From Actinomycetota bacterium (GTDB lineage Bacteria; Actinomycetota; UBA4738; HRBIN12), in assembly GCA_035697485.1 (NCBI GenBank), contig DASSCU010000015.1, positions 124,001-188,000 on the forward strand: 64,000 bases of DNA, in the 5' to 3' direction. The number at the start of each line of letters is the position of its first letter. Within the stretch, counting starts at the first letter, position 1. Below are positions 1 to 64,000 of this stretch, one piece after another. Below the pieces are notes generated by a model. The model was not told the origin of the DNA and searched no databases. It saw only the letters and a program-made list of their open reading frames with translations. The position numbers were made by a program, and so were the translations under genes.

Positions 1-163
1 ACAGCTCGGTGCTTCAGACGGAGCCGAAGTCGAAGACGTAGAACGCCAGCAGCAGCGGTCCTCCCTCGAGGAGGTGCTCGAGCGAGACCTTCTCCTCGAA
101 CGTCTTGCGGAGCGTGAACGTCGGCGCCCGATCGCCGACCCCGGGTCGACCGGCGTCAGTCAT
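1..163 (-). CDS. Peroxiredoxin (AhpE/Prx-like), partial; in-frame UGA at the peroxidatic-cysteine position
   Basis: This is the start of a thioredoxin-fold peroxidase that reduces peroxides with a catalytic Cys or Sec. The N-terminus has the Prx pattern VGDRAPTFTL, then LLLAFYVFDFGSV. Codon 50 is TGA (bases 14-16), and translation continues as STEL to the window edge. In the family the same place reads F-x-F/W-x-x-V-C-x-x-x-L, so the UGA sits exactly at the peroxidatic Cys and the downstream EL also fits. ATG at 163 overlaps the cyclase stop by 8 nt, so translation is probably coupled. Read conventionally it is a 49-residue ORF ending at 14. The rest of the gene and any SECIS element lie outside the window. 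Sec use is inferred; a truncated pseudogene is the alternative. Confidence 0.7.
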
Positions 164-848
164 CCAGCACCGCCACCGCACGGGTCGGGCCGCCGTGCGC
201 GCCCTTGAGCTTCAACGGCAGGCCGATGAAGGTGAACCGGCGCCCCACCACGCGATCGAGGTTCGTGAGGTTCTCGTAGTGGGTGATGTGGTGGGCGCGT
301 CCCATCATGTGGATCGGGTAGACGCGGCTCGAAGGGTTGTCGGGCGTACACGTATCGATGCCGAACGACTTCACACCTCGCGCCACGATCCAGTCGGCGA
401 CATCGGCCCCCAGGCCCGGGAACTCCCTGACGTACTCGGGGGTGCCCCCGTACTTCGTGGCCGTGCCCGTGTGGAAGAGCACGATGTCGCCACGTCGCAC
501 CTCCTGCTCCGCATCGGTCAGACCCTGCTCCACGCGCTCGACGCCGATGTCGGTGCGCGGCTCGGCGCCGGTGACGTCGATGCAGACCGCCTCGCCGTAG
601 AACAGGTCGAGCGGCATCTCGTCGATCGTCTGGGCCGACGGGTCGGGGTCGAGGTGGCTGAACGAATCGACGTGGGTCGGACCGTTGTCGTTCATCAGGA
701 ACCCCTTGGTCTGGAACGAGAACCCACTGTCGAACCGAGGCGCCGTCTCTTCGTGCGACGCGTGGTCGAAGAGCACGGTCTTCAGGTGCCCGGGGTAGAC
801 CATCATCCCCGTGTAGATCTCCTGTGAAAGATCGACGATCCTCGACAT
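156..848 (-). CDS. Cyclase family protein (kynurenine formamidase-like metal hydrolase)
   Basis: A 230-residue member of the cyclase (PF04199) fold, which includes metal-dependent formamidases, isatin hydrolases and related ring-opening amidases. The metal site resembles the family HxGTHxDxPxH signature, here written GPTHVDSFSHLD near residues 54-65. A second conserved stretch is FHTGTATKYG. ATG 848 is chosen because a GGGAG ribosome site lies about 6 nt upstream and the protein then starts MSRIVDLSQ, as family members do. It follows an SDR gene by 11 nt and overlaps the peroxiredoxin downstream, so it is third in a four-gene operon. The substrate is unknown. Confidence 0.85.
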   Translation of the reverse strand: MSRIVDLSQEIYTGMMVYPGHLKTVLFDHASHEETAPRFDSGFSFQTKGFLMNDNGPTHVDSFSHLDPDPSAQTIDEMPLDLFYGEAVCIDVTGAEPRTDIGVERVEQGLTDAEQEVRRGDIVLFHTGTATKYGGTPEYVREFPGLGADVADWIVARGVKSFGIDTCTPDNPSSRVYPIHMMGRAHHITHYENLTNLDRVVGRRFTFIGLPLKLKGAHGGPTRAVAVLDD

Positions 849-859
849 CGGAACTCCCT

Positions 860-1639
860 TCAGTAGGTCACCATGCCGCCGCTCACGTTCAGGTCGATCC
901 CCGTGATCGCCGCGTTGCCCCCGATCGTCAACGAGACCACGGCCTGCGCCACCTCGTCGGGTTCCACCAGCCGACCGATCGGGATCTGCTCGACCATCTC
1001 CCGGCGCGCCTGGTCGACCGAGACACCCCTGCCCTTCGCCTGGGCTTCGAACGCCCACTCCATGCGCTCGCCCGCCACGGGACCCGGCGACACGAGGTTC
1101 ACGCGCACGCCCAACGATCCAGTCTCCAGCGCGAGGGTGCGCACGAGGCCGACGAGGGCCAGCTTGCTGGCGGCGTACGGGGTCCGACCCCAGAGCGGTC
1201 GCTTCCCGGTCATCGAGCCGATCACGACGATCGCACCCGACCCCCGCTCGAGCATCGAGGGCAGGAACGCTCGCGCGCACAGGAATACCCCGGTGACGTT
1301 CACGGCGAACGTCGCATCCCACTCGTCACGGCCGAGCTCCCAGAGTGGCCCCGAGGGCCCTCCCACGCCGCTGTTGGCGACCAACGCATCGACCCTGCCG
1401 AAACGTTCCAGCGATCGACGGGCGAGCTCGTCCACCTGCGCCTCGTCGGTGACGTCGGTGGGCACGCACGACGACCCGGCTCCGATCTCCTCGAGCGACG
1501 CCGCGGTGGCCTCGAGGCCATCGGCGTCGCGCCCGGCCAGCACCACGTCGGCCCCTGCACGCCCGTGCGCGAGTGCGGTCGCTCGACCGATGCCCCTGGT
1601 CGCACCCGTCACGACGACGACCGGACGACCCACCGTCAT
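860..1639 (-). CDS. SDR family NAD(P)-dependent oxidoreductase
   Basis: A 259-residue classical short-chain dehydrogenase/reductase. It has the nucleotide-binding TGATRGIG motif near residues 11-18, the structural ANSG variant of NNAG, a catalytic Ser in VVIGSMTG, and the YAASK Tyr/Lys pair. The C-terminus ends GIDLNVSGGMVTY, typical of SDRs that oxidise secondary alcohols or reduce ketones. It starts 3 nt after the HisD-like gene ends and is followed by the cyclase, so it probably oxidises an intermediate of the same pathway. Substrate not deducible. Confidence 0.9.
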   Translation of the reverse strand: MTVGRPVVVVTGATRGIGRATALAHGRAGADVVLAGRDADGLEATAASLEEIGAGSSCVPTDVTDEAQVDELARRSLERFGRVDALVANSGVGGPSGPLWELGRDEWDATFAVNVTGVFLCARAFLPSMLERGSGAIVVIGSMTGKRPLWGRTPYAASKLALVGLVRTLALETGSLGVRVNLVSPGPVAGERMEWAFEAQAKGRGVSVDQARREMVEQIPIGRLVEPDEVAQAVVSLTIGGNAAITGIDLNVSGGMVTY

Positions 1640-1642
1640 GGG

Positions 1643-2959
1643 CTACCGGATCGACTCGTCCGGTGGGATCGCCGGCATCGCGTCGGGGAACCGCTCGGGA
1701 TCGAGGCGGAGCCTCGCGGTGAGCGCGTGGCCGAACATCAGCTCCGCATCTGAGATCGCCGCGGCCGTCGCCGCGACCCGCGCGGAACCCTCGGCCGAGA
1801 CCCGTTGATAGGTGACCGTCTTCAGGAACTTCCCGACCCACAGACCGCCCGTGTAGCGGGCTGCCCGGCGGGTCGGCAGCACGTGGTTCGTACCGATCGA
1901 CTTGTCGGAATACGCCACGGTCGCATGGGTGCCGAGGAACAGGGTGCCGTAGGAGCCCAGCCGCTTCAGGTACTGATCGGGGTCCTCGGTGTGGATCTCC
2001 AGGTGCTCGGGCGCGATCTCGTCGGCGACCTGAGCGGCTTCCTCGTCGTCTTCGCACACGATGATCGCTCCGTGGTCGCGCCATGCGGTGCCCGCGACGT
2101 CCTTCGTGGGCCACTCCCCCTCGAGCCATCGGTCCACGGCGTCCGCCACCTCGCGGCCCAGTCGCTCGGACGTCGTGATGAGCGTCGCCGGCGAGGTCGG
2201 CCCGTGCTCGGCCTGGCCGAGGAGGTCGGCGGCCACGAGGTCGGGGTCGCCCGTGTCGTCGGCGAGCACCATGACCTCGGTGGGGCCCGCGAGCAGGTCG
2301 ATGCCCACCGTGCCGAAGAGCTGTCGTTTCGCCTCGGCGACGTAGGCGTTGCCCGCACCGATCAGCATGTCGGTGGGCTCGAGATCCTCGATGCCGAAGG
2401 CCATCGCCGCGAACGCCTGCACGCCGCCGATACAGAAGATCTCGTCGGCCCCGGAGGTGGCCATCGCGTAGAGCTGCGGTGGGTGCATCCCGCTCGGATC
2501 ACGAGGGGGGGCGCACGCCACGACGCGCTCGACGCCGGCCACGCGGGGCGTCACCACCGTCATGATCGCCGAGGCGATCAGCGGGTAGAGGCCACCCGGC
2601 GAGTAGGCGCCGACCGATGCCACCGGCAGGAACCGTTGGCCCAGCGTGACCCCCGGCAGCGTCTCCCACTCCATGTCGACGAGGGTGGAGCGCTGAAGCT
2701 CGGCGAAGTTGCGCACCTGCGCCTGGGTGAACGCGACGTGCTCTCGGAGCTCGTCGCTGAGCGCGTCCTGGGCCGCGAGGATCTCGTCCTGGGAGACGCG
2801 GAACCGCTCGGGGCTCCAGCCGTCGAACCGCACGGAGTATCGCCGGACCGCCGCCTCCCCCTCCCGCTCGACCGCGGAGAGGATCTCGCTCACCGTCGCC
2901 CGGATCTCCTCCCAGGCCTCCGGGGACACACCGGTGCGTTCCTTGAGGTAGTGCGCCAC
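1643..2959 (-). CDS. Histidinol dehydrogenase family protein, sulfopropanediol-dehydrogenase (HpsN)-like
   Basis: A 438-residue HisD-fold NAD-dependent dehydrogenase. It carries the zinc-site QAEHGP stretch and the IAPEHLEIH active-site region. The C-terminal half reads TNHVLPTRRAARYTGGLWVGKFLK, shared by catabolic HisD paralogs annotated as sulfopropanediol dehydrogenase, rather than the terminal region of biosynthetic enzymes. No histidine biosynthesis gene is nearby, which supports a catabolic role. GTG 2959 is preceded by AAGGGAGG at good spacing. It is the first gene of the leftward operon HisD-SDR-cyclase-Prx, driven from the divergent promoter near 3010. Sulfonate specificity is only a suggestion by similarity. 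Confidence 0.85.
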   Translation of the reverse strand: MAHYLKERTGVSPEAWEEIRATVSEILSAVEREGEAAVRRYSVRFDGWSPERFRVSQDEILAAQDALSDELREHVAFTQAQVRNFAELQRSTLVDMEWETLPGVTLGQRFLPVASVGAYSPGGLYPLIASAIMTVVTPRVAGVERVVACAPPRDPSGMHPPQLYAMATSGADEIFCIGGVQAFAAMAFGIEDLEPTDMLIGAGNAYVAEAKRQLFGTVGIDLLAGPTEVMVLADDTGDPDLVAADLLGQAEHGPTSPATLITTSERLGREVADAVDRWLEGEWPTKDVAGTAWRDHGAIIVCEDDEEAAQVADEIAPEHLEIHTEDPDQYLKRLGSYGTLFLGTHATVAYSDKSIGTNHVLPTRRAARYTGGLWVGKFLKTVTYQRVSAEGSARVAATAAAISDAELMFGHALTARLRLDPERFPDAMPAIPPDESIR

Positions 2960-2998
2960 GGGCGCCGCCTCCCTTCACGAGTCATCGAGCGATCCCGG

Positions 2999-3022
2999 CT
3001 GTCCGGACAGTATATTATGTAC
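2999..3022. promoter_or_regulatory. Divergent promoter/operator of the catabolic island
   Basis: An AT-rich island in G+C-rich DNA between two divergent genes. It contains a perfect 12-bp palindrome CTGTCCGGACAG (2999-3010) followed by GTATATTATGTAC (3010-3022). On the minus strand TATACT (3014-3009) is a good -10 for the HisD-like gene; TATATT or TATGTA could serve the rightward ADH gene. The octamer ATTATGTA (3014-3021) recurs in the palindrome at 12991-13012. The likely binder is the FCD-type GntR encoded at 5193; that is inference. Confidence 0.55.
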
Positions 3023-3101
3023 GTTCCGTGGCGGGCCCGCCGAGCATTCCGGCCGAGTCCGCGCTCGAGTCCACCGGGAAGGAGCCTCCGCCCTGCGAGC
3101 G

Positions 3102-4097
3102 ATGGTCTTGGAAGGTCCCGAGCACATCGCGCTACGCGACGTGGAGACCGCGGCGCCCAGGCCCGGGCACACGGCGGTCGATGTCCGCGCCGTCGGCATC
3201 TGCGGCACCGACCTCAGCATCTTCCACGGCTCGATCCCGGTGGCCTACCCCAGGATCCTCGGCCACGAGATCGTCGGCGTGACGACGTCCGGCGATCTGG
3301 CGGCCGGCACGAGGGTCGTGGTGGATCCCAGCGTCACGTGTGGGGCGTGCGCGCTCTGCCGGGGAGGCAGAGGGAACCTGTGCACGTCGGGCTGGCTGCT
3401 CGGACGCGATCGTGACGGAGGGCTGCAGGAGACGCTGCTCGTGCCATCCCCCAATCTGCATCCGGTGCCCGAAGGGGTCTCCGACACGACGGCGCCGTCG
3501 ATCCAGGTGCTCTCCACGTGCGTGCACGGACAGGCGATGGCCGACGTCGGCTCCGGCGCGTCGGTCGCCGTGATCGGCCTCGGCGTGACCGGGCTGATGC
3601 ACGTGCAACTGGCGAGCGCGGCGGGTGCTGTGCCGATCGTCGGCATCAGCCGCTCGGCGACCAAGCTCGCCCTCGGTGAGGCGATGGGCGCGACGGTCGT
3701 TGCGGCCGACACCCACGACGCCGACGACGTCGTGCGCGAGGTCACGGACGGGGGCGCGGACGTCGTCATCGAGTGTGCCGGCACCGTGGCGACCCTCGCC
3801 CAGGCGGTGCGGATCGCTCGGCCCGGCGGTCGCATCCTCGCCTACGGCACGATCACCGAGGCGGAGGGGGCGTTCCCGTACTACCAGCTCTACTACAAGG
3901 AGCTCGCGGTGCTGAGCCCGAGGGCGGCCACGCCGCAGGACCTCGAGGCCGCGGTGGCGACGGTCGCCGCGGGCGCTGTCGACCTCGAAGCGCTCGTGAC
4001 GGACCGGGTGCCCCTGCAAGACGTTGGCCACGCGTTCGCCCGCGGCGGTGGCCCCGACACCCTGAAGATTGTGGTCGACGTCTCTGAGGCGGCGTGA
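3102..4097 (+). CDS. Zinc-dependent alcohol dehydrogenase (MDR family), first of a pair
   Basis: A 331-residue medium-chain dehydrogenase. The catalytic zinc site is GICGTD (Cys) with GHE. The structural zinc lobe has four cysteines in TCGACALCRGGRGNLC. The Rossmann motif GLGVTG is at about residue 161. Its order GroES-like domain then NAD-binding domain is standard. The codons just before ATG 3102 read L-R-A, matching the usual MRA start of the family, so a few extra residues from a CTG start are possible. It opens the rightward operon ADH-ADH-GntR, opposite the HisD operon, and probably oxidises an alcohol intermediate. Confidence 0.85.
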   Translation: MVLEGPEHIALRDVETAAPRPGHTAVDVRAVGICGTDLSIFHGSIPVAYPRILGHEIVGVTTSGDLAAGTRVVVDPSVTCGACALCRGGRGNLCTSGWLLGRDRDGGLQETLLVPSPNLHPVPEGVSDTTAPSIQVLSTCVHGQAMADVGSGASVAVIGLGVTGLMHVQLASAAGAVPIVGISRSATKLALGEAMGATVVAADTHDADDVVREVTDGGADVVIECAGTVATLAQAVRIARPGGRILAYGTITEAEGAFPYYQLYYKELAVLSPRAATPQDLEAAVATVAAGAVDLEALVTDRVPLQDVGHAFARGGGPDTLKIVVDVSEAA

Positions 4098-5158
4098 TGA
4101 GGGCGATGGCCGTCACCGCCTACGGCGAGCCGCTCACGCCGATCGACGTGCCGGAGCCGGAAGTGCCGAACGGTTACGCACTGCTCGAGGTGCTCGCGTG
4201 CGGGGTCTGCTTCAGCGACGTCAAGACCGCTCGCGGCCAGATGCCGTACAGCGCGGACCTGACCCTTCCCCACGTGCCGGGACACGAGGTCGCCGGCCGT
4301 GTGCTCGGCACCAATCCTCGAGGCCTGGTGCCCGAGGGCCGGCTCGTGACCGTCTTCCACTACTGGCCGTGCGGGCGCTGCGCCTCGTGCCGCCGAGGCG
4401 ACGAGACCCTCTGCACGCGACTCGAGGCCTGGATGGGCTTCACCCACCCCGGGGGGTTCCAGGAGCGACTCGCGGTCCCCGTCGACCGGCTGATCGAGGT
4501 GCCCGAGCCGATCGATCCCGTGCGGGCCGCACCGATGTCATGCGCCCTCGGCACCGCCTACCGAGCCGTGGTCACCCGAGGCGGCGTCCGGGCGGGTGCG
4601 CGGGTCGCCGTGCTCGGGCTCGGAGGTGTCGGCATCCATGCGGCGCAGATCGCCGTCAGCGCCGGGGCGACCGTGGTCGGCTTCGACCTCCACGGGCCGA
4701 CGCTGACGGCGGCGTCGGAGGTCGGGATCGACGCCCGCTCGAGCGCCGACGGCTCGGCGATCGAGGGTCTCCTCGACGCGACCGACGGCGAGGGCGTCGA
4801 CGTGGTCCTCGACACCGTCGGTCACGAGCCCACGATCGCGCTCGCGATCCGGCTCGTCCGAGAGGGCGGCCGGATCGTCGGCGTCGGGTACTCCCCGACG
4901 ACCGCGATCAGCGTGCCGACCCCGCGGTTCGTGCTGGGCGAGCTGGAGCTCGTGGGCTCTCGGTACGCGCACCGTGACGATCTCGAACGCGCGGTCCGCC
5001 TCGTGACCGCGGGCGCGGTTCGACCGGTCGTCGGGACGGTGGCACCCCTCGAACGCGTGAACGACGTCTTCGATGCGCTCGAGGCGGGTCGGGTGGTGGG
5101 CCGCGCGGTGCTCGACGTCGCCGGCACGGGGGCCGTCGGATCGGCTCCCGGAGCGTGA
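4097..5158 (+). CDS. Zinc-dependent alcohol dehydrogenase (MDR family), second of a pair
   Basis: A 353-residue medium-chain dehydrogenase with catalytic GVCFSD and GHE, the structural zinc cysteines in CGRCASCRRGDETLC, and the NAD-binding motif GLGGVG. ATG 4097 overlaps the previous stop by one base (TGATG); a GTG three bases earlier is also possible. It resembles the first dehydrogenase in layout but not closely in sequence, so the two probably act on different intermediates instead of being a recent duplication. The C-terminal tail is glycine/alanine rich. The GntR regulator gene follows 34 nt later. Confidence 0.85.
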   Translation: MRAMAVTAYGEPLTPIDVPEPEVPNGYALLEVLACGVCFSDVKTARGQMPYSADLTLPHVPGHEVAGRVLGTNPRGLVPEGRLVTVFHYWPCGRCASCRRGDETLCTRLEAWMGFTHPGGFQERLAVPVDRLIEVPEPIDPVRAAPMSCALGTAYRAVVTRGGVRAGARVAVLGLGGVGIHAAQIAVSAGATVVGFDLHGPTLTAASEVGIDARSSADGSAIEGLLDATDGEGVDVVLDTVGHEPTIALAIRLVREGGRIVGVGYSPTTAISVPTPRFVLGELELVGSRYAHRDDLERAVRLVTAGAVRPVVGTVAPLERVNDVFDALEAGRVVGRAVLDVAGTGAVGSAPGA

Positions 5159-5192
5159 ACGTGTATCGGATATCGTACGGGCGGGATTGACC

Positions 5193-5891
5193 ATGGGAGC
5201 GAGGGCGAAGACCGTGCTGGGGCGGAACACCACCGCCAAGGTGGTCGCGGGCATGCTCCGCGACCAGATCCAGGAAGGCGGTTTGGCCCCCGGCACCAGG
5301 CTGCGCCAGAACGAGGTGGCCGAACGGTTCGGGGTGAGCACCACCCCTGTGCGAGAGGCGTTCGCCCAGCTCCAGGCCGAGGGGCTCGTGCGGATCGATC
5401 CGCACCGCGGAGCGGTGGTCTTCCATCCGACGGCCGAGGATCTGTTGGAGTACTACGAGATCCGCGAGGTGCTCGAGTCGCTCGCGGTCAAGCATGCGAT
5501 CGACCGTCTGACGCCGGCGATCGCCAAGGACCTGAACGAGCTGATCGACCGGATGCGGCGCACCACCGACGCCCGGCGGTGGCTGCGGCTGAACGACGAG
5601 TTCCACCTGAAGCTCTACGAGTGCGCCAATCGACCGCACCTCAGCTCCTTGATCGACAACCTGCGCGACGCCTCGACCCCGTACATCTACATGTTCGTGG
5701 CCAGCCGCAAGCCGTCGGATCAGGCCAACGGCGAGCACCAGGAGATCCTCGATGCCTGCATCCGTGGCGACGCGAAGGCGGCACAGCGAGCGATCCGCGA
5801 CCATCTGCGGCACGCATCGGGTGAGCTGGCCGAGCAGCTGAGCGCCCGCGCGACCGACGGCGCCGAGCGCGACGGCGCCGGGGCCGACTGA
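5193..5891 (+). CDS. GntR family transcriptional regulator, FCD subfamily
   Basis: A 232-residue repressor-type regulator. Residues 10-75 form the winged helix-turn-helix (VAERFGVSTTPVREAFAQL is the recognition segment). The all-helical FCD ligand domain follows, with the usual metal-binding set: Asp and His in LNDEFHLKL, His in GEHQEI and His in DHLRH. FCD regulators sense carboxylate intermediates. It is the last enzyme-linked gene of the rightward operon and is the obvious candidate to bind the ATTATGTA sites at 3010 and 12991. ATG 5193 is preceded by GGGCGGG. Confidence 0.92.
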   Translation: MGARAKTVLGRNTTAKVVAGMLRDQIQEGGLAPGTRLRQNEVAERFGVSTTPVREAFAQLQAEGLVRIDPHRGAVVFHPTAEDLLEYYEIREVLESLAVKHAIDRLTPAIAKDLNELIDRMRRTTDARRWLRLNDEFHLKLYECANRPHLSSLIDNLRDASTPYIYMFVASRKPSDQANGEHQEILDACIRGDAKAAQRAIRDHLRHASGELAEQLSARATDGAERDGAGAD

Positions 5892-5907
5892 GTCTCCCGA
5901 GCCGACG

Positions 5908-6720
5908 ATGCCCGGACCGACCTCACTCATCGAGCTCCGCGACGTCGTCGTGAGGATCGACGGCACGACCGTGCTGGGGCCTGTGTCGCTCTCGATCCTG
6001 CCCGGCAAGCGGTGGGCTCTGCTCGGGCCCAACGGCGGAGGTAAGACGACGCTCCTCACGATCATCGGTGCGAGGCGGCAGCCGTCGTCGGGCACCGCGC
6101 GGGTGCTCGGCCTCACCTTCGGACGCGGCGACGTCCGCAGCCTGCACGCCGACATCGGCCATACGAGTCACGCGCTCTCGGAGATGTTCCCTCCACACCT
6201 GCGAGTGATCGACGTGGTGCTCACCGGGAAGCGTGCGGCGCTGTCTCCGTGGTTCCAGGAGTACGACGATGCCGACGTGGCACGCGCCGGTGCCCGCCTC
6301 GACGACGTGGGCTGTGGCCCTCTCGCCGACCGGATCTTCGAGACGTGCAGCCAGGGCGAGCGACAGCGCGTGCTGCTGGCGCGCGCGATGTTCGGCGAGC
6401 CGAAACTGCTCGTCCTCGACGAACCGGCGGCCGGCCTCGACCTGCCGGCCCGCGAGGCGCTGATCGAGGCGATCGAGCGATCGGTCGCGCGCGACGGCGA
6501 GCTCGCGGTGGTGATCGCGACGCACCACCTCGAGGAGATCCCGCCCTCGACGACGCATGCGGCCCTGCTCCGCGGCGGCCGGCTGACCGCGGCGGGCCCG
6601 ATCGACGCGGTGCTCACGCCGGCGCACCTGCGCCGCTGCTTCGGTCTCGATGTCGACGTGGCCCGTCGCGGGGGCAGATGGCAGGCGATCGTCTCTGCCG
6701 CCTCGGTCGGTTCGGCGTGA
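5908..6720 (+). CDS. ABC transporter ATP-binding protein (soluble, ModF/YlmA-like)
   Basis: A 270-residue single ATPase domain with Walker A GPNGGGKTT near residue 43, an altered signature CSQGERQR in place of LSGGQ, Walker B LLVLDEPAAGLD, and an H-loop in IATHHLEE. No membrane permease or binding protein is adjacent. The sequence flavour, including the extended C-terminus after the H-loop, is that of lone iron-complex/molybdate-type ATPases. It follows GntR by 16 nt but may not belong to the catabolic pathway. It converges with the 2-hydroxyacid dehydrogenase. Confidence 0.85.
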   Translation: MPGPTSLIELRDVVVRIDGTTVLGPVSLSILPGKRWALLGPNGGGKTTLLTIIGARRQPSSGTARVLGLTFGRGDVRSLHADIGHTSHALSEMFPPHLRVIDVVLTGKRAALSPWFQEYDDADVARAGARLDDVGCGPLADRIFETCSQGERQRVLLARAMFGEPKLLVLDEPAAGLDLPAREALIEAIERSVARDGELAVVIATHHLEEIPPSTTHAALLRGGRLTAAGPIDAVLTPAHLRRCFGLDVDVARRGGRWQAIVSAASVGSA

Positions 6721-6736
6721 TGAGGAGCTCTGTCGG

Positions 6737-7717
6737 TCAGGCGCTGGTGAGCCCGAGCTCGCGGGCGTTCGCGGCGTAGGGAGGCACCTTGCCCGCCAAG
6801 GCGTCGATCACTTGCTCGGTGGCCTTGCGCTGCAGCTCCGCCATCGATTCCTCGCTGTAGAAGGCCGCGTGCGGCGTGATGATCACGCCGGGGTGCGTGA
6901 GTAACGGGTCGTCGGGGTCCGGCGGTTCCTGCTCCATCACGTCGAGCGCCACGCCGCCGAGCGTGCCCCCAGACAGCGCCTCGCGGACCGCGTCGAGGTC
7001 GACGAGCCCGCCGCGCGACGTGTTCACGATGACCGCGCCCGGGCGCATCGACCCAAGCTCGGCAGTGCCGATCATGTGATGGGTGTCGGGGGTGAGCGGC
7101 GCGTGCAACGACACGACGTCGGCGCCCGCCAGCAGGGTGGCGAGGTCCCGTGGCTCGGCACCCGCATCGGCGATGGCCTCGTCGGGCAGGAACGGGTCGA
7201 ACGCCAGCACCCGGAAGCCGACCGCCGACGCCTTCGCGGCGAGGGCGCGTGCGATCCTGCCGAAGCCGACGAGCCCGAGGGTGCGGCCGCGCAGGCGATG
7301 CAGCGGCGACGCGTCCATCGGACTCCACGAGCCCATGTGCACCCGGCGATCGAGCCGCACGATGCCCCTGGTGAGCCCCATGATCAGCGCGAGCGCGTGG
7401 TCGGAGACCTCGTCGATGCAGTAGTCGGGCACGTTGGTCACGACGATCCCCGCCTCGGTCGCGGCGGCGACGTCGATCGTGTCGAGGCCGATGCCGTAGC
7501 GGGCGATGATCCGACATCCCTCGAGCGACCTCGTGAGGTCCGAGGGGATCGGGGTGTAGCAGTTGAGGATCCCGGCGGCGCCGCGGACGACATCGGCGAC
7601 CTCGTCCGGTGTGGACGCGTTGCCGTCGAAGCGGAGCTCGTGGCCCGCCGCGGCCAGCATCGCTCGCTCCTGGTCGAGGTGGGGGAAGACGTGGTCGGTG
7701 ACCACCACGAGCGCCAT
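6737..7717 (-). CDS. D-2-hydroxyacid dehydrogenase (CtBP-like, C-terminal-binding-protein group)
   Basis: A 326-residue NAD-dependent 2-hydroxyacid dehydrogenase. It shows the Rossmann motif GFGRIA, the substrate-loop HAPLT, catalytic Arg in NTSRGG, Glu in LDVMEQEPP and His in ITPHAAFYSEES. ATG 7717 begins 2 nt after the preceding amidohydrolase stop, and MALVVVTDH is a normal family start. It is the last gene of the five-gene leftward operon and could reduce or oxidise the 2-oxo/2-hydroxy acid released by the upstream enzymes. Confidence 0.88.
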   Translation of the reverse strand: MALVVVTDHVFPHLDQERAMLAAAGHELRFDGNASTPDEVADVVRGAAGILNCYTPIPSDLTRSLEGCRIIARYGIGLDTIDVAAATEAGIVVTNVPDYCIDEVSDHALALIMGLTRGIVRLDRRVHMGSWSPMDASPLHRLRGRTLGLVGFGRIARALAAKASAVGFRVLAFDPFLPDEAIADAGAEPRDLATLLAGADVVSLHAPLTPDTHHMIGTAELGSMRPGAVIVNTSRGGLVDLDAVREALSGGTLGGVALDVMEQEPPDPDDPLLTHPGVIITPHAAFYSEESMAELQRKATEQVIDALAGKVPPYAANARELGLTSA

Positions 7718-7719
7718 CG

Positions 7720-8775
7720 TCAGCTCCCGAGGTTCAGCAGGCGCGCGGCGTTCCCGCCAAGGATCTGCGACAGCTCGGCGTCGCTGAGGCCCTCGATCGA
7801 ACAGATCAGCTCGACGGGGTCGTCCTCGCCCATGTCGTAGGGGTAGTCGGTACCCAGCAGCACGTGGTCGGCGCCGTACCGCTCGATCAGCGCCGCCAAC
7901 TCGTACGCGTCGTACAGCATGGTGTCGAAGTACAGCCGCTTGAGGTAGGTGCTCGGCGGGTGATCGGGGATGAACTCGCGGACGTCGGCGCGCGCACGCC
8001 ACGCGTGGTCGTAACGGGAGGGGTAGGACGGCAGGTACCCACCGCCGTGCACGATGCACATCTTGAGATCGGGGACCCGCTCCAGGACCCCGCCGAAGAT
8101 CAGCCGAGCCAGGAAGACGGTCGAGTCGAGCGGCATACCGATCGTGTTGATCAGGTAGTAGGCAGCCAGACGCTCACCCTGGGTGAACCCGTTCGGGTGC
8201 ACGACGAGCATCAGGTCGAGGTCACGGCAGCGCTCGAAGAACGGCAGGAACCGCGGATCGTCGAAGTCGTCGCCGTTCACGTTCGTGCAGATCTCGATGC
8301 CGGGGAACCGGAGATCGTCCGCGATGCGTTCGAGCTCATCCAACGAAGCGCCGACGTCTTGAAGGGGCACCGTGCCGAGCCCCACGAACCGGTCGGGATG
8401 CTCGGCGACCACGCTCGCGATGTTGTCGTTCTGCATCCGGGCGAGCTTCTGGCCGAGATCGGGCTCGGCCCAGTAGTAGTACTGGGGTGGCGCCACGGAG
8501 ATCGCCTGGATGTCGATGCCCATGCGATCCATGTCGGCGAGCCGCTCCTGGACCACGGTGAGCTTCGGCACGATCTCCGCGAAGTGCCGCTCGTTGTACG
8601 CGGCGCTCGCCGGACCCGCGAAGTGCACGAACGGATCCTTCTCCGGCGAGAAGGACGGCCGGGCCATCTGGTCGGCGTCGGTCGACCCGACATGGCAATG
8701 GATGTCGATCGTCACCGTGCCCTCGGGACGACGCCGCCGGTCGGCCGTCTCTCCACCGCTGCCGCGCTCGTTCAC
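7720..8775 (-). CDS. Amidohydrolase family protein (ACMSD-like metal decarboxylase/hydrolase)
   Basis: A 351-residue TIM-barrel amidohydrolase of the amidohydrolase-2 type, close in layout to 2-amino-3-carboxymuconate-semialdehyde decarboxylase. Metal ligands are visible as IDIHCH near residue 25, His in VVHPNG, His in IVHGGG and Asp in LLGTDYPYDM. The GTG start at 8775 overlaps the previous gene's stop in a GTGA, favouring it; a later GTG at 8714, nearer the HxH motif, is possible. It is fourth in the operon. Decarboxylation or C-C hydrolysis is inferred from family, not proven. Confidence 0.87.
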   Translation of the reverse strand: MNERGSGGETADRRRRPEGTVTIDIHCHVGSTDADQMARPSFSPEKDPFVHFAGPASAAYNERHFAEIVPKLTVVQERLADMDRMGIDIQAISVAPPQYYYWAEPDLGQKLARMQNDNIASVVAEHPDRFVGLGTVPLQDVGASLDELERIADDLRFPGIEICTNVNGDDFDDPRFLPFFERCRDLDLMLVVHPNGFTQGERLAAYYLINTIGMPLDSTVFLARLIFGGVLERVPDLKMCIVHGGGYLPSYPSRYDHAWRARADVREFIPDHPPSTYLKRLYFDTMLYDAYELAALIERYGADHVLLGTDYPYDMGEDDPVELICSIEGLSDAELSQILGGNAARLLNLGS

Positions 8776-10469
8776 GCTCTCGCCTCCACCGTCATCAGCC
8801 GCTCCGTCACCGGGTCGGCCTCGAGGAGGGCGACGGTGCCGCGGTCACCGTCGACCGCCACGGGCGTGTCCGGCGCGGGCGCACCGGACACGCCCAGGCG
8901 CAGGCTCGTCACCGCGGGCACCCCGAGGGATCGGGCCACCTCGAACAGGTGAGCCCCCTCGTTCCCCTCGATCGTGACGAGCCCCGCACACCCCCAGAGC
9001 AGGGGCGCGATCTGCGGCAGCGGGCGTTGGGCGATCAGGACCGCCCGCGGGCCGGGGCGGCCGGCTCCGGCGACCAGGGGGTGTGCCACGCCCGCCCCGA
9101 CACCGGGGGCGACGGGGAGACCCACGGACACCTCGCCGCCTGCGAACACCACCGAGGCGATGAACGGCTCCCATCGATCAGGTCCGTGGGAGATCGTCGC
9201 CCGGTCACTCGCATCGCGCGCCGCCAACTCGAGATCGTGAGGCGTCAGGCGCCAGATCGTCTCCGGGTGGGAGAGCGCGCCCCTGCCCACCAGCGCCTCC
9301 CCGAGCCCTCGGATCGAACCGAGGAGCCGGGCCGCCACGGCACGATCAGGCCGGCGGAGCCGACCGAAGGTGTCCGGATCCGACCCGTCGGCGTCACCCG
9401 ACAGAAGGGTGCGAGCCGCCTCGGACCACGATGCGCCCGCAGTCTGGGGGTCGGTCCCCCAGACGTGCGCACGGAGCTCGGCGGCATCAGCGAGGATCCG
9501 CTCGTACGCAGCGGTCGGATCGGTGACGACGGTCGGCGCCGGATCGAGCGGCTCGTCGAAGGTCACCGCCCACGGCAGCACGGTCAGCTCCCCGATCGGC
9601 CCGGGGAACCGCAGGGCGAGCCGCGCGAGCCGTCGCTCCATCGTGGTCGAAGGCCGGGCGGGCTCCTCGAGATGGAAGGGGGGGGCCGGTGCCGCCACCG
9701 GGTTCCTGACCTGCAACAGACGGATCTCGGCGTCCGCGATCCCCCACTCGATCACGCTGGCGCCGAGGCGGTCGACGACCCGCCGCGCCAGCTCCGCGAC
9801 CCCCAACACCACGACCGGCGCGAAGCCCTCAGCCACGAGGTGTCCCTCGACCCGGCCGTCGACGGCCACCGTCGCACTTCCCCCCTGCGCGCGGCCGGAC
9901 ACGAGCATCGCAGGGTCACCGCGCGCGCCGTGGACGGTCACCACGCCGTCGCTCGCCACTGACGCGGTGCCACCACCGTCGAACGGCAGCCAGGGCTGGA
10001 TCAGGCCCGCGACCGAGAGATCGGTCGGCGACATCCCCATCTCGTCGGCACGGGCGACGACGTCGCGGGAGAACAGCGACGCCGCGCATCCCAACAGCGC
10101 TGTTCGGAGGTCGTCGGGCCCGACTTCGTGATAGGTCGCGAAGGCTCCCGACCACCGCGGATCCCGCTCGAGCGGACTCGACGATCGCACGATCGCGCCG
10201 TGCCGGAAGCCCACGCACGCGGCATGCAGCGCCTCGAGCACAGAGGCGTCGATACGAGCCCCGGCGACCGCGAGCCGCGCGGCGGCGGGGCTCCGGCTCA
10301 GCGCGTTCCTCCCCTCGGCGACCGCGGGCGCCAGCGCGTCGGCCGGGACGACGACACCCGGCACCACCGGCAGGCCGCGAGCCACGGCCTCCGCGAGACC
10401 GGCAGCCTTGGCTCCGGAGACCGCGATCTCGCACGCCCGCGGATCGTCGAGGGTGAGCAGGTCCGGCAC
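8772..10469 (-). CDS. Short PEP synthase/PPDK-like phosphotransferase with mobile His domain
   Basis: A 565-residue protein of the PEP-utilising superfamily. The N-terminal ATP-grasp part shows GAKAAGLAEAVARGLPVVPG and VRSSSPLERD, and ends with IRLLQVRNP. The C-terminal part resembles the PEP-utiliser swivelling domain: LVTIEGNEGAHLFEVARSLG, where His about 507 takes the place of the phospho-histidine normally found in GGxxSH. It is much shorter than PEP synthase (about 790) or rifampicin phosphotransferase (about 860) and has a diverged middle. GTG 10469 lies 2 nt after the M24 stop. It probably phosphorylates a pathway intermediate through a phospho-His relay. Confidence 0.75.
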   Translation of the reverse strand: MPDLLTLDDPRACEIAVSGAKAAGLAEAVARGLPVVPGVVVPADALAPAVAEGRNALSRSPAAARLAVAGARIDASVLEALHAACVGFRHGAIVRSSSPLERDPRWSGAFATYHEVGPDDLRTALLGCAASLFSRDVVARADEMGMSPTDLSVAGLIQPWLPFDGGGTASVASDGVVTVHGARGDPAMLVSGRAQGGSATVAVDGRVEGHLVAEGFAPVVVLGVAELARRVVDRLGASVIEWGIADAEIRLLQVRNPVAAPAPPFHLEEPARPSTTMERRLARLALRFPGPIGELTVLPWAVTFDEPLDPAPTVVTDPTAAYERILADAAELRAHVWGTDPQTAGASWSEAARTLLSGDADGSDPDTFGRLRRPDRAVAARLLGSIRGLGEALVGRGALSHPETIWRLTPHDLELAARDASDRATISHGPDRWEPFIASVVFAGGEVSVGLPVAPGVGAGVAHPLVAGAGRPGPRAVLIAQRPLPQIAPLLWGCAGLVTIEGNEGAHLFEVARSLGVPAVTSLRLGVSGAPAPDTPVAVDGDRGTVALLEADPVTERLMTVEARA

Positions 10470-10471
10470 GA

Positions 10472-11710
10472 TCAGTCCACGACCGTGATCTCGTCGATCG
10501 GGAACGAGGTGATCAGCTCGTGCCCGGTGTCGGTGACGACGAGCATCTCCTCGAGGCGCACGCCGAAATCGTGGACCTTTCCGTGCTGGGTCTCGAGCGC
10601 GAACACCATGCCCGGCTTGATCTCGATGGGGTGGTCGAGCGACCAGATGCGCGAGATCACAGGCTGGTCGTACTGCGCGAGCCCGAGCCCGTGGCCCCAC
10701 AGGTTCGCGGCGGCCTCGTCCTCGTCCTCGTAGCCCCAGGTGTCCATCGCGCTCGGCCACTTCGAGGCGATGTCACGCGTGGTGACGCCGGGCTTCACCG
10801 CGTCGATCGAGTCGCGCAACCACGTCAGCGCGGTGTCGTAGTAGCTCTTCATCTCGTCGGTCGGCTTCCCGCCGACGCAGTACGTGCGATAGACGCACGA
10901 CTTGAACCCGTTCCAGGTCAACGCCGCGACGTCGATGATCACGAGCTCGCCCGGGCGGATGATGCGGTCGGAGAAGTTCCGCCAATTCGGCCAGGCGTTG
11001 GGGCCCGAGGAGACGATCACGTCCTCGACGTCTTCCACGCCGGGGAACGAGTAGAGGTACTCGAACCCGTGGGCCGCCACCTGGTTCTCGGTGAGTCCGG
11101 GGCGGATGAACTGGGTCATCTCGTAGTGCAGCGCGTCGCAGATCGACCCCACGATGCGCGAGCAGTTCTGCTCGTCGGGGCTCTTGACGGCACGGGCCTC
11201 CATCATCGGGGTCATGCCGTCGGTCCAGGTGATGCCGGCACGCTCGAACGTCTTCATCATCGTGATGTCGATGAAGTCCACGCCGAGCGGCTTGTCCCTG
11301 ACGCCGGCGTCCTCGAGGTCGCCGACCAGCGCGTCGGTGAACTTGTCGACCTGCATCTGTGCGGCCGGTCCCGCGGCACCCTTGATCCATGCGAATGAGT
11401 GCCGCACGTTCTCCTGGGGGATCCACGGGGAGTGTGCCTTGATGTGGATGCCGATGTCTCCCTGCTCGTACAGGATCGGCTCCTTGCCCTCCACGAGCAC
11501 CGCGTAGCGCAGCCCCGGCTTCAGCTTGTTCCACCCCGGGGTGAGGGTGGAGGTGACGTACCGGATGTTCTCGTCGTACATCAGCAGCATCGCGCCGAGG
11601 CCGTGGCGGGCCATCGCGTCGCGTGCCCGATCGAGCCGGTACGCGCGCACGGCGTCCCAGTCGATGCCCCGCTTCCACTCGATGTTGGCGTAGCCGAACG
11701 CTTCCTTCAT
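10472..11710 (-). CDS. M24 family protein (creatinase/Xaa-Pro aminopeptidase-like), altered metal site
   Basis: A 412-residue pita-bread-fold protein with a creatinase-type N-terminal domain (residues 1-165) and an M24 C-terminal domain. Four of five metal ligands are recognisable: Asp in VIIDVA, His in WGHGLG, Glu in ALETQ and Glu in RLEEML. The second Asp, normally in SDxTRT, is replaced: here the sequence is KSCVYRTY. It may therefore bind one metal or act like creatinase, which is metal-free. ATG 11710 has GGAGGAAGG upstream. It is second in the operon, behind the DRE-TIM lyase. Confidence 0.85.
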   Translation of the reverse strand: MKEAFGYANIEWKRGIDWDAVRAYRLDRARDAMARHGLGAMLLMYDENIRYVTSTLTPGWNKLKPGLRYAVLVEGKEPILYEQGDIGIHIKAHSPWIPQENVRHSFAWIKGAAGPAAQMQVDKFTDALVGDLEDAGVRDKPLGVDFIDITMMKTFERAGITWTDGMTPMMEARAVKSPDEQNCSRIVGSICDALHYEMTQFIRPGLTENQVAAHGFEYLYSFPGVEDVEDVIVSSGPNAWPNWRNFSDRIIRPGELVIIDVAALTWNGFKSCVYRTYCVGGKPTDEMKSYYDTALTWLRDSIDAVKPGVTTRDIASKWPSAMDTWGYEDEDEAAANLWGHGLGLAQYDQPVISRIWSLDHPIEIKPGMVFALETQHGKVHDFGVRLEEMLVVTDTGHELITSFPIDEITVVD

Positions 11711-11738
11711 GCCGACGTTCCTTCCTCCTGTCGAGAGC

Positions 11739-12956
11739 TCAAGCGGTGACCCGTTCGACGATCGCGGTGAACGCCTCGTCGTCGACCAGGCCCTTCGTCT
11801 GCAGCGAACAAGCCTTCACCTCGTCGAGGATCGCGAGGGCCTGCTCGTCGGTGGCCGACAAACCCAGCCGCTCGAGCGCCGCGGCGACCGAGTCGATGCC
11901 GGAGCCCTTACCGAGCACGAGCACCGGGGCCGGCTGACCCACGAGCTCGGGCCGGTAGGGGAAGCTCTCGGTCAGCTCGTCACCGACGTTGCGCACCCAG
12001 GTCGTGATGATGCCCGACTCCACGTTGTAGAGACGCTCGCCCACGACCGGGCGGTTCGATGGCTGCGAGACGCCCGCGATCTCCATCACCATCTTCGACA
12101 GATCGAAGAAGCGCTCGGTGCGGATGCCGGTGTCGAGCCCGTACATCGTGAGCAGGGCGAGCACCGTCTCCTCCATCGGCGTGTTGCCGGCGCGCTCCCC
12201 GATGCCGGTCACGGTCGTCTGGATCACCTCGACACCCTCGGCGATCGCGATGAGGGTGTTGGCGACCCCGAGGCCGAAGTCCATGTGGAAATGGGTCTCC
12301 AGCGGCACGCCCAGGCGCTCCCGGGTGCGCCGGACGAACAGCTGCACGCCGTGGGGCGAGAGCACGCCGAACGTGTCGACGAGGCCGACGGCGTCGACGT
12401 GCCCGTCGGTCGCGACCTTCTCCAGCAGGTCGAGGTACTCCGCGAGTCCGGCCCGGGTGGCGTCGATCGGGAAGAACGAAACCTTGAGGCCGAGCTCGTG
12501 GGCGAGCGAGGTCGCCTCGACCGAGGCGTCGATCGCGCGCTCGACCGGCCAGCGGTACGCCTGCTCGATCAGGTGGTGCGACGAGGGGATCTCCATCACC
12601 ACTCCGGTGACGCCGCAGTCGGCCGCGCGCTTGACGTCGTCGACCATGCACCGGCTGAACGCGTAGATCTCCGAGGGCAGCCCCGCCTTGACCATGAGCC
12701 GGACGGCCTCGTCGTCGGCGGGTGACACCGCGGGCAGGCCGGCCTCGATCCGGTGGACCCCGGCCTCCGCGAGCGCCTCGGCGATGCGGAGCTTCTCGTC
12801 GGCCGTGAAGACGACCCCGGCCTGCTGCTCACCGTCACGCAGGGTGACGTCGTGCACCTGCACCTGCGACGGCAGGTCGAACCCCTCGGTCACCTCCGGC
12901 AAGAAGTTCCACGGGCTCGTGAACCAACGATCGGTGTGCCATGGTTCCGACGTCAT
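11739..12956 (-). CDS. DRE-TIM metallolyase (isopropylmalate/homocitrate synthase-like)
   Basis: A 405-residue TIM-barrel protein with the HDVTLRDGEQQ metal/active-site motif near residues 35-45 and the THFHMD metal-binding His pair. It covers the catalytic domain plus a short C-terminal helical domain, lacking the regulatory LeuA dimer domain, so it is unlikely to be the leucine biosynthetic enzyme. Family members perform Claisen condensations with acyl-CoA or the reverse cleavage. It is first in the leftward five-gene operon, whose promoter overlaps the palindrome at 12991-13012. Confidence 0.87.
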   Translation of the reverse strand: MTSEPWHTDRWFTSPWNFLPEVTEGFDLPSQVQVHDVTLRDGEQQAGVVFTADEKLRIAEALAEAGVHRIEAGLPAVSPADDEAVRLMVKAGLPSEIYAFSRCMVDDVKRAADCGVTGVVMEIPSSHHLIEQAYRWPVERAIDASVEATSLAHELGLKVSFFPIDATRAGLAEYLDLLEKVATDGHVDAVGLVDTFGVLSPHGVQLFVRRTRERLGVPLETHFHMDFGLGVANTLIAIAEGVEVIQTTVTGIGERAGNTPMEETVLALLTMYGLDTGIRTERFFDLSKMVMEIAGVSQPSNRPVVGERLYNVESGIITTWVRNVGDELTESFPYRPELVGQPAPVLVLGKGSGIDSVAAALERLGLSATDEQALAILDEVKACSLQTKGLVDDEAFTAIVERVTA

Positions 12957-12990
12957 CGACCCTCCGTCCCTCCATCCGATCTCGGAGGTC

Positions 12991-13012
12991 TATACATAGC
13001 ACATTATGTATA
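12991..13012. promoter_or_regulatory. 22-bp palindromic operator between divergent catabolic operons
   Basis: A perfect inverted repeat TATACATA-N6-TATGTATA. It overlaps a rightward -10 candidate TATAAC (13009-13014) and leftward -10 candidates, so a bound protein would block both operons. It shares ATTATGTA with the divergent promoter at 3010-3022. The GntR regulator at 5193 is the only island-encoded candidate to bind both. Confidence 0.7.
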
Positions 13013-13061
13013 ACTTTGGTCAGGCCGGGAACGGCCGACCAGTCGACCGGAGAGGTGGTCC

Positions 13062-14462
13062 ATGGGCATCGAACCGGATCTCGCGATCGTGGGGGGCGTG
13101 ATCGTGACGGCCGACGGCACTCGGCGCGGCGATGTGCTCGTCAGCGACGGTCGCATCGCCCGGATCGTCCGTCGCGGGGCCTCACCTGCTGGCCGACGGA
13201 CCGTCGACGCCGCCGGCCTGCTCGTCATGCCGGGCATGGTCGACACCCACGTCCACCTGATGGATCCGGGAGCGACGGAACGAGAGGACTTCCCGACGGG
13301 AACGGCGGCCGCGGCGGCGCGCGGGGTCACCACGATCGTGGAGCACACCCATGCACATCCCGTCCGGACCGCCGACGAACTCTCGGACAAGCTCGCATCG
13401 GTGCGTGGCCGCTCACACGTGGACTTCGGCCTCGCCGCACACGTCTGGCCCGATCGGTTGCACGCACTGGAACCGGCATGGGCCGCGGGCGTGACGTTCT
13501 TCAAGGTCTTCACCTGCACGACCCATGGCGTCCCGGGTATCGAAGGGCCCACGCTTCGATCGGTGTTCGATCGGGTCGCGAGCTTCGACGGCGTCTGTCT
13601 CGTGCACTGCGAGGACGAGCGATCGACCGCCGAGGCGGAAGCCGCGCTCCGGGCCGAGGGACGCGAGGACCCGGCTCTGCTCGTCGAGTGGAGGTCGCCC
13701 GAGGCAGAGCTTCGAGCGGTCCGGGCGGTCACCGAGGCGGCCGGAGCGGCGGGTGCGCGGATCACGATCGCACACGTGAGCTCGCCCGAGGTCGCCCGGC
13801 TCGTCGAGGCAGCGCGGGCACGAGGGGCGCTCATCGCTGCCGAGGCATGTCCCCAGTACCTCCTGCTGGATGAGGACGAAGTGGAGCGGCACGGTCCGTT
13901 CCGGAAGTTCACACCGCCGGCACGGAACCGCTCGTCGGACGATCGGGCGGCGATGTGGCGACTGCTGTCCGACGGGGTCTTGACGCACGTGGCCTCCGAC
14001 CACGCGCCGTCGACGGTTGCCCAGAAGTCCGAGGGAGGCATCTGGGGGGCTCCGTTCGGGCTCCCGGGCCTTGACACGACGATGCGGCTGATGCTCGACG
14101 CGGTCGCGAAGGGACGTCTGCGCTGGCACGATCTCGTGCGCCGGTACTCCCTGGAACCGGCACGCCGTTACGGCCTCTCGGAGCGCAAGGGTCACCTGGA
14201 CCCTGGAGCCGACGCCGACATCGTGCTCGTCGATCCGGAGGCGTGGGTGACCATCAGCAACGACGACGTGATCTCGAAGGCGGGCTGGACCCCGTTCGCC
14301 GGGCTGCGCACCCAGGGCGACGTCGTCTCGGTGTTCCTGCGAGGTGAGGAGATCGCCGCGAACGGCGTGCCCTTCGGGTCCCGACCGGGGAGGTTCCTGC
14401 CGGGGCCCGGGGCGAGGACGAACGCATCGGCGATCGGTCGAGGGGAAGGAGCGGAGCGATGA
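13062..14462 (+). CDS. Dihydropyrimidinase/dihydroorotase/allantoinase-type amidohydrolase
   Basis: A 466-residue cyclic amidohydrolase. It has the DTHVHLMDPG metal motif at about residues 61-70, a Lys in VTFFKVFT at the position that is carboxylated in hydantoinases, His in LVHCED, His in IAHVSS, and Asp in VASDHAP. The C-terminal beta-domain contains GADADIVLVD. It opens cyclic ureides, hydantoins or imides; the exact ring is unknown. It is transcribed rightward from the operator at 12991 and overlaps the cyclase gene by four bases (ATGA), suggesting successive ring-opening or hydrolysis steps. Confidence 0.9.
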   Translation: MGIEPDLAIVGGVIVTADGTRRGDVLVSDGRIARIVRRGASPAGRRTVDAAGLLVMPGMVDTHVHLMDPGATEREDFPTGTAAAAARGVTTIVEHTHAHPVRTADELSDKLASVRGRSHVDFGLAAHVWPDRLHALEPAWAAGVTFFKVFTCTTHGVPGIEGPTLRSVFDRVASFDGVCLVHCEDERSTAEAEAALRAEGREDPALLVEWRSPEAELRAVRAVTEAAGAAGARITIAHVSSPEVARLVEAARARGALIAAEACPQYLLLDEDEVERHGPFRKFTPPARNRSSDDRAAMWRLLSDGVLTHVASDHAPSTVAQKSEGGIWGAPFGLPGLDTTMRLMLDAVAKGRLRWHDLVRRYSLEPARRYGLSERKGHLDPGADADIVLVDPEAWVTISNDDVISKAGWTPFAGLRTQGDVVSVFLRGEEIAANGVPFGSRPGRFLPGPGARTNASAIGRGEGAER

Positions 14463-15136
14463 TCGTGGACCTGAGCGTGACGGTGGATGCCACGACCCTG
14501 GGGCCACCGGCTGCCGGCAGCCCTCCGGTCGTGCTCGAGACGGTCACGAGGGGGCCGGGACACTGGCAGTCGAGCCGCCTCGCCGCCCTCCTGCACACCG
14601 GTTCGCACGTCGATACCCCGCTGCACGTGGTCGAGTCGGGCCGAGCGATCGAGGCCCTCAGGCTCGACGAGGTGTGCGGACCCGCCGTCGTGATCGACGT
14701 GCACGACGCCGGCGAGCGGGAGGCGATCGGTGCCGACCGCCTCCGGGCCGCCGGCAACCCGCCCGCCGAAGGCGACATCGTGGTGGTCCGCACGGGTTGG
14801 ACGGACCGTTGGTGGGGCCGCTTCCCCGGCTACTACACCCGATCACCGTTCCTCACTGAGGAGGCTGCGCGCTGGCTCGCTTCCATTCGCCCCAAGGCGG
14901 TCGTGGTCGACTTCTTCGAAGAGGAGTGCGCCGTCACGCCCGACTTCACCTCGGAGGACTTCGTCGTGCATCGAGCCCTGCTCGGCAACGACATCCCGAT
15001 CGTGGAGCAGGCCACCAACCTCGGCGCGGTCGGCGACCGATTCGAGCTGCGGGCCCCGTTCGTGCGCCTGGCCGGCGTGGAAGCCGCGCCTTGCCGGATC
15101 TACGCCGAGATGCCCGATGCCCGGGGTCCGCGGTAG
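14459..15136 (+). CDS. Cyclase family protein (second metal-dependent formamidase-like hydrolase)
   Basis: A 225-residue cyclase-fold hydrolase with a clear metal signature LLHTGSHVDTPLHV near residues 45-58 and a VVVRTGWT strand. It overlaps the hydantoinase-like gene by ATGA. It is only distantly similar to the other cyclase at 156-848, so both halves of the island carry this hydrolase type. Probable role: hydrolysis of an amide or lactone made by its partner. Confidence 0.87.
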   Translation: MIVDLSVTVDATTLGPPAAGSPPVVLETVTRGPGHWQSSRLAALLHTGSHVDTPLHVVESGRAIEALRLDEVCGPAVVIDVHDAGEREAIGADRLRAAGNPPAEGDIVVVRTGWTDRWWGRFPGYYTRSPFLTEEAARWLASIRPKAVVVDFFEEECAVTPDFTSEDFVVHRALLGNDIPIVEQATNLGAVGDRFELRAPFVRLAGVEAAPCRIYAEMPDARGPR

Positions 15137-15221
15137 AGGACTTTCACCGTCGCCTCCTCTCATGGCGGCCCGGCTCGATCGCCGCTACAGCCCGGATGCC
15201 CGGCGGCCGACAGGGAACGGG

Positions 15222-15227
15222 TAGTCT
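15222..15227 (+). promoter_or_regulatory. -10 box TAGTCT for the GH25 gene
   Basis: TAGTCT lies 21 nt before ATG 15249 in the 112-nt gap after the cyclase gene. It would give a leader of about 14 nt without an obvious ribosome-binding site. No clear -35 was seen. Confidence 0.35.
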
Positions 15228-15248
15228 CGACCTCGATCACCAGCCCTC

Positions 15249-17024
15249 ATGCCGACCACACCGTCCCCGACACGTCGCTCGTTCCTGGCCTACGCCGTCC
15301 TCACGGCGAGCGCCGTGGCGGTCGCCGCATCGATCGCCGACGCGTCGGAGCCCGGGGTTGCTCGTGTGAGCCGGCCCGGGGGCTTCGCGGGGTCGTCCGG
15401 CGAGGCGGGTCCGCAGGGTGCCGAGCAGGTGCGCCTCGACGTGGGGCCCACGCTCCCCGGCATCGACGTGAGCCACTGGCAAGGCACGATCGACTGGCAA
15501 CGGGTGGCCGAGAAGGGCAAGCGGTTCGCCTTCCTCAAGGCGACCGACGGGCACGACATCCTCGACCCCACGTTCTTCGCGAACCGTGCGGGCGCCCGGG
15601 CCAACGGGCTGCTCGTGGGGGCGTACCACTTCGCCCGGCCCGACCCGTCGAAGGGCGATGCCGTCGAGGAGGCACGGTGGTTCGTGAGCCAGGCCGACCC
15701 TCGGCCCGGCTACCTGCTCCCCGTGCTCGACCTCGAGACGAGCCGCGGCCTCGACCAGCAGGACGTCACGCTGTGGGCGCGCCGCTGGACGGCCGAGGTG
15801 CGCCGCCTCACCGGTGTCACACCCCTCGTGTACACGAGCCCGCACGGCTGGGAGCGCCGCACCGGCGACACGCGCGCGCTGGCCCGCGACGGATCGCCGC
15901 TCTGGATCGCGCACTGGGGTGTCGAGTCACCGCTGCTGCCCGCCGGGGAGTGGGACGGGAACGGCTGGCACGTGTGGCAGTACACGAGCCACGGACAGGT
16001 CGCCGGCATCGCCGGCAGGGTCGACCTCGACGTCGTGCGGGGGAACTCGCTCGGCCCGATCACGATCCGGCGGCTCTCCCTCGAGGTGGAGGGCGACGCC
16101 GGCACGATCGTCAGCGCGCCCGCCGGCCTCGGATGTAGCTCCACCTGCGAGAAGAGCGTCGACCCGGATACCACGGTCACGCTCACCGCTCGGCCTGACG
16201 ACGGCGCCTACTTCACGGGGTGGGGCGGCGCCTGCTCGGGGACCGACGAGACCTGCACGATCACGATGCGCGGCAACCGGTCGGTGCATGCCACCTTCGT
16301 CACCGACATCACCGCGCCCGTCGCCGATGTCGAGGTGGCCGACGGGTTCCGCGGGCCGGTCGTCGTGGCGTTCGACGAACCGGTCCGCCACGTGGACGCG
16401 GCGAACGTGCTCCTCCAGAGGGCCGGCGACGACCGGGTGACGGTGACGCGTCGGTGCCGCTCGGCCGACGGCGCGACGGTCGGGTGCGACGGCCTGCTGC
16501 GTTCCGTGATGCTCACGCCGTCCTCGCCGCTCGTGCCGGGCCGCGACTACGAGGTGCTCGTCGACCCGCCCGGCGCCGACCCGGTCGTCGACCGCGTCGG
16601 CAACGCCGCCGCTGCGCTCGTCCACCCCTTCGAGGCCGCGCGGTCGGTCGAGCAGGGGCACGCCCCCGTGGCGCTCTCCCCCGCCCGCGCCTGGCGACGC
16701 ACCTCGACGAGCGCGGCGTCGGGCGGCGCGTTCGCGCTGAGCGAGCGAGCGGGGTCGACGGTGCGGATCCGGTTCGACGGCGCCGGCATCGACTGGGTCA
16801 CCGTGACCGGCCCGAACCGCGGTCGCGCCCGTCTGTGGGTCGACGGTGAGGCCCTGCGGATCGTCGACCTGTTCGCGGCCACGCGCGCGTTCGGCGTCGT
16901 GGAACGCGTCGACGGCCTCACGGACGGCGCACACACGCTGACGATCGAGGTGCTCGGCCGCCGGGCGCCGTCGTCGAGCGGAACCTGGGTGGCGGTCGAT
17001 CGCTTCGACGTGCTCGGCCCCTAG
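15249..17024 (+). CDS. Secreted GH25 lysozyme-like muramidase with repeat and binding modules
   Basis: A 591-residue exported protein. Residues 1-33 form a Tat-type signal (TRRSFLAY then a hydrophobic stretch). Residues about 68-275 are a glycoside hydrolase 25 domain with GIDVSHWQG, LPVLDLETS (the acidic pair), WIAHWG and WQYTS. Then come a Cys-containing bacterial repeat (FTGWGGAC), an Ig-like bacterial domain (about 350-455), and a C-terminal module (about 460-591) with GIDWVTVTGPN and WVAVDRFDV. The same C-terminal module occurs in the GH26-like protein at 25323. Probable role: peptidoglycan cleavage at the cell surface. Confidence 0.9.
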   Translation: MPTTPSPTRRSFLAYAVLTASAVAVAASIADASEPGVARVSRPGGFAGSSGEAGPQGAEQVRLDVGPTLPGIDVSHWQGTIDWQRVAEKGKRFAFLKATDGHDILDPTFFANRAGARANGLLVGAYHFARPDPSKGDAVEEARWFVSQADPRPGYLLPVLDLETSRGLDQQDVTLWARRWTAEVRRLTGVTPLVYTSPHGWERRTGDTRALARDGSPLWIAHWGVESPLLPAGEWDGNGWHVWQYTSHGQVAGIAGRVDLDVVRGNSLGPITIRRLSLEVEGDAGTIVSAPAGLGCSSTCEKSVDPDTTVTLTARPDDGAYFTGWGGACSGTDETCTITMRGNRSVHATFVTDITAPVADVEVADGFRGPVVVAFDEPVRHVDAANVLLQRAGDDRVTVTRRCRSADGATVGCDGLLRSVMLTPSSPLVPGRDYEVLVDPPGADPVVDRVGNAAAALVHPFEAARSVEQGHAPVALSPARAWRRTSTSAASGGAFALSERAGSTVRIRFDGAGIDWVTVTGPNRGRARLWVDGEALRIVDLFAATRAFGVVERVDGLTDGAHTLTIEVLGRRAPSSSGTWVAVDRFDVLGP

Positions 17025-17085
17025 GCTCGAGCGCCGACCGACGCTCACGATGCATCCATCGCCCGCGCCGTGCTAAGGATGCGCC

Positions 17086-17967
17086 ATGACATCGGCCGCT
17101 CCGATCCCCGACGAGGCCGCCTCGCTCTTGCGAGAGGCCCCCGAGGGGTTCATCGCTGCCCGGGACGCCCTGGTCGCACGGCTCCGCGCGTCCGGTCGAG
17201 ACGACGACGCGGCCGTCGTGAAGGCGCTCCGCAAGCCGACCGTGGTCGCCTGGGCTCTGAACCAACTCAGCATCCGCGACCCCGACGGCGTCCGGGGGCT
17301 GTTGGACTCCGGGGCCGAGGTCCGGGCGGCGCAGCAGGCCGCGCTGTCGTCGAAACGGGGGGCGACCGACCGGCTCCGGAAGGCGGGGGCCGCGCGCAAG
17401 GAAGCGGTGCGCGAGCTCACGAAGACCGCGACGGAGGCCCTCACGGAGGCCGGGCGGGCCTCGCAGACCCATGCCGACGCGATCGGCGTCGCCTTGGAAG
17501 CGTGCTCGGTCGACCCGGCCGCGGGCGCGGCGCTGTCCGCCGGCACCCTGGAACGGCCGCCGTCCACCGGCGGCGGATTCGGCGACGTGTTCGGACTCAC
17601 GTCGCTCGAGGGGGGCGTGGCCCCGGACGAGCCCCCACCGGGACCGGAGCGGGGCGTCTCCCGCCCGAGAGGGGGTCGCGCGGCCGGGGGCACGGGAGCG
17701 ACGGCGGCAGACCGGGCAACAGGAGCCGAGCTGCGGGCCGAGGTGGCCCGGCTGCGCCGCGATCGCGACGCGGTCGCACGTCGCGCGCGAAAGGCGCGAG
17801 GGGTTGCGGACGGGTTCGCGCACGAGCTCGAGGGCATGCGCCGGCGACTCGAGGTGGTCGAGCGCAAGCACGCGGACGCGGAGGCGGCGGCCTCCGCCGG
17901 TGAGCTGGAGCTCGCCCGCGCCGAGCGGGATCTGAAGGAGGCCACCGCTCGCCTCGAGGACGGATGA
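17086..17967 (+). CDS. Hypothetical coiled-coil protein of an actinobacterial family
   Basis: 293 residues, no signal peptide and no membrane segment. Residues 1-120 are helical and contain KALRKPTVVAWALNQL, a segment I recognise from uncharacterised actinobacterial proteins. The middle (about 150-210) is glycine/proline rich and disordered, with PPPGPERG. The end (about 210-293) is a highly charged coiled coil of Glu/Arg/Ala heptads. ATG 17086 is only a few bases behind a TAAGGAT sequence, so the mRNA may be nearly leaderless. Function unknown. Confidence 0.75.
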   Translation: MTSAAPIPDEAASLLREAPEGFIAARDALVARLRASGRDDDAAVVKALRKPTVVAWALNQLSIRDPDGVRGLLDSGAEVRAAQQAALSSKRGATDRLRKAGAARKEAVRELTKTATEALTEAGRASQTHADAIGVALEACSVDPAAGAALSAGTLERPPSTGGGFGDVFGLTSLEGGVAPDEPPPGPERGVSRPRGGRAAGGTGATAADRATGAELRAEVARLRRDRDAVARRARKARGVADGFAHELEGMRRRLEVVERKHADAEAAASAGELELARAERDLKEATARLEDG

Positions 17968-18057
17968 GTCAGGAACGGGTGGCCCCGACCGACCGGGCCA
18001 CCTGGACCATGGCGCGGCACGGCGACGAGCCTAGCGTCGGAACCGGAGGTGAGGACC

Positions 18058-18957
18058 ATGGACATGAACGCCCTCGATCCCTCCGGCTCGGACCTGCGCA
18101 TCCCGGAGTCTCCCGAGGTGCTCGCCCACGCCGACCACGCCCGAACCGCCGAGCGCGCCGCCGTGGTGCTTTCGGGCGTGATCGTCGCGCTGATGGTTGC
18201 GGCGTCCGCGGTCGGGCTGTTCGCGCCGGATCTGTACGACGAAGGCGGATGGGCCCGCGAGGCTCTGCGGGGCGGCGACCTCGTGACGCTGGTGCTCGCG
18301 GCGCCGCTGCTGCTCGGTTCCCTCGTGTTGGCGGTGCGTGGATCGCAGCGGGCCCGCGCGGTGTGGATCGGCATGCTCGTGTACTCCGTCTACAACGCCG
18401 CGTTCTACGCGTTCGGCACGACGTTCAACGACGCGTTCGTGCTGCACATCGCGATGCTGTCCACGTCGATCTTCGCGTTGGCGTGTGCGCTCGTGAGCAC
18501 CGACCTCGTCGCGATCGCCGCGACGTTCGACCGGGTGCGGGGCGCTCGGTGGGTGGGGATGTTCCTCGCCGTCGTCGGCATCGTGCAGGGACTGCTCTGG
18601 CTGTTCGTGCTCGCACGCAACGTGGCGACGGGTGAGCTCATCGCCGAGGTGCCGGTCGCCGGGCAGCACCTGGTGTTCGCGCTCGACCTGGCGTTCCTCG
18701 TGCCGAGCCTCGTGCTCTCGGGCGTGCTGTTGTTCCGGCGGCTGCCGCTCGGGTACCTGCTGGGCACCGCGATGGCGGTGATGGGCGCCGTCTACCAGAT
18801 CAACATGATGGCGGCGGGTGTGTTCCAGGAGCGGGCCGACGTGGTCGGCGCGACCGCGTTCGCGCCCGAGACCGTGGGACTGGCGATCGCGTTCTGGGTC
18901 GCCGCGCTCTTCATGCTGGTGCCGAGGGGCAGGCATCAGGAGCGGTCGATCTCGTAG
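18058..18957 (+). CDS. Multi-pass membrane protein of unknown function
   Basis: 299 residues with about eight hydrophobic segments, for example AAVVLSGVIVALMVAAS, LVTLVLAAPLLLGSLVLAV, MLSTSIFALACALVS and PLGYLLGTAMAVMG. There is a short hydrophilic N-terminus and a soluble C-terminal RGRHQERS. ATG 18058 is chosen because GGAGG (18045-18049) lies 8 nt upstream. Its last 22 bases overlap the convergent GNAT gene. No catalytic motif found. Confidence 0.8.
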   Translation: MDMNALDPSGSDLRIPESPEVLAHADHARTAERAAVVLSGVIVALMVAASAVGLFAPDLYDEGGWAREALRGGDLVTLVLAAPLLLGSLVLAVRGSQRARAVWIGMLVYSVYNAAFYAFGTTFNDAFVLHIAMLSTSIFALACALVSTDLVAIAATFDRVRGARWVGMFLAVVGIVQGLLWLFVLARNVATGELIAEVPVAGQHLVFALDLAFLVPSLVLSGVLLFRRLPLGYLLGTAMAVMGAVYQINMMAAGVFQERADVVGATAFAPETVGLAIAFWVAALFMLVPRGRHQERSIS

Positions 18958-19475
18958 CGGACGCCCTGCCAGGTCTCGCCCTCGTACGTGCGCTCGAAGC
19001 GTTCGACGAGGCGCATGCCGGCCTTCTCCGCGACCCTGATCGACGGCAGATTCGCGGCGCTCGCGTAGGCGCGCACCACGTCGGCCCCCAGTGCCTCGAA
19101 CGCGTAGGCGATCAGGGCGGCGACCGCCTCCGTCGCGTAGCCGCGCCCCTGGAACGCGGGATCCATCGTGTAGCCCACCTTGATCACGCTCGGCTCGTCC
19201 TCGGCGGGGCTCAGACCGACGTCGCCGACGAGCCGGCCCGTGTCTCGTTCCTCGACCGAGAACTGCACCCAGCCGCCCGGCTCGCCCGGCGCTCGGCTCG
19301 CCATCGCCTCGATCTCCTCACGCACGCCGTCGTGATCGGTGCGCTCCCACCCCTGGTACCGATGCACCTCGGGATCGCTCCGGTACGCCGAGATCGCCGG
19401 GGCGTCGCCGGCATGGGACCGCCGGAGCACCAGTCGCTCCGTGACGATCGGCTCGAAGTCGTTGTCGGGCGCCAT
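18936..19475 (-). CDS. GNAT acetyltransferase (RimJ/RimL-type)
   Basis: A 179-residue N-acetyltransferase of the RimJ/RimL group. It begins with ERLVLRRSHAGDA and has the acetyl-CoA loop FQGRGYATEAVAAL, followed by NLPSIRVAEKAGM, typical of enzymes that acetylate protein N-termini or small amines. A TAGGCT box sits 9 nt upstream of ATG 19475, so transcription is probably leaderless. It converges with and overlaps the membrane protein gene by 22 bases. Confidence 0.88.
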   Translation of the reverse strand: MAPDNDFEPIVTERLVLRRSHAGDAPAISAYRSDPEVHRYQGWERTDHDGVREEIEAMASRAPGEPGGWVQFSVEERDTGRLVGDVGLSPAEDEPSVIKVGYTMDPAFQGRGYATEAVAALIAYAFEALGADVVRAYASAANLPSIRVAEKAGMRLVERFERTYEGETWQGVRYEIDRS

Positions 19476-19484
19476 CGGCCGGGA

Positions 19485-19490
19485 AGCCTA
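19485..19490 (-). promoter_or_regulatory. -10 box TAGGCT for leaderless GNAT gene
   Basis: TAGGCT on the minus strand with a 9-nt gap to ATG 19475; one of several copies of the TANNNT-N6-9-start pattern in this window. Confidence 0.5.
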
Positions 19491-19566
19491 CCCCCTGCCA
19501 GCTGCCCGGATCGGTCGGATCAGGCCACGTCGACGCCGAGGGTCACGCGCATCCGTCACCCGGAGG

Positions 19567-19953
19567 TCACGACCGGTTCCCCGCCGCCTCGCGCTCCTCG
19601 GCCTCGGCGACCTGGCGGCGCACGTCGTCCATGTCGAGGTCGCGCACGGCCCCGATCAACTGCTGCAGCGCCGGCTCGGGCAGCGCCCCCGGCTGGGCGA
19701 ACACGAGCACGCCCTCGCGGAACGCCATGAGCGTGGGGATCGAACGGATGCCGAACCCGGCGGCGAGCGCCTGCTCGGCCTCGGTGTCGACCTTGCCGAA
19801 GACCACGTCGTCGTGGGTCGTCGACGCCTGTTCGTAGATCGGCGCGAACATCTGGCACGGGCCGCACCAGTCGGCCCAGAAGTCCACGAGCACGATGCCG
19901 TCGCCGTTCACGGTCTGCTCGAACGTCGCTGCGGTCAGGTCCACGGTCGCCAC
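19567..19953 (-). CDS. trxA: Thioredoxin
   Basis: A 128-residue thioredoxin with the redox site WADWCGPCQMFAP near residues 28-40, the cis-proline in SIPTLM and a long helical C-terminal tail ending AEEREAAGNRS. The GTG start at 19953 has GGAGGAA 8 nt upstream. It reduces disulfides in the cytoplasm. The promoter region carries a perfect palindrome of the CsoR/CstR type at 19986-20007, so expression may answer to copper or persulfide stress. Confidence 0.9.
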   Translation of the reverse strand: MATVDLTAATFEQTVNGDGIVLVDFWADWCGPCQMFAPIYEQASTTHDDVVFGKVDTEAEQALAAGFGIRSIPTLMAFREGVLVFAQPGALPEPALQQLIGAVRDLDMDDVRRQVAEAEEREAAGNRS

Positions 19954-19985
19954 GTCGGTTCCTCCTCGTCGGATCGAGCGGGAGC

Positions 19986-20007
19986 GAGATACCCCCTGGG
20001 GTATCTC
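19986..20007. promoter_or_regulatory. CsoR/CstR-like operator upstream of thioredoxin
   Basis: A perfect inverted repeat GAGATACCCC-CT-GGGGTATCTC. Its core ATACCCCCTGGGGTAT matches the A/T-flanked G-tract palindromes bound by CsoR, RcnR and CstR family regulators. It lies 33 nt upstream of the thioredoxin start and 128 nt upstream of the divergent YbaK gene. No CsoR-family gene is in the window, so the regulator is encoded elsewhere. Confidence 0.65.
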
Positions 20008-20135
20008 AACGCCGCCGGGCCTCACGGCATTCCCACCCGGGGTGGTTCCGACGGCCCCCCGCACGCGGGCCCGGGTGCCCGTGTCGCGCGGGGCCCGTGT
20101 TGGTTGGCTGAGGGTGACGAGGAAGGTGGTGCGCC

Positions 20136-20612
20136 ATGACGATCCTGACCGACTACCTGGACGGCAAGGACATCGAGCACGAGGTGCTGATGCACGAGCG
20201 TGCGTTCACGGGCATCGACGAGGCACACGCGCTCGGCATCAAGGCCGACGAGGTCCTGAAGACGGTGATCCTCGACACGAGGCACGGTCACGTCGCGCTG
20301 GTCCTGCCCAGCGGCGAGCGGCTCGACATGAGCCTCGTCCGCGAGGTCGTGGACGACCCCGGTGCGACGCTCGCGACCGAGGGCGAGATCACGCACGACT
20401 TCGGCGGGTTCGAGCTCGGAGCCCTGCCCCCGATCGCGCCGCTGCTCGGCGTCGACACGATCGTGGATCCGACGGTCCACGACCACGGGCCCGTCATCTT
20501 CGCGGCCGGCACGCAGACCGAGTCGGTGAAGGTGGAGGCCGGGGCCCTGTTCGCGTTCCAGCCGGTCCGCTTCGCGCAGATCGCCGAGGTCTGGAACGAG
20601 GGCCGCGCCTAG
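20136..20612 (+). CDS. YbaK/EbsC family protein (aminoacyl-tRNA deacylase-like)
   Basis: A 158-residue YbaK-fold protein. It shows the N-terminal HERAFTGIDEAHALGI stretch, the Lys in EVLKTVIL that aligns with the family's catalytic lysine, and GGFELGALPPIAPL near residues 88-101. Relatives hydrolyse mischarged Cys- or Ala-tRNA(Pro), or belong to uncharacterised EbsC variants. ATG 20136 has GGAAGGTGG upstream. The long acidic C-terminus fits stand-alone forms. It is divergent from thioredoxin. Confidence 0.85.
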   Translation: MTILTDYLDGKDIEHEVLMHERAFTGIDEAHALGIKADEVLKTVILDTRHGHVALVLPSGERLDMSLVREVVDDPGATLATEGEITHDFGGFELGALPPIAPLLGVDTIVDPTVHDHGPVIFAAGTQTESVKVEAGALFAFQPVRFAQIAEVWNEGRA

Positions 20613-20751
20613 CGTCGGCGGGCCTTCCACGCCTCTTCGATCGGCCAGCGCCGCGCTCACGCGGCCGTGGCGAGCGGATCGGTCGGCGAGATCGCGAGAT
20701 CGAACGAGTCGTGCGGCGCGCCGGTCGGCCAAGTCCGGGATGATGTGAGAC

Positions 20752-21930
20752 GTGAGGACGATCGGGGACGAGGAACGGCGCGCTCGGCTCGGGGTGCGTC
20801 ACCACCTGGCGCGACCCACGACGTCGGCCGAACGCGCGGCCAGGGACCTCGCCGGGCTGCACTCCAGCGACCCGGTGACCGTCTTCCTGTCGGCGTGGGC
20901 TCGGGTGGAGGGCTTCGAGCCCGAGCACCTCGAGCGCGAGTTGTACGACCGTCGCTCGTTGGTGCGCATGCTGGGTATGCGGCGCACGCTCTTCGTCGTG
21001 CCCACCGACCTCGCCGGCGTGATGGACGAGGCCTGCACGAAGGCGCTCCTCCCCGGTCAGCGCAAGCGCCTGATCGCCGTGCTGGCGGAGCAGGCCGTCA
21101 CCGACGAGGCGGAGGCATGGCTCGACGACGTGTCGAGCCGAACCCTCGCGGCACTCGAGGCCCGGGGCGAGGCGAGCGCCCGCGAACTCACCGCCGACGT
21201 GCCCGAGCTGGCGACGAAGCTCACGTTCGGCGAAGGGAAGACCTGGGGCGGCACGATCGGCCTCTCGACGCGCGTGCTGTTCCTGCTCGCGACCGCGGGT
21301 CTCATCGTGCGGGCACGACCGCTCGGCCGCTGGACCTCGGGGCAGTACCGATGGGCTCCCACCGATCGCTGGATCGAAGGCGGGCTGCCGGCGGTGCCCC
21401 ACGACGAGGCCTGCGCCGAGCTGCTCCGGCGGTGGCTGCGGGCGTTCGGCCCCGCCACGACGACCGACGTCCGCTGGTGGACCGGTTGGACGGCCGGGCT
21501 CGCGGCATCGACGCTCGCCGCGATCGAGGCCGTCGAGGTGTCCCTCGAGCGGGACTCGGGCTGGGTGCTGCCCGACGACCTCGAGCCCGTGGCGTCGGCG
21601 GAGCCGTGGATCGCGCTGCTGCCCGCGCTCGACGCGACCGTGATGGGGTGGAAGCAGCGCGATTGGTACCTCGGTCCTCACGCGGGGGCCCTGTTCGACC
21701 GCAACGGCAACGCCGGGCCGACGGTCTGGGCGGACGGTCGCGTCGTCGGTGGCTGGGGGCAGGCCGACCACGGTGAGATCGTGACGCGCCTGCTGGAACC
21801 GGTGGGGCGCGACGCCGCCGCGGCGATCGACGCGGCGCGGGTCCGCCTGGCCGACTGGCTCGGCGACGTGCGCATCCGGCCCCGGTTCCGCACCCCGCTG
21901 GAGCGCGAACTCTCCCCGACGCGGTCCTGA
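20752..21930 (+). CDS. Winged-helix DNA-binding protein (AlkZ/HTH_42 family), likely without glycosylase motif
   Basis: A 392-residue protein of the AlkZ-like three-tandem winged-helix family, whose members unhook DNA crosslinks through a Gln-x-Gln motif. Here the equivalent place, usually GLQAQ, reads DLAGLHSSDP, so the catalytic glutamines are missing. The family landmarks RRTLFVVP, WTSGQYRW and WKQRDWYLG are present. GTG 20752 is the only reasonable start. It may bind DNA without glycosylase activity, or represent an uncharacterised AlkZ subfamily. Confidence 0.8.
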   Translation: MRTIGDEERRARLGVRHHLARPTTSAERAARDLAGLHSSDPVTVFLSAWARVEGFEPEHLERELYDRRSLVRMLGMRRTLFVVPTDLAGVMDEACTKALLPGQRKRLIAVLAEQAVTDEAEAWLDDVSSRTLAALEARGEASARELTADVPELATKLTFGEGKTWGGTIGLSTRVLFLLATAGLIVRARPLGRWTSGQYRWAPTDRWIEGGLPAVPHDEACAELLRRWLRAFGPATTTDVRWWTGWTAGLAASTLAAIEAVEVSLERDSGWVLPDDLEPVASAEPWIALLPALDATVMGWKQRDWYLGPHAGALFDRNGNAGPTVWADGRVVGGWGQADHGEIVTRLLEPVGRDAAAAIDAARVRLADWLGDVRIRPRFRTPLERELSPTRS

Positions 21931-21979
21931 CGGACGCCGACCCGCGGGACGCAGACCCCGTGGCGTCGGCGGCGGCTCC

Positions 21980-21985
21980 TATGCT
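21980..21985 (+). promoter_or_regulatory. -10 box TATGCT for leaderless cyclase-AAA gene
   Basis: TATGCT is separated from ATG 21993 by 7 nt, which places the expected transcription start on or beside the A of the start codon. Confidence 0.55.
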
Positions 21986-21992
21986 GAGGGTC

Positions 21993-24821
21993 ATGACGTG
22001 TGCCGTCTGTGGCCGCCCCCTGCCCGACGACGCCCGATTCTGCTCGGGCTGCGGCGCCGCGGTCGCGAGCTCTCTCGGCACCGACGAGCGCAAGGTCGTG
22101 ACGGTCCTCTTCGCCGATCTGGTCGACTCCACCGGGCTCGCGCAGCGGCTCGACGCCGAGCGTGCCCGCGAAGTGCTCGGCCGGTTCTACGACGCCGCGA
22201 CCCAGGAGCTGCTGAACCTGCGCGGGCGGCCGGAGAAGTTCATCGGCGATGCGGTGATGGCGGTCTTCGGCCTGCACCAGGTGCACGAGGACGACGCCCT
22301 GCGCGCCGTGCGGGCCGGCCTCGCGATCCGTGCCCGGGCGCACCGCATGCGCGAGGAGCTCGGGCTCGCCCAGGAGCTCGAGGTGAGGGTCGGCATCGAA
22401 TCGGGCGAGGCGGCGACCGGCAGCGGACCCTCGGAGCAGCTGCTCGTGACCGGCTCGGTGGTGAACGCCGCCGCGCGCCTGCAGACCGCCGCGGACCCCG
22501 GCGAGGTACTGGTGGGCGCGACGGCGCACGCGCTCACGCGATCGGCCGTGTCGTTCGGAGAGGCCCGCGACGTCGCGGCGAAGGGGTTCGAGGAACCGCT
22601 CCGAGCCTTTCCGGTGCTGGGCCTGTCGACGAGGTCGGTCCGGCGCACGATCCCGTTCGTCGGTCGCGACCGCGAGCTGACCGCGTTGCGCGAGGCGTTC
22701 CACCACGTGGTCGCGTCGGGGGCGCCGTCGCTCGTCACGATCGTCGGCGAGGCCGGGTCCGGGAAGTCGCGACTCGCCGATGAGCTGTTCGCCGGCCTCG
22801 AGCCCGGCGTCGCCGTGCTGCACGGGCACGCGCAGGTGCCGGCTGGCAGCGCGAGCTTCGCCCCGGTCGCCGCGGTCGTGCGCCAGCTCGCCGGCATCGA
22901 CGACGACGATCCGCCAGATCGGCTCACGGAGCGGCTGCGTGACCTGGTCGACGGGTGCTGCGACGCGACCGAGACCGATCGCGTGGTCGGCGGGCTCGGC
23001 CTCAGCCTCGGGCTGGCCGAGCCGAACCTCGACGAGTCGGCGTTCGTGCAGGACGTGCAGGGGGGGTTCCTGCGGTTGGTCGACGGGCTCAGCGCGGGCC
23101 TGCCGGTCGTGCTGGCGTTCGAGGACGCGCACGAGCTCGCCGCGCCGATGCTCGACCTGATCGAACGACTCGTGTCGGCCCGCCGTCGCGGGCCGGCCCT
23201 GGTGCTGACGCTCGCCCGGCCGGACCTGCTCGAACAACGCCCCCGCTGGGGCGCCGACGCCGCGGCGCACACCCGGATCGTGCTGAACCCGCTCTCCGAC
23301 GACGAGGCGATCGAGCTCGTGCGCCAGGCCGGCGGCGACCGCATCGAGGGCCGTGAGGCGCAGACGATCGCCGAGCGGGCCGGCGGCAACCCGTTCTTCA
23401 TCGTGGAGACCACCGGCATGCTGCTGCGCGAGGGCCACCGCCACGTGGCCTCGGTGCCGCCGACCGTGCAGGCCGTGGTGGCGGCTCGCCTCGACGCGCT
23501 GCCGGCGCCCGCCCGCGACGTGGCCCGGCGCTCGTCGGTCTTCCTGTCCTCGTTCGACCGCGACGAGATCGCCGAGTTGGCGTCGGCCGAGTCGGCGATC
23601 GACGCCCGCCTCGCGGAGCTCGAGGAAGCCGAGCTGCTGGTGCGCGTCGACGACGGGGTCCCCCGGTGGCGGTTCCGCCACCAGACGCTCCGCGACGTTG
23701 CCTACGCAAGCCTGCCGAAGCGTCAGCGACGCGAGCTGCACCTGGCGGTCGCCGATCGCCTGACGGCCGACGGCCACCGCTCCTGGGCGGCCGAGCACCT
23801 CGAGCAGGCGGCGCTCGCGGCGCTCGACCTCGAGCCCGCGTCGCGGGAACTGCCCGACCGGGCCGCCGACGCCCTGGCCGAGGCCGGGGACCGCGCGCGC
23901 CGGCGCATGGAGAACCGGTCGGCGCTCGCTCGGTACCGGCGCGCGCTCGCCCTGGCCGGCGATGGCGATCGATGGGGGGTGCGCGAGGCGCGGGTGCTCG
24001 CGGGCATGGGCGAGGCCTTCTACTGGCTCGGCGAGTACCCGGGGGCGACCGAGGTCCTCGAGCAGGCCGTCGAGCTCGGTACGCGCCACGGCGACGACTG
24101 GACGCTCGCGCTCGCCCTCCGGTTCCTCGGCGACATCTCGATCAACGTGGCCGCCGACGTCGACAGCGCGGAGTCACTGCTCGATCGTTCCCTCGAGGCT
24201 GCCGAACGGCTCGGCGAGCCGGCAGCGATCGCGCGCACGCTGCTGTTCGCCGGCTGGGTGCCCTGGACGCGCAAGCGGCTGGAGGACGCCGAGGCGATCT
24301 GGCGGCGGTCGCTCGAGATCGCGGAGGCGACCGACGACCGGTGGGCACGCGTGCGTTCACTCTGCTCGCTCTCGATCGTGATCGCCGACCAGAACCGGCT
24401 CGACGAAGCGACCGAGATGATCGAGCGCGCCCGCGAGGCCGCGATCGACATGGGCGACCAATTCAGTCTCGCGGTTGCCACGGTGCAGGAGGGCCGGCTG
24501 CACGAAGAGCGGCAGGACTACGAGAAGTCGTTGCCCTTCTTCGACCGCGGCATCGAGATCTTCGCCGAGCTCGGGGCCCGATGGGAGCTCGGCGACGCCC
24601 TCGCGGAACGCGGCATCGCCGAGCGCGAGCTCGGTCGACTCGACGACGCCGAGCGAGACCTCCGCCGGGCGATCGCGATCAGCGAGGAGCTCGGCGAACG
24701 CCAGCTCGCCGGCTGGACCTGGCGCGCGCTCGCCCACGTGTCGGAACGCCGGGGCGACCATGAGGTCGCGGAGCAACATCGCCGACGCGCCGCGGTGGAG
24801 GAGTCACGCCGCCCGCACTGA
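21993..24821 (+). CDS. Class III adenylate cyclase with AAA ATPase and TPR-like regulatory region
   Basis: A 942-residue multidomain protein. Residues 1-25 hold a double Cys zinc ribbon (CAVCGRPL and FCSGCG). Residues about 33-205 form a class III cyclase domain with metal-binding FADLVDST and KFIGDAVMAVFG. Residues about 215-480 form a STAND/AAA ATPase with GEAGSGKSRL and an EDAHELAAPM Walker B-like stretch. The rest is TPR-like helical repeats. I chose ATG 21993 because the zinc ribbon directly follows and a TATGCT box sits 7 nt upstream. The architecture is typical of actinobacterial nucleotide-cyclase regulators. Confidence 0.9.
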   Translation: MTCAVCGRPLPDDARFCSGCGAAVASSLGTDERKVVTVLFADLVDSTGLAQRLDAERAREVLGRFYDAATQELLNLRGRPEKFIGDAVMAVFGLHQVHEDDALRAVRAGLAIRARAHRMREELGLAQELEVRVGIESGEAATGSGPSEQLLVTGSVVNAAARLQTAADPGEVLVGATAHALTRSAVSFGEARDVAAKGFEEPLRAFPVLGLSTRSVRRTIPFVGRDRELTALREAFHHVVASGAPSLVTIVGEAGSGKSRLADELFAGLEPGVAVLHGHAQVPAGSASFAPVAAVVRQLAGIDDDDPPDRLTERLRDLVDGCCDATETDRVVGGLGLSLGLAEPNLDESAFVQDVQGGFLRLVDGLSAGLPVVLAFEDAHELAAPMLDLIERLVSARRRGPALVLTLARPDLLEQRPRWGADAAAHTRIVLNPLSDDEAIELVRQAGGDRIEGREAQTIAERAGGNPFFIVETTGMLLREGHRHVASVPPTVQAVVAARLDALPAPARDVARRSSVFLSSFDRDEIAELASAESAIDARLAELEEAELLVRVDDGVPRWRFRHQTLRDVAYASLPKRQRRELHLAVADRLTADGHRSWAAEHLEQAALAALDLEPASRELPDRAADALAEAGDRARRRMENRSALARYRRALALAGDGDRWGVREARVLAGMGEAFYWLGEYPGATEVLEQAVELGTRHGDDWTLALALRFLGDISINVAADVDSAESLLDRSLEAAERLGEPAAIARTLLFAGWVPWTRKRLEDAEAIWRRSLEIAEATDDRWARVRSLCSLSIVIADQNRLDEATEMIERAREAAIDMGDQFSLAVATVQEGRLHEERQDYEKSLPFFDRGIEIFAELGARWELGDALAERGIAERELGRLDDAERDLRRAIAISEELGERQLAGWTWRALAHVSERRGDHEVAEQHRRRAAVEESRRPH

Positions 24822-24843
24822 GCGCCGCGCTCCGCGAGGCGCC

Positions 24844-25263
24844 CTACCCGACGGTCAGGCTGATCGGCACCGCCGCGAGCGCCTTCGAGACCGGGCAGTT
24901 CTGCCTGGCGCCCTCGGCGGCCTCGCGGAAGCCGTCGGCGTCGAGGCCCGGCACGTCGCCGACGACGTGCAGCCGGACCCCCGTGATGCCCTCGCCCGGC
25001 TGGAAGTCGACCTCGGCTCGGGTGTGCAGCGTCGTGGGCGGCGTGCCGCCCTTGGCCAGCGCGCTCGACAGCGCCATCGAGAAGCACGACGAGTAGGCGG
25101 CAGCGATCAGCTCCTCGGGGCTCGTGCGCCCGTTCGGATCCTCGGTTCGCGACGCCCACGTCACGTCGAACGAGCCGAGCCCGCTCGATTCCAGGGTCAC
25201 CGTGCCGCTTCCCTCGGTGAGCGGGCCGTGCCATTCGGTGGCTGCGAAGCGGGTGGTGGCCAT
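24844..25263 (-). CDS. OsmC family peroxiredoxin
   Basis: A 139-residue OsmC/Ohr-fold hydroperoxide reductase. The first redox cysteine is in AAYSSCFSMAL near residue 60 and the second in RQNCPVSKAL near residue 125, as in OsmC proteins. GGAGGAGC precedes ATG 25263 and TACTCT upstream may be the -10 box. It converges with the cyclase-AAA gene, 22 nt apart. It detoxifies organic hydroperoxides in the cytoplasm. Confidence 0.92.
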   Translation of the reverse strand: MATTRFAATEWHGPLTEGSGTVTLESSGLGSFDVTWASRTEDPNGRTSPEELIAAAYSSCFSMALSSALAKGGTPPTTLHTRAEVDFQPGEGITGVRLHVVGDVPGLDADGFREAAEGARQNCPVSKALAAVPISLTVG

Positions 25264-25322
25264 GGGGTTGCTCCTCCCGGGTCGGGTCGACCGAGAGTAG
25301 CAGCGACCGCGCCGGCCTCGGC

Positions 25323-27830
25323 CTACGGGTGCACGACGAAGCCGTCGACGACGATGTCGGTGCCGGTCGAGTCACCGCTCTTCGTGCCGAGCACCTTGAT
25401 CACCATCGTGTGTGCCCCCCTCGTGAGGCCGCCGAACGACACCGTCGCCTGCCAGGTCGTCGCCGACCGATACAGGTCGACCGTTCCCTTCGACACGCCG
25501 TCGATCGTCACGCCGGCCTTGCCGTAGGTGCGGCCGAACGCGGTGACCCAATCGATCGCGGTCCCCGAGAACACCGCGGTCGCGGTGGCGTTCTTCGTCC
25601 GCGACGAGCGGAGCGTGCCGTCGCTCGCACCCGCGACCGACGTGCTCTGCCAGTTGGCATAGCGGACCGACGGCGCGGACTCCTGCGTCGTCGACGTGCC
25701 GACCACGAACGCGTCGTGCGTGATCGACGTACCGGTCGAAGCCGACGTCTTCGTGCCGAGGACCTTGATCGCCAGGGTATGGGAACGGTTCGACAAACCC
25801 GCATAGACCTTCGAGACGACCCCCGGCGAAGTTGCATAGAGATCGACGGTGCCCTTGGAAGAGCCGTCGATCGTGACGCTCGCTCGTCCGAGGTTCGGCC
25901 CCGTCCGGGCGATCCACGTGATCGAGGTGGTCGTCGGCGAGACCCACGTCAGCGACTGCCCCTTCACCGCGTTGATGCGATACGCGCCGCCGTCGGCCGT
26001 CGGATCGACCACTCCGCGCCACCCGTCGAACGCGATCTCGGGCGCGGCGTCGGCGAGGATGATCGGCGACGGTGCCTGGGCGAACGTCGCGGTGACCGAC
26101 ACGGGGGCCGTCAACGTCACGACGCACGACGCGGTGCCCGAGCACCCACCGGACCAGCCGGTGAACGCCATGCCCGGGTCCGGCACCGCGGTGAGGGTGA
26201 CCTGCGACCCGTGATCGAAGCCCGCCACGCACTGGGATCCGCACGCGATGCCGGAGGGGACGCTGGTCACCGATCCCGTTCCGCCCCCGGACCTCGACAC
26301 CGTGAGGGTATGCTGCTCCGGCGTGAACGTCACCCCGACGGCCTGTGCGACGTCCATCGTGACGACACAGGCACCCTCGCCGGCGCAGGCGCCGCTCCAT
26401 CCGGTGAACCGGGAGCCCTCCGTCGGGGTCGCGGTGAGCGTGATCTGGGTGCCGTGGGGGAACCCGGCCGAGCAGGTCGTGCCGCAGTCGATGCCCGCCG
26501 GCTGGCTCGTGACGACGCCGTTCCCCGAACCCGAACGTGAGACGGTGAGCTCGCGCGCGGCGGTGACGAACGTCGCGGTGACCGTCGTATCGTGCTCGAT
26601 GGTGAGCGAGCACGGGTCCGTTCCCGGACAGGTCACCCCCGAGCCGCTCCACCCGACGAACAACGATCCCGGCGCTGCGGTTGCGGTGAGCGTCGCCTGG
26701 GTGCCGTCGTCCACGCTCGCGGAGCACACCGTTCCGCAGTCGATGCCGCCCACGTCGGCGGTGATCGAGCCGGTGCCGTCTCCGGCGGATGTGACCGAGA
26801 GCGTGCTGACCGAGGGTCCCGTGGCCGTGATCTGCGTCGCGAGCGCGCGCCATCCGTCCCACGTCAACCCCGAATAGCTGAGCTTGGCCCGTCCGCCTGT
26901 CAGGACCGAATCGAGGTACCAGTTCCCTCCGTCACTCGCATGGGAGAAGACCACGCCGGCGATGTCCGCCGCGTTGGCCGCGATGTAGGAACCCATCGCC
27001 GCGAACCATTCGGCCTTGGCCGTCGGCGATCCGGTCGGACCACCCTCGTCGGCCCCCGTCTCGTCGATCCACACGGGTTTGCCGACCGAGCGGCCGAACG
27101 CGATCGCGCTGTCGAAGGACTCCGACGGGGCGAGCCAGCTGTTCGGACGGTGATAGCTGTCGACCCCGACCAGGTCGTACAGGCTCCCGTCGGCTGGGAA
27201 CCAGTTCATCGGTCCCCCATCGTTGCCTTCGTAAGCCGCGCGGGTCAGCACCACCTGCCACTCGATGCGCTCGGTCACCCCCATCGAATCGAAGAGTGCT
27301 CGCACCAGGGCGAAGCATTCCCGGTACTCCTCGCCCGTGCCCGAGTAGGGCTGCGCATCGAGCTCGCCGGGAGGCGCCTGGTGGTTCGCCTCGGAGTGGA
27401 ACTGCAGGTAGTGCGTCACCTCTCCGTAGGTCGGCAGCGCCAGCACCTCGTTCGCGAACGAGACGAGCGTGTCGTAGTAGGGTCCGGAGCCCGCCCGCAG
27501 CTGCGCGGTGATGTCCGTGTACAAGATGCCCGTCCGGTCCTGACCCGACCCGGTCTTCGGCTGGATGTTCAAACCGAGCGAGTACCCGGCTGCAGCGGCG
27601 GCGGCGTTGTCGGAGGGCACCAGCTGACTGTCGAACTGACCGGCCCGCTGACGCGAACGGAAGTACCCGAGCGAGACGTCGGAGGCCGCCTGGATCTCGA
27701 GGTACTGCGTGTAGGTCTGGGGCCAGAGCCCGACCACGAGGCCCTGTGCCGCCTGCGCGCGAGGCGTCGAGAGGGCGAGCAGAGGGATCGACACGAGTGC
27801 GACGAGGAGCTGCCGCCTCAACGTCCCCAC
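25323..27830 (-). CDS. Secreted GH26-like glycoside hydrolase with Cys repeats and duplicated C-terminal modules
   Basis: An 835-residue exported protein. A Sec signal (about residues 1-28) ends APRAQA in the longer reading. Residues about 30-330 look like a clan-A TIM barrel of GH26 type, with acid/base HSEANH and nucleophile WIDETGADEGG. Three bacterial repeats follow, each with a CGTxC-like opening and FxGWSG. The last 260 residues are two copies of the module also found in the GH25 protein (GxIDWVTAFG/ITWIARTGPN and DGFVVHP). GTG 27830 opens the signal peptide; starts up to 27893 are possible. The substrate is probably a mannan-like polymer, unproven. Confidence 0.75.
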   Translation of the reverse strand: MGTLRRQLLVALVSIPLLALSTPRAQAAQGLVVGLWPQTYTQYLEIQAASDVSLGYFRSRQRAGQFDSQLVPSDNAAAAAAGYSLGLNIQPKTGSGQDRTGILYTDITAQLRAGSGPYYDTLVSFANEVLALPTYGEVTHYLQFHSEANHQAPPGELDAQPYSGTGEEYRECFALVRALFDSMGVTERIEWQVVLTRAAYEGNDGGPMNWFPADGSLYDLVGVDSYHRPNSWLAPSESFDSAIAFGRSVGKPVWIDETGADEGGPTGSPTAKAEWFAAMGSYIAANAADIAGVVFSHASDGGNWYLDSVLTGGRAKLSYSGLTWDGWRALATQITATGPSVSTLSVTSAGDGTGSITADVGGIDCGTVCSASVDDGTQATLTATAAPGSLFVGWSGSGVTCPGTDPCSLTIEHDTTVTATFVTAARELTVSRSGSGNGVVTSQPAGIDCGTTCSAGFPHGTQITLTATPTEGSRFTGWSGACAGEGACVVTMDVAQAVGVTFTPEQHTLTVSRSGGGTGSVTSVPSGIACGSQCVAGFDHGSQVTLTAVPDPGMAFTGWSGGCSGTASCVVTLTAPVSVTATFAQAPSPIILADAAPEIAFDGWRGVVDPTADGGAYRINAVKGQSLTWVSPTTTSITWIARTGPNLGRASVTIDGSSKGTVDLYATSPGVVSKVYAGLSNRSHTLAIKVLGTKTSASTGTSITHDAFVVGTSTTQESAPSVRYANWQSTSVAGASDGTLRSSRTKNATATAVFSGTAIDWVTAFGRTYGKAGVTIDGVSKGTVDLYRSATTWQATVSFGGLTRGAHTMVIKVLGTKSGDSTGTDIVVDGFVVHP

Positions 27831-27927
27831 CCTTCGGCCGGACCAGGGGAAGGTCACCCAACCCAACCATGGGATGCCTTCGCGGTCAACCACCGGATGC
27901 GGCGGACCACGCGATCGGGAGGAAGGA

Positions 27928-28509
27928 CTAGTAGGTGGTCATCGTCGCGACGACCGTGTCGCGAGCCCCCCACCGACCCTCGGACCGGACGACGATCTCG
28001 CACCGGTAGGAGACGCCCTCGGCCTGGGTCGGGGCGATGATGTTCAGGGTGAACACCTTCCGCACGTGCTCCGACGCCGCCGGCAGCGAGAAGGCGAGGG
28101 TGCCCTGCCGGAACTCCTGTGTGACGTTGCGGGCACGCCAGTCGGGACGCTTGTGCTTGCCCATCAGCACGGCGTTGACCTTGAAGCGGCGCGTCCCCCG
28201 GCAGCCGTCGACCGTGAGCGTGTCGGGTTGATCGCCATCGTTCTCGACGGTGATCCAAAAGCGCACACCCTCGCCGTCCTCCATGCGGACGGCGACGCCC
28301 TGGCGGGCGCCCGTGGTGTTGTAGACGTCACGACCCTTCCACGGATGCGGCAGAGGGTCGATCGTGCATCCCGTGCTGAGACCGCAGAGCTTGATCCAAG
28401 CGTCGGCCTGGAAGTCGGCAGCGGCTGCCGGCGCGACCCCGGTGAGGGCCGTCGCACCCACCAACAGCGCGAGGAGCGTCGCGATGCGTCTCGTCACGTC
28501 GACGAGCAT
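27928..28509 (-). CDS. Secreted protein of unknown function
   Basis: 193 residues with a Sec signal peptide (TLLALLVGATALTG, cleaved near APAAAADF). The mature part has four or more Cys (LCGLSTGC, DGCRG, YRCEI) and beta-rich segments such as RFWITVENDGDQPDTLTVDG, reminiscent of an Ig-like extracellular domain. No enzyme motif seen. It lies between the GH26-like and release-factor genes, all on the minus strand. Confidence 0.75.
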   Translation of the reverse strand: MLVDVTRRIATLLALLVGATALTGVAPAAAADFQADAWIKLCGLSTGCTIDPLPHPWKGRDVYNTTGARQGVAVRMEDGEGVRFWITVENDGDQPDTLTVDGCRGTRRFKVNAVLMGKHKRPDWRARNVTQEFRQGTLAFSLPAASEHVRKVFTLNIIAPTQAEGVSYRCEIVVRSEGRWGARDTVVATMTTY

Positions 28510-28537
28510 ACGGGTCGCCGCGGTCGCGTGGGTGACA

Positions 28538-28966
28538 TCACTCGTCGCCCTCGGGTCGACGGAGCTTCTTCGTCCGGCTGCGGCGCTTCTTCGCCGCCAG
28601 CCGGCGCTCGACCGATGCCCGGGTGGCCTTCGTCTGCCGGCGTCGGGGGGGTGGCGGCGCGACCGCTCCTCGCAACACTTCGGCGAGGCGGACGAGCGCC
28701 GCTTCCCGGTTCAGATGCTGCGACCGGTGCTCCGCCGCGACGATCGTGAGCACGCCGTCGACCAGACGGCCGGAGAGGCGCTCGAGCGCTCGGGCACGCA
28801 ACGTCGGCCCGAGCGCGGTCGTCGTCGTCAGGTCGAGACGCAACTCCACGCGGGAATCCGCGGTGTTCACCGACTGGCCGCCCGGCCCCGAGGAGCGGCT
28901 GAAGCGCCAGCGCAGCTCGCGCTCGGGCACGACGACCGAACGCGTCACGCGGAGCGGTCCGGCCAT
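28538..28966 (-). CDS. arfB: Alternative ribosome-rescue factor / class I release factor-like hydrolase
   Basis: A 142-residue ArfB (YaeJ)-type peptidyl-tRNA hydrolase. It has the catalytic GGQ in RSSGPGGQSVNTADSRVELR near residues 25-45 and ends in the long basic tail RRLAAKKRRSRTKKLRR that inserts into the empty mRNA channel. It lacks the stop-codon-recognition domain of RF1/RF2. It frees stalled ribosomes. A CATACT box 6 nt before ATG 28966 suggests leaderless transcription. Confidence 0.92.
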   Translation of the reverse strand: MAGPLRVTRSVVVPERELRWRFSRSSGPGGQSVNTADSRVELRLDLTTTTALGPTLRARALERLSGRLVDGVLTIVAAEHRSQHLNREAALVRLAEVLRGAVAPPPPRRRQTKATRASVERRLAAKKRRSRTKKLRRPEGDE

Positions 28967-28972
28967 GCGGCC

Positions 28973-28978
28973 AGTATG
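28973..28978 (-). promoter_or_regulatory. -10-like box CATACT for arfB
   Basis: CATACT (one change from TATACT) with a 6-nt gap to ATG 28966 on the minus strand. Confidence 0.35.
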
Positions 28979-29001
28979 CCCCGCGTGACGCGCCTCGGGT
29001 C

Positions 29002-30048
29002 CTAGGCGATCCTCACCACATCGGCCTCGCCGGGCACGAGGGCGAGCGTCGTCGCGAAGGTGCGGCGGCGGTTGGAGGCCACACCGGTCGGCAGCGGAAG
29101 CTCGGCGACCACCTCGCAGCTCGAGCTCGCGAGGTCACACGAGTTCACCGTGCCCAGCGTTGCCTGCCCGAGCTCGGCGGCGAACCAGCTCGCCTCGTCG
29201 AACTCGACCACGTGCAGCGCGCCGTCCTTGGCGAAGCTGAGATCGACGATCGACGTGAAGCCACGCGCGACGACGGTACACGCGGGGCTCGAGCCACAGC
29301 GTGCGTGTCGGGTGCCCGGCTCGATGCGCCAGACGCGCGAGCGGTTCTTCGGCGCCGGGAAGCCCTTCAGCTCCCCGACGTAGTACGCGCCGTCGGGGCC
29401 GACGGCGACGCTCGTCGCCACCGCCTGGGCAGGGATCTCGTCCGGCAGCTCGCAGACGAACTCGAAGTCGGGTTCGGCATCGGGGCAGCCCACGATGCGC
29501 TTGGCGTTGCCGGTTGGCACCATCTGATCGGGGAGCGTGGCGACCCAGTCCACGTGACCGCGGCGGCTCACGACCAACAGGGCGTTGGCCGCTGCGTCGG
29601 CCACGAGGGCGCGACGACCCGGCAGCGCGGCGACGTTGAAGGGGTTGGAGTCGATCTCACCGCCGTCGGGGTTGACGTCGGCCTCGAACGCGCCGAGGTC
29701 GGCGACCGGCTTCACACGCCCGTCGACGATCCGATACAGCATGGATTCCGGCGCTCCGGTGATCGCGTGCATCACACCTTCCCGGAAGGGGTCGATGTCG
29801 CTGACCCCGGGCAACGCTGCGACGAGCCGAGCGTCGCCCGAACGGTGGTCGTAGTTCACGACACCCTGTCCGGCATCGGCGACGAAGATCTCGCCTCGGT
29901 TGATCGCCAGGCCGAACAATGGCGTGACGAACCCGGACGAGCCTCGCTCGGAAGCCTCCTCGGCACCCGCGGACTGCGGGACGACCAGCATCAAGACGGC
30001 GAGCACCGCGATCGCTCGGACCGAGGTGCTGCGTACTGCGCGCGACAT
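29002..30048 (-). CDS. ScyD/ScyE family secreted beta-propeller protein
   Basis: A 348-residue exported protein; signal peptide VRAIAVLAVLMLVVPQSAGA. The mature part matches the ScyD/ScyE propeller family, with GEIFVADAGQGVV, NPFNVAALPGRRALVADAAANALLVV and VAVGPDGAYYVGELKGFP. Four Cys pairs such as VGCPDAEPDFEFVC and HARCGSSPAC may form disulfides. The family is named from a cyanobacterial cluster; in actinobacteria its role is unknown. It stands alone, divergent from the CapA-like gene. Confidence 0.82.
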   Translation of the reverse strand: MSRAVRSTSVRAIAVLAVLMLVVPQSAGAEEASERGSSGFVTPLFGLAINRGEIFVADAGQGVVNYDHRSGDARLVAALPGVSDIDPFREGVMHAITGAPESMLYRIVDGRVKPVADLGAFEADVNPDGGEIDSNPFNVAALPGRRALVADAAANALLVVSRRGHVDWVATLPDQMVPTGNAKRIVGCPDAEPDFEFVCELPDEIPAQAVATSVAVGPDGAYYVGELKGFPAPKNRSRVWRIEPGTRHARCGSSPACTVVARGFTSIVDLSFAKDGALHVVEFDEASWFAAELGQATLGTVNSCDLASSSCEVVAELPLPTGVASNRRRTFATTLALVPGEADVVRIA

Positions 30049-30219
30049 GGGGCCCCCTCTCAGCGAACGGAACGTGACGCATCCGTTCTAGCCCGATGCT
30101 GCGCCGACGGTCAACCCGCGGACGGCCCAGCGTCGGTCCCGTGAGAACGGTGCCGTATTCCTTCCTGCGCAGGGCCGACCGCAGCGCATCATGGTGATTG
30201 AGGAGCAGGAGGCGGTGTC

Positions 30220-31356
30220 ATGCTCGCGAGGCGAGTCGCCATCGGAACGGCGATCGTGGCGTGCACGGCGCTGGCCGCCCTCGCCGCTCCCGTCATCGGC
30301 ACCGCGCCGGCAGGCCCCGCATCGGCCTCGCATCGCGGACCTCGCATCACCGTGGCGTTCACCGGGGACTTCCTGGCGACCCGTGCGACGTGGGGGGCGG
30401 CCCGACGCAACGCGGGCGGTCACGGCTACGACTTCCGACCGATGCTCCGCCCGCTGGGCACGCTCACACGCTCGGCGGATCTCGCGATCTGCCACCTCGA
30501 GACCCCGCTCACCGGTCGCGGCGTGCCCCTCAGCGACTATCCCCGGTACGCGGTGCCGCACCAGCTCGCCGACGCGATCCATCGGGCCGGCTACGACGGG
30601 TGCTCGACCGCGTCGAACCACTCGCTCGACCACGGGTCGGCGGGTATCCGTTCAACGCTCGGCAAGCTCGACTCGCTCGGCATCGGGCATACCGGCACGG
30701 CGCGTTCGCGCCGGGAGGCGGCCCGAACCGTGCGCTATCAGGTCGGCGACGCCGTGATCGCCCACCTGTCGTACACGGCCTCCTTCAACGGGCTCGTGCC
30801 GCGAGACGCGTGGGAGGCGAATCGGATCGATTCGGAACGCATCGTTCGCAGGGCCCGACGCGCTCGGCGCCAGGGCGCCGATCTCGTCGTGCTGAGCCTG
30901 CACTGGGGCACCGAGCACCGGCATGCGCCCACAAGCGAACAGGAAGCGCTCGCCCGACGGCTGACCGCGTCGAAGACGATCGACCTCATCGTGGGCCACC
31001 ACGCGCACGTGGTGCAGCCCATCCGCCGTGTGCACTGGCGATACGTGGCCTACGGGCTCGGCAACTCGTTCTCGGGGATGACGGCCGCGCTGTTTAGCCC
31101 GGCCGCGCAGGACGGCATCGTGCTGCTGGTCACCTTCGAGCGAGGCCCTCGGACGTGGCATGTGCACCGGGTGCGTTTCGCGCCGACCTGGGTGCATCCG
31201 GGCGGATTCGTGGTGCGGTTGGTAGGCCCCTCGATCGAGGAGAGACGCCTGCCGGCTGCGGTGCTCCAAGAGCTCCGTCGCTCCTGGCGGCGGACCGTGA
31301 CGACGGTCGATGCGGCCCGGTTGGGGGTCGTGCCGTTCCGTCGAGCACGGCTTTGA
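30220..31356 (+). CDS. CapA family metallophosphatase (poly-gamma-glutamate synthesis-like)
   Basis: A 378-residue exported protein of the CapA/PGA_cap family. It has a signal (VAIGTAIVACTALAALAAP), then VAFTGDFLA, HLETPLTG, TASNHSLDHG, SLHWGTEHRH and IVGHHAHVVQPI. These are the metal-binding His/Asp/Asn positions of the calcineurin-like fold. Possible roles are in gamma-polyglutamate or envelope polymer processing, though no capB/C is nearby. GGAGGCGG precedes ATG. The RTX-repeat gene follows 15 nt later. Confidence 0.87.
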   Translation: MLARRVAIGTAIVACTALAALAAPVIGTAPAGPASASHRGPRITVAFTGDFLATRATWGAARRNAGGHGYDFRPMLRPLGTLTRSADLAICHLETPLTGRGVPLSDYPRYAVPHQLADAIHRAGYDGCSTASNHSLDHGSAGIRSTLGKLDSLGIGHTGTARSRREAARTVRYQVGDAVIAHLSYTASFNGLVPRDAWEANRIDSERIVRRARRARRQGADLVVLSLHWGTEHRHAPTSEQEALARRLTASKTIDLIVGHHAHVVQPIRRVHWRYVAYGLGNSFSGMTAALFSPAAQDGIVLLVTFERGPRTWHVHRVRFAPTWVHPGGFVVRLVGPSIEERRLPAAVLQELRRSWRRTVTTVDAARLGVVPFRRARL

Positions 31357-31371
31357 ACGAGGAGGTGCGTC

Positions 31372-32178
31372 ATGAAGGTGCGTCGATCGAACGCTCTTCC
31401 GATCCTCACGGCGTTCGCGGTGGTCCTTGTGCAGGCGGTGACGCTCGTGTCGACGGCATCGGTCCACGCGCAGGCGGTGGTGCGACCGGTGGTCGGCTGC
31501 CCGTTGAGCGTCGAGGCGCTGGCCACGCTCACCGCCACGGCCGCTCCCTCCTGCGCCTGGCCCGAGATCGCGCGGGCCGCCGACACATCGGTGATCCACC
31601 GCGCATGCACGATCGTCGGCACCGCGGCGGACGAGGTGCTCGAGGGCACCGGCGGCAAGGACGTGATCTGCGGCTATCAGGGCGACGACGTGATCAGGGC
31701 GCTCGCTGGCCGTGACGTCGTCTATGGCGGCGCCGGCAAGGACCGCATCCATGGTGGACCCGGCTCGGACGAACTCCACGGCGAGGCCGGTAACGACCGC
31801 ATCCGAGGGGGCCTCGACGGCGATCAGATCCACGGCCAGATGGGCGACGACCGCCTCCTGGGCGAAGGCTGGGCCGACTCGCTCAACGGGGGCTACGGTG
31901 ACGACCTCCTCGTGGGGGGTCCCGGTCGTGACTACGCCTACGACACGTCCGGATCCGAGCTGGCCGTGCTGGGCGCAGGGAGCGATCAATTCTACTCGGT
32001 TCGTGGTGACGACACGATCTTCGCCGGACGCGGTGACGACTGGTGCATCACGGTCGGGGACGAACGGTCCGGGGACGTGATCGACGGTGGACCCGGCACC
32101 GAGGACGCCTTCGATGCCGATGCCGGCGACACGGTGACGGCCTTCGAGGTCGGACCCGAGCCCTGTTACGGGTGCTGA
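31372..32178 (+). CDS. Secreted RTX-like calcium-binding repeat protein
   Basis: A 268-residue exported protein. A signal (NALPILTAFAVVLVQAV) is followed by a Cys-containing segment, then nonapeptide RTX repeats of GGxGxDxx type between residues about 95 and 240 (for example GGAGKDRIHGGPGSDELHG). It begins with CTIVGTAADEVLEG and GGKDVICGYQGDD and ends PCYGC, so Cys frame the repeats. Calcium-driven beta-roll folding is expected outside the cell. A sister protein is at 53665. No type I secretion system is visible; export is Sec-type. Confidence 0.88.
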   Translation: MKVRRSNALPILTAFAVVLVQAVTLVSTASVHAQAVVRPVVGCPLSVEALATLTATAAPSCAWPEIARAADTSVIHRACTIVGTAADEVLEGTGGKDVICGYQGDDVIRALAGRDVVYGGAGKDRIHGGPGSDELHGEAGNDRIRGGLDGDQIHGQMGDDRLLGEGWADSLNGGYGDDLLVGGPGRDYAYDTSGSELAVLGAGSDQFYSVRGDDTIFAGRGDDWCITVGDERSGDVIDGGPGTEDAFDADAGDTVTAFEVGPEPCYGC

Positions 32179-32214
32179 GAAGCATCGGTTGCCCTGGGGG
32201 GTTGCCCCTGTGTC

Positions 32215-32233
32215 GCGGGGCTTTCGGCCCTGC
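32215..32233 (+). terminator. Putative terminator hairpin after the RTX gene
   Basis: A 7-bp stem GCGGGGC/GCCCTGC with one G-U pair and a TTTCG loop, lying 37 nt past the RTX stop; no U tract follows. Confidence 0.35.
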
Positions 32234-32303
32234 GCGTGGGGGACGGCAGCGTCGCATGCTGACGTGGGAGGCGAACGGGACCGGATCGACGAGGAGTTCG
32301 ATG

Positions 32304-32828
32304 ATGAAGGCACTGGTGGTGTACGAGTCGATGTTCGGCAACACCGCACACATCGCGCGCGCGATCGGCGCCGGGCTGGCGGAAGGGGGCGTCGTCGTGA
32401 CGATCGCGAGGGTCGACGCCGTCGATGCCGACGAGTTCGCGGGCGCCGACCTGCTGATCGTCGGTGGCCCGACCCACGCGCACGGCCTCAGCAGCGCGTC
32501 GTCGCGTGAGAGCGCGCTGCAGGACGAGCACAACACCTTCGACGAACCGACGATGGGGCCGGGCCTGCGGGGTTGGCTGGACACGCTTCCCGACGGCGCG
32601 GGCCGAGCGGCGGCCGCGTTCGACACCCGCATCGGGGGCGCTCCCAAGTGGTTGACCGGATCGGCGGCCAAGCACGTGGGCGAGCGGCTCGAGGCGCACG
32701 GCTACCGGCTCGTGATCGAGCCGGAGTGCTTCCTCGTCACGAGGCACAACGAACTCGTCGACGGCGAGGTCGACCGGGCGACGACGTGGGGCTCGGGCGT
32801 CGCGGGGTCGGTGCGCGTCAGCCGGTGA
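32304..32828 (+). CDS. Flavodoxin family protein
   Basis: A 174-residue flavodoxin-like protein. MKALVVYESMFGNTAHIARAI is the FMN phosphate loop, and LLIVGGPTHAHGLSS and DTRIGGAPKWLTGSAAKH complete the FMN site. ATG 32304 is favoured because GAGGAG lies 7 nt upstream (an ATG three bases earlier also exists). It converges with the serine hydrolase gene 12 nt downstream. It may be an electron carrier or an FMN-dependent reductase partner. Confidence 0.85.
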   Translation: MKALVVYESMFGNTAHIARAIGAGLAEGGVVVTIARVDAVDADEFAGADLLIVGGPTHAHGLSSASSRESALQDEHNTFDEPTMGPGLRGWLDTLPDGAGRAAAAFDTRIGGAPKWLTGSAAKHVGERLEAHGYRLVIEPECFLVTRHNELVDGEVDRATTWGSGVAGSVRVSR

Positions 32829-32840
32829 GCGGCCGAGGCG

Positions 32841-33962
32841 TCAGCGCTCGGCGTGCAGGCGGTCGACGCAGGCTTCGAACGTGTCCGCCACGAGTTCGAC
32901 CCGGTCGAAATCGGCCATCGCCGCCGTGACGTAGGCGAACCCGAACCGTCGCTCGAGATCGCCCCCGCCGTAGGCGCCGCCGAGCCCGCCCATGCCGAAG
33001 CCGTGCTCGTCGACCCCCACGCCGAGGCCCCACGACACGTCCTCGCCCAGCAGCACATCGGGACCGGAACACTGCCCGGTCGCCATCGCTCGGACGGTCG
33101 CCTCCCCGAGGACGGTGACCCCGTCGAGGGTGCCTCCTTCCGAGAGCGCGGCGTAGAACCGCGCCACCCCCCTCGCCGTGCCGTGACCGTTCACCGCGGG
33201 GATCTCGGCGCGGCGCCACGACGCGCCGTTGACCACGTGGAGATCCACGAGGCCAGGGGGGTTGCCGAGCGCTCGAGCGCGGAGAGATCCCGGCTCGCCG
33301 AACATGCGTTCGGACCAGGCGTCGTCGACCGCGTGGACGGTCGCGCATCGGGCCTCCTCCGCGGGGCCGAGCCCCACGTGCACGTCGACGTCGAGCGGGC
33401 CGGCGATCTCCTCGCGCAGGAACCGGCCGAGGCTCCGCCCATCCACGCGCCGCACGACCTCGCCGACGAGATGTCCGAAGAACGACGCGTGCTCACCGTG
33501 TCGTGTGCCAGGCGGCCACCAGGGCTCCTCACGCTCGAGGGCTCGCACGATGCGGTCCCAGTCGAAGAACGCCTCGGTCGGAAGTGGCTCCCGCAGGCCG
33601 AGCAACCCCGCCTGGTGCGTCAGCAGCCAGCGCACCTGCACCTCGGCCTTCCCCGCCTGCGCGAAGTCAGGCCAATACCGACCGACCGGTGCGTCGAGGT
33701 CGACCTCCCCGGCGTCGACGAGCCGGAGCAGGCACGCCGCGGCGAAGGGCTTCGTCACCGAGTACACATGCACGATCGTGTCGCGGGACCAGGCTTCCCC
33801 GGGCGCCGCCTCGCCCGCCCACAGATCCACCGTGGAGCGCCCCTCGTGGTAGCCGGCCACAGCTCCCCCCGTCTCGCCGAGGTCGTCGAACGCCCGTCGG
33901 AACGCCTCGGCGACCGGCTCGAAACCAGGCGCGACGGAGCCCTCGATCGGCAGGTCGGCCAC
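32841..33962 (-). CDS. Serine hydrolase (class C beta-lactamase/EstB-like) with substituted tyrosine
   Basis: A 373-residue serine beta-lactamase-fold hydrolase. The SxxK motif is VYSVTKP near residue 69, and the family's WLLTHQAGL follows. The second motif, usually HGYHAxxFG, reads TRHGEHASFFG, so the catalytic Tyr is replaced by Glu. A C-terminal GLGVGV-type strand is present. No signal peptide is seen, favouring an intracellular esterase role. GTG 33962 is chosen because ADLPIEG follows it as in relatives; upstream extension is possible. Confidence 0.82.
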   Translation of the reverse strand: MADLPIEGSVAPGFEPVAEAFRRAFDDLGETGGAVAGYHEGRSTVDLWAGEAAPGEAWSRDTIVHVYSVTKPFAAACLLRLVDAGEVDLDAPVGRYWPDFAQAGKAEVQVRWLLTHQAGLLGLREPLPTEAFFDWDRIVRALEREEPWWPPGTRHGEHASFFGHLVGEVVRRVDGRSLGRFLREEIAGPLDVDVHVGLGPAEEARCATVHAVDDAWSERMFGEPGSLRARALGNPPGLVDLHVVNGASWRRAEIPAVNGHGTARGVARFYAALSEGGTLDGVTVLGEATVRAMATGQCSGPDVLLGEDVSWGLGVGVDEHGFGMGGLGGAYGGGDLERRFGFAYVTAAMADFDRVELVADTFEACVDRLHAER

Positions 33963-34080
33963 GCCGGCAAGGCTCTCACACGAGGTGCCCCGGACCCCCC
34001 GTCCCCCGACAGCCTGCGCCGTCGGCGAGTCCGGCGGACGCCGACCGACCCTTGGCGCTCGGGACGCGCCGGCCACGACC

Positions 34081-34110
34081 TTGCGGACAGTCGAGCGTCG
34101 GCCGTACGCT
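34081..34110 (+). promoter_or_regulatory. Promoter of the bactofilin-like gene
   Basis: TTGCGG (34081-34086), an 18-nt spacer and TACGCT (34105-34110) precede ATG 34140 with an intervening GGGGAGGGAG ribosome site. Confidence 0.45.
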
Positions 34111-34139
34111 CGGCCCATCGGATCCGGGGAGGGAGCTCG

Positions 34140-35102
34140 ATGCGCACGCCCGTTCGGTCACGACGCACAGACAGGTCCGCGTTCCTGCGAGCCACGATCG
34201 GGCTCGCCCTGATCGTCGTCGCTTGGCTCGCGCTCGCGTCGCCCGCCTCGGCCCAGGATGCGGAGACCGGCCCACGGGACGAGCAGATCGTGCTCAGCGG
34301 CCGGCTCCTGGTTGCCGAGGGCGAGACGGTCGACAGCGCGGTGATCTTCAACGGTCCGGCTGCGATCGAGGGAACGGTCACGGAGTCCGTCGTCGTGTTC
34401 AACGGTCGGACCGAGGTCTCCGGCACGGTGGGGGGCGACGTCGTGGTGTTCAACGGGTCGGTCACGGTGCGCTCGGGCGCCACGATCGGCGGCAACCTGG
34501 TCACGGTCGACGATCCCGAGGTCGAGCCGGGAGCGACCGTACGCGGTGAACAACGCCGCGTGAGTACCGACTTCGATGCCACGGCGTTCGGCTTCGCGAG
34601 CCGCCTCGCCTGGTGGATCGGCTACTCCGTCTCGACGTTGCTGCTCGGGTTGGCGCTGCTGGCGCTCGCACCCGGGCTCGACCTCGCGGTGGCGGCCGCC
34701 GCGCGCGAGCGCACGGGCGCGACGATCGGATTCGGCGCGGGGGCGTTCTTCCTGCTGCCCGTCGCCGCCGTGTTGCTGCTGGTGATCGTCGTGGCGATCC
34801 CGCTTGGACTGTTCCTGTTGCTCGCATTCGCGTTGCTGTACACGATCGGGTACGTGGCCGGCGCCCACGTGCTCGGGCGTCGCCTCATGGAACCCCCGAA
34901 GTCGCGGTTCGTCGCCTTCCTGGTGGGATGGGCGATCCTGCGTGCGATCGCGCTGATCCCGTTGGTCGGCGGGCTCACGTGGATGGTCACGGCCATCGTG
35001 GGGCTGGGGGCGCTGTGGGTGGCGGCGCGCTTCGGCGCGTCGTCGGCCCCGTCGGCACCCGAGTCGCTCGCGGTGCCCCCGATGCCGCCGACCGCCTCGT
35101 AG
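34140..35102 (+). CDS. Membrane protein with bactofilin-like polymer-forming domain
   Basis: A 320-residue exported membrane protein. After a signal or anchor (ATIGLALIVVAWLALAS), residues about 45-140 form right-handed repeats such as SAVIFNGPAAIEGTV, ESVVVFNGRTEVSGTVGGDVVVFNG, the pattern of bactofilin/polymer-forming folds. Residues about 155-300 hold four or more transmembrane segments (WIGYSVSTLLLGLALLALAPG and others). It may scaffold the envelope. Function untested. Confidence 0.8.
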   Translation: MRTPVRSRRTDRSAFLRATIGLALIVVAWLALASPASAQDAETGPRDEQIVLSGRLLVAEGETVDSAVIFNGPAAIEGTVTESVVVFNGRTEVSGTVGGDVVVFNGSVTVRSGATIGGNLVTVDDPEVEPGATVRGEQRRVSTDFDATAFGFASRLAWWIGYSVSTLLLGLALLALAPGLDLAVAAAARERTGATIGFGAGAFFLLPVAAVLLLVIVVAIPLGLFLLLAFALLYTIGYVAGAHVLGRRLMEPPKSRFVAFLVGWAILRAIALIPLVGGLTWMVTAIVGLGALWVAARFGASSAPSAPESLAVPPMPPTAS

Positions 35103-35134
35103 GGCTTGGGCGCGAACCGGCGACGGACGGGGTG

Positions 35135-35140
35135 TAGCCT
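35135..35140 (+). promoter_or_regulatory. -10 box TAGCCT for leaderless arginine deiminase
   Basis: TAGCCT is 6 nt before the GTG start at 35147. Confidence 0.55.
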
Positions 35141-35146
35141 CTGGCC

Positions 35147-36373
35147 GTGACCGAGGCCGCCGCACCGGACCCCGTCCCCCGCTGCTACGTGGGGTCCGAG
35201 GTCGGCCGGCTGCGCCGGGTGATGCTGCACCGACCGGGACTCGAGCTGCAGCGGCTGACGCCGGGCACCGCTCGGGAGCTGCTCTTCGACGGTGTGCTGT
35301 GGGTCGGCCGGGCGCGGGAGGAGCACGACGCGTTCGCCGAGGCCCTCTCCTCACGCGGCGTCGAGATCGTCTACCTCGACGACCTGCTCGCCGACGTGCT
35401 CGAGGAGCCCGACGTGCGGGCCGATCTCGTGCAGCACCTCGACCCCGACCTGCTCGGCCCCACGCTCGGGCCCGAGGTGCGCGAGTGGCTGATGGCCCTC
35501 GCCTCGCCCGACCTCGCCCAGCACCTGGTGGCCGGGGTGACGTTCGATGAGCTGCCGTTCACCAGCGACAGCATCGTGGCGCGTATGGGTCGCGGGTACG
35601 TCGCGGCGCCGCTTCCCAACACGTTGTTCATGCGCGACACGTCGGCGTGGATCTACGCTGGCGTCTCGATCAACACGATGGCGATGCCGGCGCGCATCCG
35701 GGAGTCGCTGCACCTGCAGGCCGTCTACGACCATCACCCGATGTTCGCCGGCGCCGACTTCGAGGTGTGGAGCGACGGGGCGGGGCCGATGTTCCTGGAA
35801 GGCGGCGACGCCCTGGTGATCGGCAACGGTGCGGTGCTCATCGGCATGGGAGAGCGGACGCATCCGGCCGCCGTCGAGCTGCTGGCGCAGCGGCTCTTCC
35901 AGGCCGAGGCCGCGACGCAGGTGATCGCGGTCGAGATCCCCTCGCAGCGGTCGAGCATGCATCTCGACACGGTGCTCACGATGCTCGACGTCGACGCGTT
36001 CACCGTCTTCCCCGACGCGCGCGACGCGATGACGACCTACGTGGTCACCCCGGGTCGAACCGGGCTCACCGTGGAGGAGTCTGACGACCTCTTTGACGCG
36101 ATCGCGCGGGCGCTCGACGTGCCGAGGATCCGTCAGTTCGAGACCGGGGGCGACCGGTTCCAGGCCGAGCGCGAGCAATGGGACGACGGCAACAACGTGC
36201 TCGCGATCGCGCCGGGCGTCGTCGTGGCCTACGAACGCAACGTCGACACGAACCACCGCCTGCGCGACGGGGGCATCGAGGTGATCACGATCGACGGCGA
36301 AGAGCTCGGCCGCGGCCGCGGCGGCCCGCGATGCATGAGCTGCCCGCTCGAACGCGACGCGATCGCGCGCTGA
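35147..36373 (+). CDS. arcA: Arginine deiminase
   Basis: A 408-residue arginine deiminase that hydrolyses L-arginine to citrulline and ammonia. It has the active-site signatures [37 protein letters not shown] and the nucleophile Cys in [10 protein letters not shown] near the end. Length matches the family (about 400-410). No ornithine carbamoyltransferase, carbamate kinase or arginine/ornithine antiporter is adjacent, so it is not in a standard ADI operon. The GTG start has a TAGCCT box 6 nt upstream and no ribosome site. Confidence 0.95.
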
Positions 36374-36388
36374 ACGAGACCATCTGAC

Positions 36389-36422
36389 GAACCGCTCGGC
36401 TCGATCATCGCTCGAGCGGTTC
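36389..36422. terminator. Bidirectional terminator between arcA and the M23 gene
   Basis: A perfect 10-bp inverted repeat GAACCGCTCG/CGAGCGGTTC with a 14-nt loop. It sits just after arcA and overlaps the last codons of the convergent M23 gene. Confidence 0.6.
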
Positions 36423-37454
36423 CTCCGCGTAGGGCGGCGCGAGCGCGAGACGATCGGCGCGACACGCCCGGTTGAGGAGCGGATACGGGTCGATCGCGTC
36501 CATCACGCGTCGATGCCCCGACGGCGCCCGGTGCAGCGTCCGCGTCAGCGCCCATGGATGCCACTCGAAGTGGTCGTGCGGACCGCGGGCGTCACCCGAC
36601 GCCCCCACGTAGCCGACCACGTCCCCGGTGCGCACGGCGCCGAGCTTCCCGACGCGGCTCAGATGCACGTTGCGAACGTAGCCGTGCTCACCGATCACCG
36701 TCACGTACAGCCCGGCGAACCACGAGTCGCGGTGCGCGATCGCGTACCCGTCGAACGGCGCCACGATCGCGCGTCCGGTCGGGGCGGCGACGTCGTTGCC
36801 CCAGTGCGGGTGGTAGCCCCCGACCGTCCTGCGGTCGCCGAAGTCGTCGTCGTAGTAGACGGGACCCGTGACCGGACACCGTCGGAACGGCTCGCGGCTG
36901 GGTCGGTCCACCGTGCCCGGGCGCGGCAGCGAGTTGAAGCGGCCGGTGGCCTTGATATGGGCCCACGCGGCCGTCGGCGTGCCGTGGTTCAACCAGATCC
37001 AACGGAGCCCCGCGATCAGCTGCTGGGCCCACGCCGTGTTCGCGATCGTGTTCGGACACTCGGCCCACCCCCACTTGAAGCACGTCACCTGCAGCCGCAG
37101 CGCGCTGCGGTCGGCGGTCATCCAGGTGCCGACGATCGTCTGCATCTCCTCCACGGTCATGGCGAAGAGGCCACGCCACACGAAGCGGGCGCCGCCGACC
37201 GTGCGGGAGTCGGTCCGGAACCCGGACCCCTGCCAACAGACGATCTTCGCGATCTCGGGCGAGTCGGCCCACGCCCTCGGCAGGTCCCCCGAGACGCGGA
37301 TCGCCGTGCGAACCTGGCGCTGGAAGCGGCGGGGCGCGTCGGGGCGGTAGCAGCCTTCGAGGGCCTCCGGAAGGCTCTGCGCGTGGGCGCCCGCGACGGG
37401 CAACGTGGCCGCGACGAGCGCGAGCATCAGCGCGCCGAACAACGAGGTACGCAC
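36405..37454 (-). CDS. Secreted M23 family metallopeptidase-like protein
   Basis: A 349-residue exported protein. Signal peptide LMLALVAATLPVAGAHAQ. Residues 30-180 are helical with Cys pairs and resemble a cell-wall-binding domain. Residues about 190-320 contain the LytM/M23 metal motifs HWGNDVAAP (HxxxD) and PHDHFEWHP (HxH). The zinc-binding residues all look intact, so peptidoglycan endopeptidase activity is expected. The GTG start at 37454 has AGGAG 7 nt upstream. The leader carries a stem-loop (37484-37521). Confidence 0.85.
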   Translation of the reverse strand: MRTSLFGALMLALVAATLPVAGAHAQSLPEALEGCYRPDAPRRFQRQVRTAIRVSGDLPRAWADSPEIAKIVCWQGSGFRTDSRTVGGARFVWRGLFAMTVEEMQTIVGTWMTADRSALRLQVTCFKWGWAECPNTIANTAWAQQLIAGLRWIWLNHGTPTAAWAHIKATGRFNSLPRPGTVDRPSREPFRRCPVTGPVYYDDDFGDRRTVGGYHPHWGNDVAAPTGRAIVAPFDGYAIAHRDSWFAGLYVTVIGEHGYVRNVHLSRVGKLGAVRTGDVVGYVGASGDARGPHDHFEWHPWALTRTLHRAPSGHRRVMDAIDPYPLLNRACRADRLALAPPYAEEPLER

Positions 37455-37483
37455 GTTCGCTCCTGGAGACGGGCCCGGAAAGT

Positions 37484-37521
37484 GAGAAACCGCCGGAACC
37501 CGAGGGCCCCAGCGGTTTCTC
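37484..37521 (-). promoter_or_regulatory. 5'-leader hairpin of the M23 gene
   Basis: A perfect 10-bp inverted repeat GAGAAACCGC/GCGGTTTCTC with an 18-nt loop; read on the minus strand, it lies at the 5' end of the predicted M23 mRNA, 7 nt past the -10 box. It could stabilise the mRNA or serve as a regulatory leader. It does not match a known riboswitch class. Confidence 0.5.
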
Positions 37522-37528
37522 GTGACGG

Positions 37529-37558
37529 AAGATACGCGGAACCCCGGCGGGGGGTCAA
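37529..37558 (-). promoter_or_regulatory. Promoter of the M23 gene
   Basis: TTGACC (37558-37553), an 18-nt spacer, then TATCTT (37534-37529), reading leftward toward GTG 37454. The expected start is at the foot of the hairpin. Confidence 0.6.
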
Positions 37559-37621
37559 CCCGGAACCGGTGTTCCTGTCACTCTTTCTCTTCTCGGGGAC
37601 ACCGCGGCCCGCCACCGGTGA

Positions 37622-38308
37622 TCAGGAGGCCGTGAGGGCCGGGATCGTGCCTTCCATCACGGTGTCTCCGTCGGGCGTGCTGACGCCGACCGCGGTGGCG
37701 CGCTCCCGAGGCAGGGTCGAGTACAGGCTGATGTAGAGGTGGCCCTCGACACCGACGAAGGTGCCGAGCGGGGCGCGAGCCCCCGTGCCGACCTCCTCGA
37801 GCCAGACCGCGTAGGTCTCGCCGGCGGCGAGCCCCGACGTCGTCAGCTCGACCCAGGTGCTCCGCGCGTCCTCGTGGACGACGGCCTCGCCGATCACGCC
37901 GGGTTGCGCGGCCACCATCGCGACGACCTCGCCGCCTCGCGGCTCGGACGGATCCGAGGCGATCGTGGCGAACACCGTCACGATCGCCAGCGCCGCCGCG
38001 ACCGCCGCGACCCGCACCCCGACCGAGCGGCGCCGGCCACGGTCCCGTAAGCGGCGCTCGCGCTCGATGCGCCCGAGCACCGCGTCGAGCATCTCGCGCG
38101 GCGGTTCTGATCCCGCGGTCGTTCCGATGCGCTCGGGGTCGGCCAACGGCAGCAGGTCGGCCACGGGGGCAAGCTCGGCGGCGTCGCGCCGGCACGCTCG
38201 ACAGACGTCGAGGTGCCCACGGACGGCACTCTCCTCGGCGGGCTCGAGATGCCCGAGCACGAAGGCGCCCAGCAGCGGCCGCACGTGGTCATCGGGTCGC
38301 GACGTCAT
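37622..38308 (-). CDS. Anti-sigma factor, RskA-like
   Basis: A 228-residue membrane anti-sigma factor. The N-terminal zinc-binding ZAS motif HLDVCRACRRDA (HxxxCxxC) near residues 32-43 binds the sigma factor. A transmembrane segment VAAVAAALAIVTVFATIA lies near residues 105-122. The outer RskA-type domain carries AVWLEEVGTG and GHLYISLYST. It overlaps the sigma gene by 20 bases, which is typical for a coupled regulator pair. It holds the ECF sigma inactive until an envelope signal. Confidence 0.9.
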   Translation of the reverse strand: MTSRPDDHVRPLLGAFVLGHLEPAEESAVRGHLDVCRACRRDAAELAPVADLLPLADPERIGTTAGSEPPREMLDAVLGRIERERRLRDRGRRRSVGVRVAAVAAALAIVTVFATIASDPSEPRGGEVVAMVAAQPGVIGEAVVHEDARSTWVELTTSGLAAGETYAVWLEEVGTGARAPLGTFVGVEGHLYISLYSTLPRERATAVGVSTPDGDTVMEGTIPALTAS

Positions 38309-38837
38309 CCCACCCCATCTCCTCCAACGTCAGGCGAAGCGCGCGCAGCGCGTAGTACACCCGGCTCTTCACGGTCCCCTCGGGGATCCCGAGCTCGGCG
38401 GCCACCTCCGCGTACGGGCGCCGCCGGAAATAGGTCTCGAGCACGACGTGGCGGTGATCGTCGCCGATACGGCGGAGCGCCTCCTCGATCTGCCAGGCCA
38501 GCAGCGCTTGCTCGAGCCGGTCCTCGGGCGACGCGACGCCGTCGGCGGCGCGCTGGAGCGCCTCGTCGGTCGCCGGCTCCGGCCAGATCGCACGGGCCCT
38601 CGCGATGTCGATCACCACGTGCCGGAGGATCGCGAAGAGCCATCCACGCACGGTGCCGAGCTCGGGATCGAACCGATCGCCGAAGCGCCACGCCCGGACG
38701 AACGTCTCCTGCACGGCTTCCTCGGCAAGCCCGCGGTCGTTCAACGAGCGCATCGCGAAGCCGAACATCTCGCCGGCGTGGGCAGCATAGGCAGCCCTGA
38801 TGCCGGTCTCGTCGAGATCGAACCGCGCGGTACCCAT
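38289..38837 (-). CDS. ECF RNA polymerase sigma factor (SigK/SigL-like)
   Basis: A 182-residue ECF sigma factor. Region 2 reads FGFAMRSLNDRGLAEEAVQETFVRAWRF, and region 4 is VLETYFRRRPYAEVAAELGIPEGTVKSRVYYAL, the DNA-binding HTH for the -35 element. Its own promoter GTGAAC-N17-CGTACC sits directly upstream, with an identical type facing the lipoprotein gene, which indicates autoregulation. It is followed by the RskA-like anti-sigma. Confidence 0.93.
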   Translation of the reverse strand: MGTARFDLDETGIRAAYAAHAGEMFGFAMRSLNDRGLAEEAVQETFVRAWRFGDRFDPELGTVRGWLFAILRHVVIDIARARAIWPEPATDEALQRAADGVASPEDRLEQALLAWQIEEALRRIGDDHRHVVLETYFRRRPYAEVAAELGIPEGTVKSRVYYALRALRLTLEEMGWDDVATR

Positions 38838-38849
38838 CGCCGTGACGAG

Positions 38850-38878
38850 GGTACGGTGCGGGGGGGAACTCGGTTCAC
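38850..38878 (-). promoter_or_regulatory. ECF-type promoter of the sigma/anti-sigma operon
   Basis: GTGAAC (38878-38873), 17-nt spacer, CGTACC (38855-38850) on the minus strand, 12 nt before ATG 38837. GAAC plus CGTA are hallmarks of ECF promoters. Confidence 0.7.
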
Positions 38879-38885
38879 GACGGCG

Positions 38886-38914
38886 GTGAACCCGGCTCGG
38901 CGATCGCCCGTATC
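38886..38914 (+). promoter_or_regulatory. ECF-type promoter of the lipoprotein gene
   Basis: GTGAAC (38886-38891), 17-nt spacer, CGTATC (38909-38914), facing right. It mirrors the sigma promoter with the two -35 boxes as an inverted repeat. Confidence 0.7.
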
Positions 38915-38959
38915 CCCTCCGACGCCACGACGGACCACGGAGCGAAGGGAGACGCCACG

Positions 38960-39475
38960 ATGGGGATCGGGAAGCGCTCGGTCGCGATCGGGCTGGGGCT
39001 GACGTTGCTGCTCGCCGCGTGCGGCGACGATGGCGGCGACGGAGCTGCCGGGGGCAACGGACCGACTGAGGCGAGCCCCTCGACCGACGAGAGCCCCGCC
39101 GAGGAGACTGCCACGCTGCGGCTCGCGAAGTCCGACCTCGGCTCGATCCTCGTCGATGCTGACGGCATGACCCTCTACCTGTTCGAGGCCGACACCGACG
39201 GGTCGAGCACGTGCTACGACGACTGCGCCACCTCGTGGCCGGCGCTGATCGACGACGCGCCGTCGGCCGGTGCGGGGGTCGACGAGTCGCTGCTCGGTAC
39301 CACCGAGCGCGACGACGGGGAGGTGCAGGTCACCTATGGCGGCCAGCCTCTCTACTCCTTCGCGTCGGACCAGGCGCCCGGCGACGTCGAGGGCCAGGGC
39401 GTCGGCGACGTGTGGTTCGTGGTCGATGCCTCGGGCGATGCCGTCGTCGAGGAGGCCCGGAGACCCGGTTACTGA
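38960..39475 (+). CDS. Lipoprotein with COG4315/PF03640 repeats
   Basis: A 171-residue lipoprotein. Lipobox LLLAACG with Cys near residue 21, then a Ser/Glu-rich linker. The rest has the family marks LYLFEADTDGSSTCYDDCATSWPAL and QPLYSFASDQAPGDVEGQG, found in secreted heme- or redox-linked proteins of unknown function. GAAGGGAG precedes ATG 38960. It is driven by an ECF-type promoter and likely belongs to the sigma's regulon. Confidence 0.88.
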   Translation: MGIGKRSVAIGLGLTLLLAACGDDGGDGAAGGNGPTEASPSTDESPAEETATLRLAKSDLGSILVDADGMTLYLFEADTDGSSTCYDDCATSWPALIDDAPSAGAGVDESLLGTTERDDGEVQVTYGGQPLYSFASDQAPGDVEGQGVGDVWFVVDASGDAVVEEARRPGY

Positions 39476-39497
39476 GACCGCGCGGTCGCGCCTCGCC

Positions 39498-39959
39498 TCA
39501 GGCGCCCGCGAGCACGGACTCGGCAGCGCTGCGGCCCCACCACATCGCCTGGGAGAGCGAGCGCAAGAGGATCTCGGCCGACGCCAGGTTCGTCGCCAGC
39601 GGCACCCCATGGATGTCGCATACCTTCAACAGCGCCTGGATGTCGGGCTCGTGGGGGTGTGAGGTCAACGGGTCGCGGAGGAACACCACGGCGTCGACGT
39701 CGCCCGACACGATGCGGGCACCGATCTCGAGGTCGCCGCCCTCGGGTCCGCTGTGGACGCGATCCACCTCGAGGCCGAGGGTCTCGGCGATCTGTCCACC
39801 CGTGTGTCCGGTCGCGATCAGCCGCAGGTTCGCAAGCGTCGAACGGTGGCGAGCCGCGAGCTGGAGCAGGTCGTCCTTCTTCTCGTCGTGCGCGACCAAC
39901 GCCAGCACCGCGCGTTCGGACCGTTCGTCGCCTTGATAGATGCCCATGGAGGAAGTCAT
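39498..39959 (-). CDS. mgsA: Methylglyoxal synthase
   Basis: A 153-residue methylglyoxal synthase that converts dihydroxyacetone phosphate to methylglyoxal and phosphate. It has LVAHDEKKDDLL, LIATGHTGGQIAE, the catalytic-Asp stretch SGPEGGDLEIGARI, FLRDPLTSHPHEPDI and VPLATNLASAE. Length fits the family. It bypasses lower glycolysis when phosphate is low. It is a single gene, convergent with the lipoprotein gene. Confidence 0.95.
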   Translation of the reverse strand: MTSSMGIYQGDERSERAVLALVAHDEKKDDLLQLAARHRSTLANLRLIATGHTGGQIAETLGLEVDRVHSGPEGGDLEIGARIVSGDVDAVVFLRDPLTSHPHEPDIQALLKVCDIHGVPLATNLASAEILLRSLSQAMWWGRSAAESVLAGA

Positions 39960-40040
39960 GCATCGAGGCTACGAGCGGGGTCGTCGCAGCGACAGGCATG
40001 CGACGTAACGGTCGTGTGAAGTCTCGACGCCGTCGGTGCG

Positions 40041-40709
40041 TCACCTGGCGAGCCGACGCGTGAACCAGTCGGAAGCCAGGCGAGCGACCTCATCGAGCGT
40101 GCCGGGTTCCTCGAACAGGTGCGTGGCGCCGGGGATCACGGCGATCTCGACCTCACAGGTCATGCGGGCCGCCGCATCTCGGTTCATGCCGAGCACCTCG
40201 TGGTCGAGGCTCCCCACGATCAACAGGGTCGGCACCTGCACGCGCGGGAGGGCATCGCCGGCGAGGTCGGGCCGTCCACCTCGCGACACGACGGTGCGCA
40301 CCGAGGTGGGGCGCTCTGCCGCCGCGACGAGCGCGGCCGCGGCGCCGGTGCTCGCGCCGAACGTCCCGACCGGCAGACCGGCGGTGTCCGGGCGATCGGC
40401 GATCGCGTCACCGGCGACCAGCAGTCGCTCGGCGAGCAGGGGGATATCGAACCGCAGATGCCCGGTCCGCAGGTCGACGGCTTCCTCGGCGGAGGTCAGC
40501 AGGTCGAAGAGCAACGTCGCGAGCCCATCGACATTGAGCGCCCCGGCCACCATGCGGTTCCTCGGGCTGTGACGGCTGCTGCCGCTGCCGTGGGCGAAGA
40601 GCACGAGGCCGCGAGCGTCGTGGGGCAACCGAAGGTCGCCCTCGATCTCGCCCGAGCCCGCCACCCGGTCCGAGACCCCGACGCGGACCGCCCGCTCGAC
40701 GATGTCCAT
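40041..40709 (-). CDS. Dienelactone hydrolase family alpha/beta hydrolase
   Basis: A 222-residue alpha/beta hydrolase of the type often found beside phosphoribosyltransferases. It has the oxyanion start FAHGSGSSRHSPRN, nucleophile GASTGAAAAL, Asp in VGSLDHEVLG and His in PGATHLFEEPG. These form a full Ser-Asp-His triad. GGGGGAGCG upstream of ATG. The substrate is unknown. Confidence 0.88.
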   Translation of the reverse strand: MDIVERAVRVGVSDRVAGSGEIEGDLRLPHDARGLVLFAHGSGSSRHSPRNRMVAGALNVDGLATLLFDLLTSAEEAVDLRTGHLRFDIPLLAERLLVAGDAIADRPDTAGLPVGTFGASTGAAAALVAAAERPTSVRTVVSRGGRPDLAGDALPRVQVPTLLIVGSLDHEVLGMNRDAAARMTCEVEIAVIPGATHLFEEPGTLDEVARLASDWFTRRLAR

Positions 40710-40778
40710 GGCTGCCTCGCTCCCCCAGCCACGGTAGCCGCCCCGCGCGAGTGTGGAGCCCCTGCGAACGTCCCGGCT

Positions 40779-41357
40779 TCACGAGGACCGGCGCTCGGGA
40801 CGCCAGTCGAGGAACGCGGTGTCGAGGATCTGCACCAGCCGCGCGAACGACCGGTCGACGTCGCGTGGCATGCCGAACCCGCCGACGGCCTCGAGCGAGA
40901 CGAAGCCGTGCAAGGCGGCCCGCAGGGACCGGGTCGCGTCGATCGCATCGTCCCCGCTGAGTCCGTATCGGGCGAGCATCGAGAACACGGTCTGCAGCAG
41001 GTCGCGACTCGCCGCACCCGCGTCGTGATCGTGAGGGTCGACCGCCCGGAGGGTGGACGCGTACCGGCCCGGGTGCGAACGCGCGTACCCGCGGTACGCG
41101 TCGGCGACGGCCCGCAGTCCGTCGACGCCATGCCGTTCGACGGCCGACGCGAGCGCGATGCCGAGCTCGCGCAGCGCCAGCACGGTGAGGTCGCGACGCA
41201 GTTCGCCCAGGCCGTCGACGTGCTTGTAGAGGCTGGGCACCGCGACGCCGAGGCGCGTGGCCACCGCCGCGAGGGTGAGCCGGTCGTACCCGACCTCGTC
41301 CGCGACCCGCGCCGCCTCGGCGACGACGACCTCCCGCGAGAGCCCCGCTCTAGGCAC
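40779..41357 (-). CDS. TetR family transcriptional regulator with WHG domain
   Basis: A 192-residue TetR repressor. Residues 1-50 are the HTH (TLAAVATRLGVAVPSLYKHVDGL). The C-terminal WHG-type ligand domain has ATRSLRAALHGFVSLEAVGGFGM. The GTG start at 41357 overlaps the preceding alpha/beta hydrolase by 8 bases. The operon promoter at 42224-42278 has two GCTAA-N5-TTAGC palindromes, likely its own operators, giving autorepression. Confidence 0.9.
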   Translation of the reverse strand: MPRAGLSREVVVAEAARVADEVGYDRLTLAAVATRLGVAVPSLYKHVDGLGELRRDLTVLALRELGIALASAVERHGVDGLRAVADAYRGYARSHPGRYASTLRAVDPHDHDAGAASRDLLQTVFSMLARYGLSGDDAIDATRSLRAALHGFVSLEAVGGFGMPRDVDRSFARLVQILDTAFLDWRPERRSS

Positions 41358-42183
41358 GCCCGGTCGCCTCGGCCAGGAACGCGACGACCTGCGGTGTGAC
41401 GATCTCCGGGTACTCCGCCTGGGGGTAGTGGCCGGCGTCCGGCACGATCACGACGCGTCCACGCAGGCGATCGGCGATCAGGTGCGCCTCCGCGGCCGGG
41501 TCGGGGAAGTCGGCATCGCGTTCACCCATCACCACGAGCGTCGGGGCCCGCACGTCGCCGAGTCTCGCCTCCGCTGGCGCGTGCGACGTGTGGGTGGTGG
41601 CGACGAACGCCCGCCAATGTCCGGGACGACGGAGGCTCTCGCCGATACGCGCCAGGTGCGCCGGCAGGTCCGCCGGCGGCCGTCCGGGGTGGACCTTCGC
41701 GTAGTACGCGTTCCACACCGTCGGGCCCCAGGGCTTGCGGAGCCCGACGCGGAGGGCCAGCTTCGCCGGGAGCCCGGGCGGGATGTCGCGGACGAACGGG
41801 CCGACGAGCACGAGCCCGCGGACGAGGTCGGGACGCTCGACGGACGCCCACACCGCCGCTCCTGCGGCCATCGAGTTGCCGACGAGGACGGCCGGGCCGC
41901 CGAGGTGCTCGGTCAGCGCCAGCATGTCGCTGCCGGCGGCGACATCGTCGTACGACGAGAACGTGGCGTCGCTGTCTCCGTGGCCGCGCAGGTCCATCGT
42001 CGCGACCCGGTAGCCTGCGTCGACCAGGCCCGGTATCAGGAAGCGGTAGACCGATCGCAGATCGCCGAGCCCGGGCGCGCAGACGACGAGCGGACCCTCG
42101 CCCGTGACGTCGTAGGCGATCCGTCCCTCGGGACGGGCCAGGTACGCGGTGGCTCGGGGGCCATCGGTGGTCGCGCTGCTCAT
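41350..42183 (-). CDS. Alpha/beta hydrolase
   Basis: A 277-residue alpha/beta hydrolase of the haloperoxidase/lipase type. Nucleophile Ser in VLVGNSMAAGAAVW, Asp in VVMGERDADFPDP and His in PDAGHYPQAEYPE. ATG 42183 has GAGGAGGAAG upstream; an earlier in-frame ATG at 42243 lies inside the operator region and is unlikely. It is first in a two-gene operon with the TetR regulator, so its substrate or product is probably the inducer. Confidence 0.88.
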   Translation of the reverse strand: MSSATTDGPRATAYLARPEGRIAYDVTGEGPLVVCAPGLGDLRSVYRFLIPGLVDAGYRVATMDLRGHGDSDATFSSYDDVAAGSDMLALTEHLGGPAVLVGNSMAAGAAVWASVERPDLVRGLVLVGPFVRDIPPGLPAKLALRVGLRKPWGPTVWNAYYAKVHPGRPPADLPAHLARIGESLRRPGHWRAFVATTHTSHAPAEARLGDVRAPTLVVMGERDADFPDPAAEAHLIADRLRGRVVIVPDAGHYPQAEYPEIVTPQVVAFLAEATGRA

Positions 42184-42223
42184 GATGGCTTCCTCCTCGT
42201 GGCGTTGACCGTGCTCGGCTTTG

Positions 42224-42238
42224 GCTAACGTCATTAGC
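42224..42238. promoter_or_regulatory. TetR operator 1
   Basis: GCTAA-CGTCA-TTAGC inverted repeat upstream of the hydrolase-TetR operon. Its centre is 32 bp from that of operator 2, about three helical turns. Confidence 0.75.
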
Positions 42239-42255
42239 TTCATGGATGCAGTGTG

Positions 42256-42270
42256 GCTAAGGTCATTAGC
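42256..42270. promoter_or_regulatory. TetR operator 2 within the promoter spacer
   Basis: GCTAA-GGTCA-TTAGC inverted repeat. It fills the space between the leftward -35 TTGACA (42278-42273) and a weak -10 CACACT 17 nt further on. Confidence 0.75.
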
Positions 42271-42272
42271 TT

Positions 42273-42278
42273 TGTCAA
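42273..42278 (-). promoter_or_regulatory. -35 box TTGACA of the hydrolase-TetR operon
   Basis: A perfect TTGACA on the minus strand directly beside operator 2, so a bound repressor would block polymerase. Confidence 0.55.
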
Positions 42279-42306
42279 GCGACCCGACGGATGGGGAGGA
42301 GCGGAC

Positions 42307-43281
42307 TCAGCGGCCGGTGACGAGCAGGAGCTTGCCCGAGGTGGTGCCGCTCGCCAGCGCACGGTGCGCGTCGGCGGCGCGTTCCAGGGGGAACCGCTCG
42401 TGCACGCGCACGTCGAGTTCGCCGCTCGTCATCATCGAGAACACTGCGCCGGCCCGTTCCAGGAGCTCGTCGCGGGTCGCGGTGTAGTCGGCGAGGCCGG
42501 GACGGGTGAGGAAGACCGAGCCGGGGGGTTGCAGTCGGCGGAGGTCGAACGGCGGCACGGGCCCGCTCGATTGGCCGAACACCACGAGGGTGCCGCGCCG
42601 GGCGAGCGAGACGAGGCTGTCCTCGAACGTGTCCTTGCCGATCGAGTCGAAGACGACCCGGGCACCGATCCCCGCACCCTGGGCCCGAACGACCTCGCCG
42701 AGGTCCCGCGTGCCCCTGACCACGACGTCGGATGCCCCCGCGCCCGCGGCGAGTTCCGCCTTGGCCTCGGTCGACGTCGTGCCGACCACGCGCAGCCCCC
42801 TCGCCGATGCCATCTGGGTGAGCAGCAACCCCACGCCACCGGCCGCCGAGTGGACCACGACGACGTCACCCGCCTCGAGAGGCGCGATCGACTCGACCAG
42901 GAAATGCGCCGTCATGCCCTGCAGCAGCACGGTCGCCGCGCTCTCCGTCGAGATTCCCTCGGGAACCGGCACGAGACGGCCCGCGGGAACGACGGCCGCG
43001 TCCGCGTAGGCGCCGGGCACCATCGCGAACGCCACGCGGTCGCCGACTGCCACGTCCTGGACCCCAGGGCCGACCTCGAGCACCTCGCCGGCTCCCTCGG
43101 TACCGGGGGTGTACGGCAGCGGCACCGAATACGCGCCCGAGCGCTGCTGGACGTCGATCATGTTCACGCCCGCGGCGTCGAGACCGACCAGGGCCTCGCC
43201 CTCGGCCGGTTCCGGTCGTTCGACGTCCTCCATGACCATGACGTCCGGATCGCCCTGCTCGTGGATGCGGATCGCGCGCAT
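42307..43281 (-). CDS. Zinc-independent quinone oxidoreductase (MDR family)
   Basis: A 324-residue NADPH:quinone oxidoreductase-type MDR protein. It starts MRAIRIHEQGDPDVM, has TPGTEGAGEV, and the NADP-binding VHSAAGGVGLLLTQMA near residue 143. It lacks the structural-zinc cysteines. GGGGGAG precedes ATG 43281. It is read toward the TetR operon, but that operon has its own promoter, and a role in the same stress response is possible. Confidence 0.9.
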   Translation of the reverse strand: MRAIRIHEQGDPDVMVMEDVERPEPAEGEALVGLDAAGVNMIDVQQRSGAYSVPLPYTPGTEGAGEVLEVGPGVQDVAVGDRVAFAMVPGAYADAAVVPAGRLVPVPEGISTESAATVLLQGMTAHFLVESIAPLEAGDVVVVHSAAGGVGLLLTQMASARGLRVVGTTSTEAKAELAAGAGASDVVVRGTRDLGEVVRAQGAGIGARVVFDSIGKDTFEDSLVSLARRGTLVVFGQSSGPVPPFDLRRLQPPGSVFLTRPGLADYTATRDELLERAGAVFSMMTSGELDVRVHERFPLERAADAHRALASGTTSGKLLLVTGR

Positions 43282-43530
43282 CTGCTCCCCCTCTTGATCG
43301 CTCCCCCGCAGGGTACGCAACCGGCAGGTCGCCCGGAGCGAGCGTCCGGCGGCGTGTGCGAACAGCGCGTTTGACGCCGATCGAACGCTCAGTCACCGTC
43401 GAGTGGGGCGGGGGCCATCTTCCAGCTCGGCAGGGTCCGTGCCGCGCGGCGCCCCCGTGTGACCGGCATCGCGGCGGCCGGCTCGTGCCGTTCGTGCCCC
43501 CGCCCCGCCACCGTCCGTGCAGGTCGGCGC

Positions 43531-45171
43531 TCAGCGCCGGCGGCGGATTCTTGCCCCACGTCGCCGGTGATCCGCTCGGGCCGCGCGGTATGCCTGCCAG
43601 CCCGGAACCCCGTTGACGCCTCCCCCAGCATGGGTGGCAGACGAGCCGTGGTAGAGACCGGCGATCGGGGTGCGGTAATCGGCGTATCCGGGCGACGGTC
43701 GCATGTGGAAGAGCTGATCGACCGTCAGCTCCCCATGGAAGATGTTCCCGCCGACCAGCCCGAGCTCCTGCTCCATGTCGAAGGGACCGATCACCTGGCG
43801 ATCGATCACCGCATCGCGGAAGTTCGGCGCCAGTTCCGTGTAGCCATCGATCGCCCGATCGGCAAACGCCTCGAGCTCGTCGCGGTGCGGCTCCGCGTTC
43901 CACTCGTGGGGCACCCACTGGCTGAACATCGAGAAGACCTGCACGCCCTCCGGCGCGAGGTCGGTGTCGATCGTCGTGGGGATCGCTCCATCGACGAAGG
44001 GCGCGGTCGCCGCCCGATGCTCCAGGTGGGCGTCCTGGAACGCGCGCTCCGCGTACTCGCGCGAGAGGCAGAGCTCGACCGAGCCCGTGTGGTGATCCTG
44101 GAGGTCGGTGCCGGGGTCGGCGCTGAAGTCGGGGAGCTCACTCATCGCCAGGTTGATCTTCACGACGCCCGATCGCGATTTCCACGACTCGATATCGAAG
44201 ACGAAATCCTCGGGAAGCTGGGCCCGTTCGATCAACTCGAGGAACGCGATCTTCGGATGGATACAGCTCACGACGATCGGCGCGCGGAGCTCCTCCCCCG
44301 ACTCCAGCGCCACCCCGACCGCCCGACCGTCCTCCACGAGGATCCGCCGGACTCGCGCCTCGGTCCTGATCTCGCAGCCGTAGGACGTCGCGGCGTCGCG
44401 CATCGCGTCGGCCACCGAGCCCATGCCGCCGCGGGGGAAGCCCCAGTTGACGGTGTGACTCTCCCCGCCGCCGACGCCGCCGATCGCGTGGTGCAGCAGC
44501 ACGTAGGCGGTGCCCGGCTCGTCGGGCCCGGACCACTGTCCGATCAGGCCGTCGACCATCATGATCGTCTTCATCTGCTCGGACTCGAACCATCGATCCA
44601 GCAACTCGGAGAGGCTCATCGTGAACAGGCGCGTCGCGTCGGCGATGCCACGGGTTCCGAGCTGACGCATCGTCCACCCAGCCTTCGACTGGGCCAGGAG
44701 GTCGCCGAACGACATCGACCCCACGTTGGGCGGCACCCGATGCAGCAGCGGCCCGACCACCTCGGTGATGCCGTGTATCCACGCTTCGTACTCGGGGAGC
44801 GTCTCGGCGTCCTTGACGGAGAAGCGAGCGACCGAGGCGTACGTCTTCTCGGCATCGTCGCCGTAGATGCTGATGGAACGTCCGTCGGGGAAGGCCTGGT
44901 AGTACGGCCCGAACGGTGTCACGTGGTAGCCGTGCCGCGTGAGCCCGAGCTCCTCGATGATGAACGCCGGCATCAGCGACATCACGTACGAGTAGGTCGA
45001 GACGCTGATCTCGGGGTGGTTGGGGAACGGCGCGCTCGTGTCGACCGCACCGCCGACCTTCGAGCGCGCTTCCAACACGACGGTCTGAGCACCCGCCTTC
45101 GCGAGGTAGGCACCCGCCACGAGCCCGTTGTGCCCGCCGCCGACGACGATCGCGTGGTATGAACCGGCCAT
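43531..45171 (-). CDS. FAD-dependent phytoene desaturase-like oxidoreductase (PYROXD2 type)
   Basis: A 546-residue FAD enzyme. The N-terminal dinucleotide-binding fold reads AIVVGGGHNGLVAGAYLAKAG, and the C-terminus has GLYHGSSATHAGGGVNGVPGWQAYR, as in the PYROXD2/carotenoid-desaturase group. The last residues are basic (RRRGARIRRRR). It starts on the stop codon of the upstream amidohydrolase (TGATG) and is the last gene of the RpiR-GS-amidohydrolase-FAD operon. It might oxidise an amine or unsaturated intermediate of the same pathway. The 249-nt gap downstream to 43281 shows no gene. Confidence 0.88.
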   Translation of the reverse strand: MAGSYHAIVVGGGHNGLVAGAYLAKAGAQTVVLEARSKVGGAVDTSAPFPNHPEISVSTYSYVMSLMPAFIIEELGLTRHGYHVTPFGPYYQAFPDGRSISIYGDDAEKTYASVARFSVKDAETLPEYEAWIHGITEVVGPLLHRVPPNVGSMSFGDLLAQSKAGWTMRQLGTRGIADATRLFTMSLSELLDRWFESEQMKTIMMVDGLIGQWSGPDEPGTAYVLLHHAIGGVGGGESHTVNWGFPRGGMGSVADAMRDAATSYGCEIRTEARVRRILVEDGRAVGVALESGEELRAPIVVSCIHPKIAFLELIERAQLPEDFVFDIESWKSRSGVVKINLAMSELPDFSADPGTDLQDHHTGSVELCLSREYAERAFQDAHLEHRAATAPFVDGAIPTTIDTDLAPEGVQVFSMFSQWVPHEWNAEPHRDELEAFADRAIDGYTELAPNFRDAVIDRQVIGPFDMEQELGLVGGNIFHGELTVDQLFHMRPSPGYADYRTPIAGLYHGSSATHAGGGVNGVPGWQAYRAARADHRRRGARIRRRR

Positions 45172-46343
45172 CAGATGCCGTGCAACGTCCGCACGTTGCC
45201 CGCGAGCACGCCCCGGCCGATCGACTCAGCGTCGTCGACGGAGAGGAAGTCACGATCGACGAACGAGCCGAGCACGCGCTCGAGCGCTTCCCTCACCAGG
45301 CGTGCGGAGACCGGAAACATCTCGGGTTCCGACGACTCGTCGCACCCGTGCACGACCTTCGCCGCCGGCACCGAGCCGAGGATCATCTCGAGGGACCAGT
45401 CGATCTGGCCCCACCCCCACGGCACCAGCTCTGAGAGGTCCATGTAGACGTTCGGCAGCACGGTGGGGATATAGGTCGCCTCGGCGACCCAGGGCCAGCC
45501 GGAATGGATCATCAGGATCGGCTGGTCCTGGTGCTCGACGAAGAAGGAGAACGCATCCTGTGGCTTCGCGTGCGTGAGGTTCACGTCGGGATCACCCGCC
45601 CCCACGTGGACGTGGAACACGCGGTCACGCTCCTTCGCGATCACGAACGCCCGCCGGAGCAGGAAGTCGCGAACCGCCTTGGCGTTGTCCCGGGTCTCAC
45701 GCCAGCCGTCGGCGCGCCAGCGTTCGTATGCCGCTCCTGCATCGCCCGTTGACGGGTCGGTGATGTCCAGGCCGGTGCGGTAGGCGATGATCGTCTTGAA
45801 TCCGATCAAGCGCGAATCGTCCGCCGCGATGTTCGCGATCTCCTCGAAGCGCTGCACCGTTCCGTCGAACGAACCCTCCTCCCTGGCTTCGACGATCCAG
45901 GGCTCGATTCGGCCCACGCGGTGCACCGGCACGCCGCCGAGCGCCGACTCGAACTCCTCGCGCGTGATCGTCGGCTGTGGATATCCTTCGTCCGCGACCA
46001 CTGCGACGATGTCCTCGGACTCCAGCAACCCGCGCACGTAGCCAGGCGGATCTGCGCGAAGTGCTGCGTCGCGTGCGGCAACGACCGCCTCCTTCGTGGG
46101 CTCGCAGCCGAGGTGCCTCGCGATCCACCGGCGAAGCGCCAACCCGAACATCGTTGAGTCGGTCATCTCCTCCACGAACGCCGCCGCCTCGAGGTTCGCG
46201 TGGTTCGAAGAGAGCAGAGCGGTACCGAGGAACATGCACCGCGTCTCGAAGGTCCTGGGCTCACGGTCGAGCAGGTCCTGGCTCCGGAACGGATGGCAGT
46301 GCGCGTCGATCACGTCGGCGCCGGCGAGGTCCACTCGTGCCAT
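45171..46343 (-). CDS. Amidohydrolase matching the FluG N-terminal half
   Basis: A 390-residue TIM-barrel amidohydrolase. Metal ligands are in VIDAHCHPF, FHVHVGAGD, MIHSGWPWV and HGCDESSEPEM. The order and the WGWGQIDWSLEMILG region resemble the amidohydrolase half of fungal FluG, whose other half is a glutamine synthetase, encoded separately just upstream here. Start chosen at ATG 46343 (GGAAGTGAG 8 nt upstream); a GTG at 46355 is possible. It probably hydrolyses the gamma-glutamyl product made by its partner. Confidence 0.85.
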   Translation of the reverse strand: MARVDLAGADVIDAHCHPFRSQDLLDREPRTFETRCMFLGTALLSSNHANLEAAAFVEEMTDSTMFGLALRRWIARHLGCEPTKEAVVAARDAALRADPPGYVRGLLESEDIVAVVADEGYPQPTITREEFESALGGVPVHRVGRIEPWIVEAREEGSFDGTVQRFEEIANIAADDSRLIGFKTIIAYRTGLDITDPSTGDAGAAYERWRADGWRETRDNAKAVRDFLLRRAFVIAKERDRVFHVHVGAGDPDVNLTHAKPQDAFSFFVEHQDQPILMIHSGWPWVAEATYIPTVLPNVYMDLSELVPWGWGQIDWSLEMILGSVPAAKVVHGCDESSEPEMFPVSARLVREALERVLGSFVDRDFLSVDDAESIGRGVLAGNVRTLHGI

Positions 46344-46376
46344 GATCGCGCTCACTTCCTGGGACCGGGGTCCCGC

Positions 46377-47756
46377 TCAGAACCGCCAACGCAGGCGGCG
46401 GATCAGCTCGTCGTCGTCGAACCCTGCGTACTGCTCGACCTCCCCACGCCGGGTCGCGAGGAACGTCTCGAACAGGAAGTCCCCCATCGCCTCGCGCAGC
46501 ACCGACGAACCGGCGAGCTCCGCCGCGGCCTCCGACAGCGAGGCCGGGAGTTGTCGAACCCCTCGTTCCGCCTTGACCTGGTCGGGGAGCCCGTCGGGGT
46601 CTTCCTCGGTCGATGGCGGCAGGCGATCACCCTCATCGAGCCCGTGCATGGCCGCCGCGAGGAGCGCACCGACCGCCAGGTACGGGTTGGCGGTGCCGTC
46701 GACCGGTTTGACCTCGACGTTCGCCGCCCCCGCGGTCGCCTCGGTCGTACCGGCGATGAACCGCAGGGCGGCCTCTCGGTTCTCCGTGCCCCAGCATTGC
46801 ATCGCTCCCGACCAATGGTGAGGCTGCAGCCGCTGGTAGCCGAGGCAGGTCGGCACGGTCACGGCGACGAGCGCCGGCAGCGCATGCAGGATCCCTGCCA
46901 CGAAAGCCTCGCCTCGCCCGTGCATGCCCGCCGGACCTTCGCCGCCCGAGAGCAGGTTGCGATCACCCTTCCAGAGGCTGAGGTGCACATGGGCGCCGTT
47001 GCCCGTGTCCGGGCCGACCTGGGGGGCGAAGGACGTCTCGAGACCGTGCCTCCGGGCAACGGCGCGGACGGTCTGGCGAACCACCATCGCGGCATCGGCC
47101 GCGGCCACGGGGTCGCGCGGAGCGATCGACAACTCGAACTGGCCGTCGGCGTACTCGGGGTGCAGTTGCTGCAGCCCGAGCCGCTGCGCCTCCATCGTGG
47201 TCACCAGGTCGAGCGCGAAGTCGTGGTTGCGGATGAGCGCGATGTCGCTGTAGCCGGGTCCGTCATGGGCGGGAACGAAGTCTCCGCCATCACCTCGCGT
47301 CCCGACCGAGAACTCGAACTCGAAGACCGCGTCGACCGAGAGCCCCCGCTGGGTGAGGGCGTCCGCCATGCGCCGCGCAAACGCCCGGGGGCATCCGGGA
47401 TAGGGCTCGCCCTCTTGCGTGTACTGATCGACCGGCGCCCACGCCCACCCGGGCAAGGCGGCGAGCGGCACGGTGGCGGCCGGGTCGGGTCGCAGCCGAA
47501 GGTCACCGCTCGGCCCGTCGATGTAGCCGGATAGCAGTGCGAACTGATCGTTCGACATCGCCACGTTGAACAACGTCGACAGCCCGGCGCCCGAGGTGGC
47601 GACGTCAACGAAACGGGCGATCGGCACGGTCTTCGCGCGCACGATCATCGATGGGTCGACGAACCCGAGCACGACCGCGGCGACCCCGGCTTCCTCGAGC
47701 CGAGCCTGAACGCTTGCGGCGTCGGTCGGGTGGCGGGGGTCGGTCGTCCGGTTCAC
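46377..47756 (-). CDS. Glutamine synthetase family protein (FluG C-half / gamma-glutamyl ligase type)
   Basis: A 459-residue GS-I-like ligase. It has the ATP/metal residues in VFEFEFSVG, NGAHVHLSLWKG near residue 260, ENREAALRFI and the NVEVKPVDGTANPYLAVGALLA signature. The adenylylation region of housekeeping GlnA is absent, favouring a gamma-glutamylamide or polyamine ligase. The GTG start overlaps the RpiR stop by GTGA. With the amidohydrolase it makes a split FluG-like pair. Exact amine unknown. Confidence 0.88.
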   Translation of the reverse strand: MNRTTDPRHPTDAASVQARLEEAGVAAVVLGFVDPSMIVRAKTVPIARFVDVATSGAGLSTLFNVAMSNDQFALLSGYIDGPSGDLRLRPDPAATVPLAALPGWAWAPVDQYTQEGEPYPGCPRAFARRMADALTQRGLSVDAVFEFEFSVGTRGDGGDFVPAHDGPGYSDIALIRNHDFALDLVTTMEAQRLGLQQLHPEYADGQFELSIAPRDPVAAADAAMVVRQTVRAVARRHGLETSFAPQVGPDTGNGAHVHLSLWKGDRNLLSGGEGPAGMHGRGEAFVAGILHALPALVAVTVPTCLGYQRLQPHHWSGAMQCWGTENREAALRFIAGTTEATAGAANVEVKPVDGTANPYLAVGALLAAAMHGLDEGDRLPPSTEEDPDGLPDQVKAERGVRQLPASLSEAAAELAGSSVLREAMGDFLFETFLATRRGEVEQYAGFDDDELIRRLRWRF

Positions 47757-48592
47757 CCCGTCTTCACGCTTCCTCCCTCGGCGGCCATGGGATCGTCCAC
47801 CCGCCCGTGGGCGGCCTCGAGCTCCGCAACCCGCGCCTGCCCTTCATCGCCGAGCGCAACCACGACCTTGGCCGCGATCAATTCGGTGAGTGCGAACGCC
47901 CCCAACAAGGAATCGAACGGCGAGGCGGAATCGGCATGCGAGATCAGCACATGACGAGCCGCCTCGACCGCCGGCGAGAGCCACGGGTCGGTAAAGACGA
48001 TGACGACAGCTCCCCGCTCGGCCGCGATCGTGCCCGAGGCGATCGTGTCGCGCTGATACCTTCGGTAGTCGAAGAGGCAGAGCACATCGCGGCGTGAGAG
48101 CTCCATGCTGTCGAGTACCCGGCGGTCCGGTTCCTCTCCCACCATCGAGCAGCCAGGCCGGAGCATGCGAAGCTGCAGGCACAGGTAGCTCGCCACGAGC
48201 TGACTGAACCTGCCGCCGACGAACCAGAGGCGACGCTTCCGATCGCTCAGCAACGCGACGACGTGGGCGAGGTCCTCCTCGAGCGAGGTCGAGGTCAGCG
48301 TGGCGTCGAGCGCGTGGGTGAAGGCGTGTTGGGTTCGGCGGAGGACCTCGTCGTCCTGGGTACCCCCCCGGGTCTCGTACAGGGAGGACAGACCCTCCGT
48401 ACGCGCCTGCACCTCCTTGCGGAGCGATCGTTGGAAGTCCGGATACCCCTCGAACCCGATCTTCCGGACGAAACGAAGCACGGTCGGCCCGGTGACGCCC
48501 GCGCCTTCGGCAAGCTGCGGCAGGCTCTCCAAGCCCGCTGTCGGGTACGTCGCCAAGAGCGTGCGCGCGACGCGACGCTCGGCCGGCGTCAT
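47753..48592 (-). CDS. MurR/RpiR family transcriptional regulator
   Basis: A 279-residue regulator with an N-terminal HTH (LPQLAEGAGVTGPTVLRFVRKIGFEGYPDF) and a C-terminal SIS domain (LWFVGGRFSQLVASYLCLQL). Typical RpiR proteins have about 20 more residues at the N-terminus; the matching EVRERLGE codons exist upstream in frame but with no ATG, GTG or TTG, so ATG 48592 is used. It heads the GS operon and faces the ABC importer, and likely controls both through the region 48675-48740. Confidence 0.87.
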   Translation of the reverse strand: MTPAERRVARTLLATYPTAGLESLPQLAEGAGVTGPTVLRFVRKIGFEGYPDFQRSLRKEVQARTEGLSSLYETRGGTQDDEVLRRTQHAFTHALDATLTSTSLEEDLAHVVALLSDRKRRLWFVGGRFSQLVASYLCLQLRMLRPGCSMVGEEPDRRVLDSMELSRRDVLCLFDYRRYQRDTIASGTIAAERGAVVIVFTDPWLSPAVEAARHVLISHADSASPFDSLLGAFALTELIAAKVVVALGDEGQARVAELEAAHGRVDDPMAAEGGSVKTG

Positions 48593-48674
48593 CTCACCGA
48601 GGCGCTCGCGGACCTCCTCGCCGATCGTCTCGCTGGTGTGCGTGGCCCCTCCCCTCGAGGGTCAGGATTCTTAC

Positions 48675-48740
48675 GCATTCGTCAAGTAAGGGGAAGGCGG
48701 TAACGAGCTTGACAGGTTCCTGAACCCAGCGTACGAATGC
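48675..48740. promoter_or_regulatory. Inverted repeat in the RpiR/ABC divergent promoter
   Basis: GCATTCGT (48675-48682) and its exact reverse complement ACGAATGC (48733-48740), 50 nt apart. The right arm overlaps the -10 of the ABC operon. It may be a looping operator of the RpiR regulator. Confidence 0.4.
48709..48737 (+). promoter_or_regulatory. Promoter of the ABC importer operon
   Basis: TTGACA (48709-48714), 17-nt spacer, TACGAA (48732-48737), about 31 nt before ATG 48769. Confidence 0.6.
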
Positions 48741-48768
48741 CCGATAGTCGGCACCGGGAGGTTGGGGG

Positions 48769-49968
48769 ATGCTTCGGAGATCGGTCGCGCTCGTGTTCGT
48801 GCTCTGTCTGGTGGGTGCCGCCTGCAGCACCTCCGACGAGGGAGGCGACAACGGTGGAGGTGCCAGCGCGAGCGGTGAAGCCTCCGGCGATCCGATCGTG
48901 ATCGGCTTCCCTGCCGACCTCACGACCGACTGGGCCTACTACGACTCTCCAATGCAGGAAGGCGCGCAGTTCGCGGTCGACCAGATCAACGAGACCGGCG
49001 GCGTGCTCGGACGTCCGCTCGAGCTCCAGACGGTCGACATGCGCAACGACGTGGCTGAGGCGGCCAAGGTCACCCAGCAGCTGATCGACGACGGCGCCGT
49101 CTATCTGATCGGCACGGTGGGCGACGGCATCCTCGCCGAGGGGTCGGTCGCGTGCGCCGCCGGCACCCCGATCTCGACCGGACTCGGCACGGCGCCGACG
49201 CTCGTCGGCGACATGGGCGCATGCGCGTACCAGCTCGTGATGAGCGACAACATCCAGGCGGCCGTGCTGGCGGAGTACGCGCTCGCGGAGGGGTACGAGA
49301 CGGCCTACGTGATCGGCTCGAACGAGATCCCGTACACCAAGGATCTGCCGGTCTTCTTCTCGGATGCGTTCGAGAACGGCGGGGGCACCGTCGTCGGCAC
49401 CGACCAGTACAAGATCGGCGCGGGCGACTACTCGGCGGTCGTCACCAAGCTCGCCAACGTCGACCCGGCTCCCGACGCGGTCTTCACGCCGATGTTCCTG
49501 CCGGACAGCGCGGTGTTCCTGCGGCAGCTCCGCCAGGCAGGGCTCACGATGCCTGTGCTCTCGACCGACGGGAACGCCGACGCCGCGCTGCTCGACGCCG
49601 GAGCCAAGGCGATCGACGGCCTCACGTTCTCGAACTCGGTCTGCACGGCCGAGGGTGACCCCGAGGTGCAGGCGTTCTACGACGACTACAACACGGCCAA
49701 CGGATCCGACCCGAGCTCGTACGTGGCGGTGATCGGGTACGACGAGGTCAACCTCGTGGCCGACGCGATCGAGACGGCCGGCAGTGCCGAGCCCGCCGCG
49801 ATCATCGAGCAGCTCGCGCAGACCGACTTCACGGGCATCTCGGGACAGGTCGTGATGGACCAGGAGACGAGGCGTGCGAACAAGCCGGCGGCCCTGATCC
49901 AGATGGACGGCACCGAGTTCACCTGCCTCGAGCAGCCGGACTTCCCGAACTACGTGCCGCCGGTCTAG
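48769..49968 (+). CDS. ABC transporter substrate-binding lipoprotein, branched-chain amino acid type
   Basis: A 399-residue type I binding protein. Lipobox CLVGAACST, with Cys near residue 19, then a glycine/serine linker. The mature part starts DPIVIGFPADLTTDWAYYDSP and shows TGGVLGRPLELQ and YVAVIGYDEVNLV, as in LivJ/LivK relatives. It delivers an amino acid, amide or amine to the LivFHMG proteins encoded next. It faces the RpiR/GS operon, which suggests the cargo feeds that pathway. Confidence 0.9.
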   Translation: MLRRSVALVFVLCLVGAACSTSDEGGDNGGGASASGEASGDPIVIGFPADLTTDWAYYDSPMQEGAQFAVDQINETGGVLGRPLELQTVDMRNDVAEAAKVTQQLIDDGAVYLIGTVGDGILAEGSVACAAGTPISTGLGTAPTLVGDMGACAYQLVMSDNIQAAVLAEYALAEGYETAYVIGSNEIPYTKDLPVFFSDAFENGGGTVVGTDQYKIGAGDYSAVVTKLANVDPAPDAVFTPMFLPDSAVFLRQLRQAGLTMPVLSTDGNADAALLDAGAKAIDGLTFSNSVCTAEGDPEVQAFYDDYNTANGSDPSSYVAVIGYDEVNLVADAIETAGSAEPAAIIEQLAQTDFTGISGQVVMDQETRRANKPAALIQMDGTEFTCLEQPDFPNYVPPV

Positions 49969-49970
49969 GC

Positions 49971-50738
49971 GTGTCGGACGACCGAGGGGAAGACCGGACC
50001 GAGCCCGCGGAGGGGGGTCCCCCCCTGCTCGTCGTCGAAGGACTCACCGTGGCCTACGGCGCCGTGGTCGCGATCCGCGACGTCTCACTCGACGTGGGAC
50101 CCGGCGAGATCGTCGCGGCGCTCGGGCCGAACGGCGCCGGCAAGACGACCCTGCTGCGCACGCTCGCGGGAGCCCTGAAGCCCCAGCACGGCTCGGTCGT
50201 CTTCGACGGAGCCGCGCTGACCGGCCTCGTGCCCGAGGCGGTGCTCCGCCGCGGTGTCGCGCTCGTCCCCGAGGGTCGACACGTCTTCCCCAGCCTCACG
50301 GTCGAGGAGAATCTCACGATCGGCGGCATCGCCCGCACCGACCACGATGCGATGCGGGCCGATACGGATCGATGGCTCGCCAGGTTCCCGATCCTCGGGG
50401 AGCGCGCAAGGCAGCTCGCGGGCACACTCTCGGGAGGTGAGCAACAGCAGCTCGCGATCGCCCGGGCATTGATGTCGCGTCCGAGCATGCTGCTCCTCGA
50501 CGAGCCGTCGCTCGGCCTGGCGCCGATCTTCGTGGACCGCATCTTCGAGCTGATCCAGCAACTGCGAGCCGAGGGCGTCACCGTGCTGCTCGTGGAACAG
50601 AACGTGCACCGTGCGCTCGAGATCGCCGATCGGGCATACGTGCTCTCGGTGGGCTCGGTCGTCGCGTCCGGCCCGACCGACCAGCTCGTCGAAGGTGAGC
50701 TGGAACGGTCGTACCTGGGCATCAGTCAGGCGGGGTGA
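49971..50738 (+). CDS. livF: ABC transporter ATP-binding protein LivF-type
   Basis: A 255-residue ATPase. Walker A GPNGAGKTT, signature LSGGEQQQLAIARAL, Walker B LLLDEPSLGLAP, H-loop LLVEQNVHRAL. The LivF hallmark LGLAPIFVDRIFELIQQL follows Walker B. GTG 49971 starts 2 nt after the binding-protein stop. It powers import with the LivG half of the fusion downstream. Confidence 0.93.
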   Translation: MSDDRGEDRTEPAEGGPPLLVVEGLTVAYGAVVAIRDVSLDVGPGEIVAALGPNGAGKTTLLRTLAGALKPQHGSVVFDGAALTGLVPEAVLRRGVALVPEGRHVFPSLTVEENLTIGGIARTDHDAMRADTDRWLARFPILGERARQLAGTLSGGEQQQLAIARALMSRPSMLLLDEPSLGLAPIFVDRIFELIQQLRAEGVTVLLVEQNVHRALEIADRAYVLSVGSVVASGPTDQLVEGELERSYLGISQAG

Positions 50739-50747
50739 GGTGACGCC

Positions 50748-51638
50748 GTGAGTCCCTCTGAGTTCGTCCAGCAGCTCGTCAACGCATTGTCGCTCGGCAG
50801 CATCTACGCGTTGCTCGCACTCGGACTCTCGATGGTCTACGGCGTGCTGGGCATGCTGAACTTCGCCTACGGCGAGCTCGTCACGATCACCGGCTACTCG
50901 ATGCTCGCCGCCACCTATCTCGGCGCGCCGTTCTTCGTGGTCGCCCTGGTCGGGGTGATCGCGGCCGGCGTCTCCTCGGTGCTGATGGAGTTGATCGCGT
51001 TCCGGCCGTTGCGCAACGCGAGCTTCGTTTCGTTGCTCTTCACGTCGTTCGCGGTGGCGCAGCTGATCCAGGGCGCGTTCCGTCAGGCCGTGTCGGTGCG
51101 CTCGCGCGGCATCCCGGTACCGGAGCTGTTCGACGAGGCCGTACAGCTCGGACCGGTGCGGATCAGCGTACTCTCGATCATCACGGCCTCGATCGGCGCG
51201 ATCTCGCTCCTGGCCCTCACGACGTTCATGCGCCGGTCACGGTCCGGGCTCGCGATGCGCGCGGCGTCGCAGGACTTCACGACCGCCCGTCTGCTGGGTG
51301 TGCGCGCCAACCGCGTGATCTCACTGGCGTTCCTGATCTCGGGACTGCTGGCAGGCATCGCCGGCGTGCTCTGGATCGCCCGGACCACATCGGTGAACCC
51401 CGCGACCGGCTTCGTCCCGGTGATCCAGGCATTCATCGCCTCGGTGATCGGAGGCTTGGGCAACCTCCGGGGCGCCGTGCTCGGAGGGTTCTTCCTCGGG
51501 ACCCTCGAGGTCTTCCTCCAGGCGCTGCTGCCGAGCTCCCTTCTGCCGTACGCCCAGGCCACCGCGCTGCTGATCGTGGTCGCGATCCTGTACGTGCGGC
51601 CGCAAGGGCTCTTCGGGCAGCGGGTGGAGGCCGTATGA
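50748..51638 (+). CDS. livH: ABC transporter permease LivH-type
   Basis: A 296-residue inner-membrane permease with about eight transmembrane segments. It starts SEFVQQLVNALSLGSIYALLALGLSMVYG and has the LivH EAA-type loop MRAASQDFTTARLLGVRANRVISL. It forms the channel with LivM. GTG start with GGTGAGGTGAC upstream; it overlaps the next gene by ATGA. Confidence 0.93.
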   Translation: MSPSEFVQQLVNALSLGSIYALLALGLSMVYGVLGMLNFAYGELVTITGYSMLAATYLGAPFFVVALVGVIAAGVSSVLMELIAFRPLRNASFVSLLFTSFAVAQLIQGAFRQAVSVRSRGIPVPELFDEAVQLGPVRISVLSIITASIGAISLLALTTFMRRSRSGLAMRAASQDFTTARLLGVRANRVISLAFLISGLLAGIAGVLWIARTTSVNPATGFVPVIQAFIASVIGGLGNLRGAVLGGFFLGTLEVFLQALLPSSLLPYAQATALLIVVAILYVRPQGLFGQRVEAV

Positions 51639-53485
51639 GAGGGCCGATCCCAGGGAACCGCCTTCGGCCGGCACTCTGGGGGACGGCGATGATCTCGTTG
51701 CTGCTGATCGGTGGCATGGCGCTCGTGCAGTGGTTCGGATCCTCGTCGTCGAGCCGAACGTTCGTGATGTTCCTCGTCAACGTGATGCTCGTCGTCTCGA
51801 TCCAGACGTTCATCGGCAACAGTGGCATCGTCTCGTTCGGACACGTGGCGTTCATGGGCGTCGGCGCGTACACGACCGCCCTCGTCACGATCCCCTCCGT
51901 GATCAAGGACGCGCAACTGCCCGAGTTGCCATCGACGCTCGCGACCACCGACCTCGGGCTTGTCCCCGCGATCGCGCTGTCGGCCTTGGCCGCGTTCGTC
52001 GTGGCGGCGATCTTCGGCGGCGCCATCATCCGCATGACCGAATCGACGATGGCGATGGCCACGCTGGCGCTGCTGGTGATGGTGCACACGTTCTTCCAGA
52101 ACGCGACGACGTTCACGCGTGGATCGCTCGGCCTGGCGGGGATCCCGGTGCGGACCACGCTCGGTGTGGCAACCGTGGCTGCCATCGTGTTCCTGCTGCT
52201 CGGACGCCTCTACAAGGAATCCGGAGCCGGACTGCGCTTGAGGGCGACCCGGGAGGACCCGCTCTCTTCGGCATCGGTCGGTACGAACGTCGTGCGCACC
52301 CGGTACGGCGGGTGGCTGCTGAGCGCCGCGATGATGGGAGCGGCGGGATCGCTCTGGGCCCAGAGCGTGATCGCGTTCAACGCGAACCAGTTCTACTTCT
52401 CGATCACGTTCGCGCTGCTGGCGATGCTCGTGATCGGCGGCCGTACGTCGCTCACCGGCGCCGTGGCCGGGGCGGCGATCATCACGTTCCTGACGGACAC
52501 CCTCGCCCGCGTGGAGCAGGGCGTCGCGATCGGTCCGTGGGAGCTGCCCCGCCTGACGGGGACGGTGCAGTTCGCGATCGCCCTGTTGATCATCGTCACG
52601 CTGACCCTGCGGCCGGAGGGCATCTTCGACCGATGGGAGATCGACGACCTCCTGCGACGGCTCACCCCGACCGAGCGACGTTCACGCAGAGCTCCGGCCG
52701 AGGAACCCGCCCCGGTGCGAGCGGAGGCCGCGACGACGATGCTCGAGCCGTCGGCGGCCGAGCCCGCGCCGGCTGTGCTGCGGGGCGCGAGGGTCGCGAA
52801 GCACTTCGAGGGGGTGACCGCATTGGCCGGCGTCGACATCGAGGTGCGGCGGGGGGAGATCCTCGGGCTGATCGGACCCAACGGCTCAGGCAAGACCACG
52901 TTGCTGAACGTGATCTCGGGTATATACGTGCCCTCCGACGGCGACATCTCGTTCGACGGGAACACGATCGCCGGGCGCAGGCCCCACCAGGTCGCCGACC
53001 TCGGATTGGCGCGCACATTCCAGAACATCAGGCTCTTCGGGCAGCTCACCGTGCGGGAGAACGTGGAGGCAGCCTCCTCGCCCGGCACCGACGCGTCGGC
53101 CGTCGACGACGTGCTCGCCTGGTTCGGCCTCAGAACGGTCGAAGGCGAGAAGGCCGTGAACCTGCCGTACGGCGTGCAACGTCGCCTCGAGATCGCGAGG
53201 GCCGTGGTGCGCCGCCCGTCGCTCATCCTGCTGGACGAGCCCGCGGCAGGCATGAACGAGACGGAATCGGACGAGCTGCTCGAGAACATCCGGCGCATCC
53301 GGTCGAGCCTCGACTGCTCAGTCGTCGTCGTCGATCACGACCTGCGGCTGATCATGAAGCTGTGCGACCGCATCCAGGTCCTCGATCAGGGACGCACGAT
53401 CGCCCTGGGCCTGCCGCGCGAGATCGCGGAGGACCCGGCCGTGATCGAGGCCTACCTCGGTGGGCCCTCGACGAAGAGCGCGTAG
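51635..53485 (+). CDS. LivM-LivG fusion: ABC permease with ATP-binding domain
   Basis: A 616-residue fusion. Residues 1-330 are a LivM-type permease (GNSGIVSFGHVAFMGVGAYTTAL and GGRTSLTGAVAGAA). A charged linker (about 330-375, RRSRRAPAEEPAPVR) joins a LivG ATPase (about 375-616) with GPNGSGKTT, LPYGVQRRLEIARAVV, LILLDEPAAGMNE and VVDHDL. The fusion fixes the permease:ATPase ratio. It completes the SBP-LivF-LivH-LivMG importer. Confidence 0.92.
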   Translation: MRGPIPGNRLRPALWGTAMISLLLIGGMALVQWFGSSSSSRTFVMFLVNVMLVVSIQTFIGNSGIVSFGHVAFMGVGAYTTALVTIPSVIKDAQLPELPSTLATTDLGLVPAIALSALAAFVVAAIFGGAIIRMTESTMAMATLALLVMVHTFFQNATTFTRGSLGLAGIPVRTTLGVATVAAIVFLLLGRLYKESGAGLRLRATREDPLSSASVGTNVVRTRYGGWLLSAAMMGAAGSLWAQSVIAFNANQFYFSITFALLAMLVIGGRTSLTGAVAGAAIITFLTDTLARVEQGVAIGPWELPRLTGTVQFAIALLIIVTLTLRPEGIFDRWEIDDLLRRLTPTERRSRRAPAEEPAPVRAEAATTMLEPSAAEPAPAVLRGARVAKHFEGVTALAGVDIEVRRGEILGLIGPNGSGKTTLLNVISGIYVPSDGDISFDGNTIAGRRPHQVADLGLARTFQNIRLFGQLTVRENVEAASSPGTDASAVDDVLAWFGLRTVEGEKAVNLPYGVQRRLEIARAVVRRPSLILLDEPAAGMNETESDELLENIRRIRSSLDCSVVVVDHDLRLIMKLCDRIQVLDQGRTIALGLPREIAEDPAVIEAYLGGPSTKSA

Positions 53486-53664
53486 CGACCGGTCGCCTGC
53501 TTCCGCGTCGGGCGATCGCGACGGAGGGAGCAATGCGGACCTGGGGAGTCTGCGGGGAACTGAGCCAGCGGATCCAGGGATCGATCCTCGAGCTGAACGA
53601 AGAGCACCGCGACCGCGAACCCGAACAAGTAGCACATTCCGTCAACCCCTGCGATGATGCACAC

Positions 53665-54168
53665 ATGCGAGCGCACGGGCCAGGGCGAGCGAGTCGAGCA
53701 TCGGCGTTCGCGGTGGCGGTCATGGCCCTGTGCGGGATCGTCCTCAGCCCGGCGACCGGTTCCACGGTTGGGCGGTGCGACATCGAGGGCACCCCCGCCG
53801 CCGACCGCCTCGTCGGCACCGCGCGGAGCGAGGTGATCTGCGGCAGGGGCGGCGACGACACGATCTGGGGATACGCCGGCGGCGACGAGATCCTCGGCGG
53901 CCCCGGCCTGGACCGGATCATGGGTGGCAACGGGGAGGACCTGATCGAGGGTGGCGTCGGCGCCGACAGGATCCGCGGAGGCCCGGGCGAAGATCGGCTC
54001 GTCGGCGGGCTCGGGAGGGACATCATGCGGGGACAGCGAGGACCGGACTTCCTCGATGGCATCGACGGGACGGACGCGAGGGACGTGCTGCGCGCCGGCC
54101 CCGGCAACGACGCCTGTGCGATCGACGGGCGCGACGACACGATCGGCTGCGAGACCGTTGTCGCGTAG
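53665..54168 (+). CDS. Secreted RTX-like calcium-binding repeat protein, second copy
   Basis: A 167-residue exported protein with a signal (AFAVAVMALCGIVLSPATG). It starts CDIEGTPAADRLVGTARSEVICGRGGDDTI, then GGxGxDxx repeats to about residue 145, and ends CAIDGRDDTIGCETVVA. The Cys-framed repeat core matches the protein at 31372, but the gene is shorter. Start ATG 53665 follows GATGAT by 6 nt. Confidence 0.85.
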   Translation: MRAHGPGRASRASAFAVAVMALCGIVLSPATGSTVGRCDIEGTPAADRLVGTARSEVICGRGGDDTIWGYAGGDEILGGPGLDRIMGGNGEDLIEGGVGADRIRGGPGEDRLVGGLGRDIMRGQRGPDFLDGIDGTDARDVLRAGPGNDACAIDGRDDTIGCETVVA

Positions 54169-54170
54169 CC

Positions 54171-54428
54171 CTACGCGCACACTGAGCAGTACGACTCGCG
54201 GTTGTACACGCTGAGCCGCGTCTCGCAGCCTTCGCCGGCGCAGATGCGGCCGGCGGGCATCGGAGCGGCCCGCCTCGCGCGAGGACGCATCCCTTGTTTG
54301 CGCAGACGCTGGCACGGCGGGCACCAGCGACTCTTCCCGAAGTGGCCGCACGGCCGGATGTCGTGACACATCGGGCATTCGCGATACCCGCGACACGGGC
54401 ATTCAGGGAAGTCGTCCATCCTCTCCAC
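54171..54428 (-). CDS. Small Cys-rich zinc-ribbon protein
   Basis: 85 residues with eleven Cys in CxC, CxxC and CxxxxC pairs: CPCRGYRECPMC, CGHFGKSRWCPPC and CAGEGCETRLSVYNRESYCSVC. The C-terminal block CETRLSVYNxxxYCxxC is a recurring actinobacterial small-protein zinc ribbon. No signal peptide. It may bind nucleic acid or act as a metal-bound adaptor. Convergent with the RTX gene, 2 nt apart. Confidence 0.75.
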   Translation of the reverse strand: MERMDDFPECPCRGYRECPMCHDIRPCGHFGKSRWCPPCQRLRKQGMRPRARRAAPMPAGRICAGEGCETRLSVYNRESYCSVCA

Positions 54429-54452
54429 GGTACGTCGACGAAGGAGAGCGAG

Positions 54453-55100
54453 TCAGACGCCCTTGCAGCCAACGCGCACCGGGTACCAATCCTTGATGCC
54501 CGTGTAGCAGACGTCGATACGTGACCAAGGCTCGAGCGTGAGGTCGTGGGAGCGCTCGTCGACGAACGGGCACGGGTCGTCGATCACCTCGAAGCTCAGA
54601 CGCCGGTGCTCGAGGTTCCACGTGTACTCTCCGCGCGTCTGCGAGCAGTTCACGTCGTTGAAGAACGCGATGCGGTCGCCGTCGACGACGTAGTGCCCCA
54701 GCGCACGGAACTCGTTCAGCTGGTGCTCCAGGTAGAAGCGGCCCTGGTGCAGCAGCAGGGTCTGCACGCCGGCATCCACGCTGTAGGGCACGCAGCGCAG
54801 GCAGTGATAGGGCATCCCGAGCTCTGGCCCGCCCATCTCCTCGATCGTGAAGATCCGCATGTAGAAGCCGTCCACCGGCGTGGCCTCGCGGGGCGGAGCA
54901 TTCCGATAATCGTAGGGCTCCATCTCGAGCGGGATCACGAGCCGCGCGTCTGGGCCGGTCGCGGTCCGGGTCGAGGAAGGAGACGCCACGGTCTCGGTCG
55001 CCGGCGTCTCGGGTTCGTTCCCGACGAGCGTGCCCGCGGCGAACGCGACCACGGCCACCGCGATGGCGATCGCGACCCGCCTGGCTCCATCGATGCCCAC
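54453..55100 (-). CDS. Membrane-anchored protein of unknown function
   Basis: 215 residues. An N-terminal anchor (VAIAIAVAVVAFAAGTLVGN) is followed by a Thr/Ser linker (ETPATETVASPSSTRTATG) and a globular part with Cys pairs (HCLRCVPYS, NCSQ, DPCPF, VCYTG, VGCKG) rich in aromatic residues. GTG 55100 is used: TAGGGT lies 7 nt upstream, matching the leaderless pattern. Function unknown. It is divergent from the cyclase gene. Confidence 0.7.
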   Translation of the reverse strand: MGIDGARRVAIAIAVAVVAFAAGTLVGNEPETPATETVASPSSTRTATGPDARLVIPLEMEPYDYRNAPPREATPVDGFYMRIFTIEEMGGPELGMPYHCLRCVPYSVDAGVQTLLLHQGRFYLEHQLNEFRALGHYVVDGDRIAFFNDVNCSQTRGEYTWNLEHRRLSFEVIDDPCPFVDERSHDLTLEPWSRIDVCYTGIKDWYPVRVGCKGV

Positions 55101-55107
55101 GAACCGA

Positions 55108-55113
55108 ACCCTA
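55108..55113 (-). promoter_or_regulatory. -10 box TAGGGT for the leaderless membrane-anchored protein gene
   Basis: TAGGGT on the minus strand, 7 nt before GTG 55100; it also decides the start codon. Confidence 0.5.
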
Positions 55114-55241
55114 TCCTCCGGTCGGATTCGGAAGGAGGTCGCCCGAGGCTTCCCCGTCTCAACACAGCGCGACCGACTTCCCCCCGCGGCCGCATCGGTG
55201 CATCCTGAGGATCCACCTATCGGATCCAACGGGGGGGCCAC

Positions 55242-56822
55242 ATGGCGATCGACGCTGCTGACCGCATACGGCTCGATACGAGCGACGACCTCGGACCGCT
55301 GCCCAAGTTCCTGCGTCCGTTCGTCGACTGGGTCGCCGGCATACGAGCGACGGTGCACCGCAAGCTCCTGTCGGGGTTCCTGCTGATCTCCCTTCTCCTG
55401 CTCTCGATGGGCCTGCTCAGCGTCGCCGTCCTGGGTCGACTCAACGACCAGGTCGAGACCCTGAACGCGCTGAATCACCAGGCGAGCCAGGCGCGCGACA
55501 TGATCTACGGGGTCACCGCACAGAGCCACTACCGGGCGATGGCGCTCCTGAAGCTGAACGATCCGACCTGGACGCCGAAGATCTACGCGGCGAAGAACGC
55601 CTTCGCGGAGGACTTCAGCGACATCCGAGCGAACGGCGCCGCCAGCGAGGCGTCGCTGCTCGACGAGATCGAGGCGACGAACGAGACCTATGCGGCCTCG
55701 AGCGACGCCGTCACCGAGCTGTACAACCAGGATCAGATCGACGAGGCCCTCGCGCTGCACATCGACCAGGAACACGAGATCTCGCACGCCCTCGAGGCCC
55801 ACCTGGGCACGCTCATCACGGATTCCGAGGGACTCGTCTCCGCGGAGACGGAGTCGTTCGCCTCGAACCGCCGGTTCTTGACGATCGCCGTCGCCGGCTT
55901 CTCGGGAGTCAGCCTGCTCATCGCCCTGACGCTCGGGGCGATCCTGTCGTGGTCGCTGATCCGACCGGTGCGCCGCGTCGACGCGGCCCTCGAGCAGATC
56001 GCCGAGGGTGACTTCGAGACCCGGGTCGACGTGCCCAACCGCGACGAGTTCGGAAACCTCACGCGGAACCTCAACCGCACCACGGGGCACCTCTCGACCC
56101 TGTACCGGGACCTGCAGGAGCTGAACGACAACCTGCAACAGACGGTGGAGACCAAGGTGGCCGAGTTGGAACGCACGTCGCGGCTGCGCCGCTACCTCTC
56201 GCCCAAGCTCGCCGACTCGATCGTGTCCGGCTCGCGGGACGTCACGTTGGGCCCGAGCCGGAAGTTCCTCACCACCTTCTTCTCCGACGTACGCGGGTTC
56301 ACGGCGGCCGCGGAGCAGATGGAGCCCGAAGAGCTCGTCAATGAGCTCAACGAGTACTTCTCGGAGATGACCGAGATCGTGTTCAAGCACGGCGGCACGC
56401 TCGACAAGTACGTCGGCGACGCGGTGATGGTCTTCTTCGGGGACCCGATCCCGCAGGACGACCACGCCGAGCGGGCGGTGAGCATGGCGCTGGAGATGCT
56501 CGAGCGCATGCGTGCCCTCGAGGACCACTGGTACCGGCGATACGACCAGGTCTTCGAGATCGGCATCGGCATCGCGACCGGGTGGGTGACGGTCGGCGAC
56601 ATCGGCTCGCCCGCTCGTACCGACTACACCGTGCTCGGCAACCAGGTGAACCTGGCGTCGCGACTCGCCGACAAGGCGAGCGCGCGGCAGATCCTCGTGA
56701 CCGAGCGGACGATGGTCGCGGTCGAACACCTCGTGGACGGGAGGCTCGTCGACGAGATCGAGCTGAAGGGGATCAGCCGTCCGATCAAGGTCTACGAGAT
56801 CGTCCCGAAGGGCGGCGCATGA
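55242..56822 (+). CDS. Membrane class III adenylate/guanylate cyclase with HAMP domain
   Basis: A 526-residue signal protein. TM1 (about residues 41-65), an extracytoplasmic helical sensor region, TM2 (about 210-232), a HAMP domain (about 230-285, WSLIRPVRRVDAALEQIAEG), a coiled coil, and a class III cyclase domain (about 335-520) with metal-binding FFSDVRGFTA and DKYVGDAVMVFFG plus NQVNLASRLADKA. It should make cAMP or cGMP in answer to an outside signal. GGGGGGG precedes ATG. Confidence 0.92.
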   Translation: MAIDAADRIRLDTSDDLGPLPKFLRPFVDWVAGIRATVHRKLLSGFLLISLLLLSMGLLSVAVLGRLNDQVETLNALNHQASQARDMIYGVTAQSHYRAMALLKLNDPTWTPKIYAAKNAFAEDFSDIRANGAASEASLLDEIEATNETYAASSDAVTELYNQDQIDEALALHIDQEHEISHALEAHLGTLITDSEGLVSAETESFASNRRFLTIAVAGFSGVSLLIALTLGAILSWSLIRPVRRVDAALEQIAEGDFETRVDVPNRDEFGNLTRNLNRTTGHLSTLYRDLQELNDNLQQTVETKVAELERTSRLRRYLSPKLADSIVSGSRDVTLGPSRKFLTTFFSDVRGFTAAAEQMEPEELVNELNEYFSEMTEIVFKHGGTLDKYVGDAVMVFFGDPIPQDDHAERAVSMALEMLERMRALEDHWYRRYDQVFEIGIGIATGWVTVGDIGSPARTDYTVLGNQVNLASRLADKASARQILVTERTMVAVEHLVDGRLVDEIELKGISRPIKVYEIVPKGGA

Positions 56823-56930
56823 TCAGCGCGACACTCGTGCCGCTGCAACCGGCACGATCCCACCCGTCGAGCCACCGTGAACCATTGCGGCGCCATGGTT
56901 CCGACCCGCGCGGTACCCTTGCGGCGGCAC

Positions 56931-57641
56931 ATGACGAGTGATATCGATGGGATCTTGCGGGAGCAGAGCCGCTACTACGAGGACCGGGCTCCCGAATACG
57001 ACGACGTCTGGTACCGGCGTGGCATCTACGACCTGGGTCCGGAGGCGAACCATCGCTGGTTCGAGGAGACGGCCAAGCTGGAAGCCGCGCTCGACGACTT
57101 CGCGCCCTCGGGGGGCGTGCTCGAGCTGGCCGCGGGGACGGGCCTGTTCACGCGTCACATCGCCCCGCACGCGACGCGGTTGATCGCGATCGATGCCGCG
57201 GCCTCCGCCCTCGCGATCAATCGTGACCGGCTCGGCGACGACCACATCGAGTACGTGCAGGCCGATCTGTTCGAGTGGGAACCGCCCGAAGGCGTGCGCT
57301 TCGACGCGATCGTCTTCGCGTTCCTGATCTCCCACGTGCTGCCCGAACGGTTCGACGAGTTCTGGCATCGGCTCGCCGGGTGGCTCGCGCCCGGCGGTCG
57401 CGCGTTCTTCTGCGACGATCTCGCGGGTGCCGAACACCGAGCGTCGACGATCGGGGACACCGTGCACGACGGCCCCGGGTTCGCGCTCAGGCGGCAGCTC
57501 ACGGACGGGCGGGAGTACACGATCGTGAAGGTGTACTACGCGCCGGAGGAGCTCGAGGAACGACTCGCCGGCCTCGGATGGCGCGCCGACGTCTGTACCA
57601 CGGGTCGCGAGTTCTTCCACGGGATCGCGTCGACCGACTGA
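56931..57641 (+). CDS. Class I SAM-dependent methyltransferase
   Basis: A 236-residue Rossmann-fold methyltransferase. The SAM-binding motif is GGVLELAAGTGLFTRH near residue 62, with VQADLFEWEPP and FCDDLAGAEHR. The N-terminus RYYEDRAPEYDDVWYRRG is typical of the group. ATG 56931 is preferred over 56895 because it begins just before that segment; TACCCT lies 11 nt upstream. The methyl acceptor is unknown. Confidence 0.87.
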   Translation: MTSDIDGILREQSRYYEDRAPEYDDVWYRRGIYDLGPEANHRWFEETAKLEAALDDFAPSGGVLELAAGTGLFTRHIAPHATRLIAIDAAASALAINRDRLGDDHIEYVQADLFEWEPPEGVRFDAIVFAFLISHVLPERFDEFWHRLAGWLAPGGRAFFCDDLAGAEHRASTIGDTVHDGPGFALRRQLTDGREYTIVKVYYAPEELEERLAGLGWRADVCTTGREFFHGIASTD

Positions 57642-57662
57642 CCCCGGGAACCGCCCCCAGGG

Positions 57663-57668
57663 TATCGT
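57663..57668 (+). promoter_or_regulatory. -10 box TATCGT for a leaderless beta-propeller gene
   Basis: TATCGT is 6 nt before ATG 57675. Confidence 0.55.
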
Positions 57669-57674
57669 GCGGAC

Positions 57675-58565
57675 ATGACGAAGGCAGCATGCAGCTTCCT
57701 GCTTGCAACCCTGGCGTTCGCGGCGGTGCCGACGGCCACGGCGTTCGCCGCCTTCCCGGGTGGCAACGGCGACATCGCGTTCGGCCGGTCGTCACGGCAG
57801 CAGGTCGACATCTGGGTGGTCGCTCCCGGCGTGACCGGCACGCGACGGCTCACGGACACCCCCAACCGTACGGAGTCGATGCCCGACTGGAACGCGGCCG
57901 GCACGCGCGTCGCTTACGTGCGCTGCGTGGGCACCAAGACCGGGAACTGCGACATCTTCGCGATGGACGCCGACGGCAGCGAAGTCACGCGACTCACGTC
58001 GACGCCGGATGTGCAGGAGACCTGGCCGACCTGGTCGCCCGATGGTTCGGCGATCGCGTACACATCCAACGCCCTGGACTCCTTCCAGGACATCTGGGTG
58101 ATGGACGCCGACGGCTCGAACCAGACCCGGCTCACGTCGACGGTGGGGTTCGACGCGTTCCCGGAATGGTCGCCCGACGGCGCGTCGATCGCGTTCACGA
58201 GCAACCGGGCCGCGCCAGACGACATCTGGGTGATGGACGCCGACGGGGGCAGCCCGACGCCGCTCACCTCGGGGCCGAAGATCGACGAGCGCCCGGATTG
58301 GGCGCCCGACGGGGGGCGCATCACCTTCTCGAGGAACGGCAACGTCTGGGTGATGGACGCCGACGGCGGGAACGCGGTCGCCCTGACCGACACCCGTCAG
58401 GACGAGTTCGCCCCGACCTTCGCGCCGAACGGCCGACGGATCGCGTTCAACCGGGTGGGAAACGACGGCCGCATCGGCGTCTGGGTGATGCGCGACGACG
58501 GGACCGTGCGGGTGCAGAAGACGTTCGGGCGTATCGACTTCTTCCCGGACTGGCAACCGGTCTAG
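57675..58565 (+). CDS. Secreted TolB-like beta-propeller (PD40) protein
   Basis: A 296-residue exported propeller. Signal peptide (SFLLATLAFAAVPTATAFA), then five to six PD40 blades such as PTWSPDGSAIAYTSN and DIWVMDADGSNQTRLTS, repeated with WxPDGxxIAF and DIWVMDADG. It resembles the C-terminal half of TolB, but stands alone. Actinobacteria lack the outer-membrane Tol system, so it is likely a surface binding protein. Confidence 0.88.
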   Translation: MTKAACSFLLATLAFAAVPTATAFAAFPGGNGDIAFGRSSRQQVDIWVVAPGVTGTRRLTDTPNRTESMPDWNAAGTRVAYVRCVGTKTGNCDIFAMDADGSEVTRLTSTPDVQETWPTWSPDGSAIAYTSNALDSFQDIWVMDADGSNQTRLTSTVGFDAFPEWSPDGASIAFTSNRAAPDDIWVMDADGGSPTPLTSGPKIDERPDWAPDGGRITFSRNGNVWVMDADGGNAVALTDTRQDEFAPTFAPNGRRIAFNRVGNDGRIGVWVMRDDGTVRVQKTFGRIDFFPDWQPV

Positions 58566-58573
58566 CAGCGCGA

Positions 58574-58599
58574 AAGGGGCCGCGTGGACGCGGCCCCTT
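58574..58599. terminator. Strong bidirectional terminator
   Basis: A perfect 12-bp stem AAGGGGCCGCGT/ACGCGGCCCCTT around a two-base centre, between the convergent beta-propeller and PRC-barrel genes. Confidence 0.8.
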
Positions 58600-58626
58600 C
58601 CGGGTTCGGCTCAACCCTTCCCCGGG

Positions 58627-58983
58627 TCAGAGCCGGACGTACGGGTCGTAGTAGCTGCCGAGGCTCGATCGGTACTCGTCGGACCGATAGTCCGTGGCCT
58701 CGTCGAGCTCGGGCGAGCCCTTGATCTGGTCCTTCGTGAGGCGCACGACGACCTTCTGGTTGTCGAGATCGATCGTCTCGATCGCGCCGGCCGGGAGGAC
58801 GACCTTGCGCCCGAAGATCCACGGGCCGGTGTCGACCACGACGTAGGACGCTCCGACCTCGTAGGTGGCCTCGTCGATCCTGCCGATGTCACCGTCGGTC
58901 GCCTCGACCTTGAAGCCCTCGACGTCGAGCGGTTCGCTCACGTACTCCCGTGAGTAGCTCCAGATGTTCGTGTCGGTGTCCAC
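58627..58983 (-). CDS. PRC-barrel domain protein
   Basis: A 118-residue PRC-barrel protein, without signal peptide. It has GFKVEATDGDIGRIDEATYE and SYVVVDTGPWIFGRKVVLPAGAI, then a disordered acidic end. Relatives bind RNA or photosynthetic complexes, or act as stress proteins. GTG 58983 has a perfect AAGGAGGT ribosome site, 4-5 nt upstream, one of the few strong ones here. Converges with the beta-propeller gene. Confidence 0.87.
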   Translation of the reverse strand: MDTDTNIWSYSREYVSEPLDVEGFKVEATDGDIGRIDEATYEVGASYVVVDTGPWIFGRKVVLPAGAIETIDLDNQKVVVRLTKDQIKGSPELDEATDYRSDEYRSSLGSYYDPYVRL

Positions 58984-59069
58984 AGGGACCTCCTTCCTGC
59001 GCTCTCGCGCGTCACCCTGGCTTCTTCCCGCCGGGCGTGCCTCGGAAACCTCACCCAGGCCCGGCGCGG

Positions 59070-59075
59070 TAGGCT
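59070..59075 (+). promoter_or_regulatory. -10 box TAGGCT for a leaderless phospholipase D gene
   Basis: TAGGCT is 8 nt before ATG 59084. Confidence 0.55.
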
Positions 59076-59083
59076 TCGACGCC

Positions 59084-60697
59084 ATGCCGAGGAACGCGCA
59101 GAAGCAGAACGAGTGGTTCCTCACCCCCGCCGAGCGCGGGAACCCTGCGACCTCGATCGACGATCGGCGGCGCGACGGACGTGCATGGACGACCGGGAAC
59201 GCGGTCGAGGCGTTGGTCCACGGTGGCCCGTACTTCGAGGCGCTGTACCGAGCCTTGTGCGAGACGCAGCGGGGCGACACGGTGTCGTTCACCGACTGGC
59301 GAGGCGACCCCGAGGAGCGGCTGGTCGACGGGCAGACCCTCGCCGACGTGCTCTGCGACCTCGCGCGGCGTGGGGTCGAGGTGCGTGGCCTCGTCTGGCG
59401 ATCGCATCCGAAGTTCACGGGCTTCCACATGGAGCACCACGTGGAATTGGCCCGTGCGGTCAACGCCGCCGGCGGCGAGATCGCGCTCGACCAGCGCGTG
59501 CGCAGCGCCGGATCGCACCATCAGAAGCTGGTGCTGATCCGGCGTCCGAGCGATCCCTCGCGTGACGTCGCGTTCATGGGCGGCATCGATCTGTGTCACG
59601 GGCGTCGCGACGACTACGAGCATCGGGGCGACCCCCAGCCCGAGGATCTCGACGACAGCTACGGAGAGCGGCCCCCCTGGCACGACCTGCAGATCGCGGT
59701 GCGAGGACCCGCCGTGGGCGATCTCGACCACACCTTCCGTGAGCGATGGAACGATCGCACGCCGTTCGAGGGGCACCGCGGCCCGGTGCGCTCGGCGGTC
59801 TCGCGCGCCGCGGACCAGCCTTCACGTCATGCCGTGATGCCGGAGACCCCGGCCGACCCGCCGCCCGCGGGCGATATCGCGGTGCAGGTGTTGCGCACCT
59901 ACCCCGCCCTGCGTCCGCCCTATCCCTTCGCGCCCCAGGGCGAGCGGAGCGTCGTCCGCGCTTACCGCAAGGCGTTCGAGCGCGCTCGCTCGCTGATCTA
60001 CGTGGAGGATCAGTACCTGTGGTCGAGCGACGTCGGCTCCCTGTTCGCCGACGCGATGGAACGCACCCCGACCCTGAAACTCATCGTCGTCGTGCCCCGC
60101 GTGCCCGACCGCAACGGCCCGCTCTCCGGCCCCCCTCACCGGCTCGCCCAGCTCGAGCTCGTCGATCGTCTCGACGCCTTCGGACGCGACCGGTTCGCGA
60201 TCTTCGACCTCGAGAACGAGGAGAGCACGCCGATCTACGTGCACGCGAAGACCGTGGTCGTCGACGACACGTGGGCGGCCGTGGGATCGGACAACCTGAA
60301 CCGCCGGTCGTGGACGCACGATTCCGAGTTGTCGTGCGCGATCCTCGACGGCGACCGCGACCTCCGCGAACCGGCGGACCCGGCGGGTCTGGGCGACGGT
60401 GCGCGCGTCTTCGCGCGCGATCTGCGCTTGACCCTGATGGGCGAACACCTGGGCGATCCCGACGGCTCGAGGCTCGTCGATCCGGCTCAGGCGTTCGAAC
60501 GGGCTCGGCGGGCGGCGGATGAACTCGATGCGTGGCACGCCGCCGGCCGCCGCGGTCCCCGTCCCGTCGGGCGGCTGCGCAACCATCGGCTTCCCGCCGT
60601 GGCGTGGTGGGAGCGTTGGTGGGCCAGGCCGATCTACCGCACGGTCGTCGACCCCGACGGCCGGCCGCGCGCGATGCGGCGGCGCGGCGACTACTGA
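59084..60697 (+). CDS. Phospholipase D-like protein with two HKD motifs
   Basis: A 537-residue PLD superfamily member. First HKD is SHHQKLVLI followed by AFMGGIDLC. Second is YVHAKTVVVDDTWAAVGSDNLNRRSW. Both His/Lys/Asp sets look intact, suggesting phosphatidyl transfer or hydrolysis. No signal peptide; it should be cytoplasmic. ATG 59084 is chosen from a TAGGCT box 8 nt upstream and the start MPRNAQKQNEWFL. Confidence 0.9.
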   Translation: MPRNAQKQNEWFLTPAERGNPATSIDDRRRDGRAWTTGNAVEALVHGGPYFEALYRALCETQRGDTVSFTDWRGDPEERLVDGQTLADVLCDLARRGVEVRGLVWRSHPKFTGFHMEHHVELARAVNAAGGEIALDQRVRSAGSHHQKLVLIRRPSDPSRDVAFMGGIDLCHGRRDDYEHRGDPQPEDLDDSYGERPPWHDLQIAVRGPAVGDLDHTFRERWNDRTPFEGHRGPVRSAVSRAADQPSRHAVMPETPADPPPAGDIAVQVLRTYPALRPPYPFAPQGERSVVRAYRKAFERARSLIYVEDQYLWSSDVGSLFADAMERTPTLKLIVVVPRVPDRNGPLSGPPHRLAQLELVDRLDAFGRDRFAIFDLENEESTPIYVHAKTVVVDDTWAAVGSDNLNRRSWTHDSELSCAILDGDRDLREPADPAGLGDGARVFARDLRLTLMGEHLGDPDGSRLVDPAQAFERARRAADELDAWHAAGRRGPRPVGRLRNHRLPAVAWWERWWARPIYRTVVDPDGRPRAMRRRGDY

Positions 60698-60698
60698 G

Positions 60699-60728
60699 CG
60701 AGGAACCGGTCCCGGGCTGATCGGTTTC
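60699..60728. terminator. Putative terminator between PLD and protease genes
   Basis: AGGAACCG pairs with CGGTTTCCT with one bulge; loop about 13 nt. Confidence 0.35.
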
Positions 60729-60775
60729 CTGGCTTCGCGCGCTCGAGCGCCGACGCCCGGGTCAGCCGGCTCGGG

Positions 60776-61513
60776 TCACGCCGACGGTTCGCACGCGAGG
60801 GTTGCGTCGAGCTCGCAGACCTGCCGGATGTCGATCGCGAACCCGAGACCCGAGCCACGGCCGACTCCCAGCGAGGTGATGCCGAGCACCCGTCCGTCGC
60901 GATCGAGGAGTGGCCCGCCCGAGTTCCCCTGGTTGATCTGCGCGTCGGTCTGCAACCACGTGGATCGGATCGCCGAGATGATGCCGACCGTGGCGGTGTC
61001 CTGGAGACCCTCCGGGCTTCCGAACGCGAGCACAGGATCGCCGACCGTGGGCGGCACGTCGCCGAAGTATGCGCTCTCGAGGATGGGCATCTGCACCTCG
61101 ACGTCGAGCAACGCGATGTCGAGGTCGGCGTCCCAACGATAGGGGTGCGCGGCGAGGTGTTCGTCGCCCACATGCACCTGCACGGTCCGGAACGGCTGGG
61201 AGCGACCCTTCTCGACGACGTGGAAGTTCGTCACGACGATGCTCCCGCCGTCATCGCCGGCGGCGAAGGCGAACCCGGTGCCGAGACCGCTGCCACTGAA
61301 CACGGTCACCGAGGACGCCGCCCCGATCTCGGCCACACGGGCAGGGTCGAACGCATCGACCGCGGGCGACCCGCTCGGTCGCACCCGGAGATCATCGAGG
61401 GCGCGCTCGAGACGGCTCGCCTTCCCGAGCGAAAGCACGGCGACGGCAACCGCGACCATCGCGACGACGGCCGTCAGCGCCGCGACGCCGATCGGTACAC
61501 GCCCTACCATCAT
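60776..61513 (-). CDS. Trypsin-like serine protease (HtrA/S1C type)
   Basis: A 245-residue membrane-anchored protease. One transmembrane segment (VAALTAVVAMVAVAVAVLSL). Catalytic triad His in VTNFHVVEKG, Asp in WDADLDIALLDV and Ser in QINQGNSGGPLL. No PDZ domain: it ends shortly after the protease domain. The outer catalytic face likely degrades misfolded envelope proteins. ATG 61513; the next ATG 61510 is equal. Confidence 0.9.
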   Translation of the reverse strand: MMVGRVPIGVAALTAVVAMVAVAVAVLSLGKASRLERALDDLRVRPSGSPAVDAFDPARVAEIGAASSVTVFSGSGLGTGFAFAAGDDGGSIVVTNFHVVEKGRSQPFRTVQVHVGDEHLAAHPYRWDADLDIALLDVEVQMPILESAYFGDVPPTVGDPVLAFGSPEGLQDTATVGIISAIRSTWLQTDAQINQGNSGGPLLDRDGRVLGITSLGVGRGSGLGFAIDIRQVCELDATLACEPSA

Positions 61514-61532
61514 CGATCCCCGACCGGTCGCG

Positions 61533-62048
61533 TCAGAAGACGCCGTTCGAGTTCGCCTGTGACGTGCAGACCTGCAGTTCCTTCCGGTAGTCCCGGAACT
61601 CCCCCTTGGCCTCGGACAACGACGCGCGACCCAACCCGACCTTGACGAACCATGCCAGCATGCGCTTGCCTCCGGCGGCCGCGTCGCGGCAGTCACCGAT
61701 CGCTCCTCGCAGATCGGCCCCTTCATCCTTCAGTCGGCCGGCCTCGTCGTTCAACGCGGCGATGTCGTCGGTGAGCGACGCCAGGTCGTCCTCGAGTCCT
61801 TCGATCTCAGCCGCCTGCGACTCGACCGAGGCTCGCTCCGAAGAGAGATCCGACGACAGGGTCCACGAGGAGGCGATCGCAACCAGCAACAGGGCGGCGG
61901 CGACGGCCCAGCCGATCCACGACCGGCCTCGCCGATGCGTCGTTCCGCTCTCCGAAGGGCTCGCCGGCGCGACCGGGGGCTGTGGAAGATCCATCTGAGT
62001 GGTGTCGAGGCCACGGGGCGCCTCGTGTGGCGTGTCGAGCGTGTCCAT
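61533..62048 (-). CDS. Membrane protein with coiled coil
   Basis: 171 residues: proline-rich N-terminus, a transmembrane segment (WIGWAVAAALLLVAIASSW), then a coiled coil (SSERASVESQAAEIEGLEDDLASLTDDIAALNDEAGRLKDEG) and a helical end with two Cys. It sits 19 nt upstream of the protease on the same strand, so the two may work together, with the coil as partner or adaptor. Confidence 0.78.
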   Translation of the reverse strand: MDTLDTPHEAPRGLDTTQMDLPQPPVAPASPSESGTTHRRGRSWIGWAVAAALLLVAIASSWTLSSDLSSERASVESQAAEIEGLEDDLASLTDDIAALNDEAGRLKDEGADLRGAIGDCRDAAAGGKRMLAWFVKVGLGRASLSEAKGEFRDYRKELQVCTSQANSNGVF

Positions 62049-62178
62049 CTCGGACTCCTCAGGCGTCGACGGAGGCGTGCGCCTCGGCGGGTGTTCCGGA
62101 GACGTGCTCGCCTCCGCAGTGGTTGTCGGTCCAGGGAACCCCCTCCTTGAGGCGTCCGACGCCGCACGCTTTCGTGGC

Positions 62179-62184
62179 TAGGCT
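62179..62184 (+). promoter_or_regulatory. -10 box TAGGCT for a leaderless ROK kinase gene
   Basis: TAGGCT is 7 nt before ATG 62192. Confidence 0.55.
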
Positions 62185-62191
62185 TGCCACG

Positions 62192-63178
62192 ATGGACTCG
62201 AACGGCGCGAACGAGGCACCCGGCGAGATCGTCGCCGGCGTCGATCTCGGAGGCACGAAGATCCAGACGATCGTCGTGCGCGACGGCGAGGTGCTCGGCA
62301 GCGCACGGCTCCCGACCCCGGAGGACGGTGCCGACGCGGTCGCCGTCGCGATCGTCGACTCGGTGCGATCGGCCGTCGCCGCCTCGGAGGTCGGCGACGA
62401 GGAACTCACCGCGGTCGGCATGGGGGCGCCCGGCCACGTGCACGAGGGCGTCGTGTCGAACAGCCCGAACATCGTCGGCATGCGCGAGCCCTATCCGCTG
62501 GGGCCGACGGTGTCCCGGGGCCTGGACGACGTTCCGGTGCGCATCGACAACGACGTCACCGTCGCCACGCTGGGGGAACTGGAGCGTGGAGCCGGGCGGC
62601 GGCACGCGAGCTTCCTCAGCGTCTTCGTCGGCACCGGGGTCGGCGGCGGGCTCGTGTTGGACCGCGCCGTGTGGCACGGCCGCGGCGCAGCCGGCGAGAT
62701 CGGGCACATGACCGTGAAGCCCGAGGGCCGACGATGCGGCTGTGGCGGCCACGGGCACCTCGAGGCCTACGCGGGGCGCGCCAGTATGCAGGCCAAGGCC
62801 GAACGCCTCGTCGCCGAGGGTCAGCACACCGTGCTGTTCGACCTGATGGCCGAGCACGGGAAGGACCGCATGACCTCGGGCATCATCGATCGCGCCCTGA
62901 AGCACGGCGACGCGATGACCGAGCGCCTGATGGGCCAGGCCGTCTGGGCCCTCGGTCTCGCGCTGGCCTCGGCGCAGGATCTGCTCGACGTCGAGGCCGT
63001 GATCGTGGGCGGGGGCCTCGCCGAGCGCTTCGGCCAGCCGTTCGTCGACCGCATCGCCGCCGAGGTGCAGCGGTCGCTCTTCGCGACCCACGACCCCCCG
63101 ACGATGGTGCCGGCCGGCCTCGGCGACCTCTCGGGGGCGATGGGGGCGGCAGTGTTGGCGGGTACCGCTCCGGCGTAG
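62192..63178 (+). CDS. ROK family sugar kinase (glucokinase-like)
   Basis: A 328-residue ROK kinase. ATP-binding VAGVDLGGTKIQTIV, sugar-binding stretch VRIDNDVTVATLGELERGAG, ATP phosphate loop FVGTGVGGGLV, AAGEIGHM and the zinc motif CGCGGHGHLEAYAG. The GXGCGCGGxGCxE-type zinc site is intact, so it should phosphorylate a hexose, most likely glucose. TAGGCT lies 7 nt upstream. Confidence 0.93.
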   Translation: MDSNGANEAPGEIVAGVDLGGTKIQTIVVRDGEVLGSARLPTPEDGADAVAVAIVDSVRSAVAASEVGDEELTAVGMGAPGHVHEGVVSNSPNIVGMREPYPLGPTVSRGLDDVPVRIDNDVTVATLGELERGAGRRHASFLSVFVGTGVGGGLVLDRAVWHGRGAAGEIGHMTVKPEGRRCGCGGHGHLEAYAGRASMQAKAERLVAEGQHTVLFDLMAEHGKDRMTSGIIDRALKHGDAMTERLMGQAVWALGLALASAQDLLDVEAVIVGGGLAERFGQPFVDRIAAEVQRSLFATHDPPTMVPAGLGDLSGAMGAAVLAGTAPA

Positions 63179-63181
63179 CCT
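63176..63181 (+). promoter_or_regulatory. -10 box TAGCCT overlapping the ROK stop codon
   Basis: TAGCCT uses the TAG stop codon of the ROK gene and lies 9 nt before ATG 63191. Confidence 0.45.
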
Positions 63182-63190
63182 GGAGCAGGC

Positions 63191-64000
63191 ATGAGGTTCC
63201 GCGTCCCCGCCCGAGCGTCGGCGTGCGCGCTCGTCTGTCTCGCTCTGCTGTCCTCGTGCACCTCCGCGCCGGCAGAGCCGGGCACCCGCTCGTCGCCGCC
63301 GACCCCGTCTCCGGCGCCATCCCGGGAACCGGAGACCCCGTCGCCGACGTCGGCGGACGGGGCGCTCGAGCTCAGCGCGCCTCGCGTCTCGATCCGAGCC
63401 CCGCGGGGAGGTTCGTTCCGGGTCCGGGGCGCCTACCCGTGGACGTCGTCGCGGTGCGTCGACGCCGAGCGGCCGACGCTCGACGGGGACTACCCGGGCA
63501 CGCTCGCGGTGCGGACCGCCGACGACGGCACGCTCACCGCGACCGTGACGATCTCGTTCCGGCAGTACCTCGAAGGCATCGCCGAGGTGCCCCCGAGCTG
63601 GCCGAGGGCCGCGCTCGAGGCCCAGGTGGTCGCCGCTCGCAGCTACGTGCTCGCCCGGACCGGATGGTCGGGCCAACAGGGGGAGTCGCTCGACACCCCG
63701 ATCTGCGGCACCGCGGACTGCCAGGTCTACGGCGGAATCCCGCATCCGACCCCGCCCGGCATGGCGCGGTGGTACCGGGCCGTGCGGGAGACCCGCGGTC
63801 AGGTGCTGCTCTTCGGCGGACGGCCGGCGGACACCGTCTACTACTCCACCTCGAACGGACGGACGTACGGCAACGACGAGGTGTTCGGGAGCTCCCCGCT
63901 TCCCTACCTGCGTCCGGTCACAGAACGCCACGACGGCGCGTCGCCGCTCTCGCGCTGGCAGGTGGACCTCCCGCTGGACGACCTTACGACCGTGTTGCGA
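63191..64000 (+). CDS. SpoIID/LytB-like lipoprotein, partial at window edge
   Basis: 270 residues are visible; the gene runs off the right edge. Lipobox LALLSSCTS, Cys near residue 23, then a proline/serine linker. The SpoIID/LytB domain begins near residue 80 and has TISFRQYLEGIAEVPPSWPRAALEAQVVAARSYVLA and YYSTSNGRTYGND. In sporeformers SpoIID cuts peptidoglycan glycans; in actinobacteria such proteins act in wall remodelling. GGAGCA precedes ATG 63191. Confidence 0.88.
   Translation, partial: MRFRVPARASACALVCLALLSSCTSAPAEPGTRSSPPTPSPAPSREPETPSPTSADGALELSAPRVSIRAPRGGSFRVRGAYPWTSSRCVDAERPTLDGDYPGTLAVRTADDGTLTATVTISFRQYLEGIAEVPPSWPRAALEAQVVAARSYVLARTGWSGQQGESLDTPICGTADCQVYGGIPHPTPPGMARWYRAVRETRGQVLLFGGRPADTVYYSTSNGRTYGNDEVFGSSPLPYLRPVTERHDGASPLSRWQVDLPLDDLTTVLR

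Follow-up and report, generated by a model that had tools for sequence, protein, structure and literature searches.

Gene and reading frame

The window is the whole 64,000 nucleotide stretch of DNA that was analysed (G000:C15:124001-188000), part of a 3.41 Mb genome in 64 contigs. A peroxiredoxin gene with an in-frame TGA starts at its left edge on the minus strand, downstream of a run of predicted catabolic genes (Table 1).

Table 1. Features at the left edge of the window and on the adjoining part of contig C15.
Feature	Position	Strand	Remarks
Predicted Sec-peroxiredoxin gene, 5' part, codons 1-54	1..163	minus	PF00578 match spanning the window edge, single TGA
Predicted Sec-peroxiredoxin gene, remaining codons and stop	contig C15:123684-124000, left of the window		Frame open beyond base 1
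In-frame TGA, codon 50, peroxidatic position, predicted to be read as selenocysteine	14..16	minus	Opposite the catalytic Cys of solved peroxiredoxins; stop in 21/21 family members
bSECIS-type hairpin CUGUCCC-AGUU-GGGGCAG	1..4 (first bases; other 14 left of the window); L008:9987-10004	minus	
Upstream cyclase/arylformamidase-type hydrolase	156..851	minus	Arylformamidase-like, below cut-off; order kept in L065
SDR oxidoreductase, same gene run	860..1639	minus	Conserved in L065
HisD-family dehydrogenase, same gene run	1643..2959	minus	TIGR00069 above cut-off; conserved in L065

Read from base 163, the gene runs MTDAGRPGVGDRAPTFTLRKTFEEKVSLEHLLEGGPLLLAFYVFDFGSV-TGA-STEL. The original prediction was that the frame would stay open for about 110 further codons beyond the left edge. 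On contig C15 we found 109 more open codons past the in-frame TGA, followed by a TGA stop, with neither a frame break nor a loss of similarity left of base 1. The read-through product has 159 residues, the UGA being residue 50. A genome-wide search with PF00578 matched the whole gene, with exactly one TGA inside; ordinary annotation splits it at this codon into pieces of about 50 and 100 residues.

The nearest ortholog (L065) is 76% identical overall, and 82 of the 109 residues past the TGA are the same. Nucleotide differences in that part fall 20/10/40 on the three codon positions, mostly on the third, and we conclude from the comparison that the frame past the TGA is under protein-level constraint. 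Together with a stop at codon 50 in all 20 relatives described below, this constraint means that the in-frame TGA and its conserved downstream frame are not due to chance.

The ATG of the peroxiredoxin gene (163-161) and the stop codon of the cyclase gene (158-156) lie in ATGACTGA, giving the 8-nt overlap that had been noted earlier. The overlap probably reflects translational coupling of the two genes.

Protein fold and active site

The read-through protein scored 89 bits against AhpC-TSA (cut-off 26) and is assigned to this domain. Its AlphaFold model (pLDDT 85, pTM 0.85) has a peroxiredoxin fold, with 3hjp as the top match (TM 0.87) and AhpE at TM 0.82-0.85. When a profile of the family was searched against solved structures, it matched Sulfolobus and Aeropyrum proteins of the PrxQ type and the AhpE of Mycobacterium tuberculosis, and residue 50 lined up with the catalytic Cys; the UGA is thus at the peroxidatic position, as first proposed. 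The protein passed no curated NCBIfam cut-off, and it reached 45.4 bits against the PrxU model NF040737, whose cut-off is 270.

An AhpE-like active-site pattern had also been proposed, and this stands in part: the UGA falls on the catalytic residue, but the Pro and Thr of the pattern are replaced by Val and Gly. The protein reads VFDFGxxU and does not match Pxxx(T/S)xxC/U. Val43 and Gly47 are invariant in the 19-row family alignment and are also present in L124 and L125. The family motif is FYVFD(F/Y)GxxU, compared with FYPxDWSxxC in Cys homologs, so that Pro has become Val and Ser/Thr has become Gly. According to a 2026 review, PxxxTxxU is highly conserved in Sec peroxiredoxins and crucial for peroxide binding (PMC13188914); a Sec peroxiredoxin family without the Pro and the Thr/Ser departs from this rule. 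The catalytic Arg is kept, as Arg123 is invariant in the 19 rows and lies opposite the corresponding Arg in AhpE and the PrxQ-type proteins. Cys102 was considered as a universal resolving residue and rejected, as other residues take its place in L075-L081 and L037; this speaks against an intramolecular 2-Cys cycle shared by the whole family.

More distant Sec peroxiredoxins from other families of the phylum (L056, L058, L060 and L062) have the active sites FYTHDFSPVU, FYVHDFSPIU and FYVFDFSPTU. These form two groups, reading FY(T/V)HDFSPxU and FYVFDFSPTU, that lack the Pro and keep the Ser.

Conservation of the stop codon among relatives

A scan of about 85,000 genomes, using peptide patterns that exclude residue 50 and so carry no bias toward Sec over Cys, gave 17 loci with 52-76% identity. 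Codon 50 is a stop in every one of them, TGA in 15 and TAG in the two from Geodermatophilus ruber and Geodermatophilus sp. YIM 151500. Searching the phylum added one member with TGA (G194). Four members, two of them new, were found in 115 genomes of the Geodermatophilus family; they are at least 73% identical and all have TAG, and the other matches in those genomes have no stop and about 36-43% identity.

The family thus comprises 21 genes, the window gene and 20 relatives, all from Actinomycetota. The proposal that residue 50 is encoded by UGA holds for 17 of them, the four Geodermatophilaceae using UAG instead, and Cys occurs at this codon in none of the 21. In a tree of 52 rows, a branch with support 100/96 separates the 23 Sec rows from the rest, and the 19 rows of the family group at 99/98.

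bSECIS-type hairpin

A bSECIS stem-loop had been anticipated downstream of the UGA. We found a 7-bp stem from 9 nt past the stop codon, with AGUU as its loop at a distance of 16 nt from the codon. These features agree with the published bSECIS model (PMC13188914), which has a loop of 3-9 nt located 16-37 nt from the codon with a G within its first two positions, a stem of 4-16 bp and an MFE of at most -7.5. No SECIS family of Rfam matched the hairpin region.

The same stretch is constrained by the protein sequence LSQLG, and we therefore take compensatory changes, not conservation, as evidence for the hairpin. In 16 ungapped rows, 87.5% of the hairpin cells are paired and three pairs have changed on both sides; none of 500 shuffles reached the covariation score, and every slid register scored far lower. 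A stem of at least 6 bp is present in 20 of 21 members, compared with 6 of 29 Cys homologs (21%); at the other codons of these genes the rate was 25%. Three members (L075, L076 and L078) have a similar stem with a loop one base longer. Plain local folding energy was rejected as evidence since it is uninformative in GC-rich genes (z-score only -1.8), and covariation and the stem-length control were used in its place.

Selenocysteine machinery

All four sel genes expected of a genome that encodes selenocysteine were found. In brief, selA (417 bits), selB (322 bits) and selD (383 bits) are over their cut-offs in the genome search; selA and the adjoining selB are on contig C48, selD is on C6, and a tRNA-Sec with anticodon UCA is on C58. 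A tRNA-Sec(UCA) is also present in the genomes of 13 relatives, and both Geodermatophilus genomes tested have the anticodon CUA. The active-site stop follows the anticodon, UGA going with UCA and UAG with CUA. One family with either UGA or UAG at the active site, in step with its tRNA-Sec, offers a natural test of selenocysteine coding. The MAGs of three relatives (L070, L075 and L080) gave no true tRNA-Sec, two having no match and one matching a tRNA-Ser only, probably because these MAGs are incomplete. The tRNA matches L097-L099 are tRNA-Ser.

Of 397 genomes sampled from the phylum, 200 were found to carry a tRNA-Sec. The window's genome also has a second probable selenoprotein gene on contig C25 (G000:C25, L007:1303-1893), encoding a lipoprotein-like thioredoxin-fold protein with WU(TGA)TTC in place of WCxxC. 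A 6-bp hairpin follows its UGA, and many UGA-containing homologs occur in the phylum.

Proposed function and alternative explanations

The conserved stop, the hairpin and the sel genes bear out the proposed candidate, and the peroxiredoxin is very probably a selenoprotein, as firmly as this can be said from sequence. With considerable confidence, we suggest that the gene encodes a 159-residue AhpE/PrxQ-like Sec-peroxiredoxin that reduces peroxides. In this scheme the UGA would be recoded by the genome's own SelA, SelB, SelC and SelD, directed by the bSECIS hairpin. A peroxide would be reduced through the Sec selenolate, giving a selenenic acid, which may in turn be reduced by an external thiol, since the family has no second conserved Cys. 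Peroxidase chemistry appears likely, although the activity is not assured since the canonical Pro and Thr/Ser are absent. That the gene appears translationally coupled to the catabolic genes upstream weakly suggests that the enzyme may detoxify peroxides or other electrophiles from that pathway.

The protein could be a selenoprotein and yet not a peroxidase, its VFDFGxxU pocket serving another selenol reaction, for example the reduction of an electrophile specific to the pathway or of a disulfide-type substrate. The invariant pocket lacks the Pro and Thr called crucial for peroxide binding (PMC13188914), and the gene lies in catabolic clusters with varied enzymes, both of which fit such a role; the fold and the invariant Arg are, however, those of peroxiredoxins, and the sister Sec homologs keep the Ser (DFSP), suggesting gradual change of a peroxidase. 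We consider a non-peroxidase role unlikely, while giving it appreciable weight. We further speculate, tentatively, that the family has become Sec-obligate, with a pocket rebuilt around selenium: the Pro and Thr that in peroxiredoxins activate the Cys are gone in all members, and no Cys version survives. The enzyme would also have left general peroxide removal for one particular substrate of catabolic pathways. A pocket without two residues thought essential in peroxiredoxins lets one ask what selenium makes dispensable.

Plain readthrough of the stop, or a regulatory truncation, with another amino acid inserted by suppression, seems very improbable, as the stop is exactly at the catalytic residue and is followed by a bSECIS-like hairpin, the codon fits the tRNA-Sec anticodon (UGA/UCA, UAG/CUA) and the genome has the sel genes. 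Least probable of all is that the TGA, one base away from TGC and TGT in a draft genome, is a misread Cys codon or the real stop of a pseudogene. Every one of 21 independent genomes has a stop there, and two kinds of stop codon occur among them, which refutes this reading; the constrained downstream frame and the conserved RNA hairpin also oppose it.

Neighbouring genes

Neighbour genes were called by GC3, an all-against-all comparison of open frames being swamped by shadow frames. The locus of L065 shares the cyclase, SDR and HisD-family genes and an M24 hydrolase with that of the window gene. An M24-family hydrolase is found near the Sec-peroxiredoxin gene in seven loci (L008:7511-8728, L065, L066, L070, L071, L072 and L074); the L008 copy reaches none of the NCBIfam cut-offs (PepQ, DoeA and DddP). 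Aldehyde dehydrogenase and enoyl-CoA hydratase genes are located beside the peroxiredoxin gene in L066 (by Pfam) and in L069 and L073 (by similarity). In L068 the neighbours are FAA hydrolase and 3-hydroxyisobutyrate-dehydrogenase-like genes, in L071 a TauE-like exporter, with similar genes in L072 and L074, and in L075 and L078 ABC-transporter-like genes with a TPP enzyme.

Naming the pathway was considered and rejected: most family matches of the neighbours are generic or below cut-off, and we therefore claim no substrate. As the neighbours vary between lineages, the tie to catabolism is weak beyond the nearest ortholog.

Relation to known selenoproteins

Sec peroxiredoxins with UGA at the peroxidatic position are already known, as the original prediction stated (listed in PMC13188914; NCBIfam NF040737). 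The present family shares with the Sec-Prx/PrxU proteins (PF00578, TxxU) the peroxiredoxin fold, the UGA-encoded Sec at the peroxidatic position and a downstream bSECIS. It differs in having neither Pro nor Thr in the motif, in its shorter AhpE/PrxQ-like chain, in its score of only 45 bits to NF040737 and in that no Cys homolog was found inside the family. By profile and by fold, the nearest solved proteins are M. tuberculosis AhpE and the archaeal PrxQ/Bcp4-type proteins, which are of equal length and have the same catalytic Arg; these have Cys and PxxxTxxC, whereas this family has Sec and VxxxGxxU. A literature search gave no paper joining selenoprotein, selenocysteine and Acidimicrobi-.

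Sec-peroxiredoxins and a UAG-encoded AhpC are already published, and the family with the altered pocket is a new variant. This probable selenoprotein family reaches no NCBIfam cut-off, and its altered pocket is the part worth specialist attention.

UAG read as Sec in Geodermatophilaceae, and an AhpC selenoprotein of Blastococcus saxobsidens, have been reported (PMC5330540). Compared by description only, that AhpC comes from the same bacterial family as our four UAG members and likewise combines AhpC/TSA, tRNA-Sec(CUA) and bSECIS; the part of PMC5330540 that deals with it makes no mention of UGA members of the present family. The four peroxiredoxin genes of Geodermatophilaceae with UAG-encoded Sec are L067, L068, L124 and L125. 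In the G. ruber gene the terminal stop is also UAG, which raises the question of how the two UAGs are told apart.
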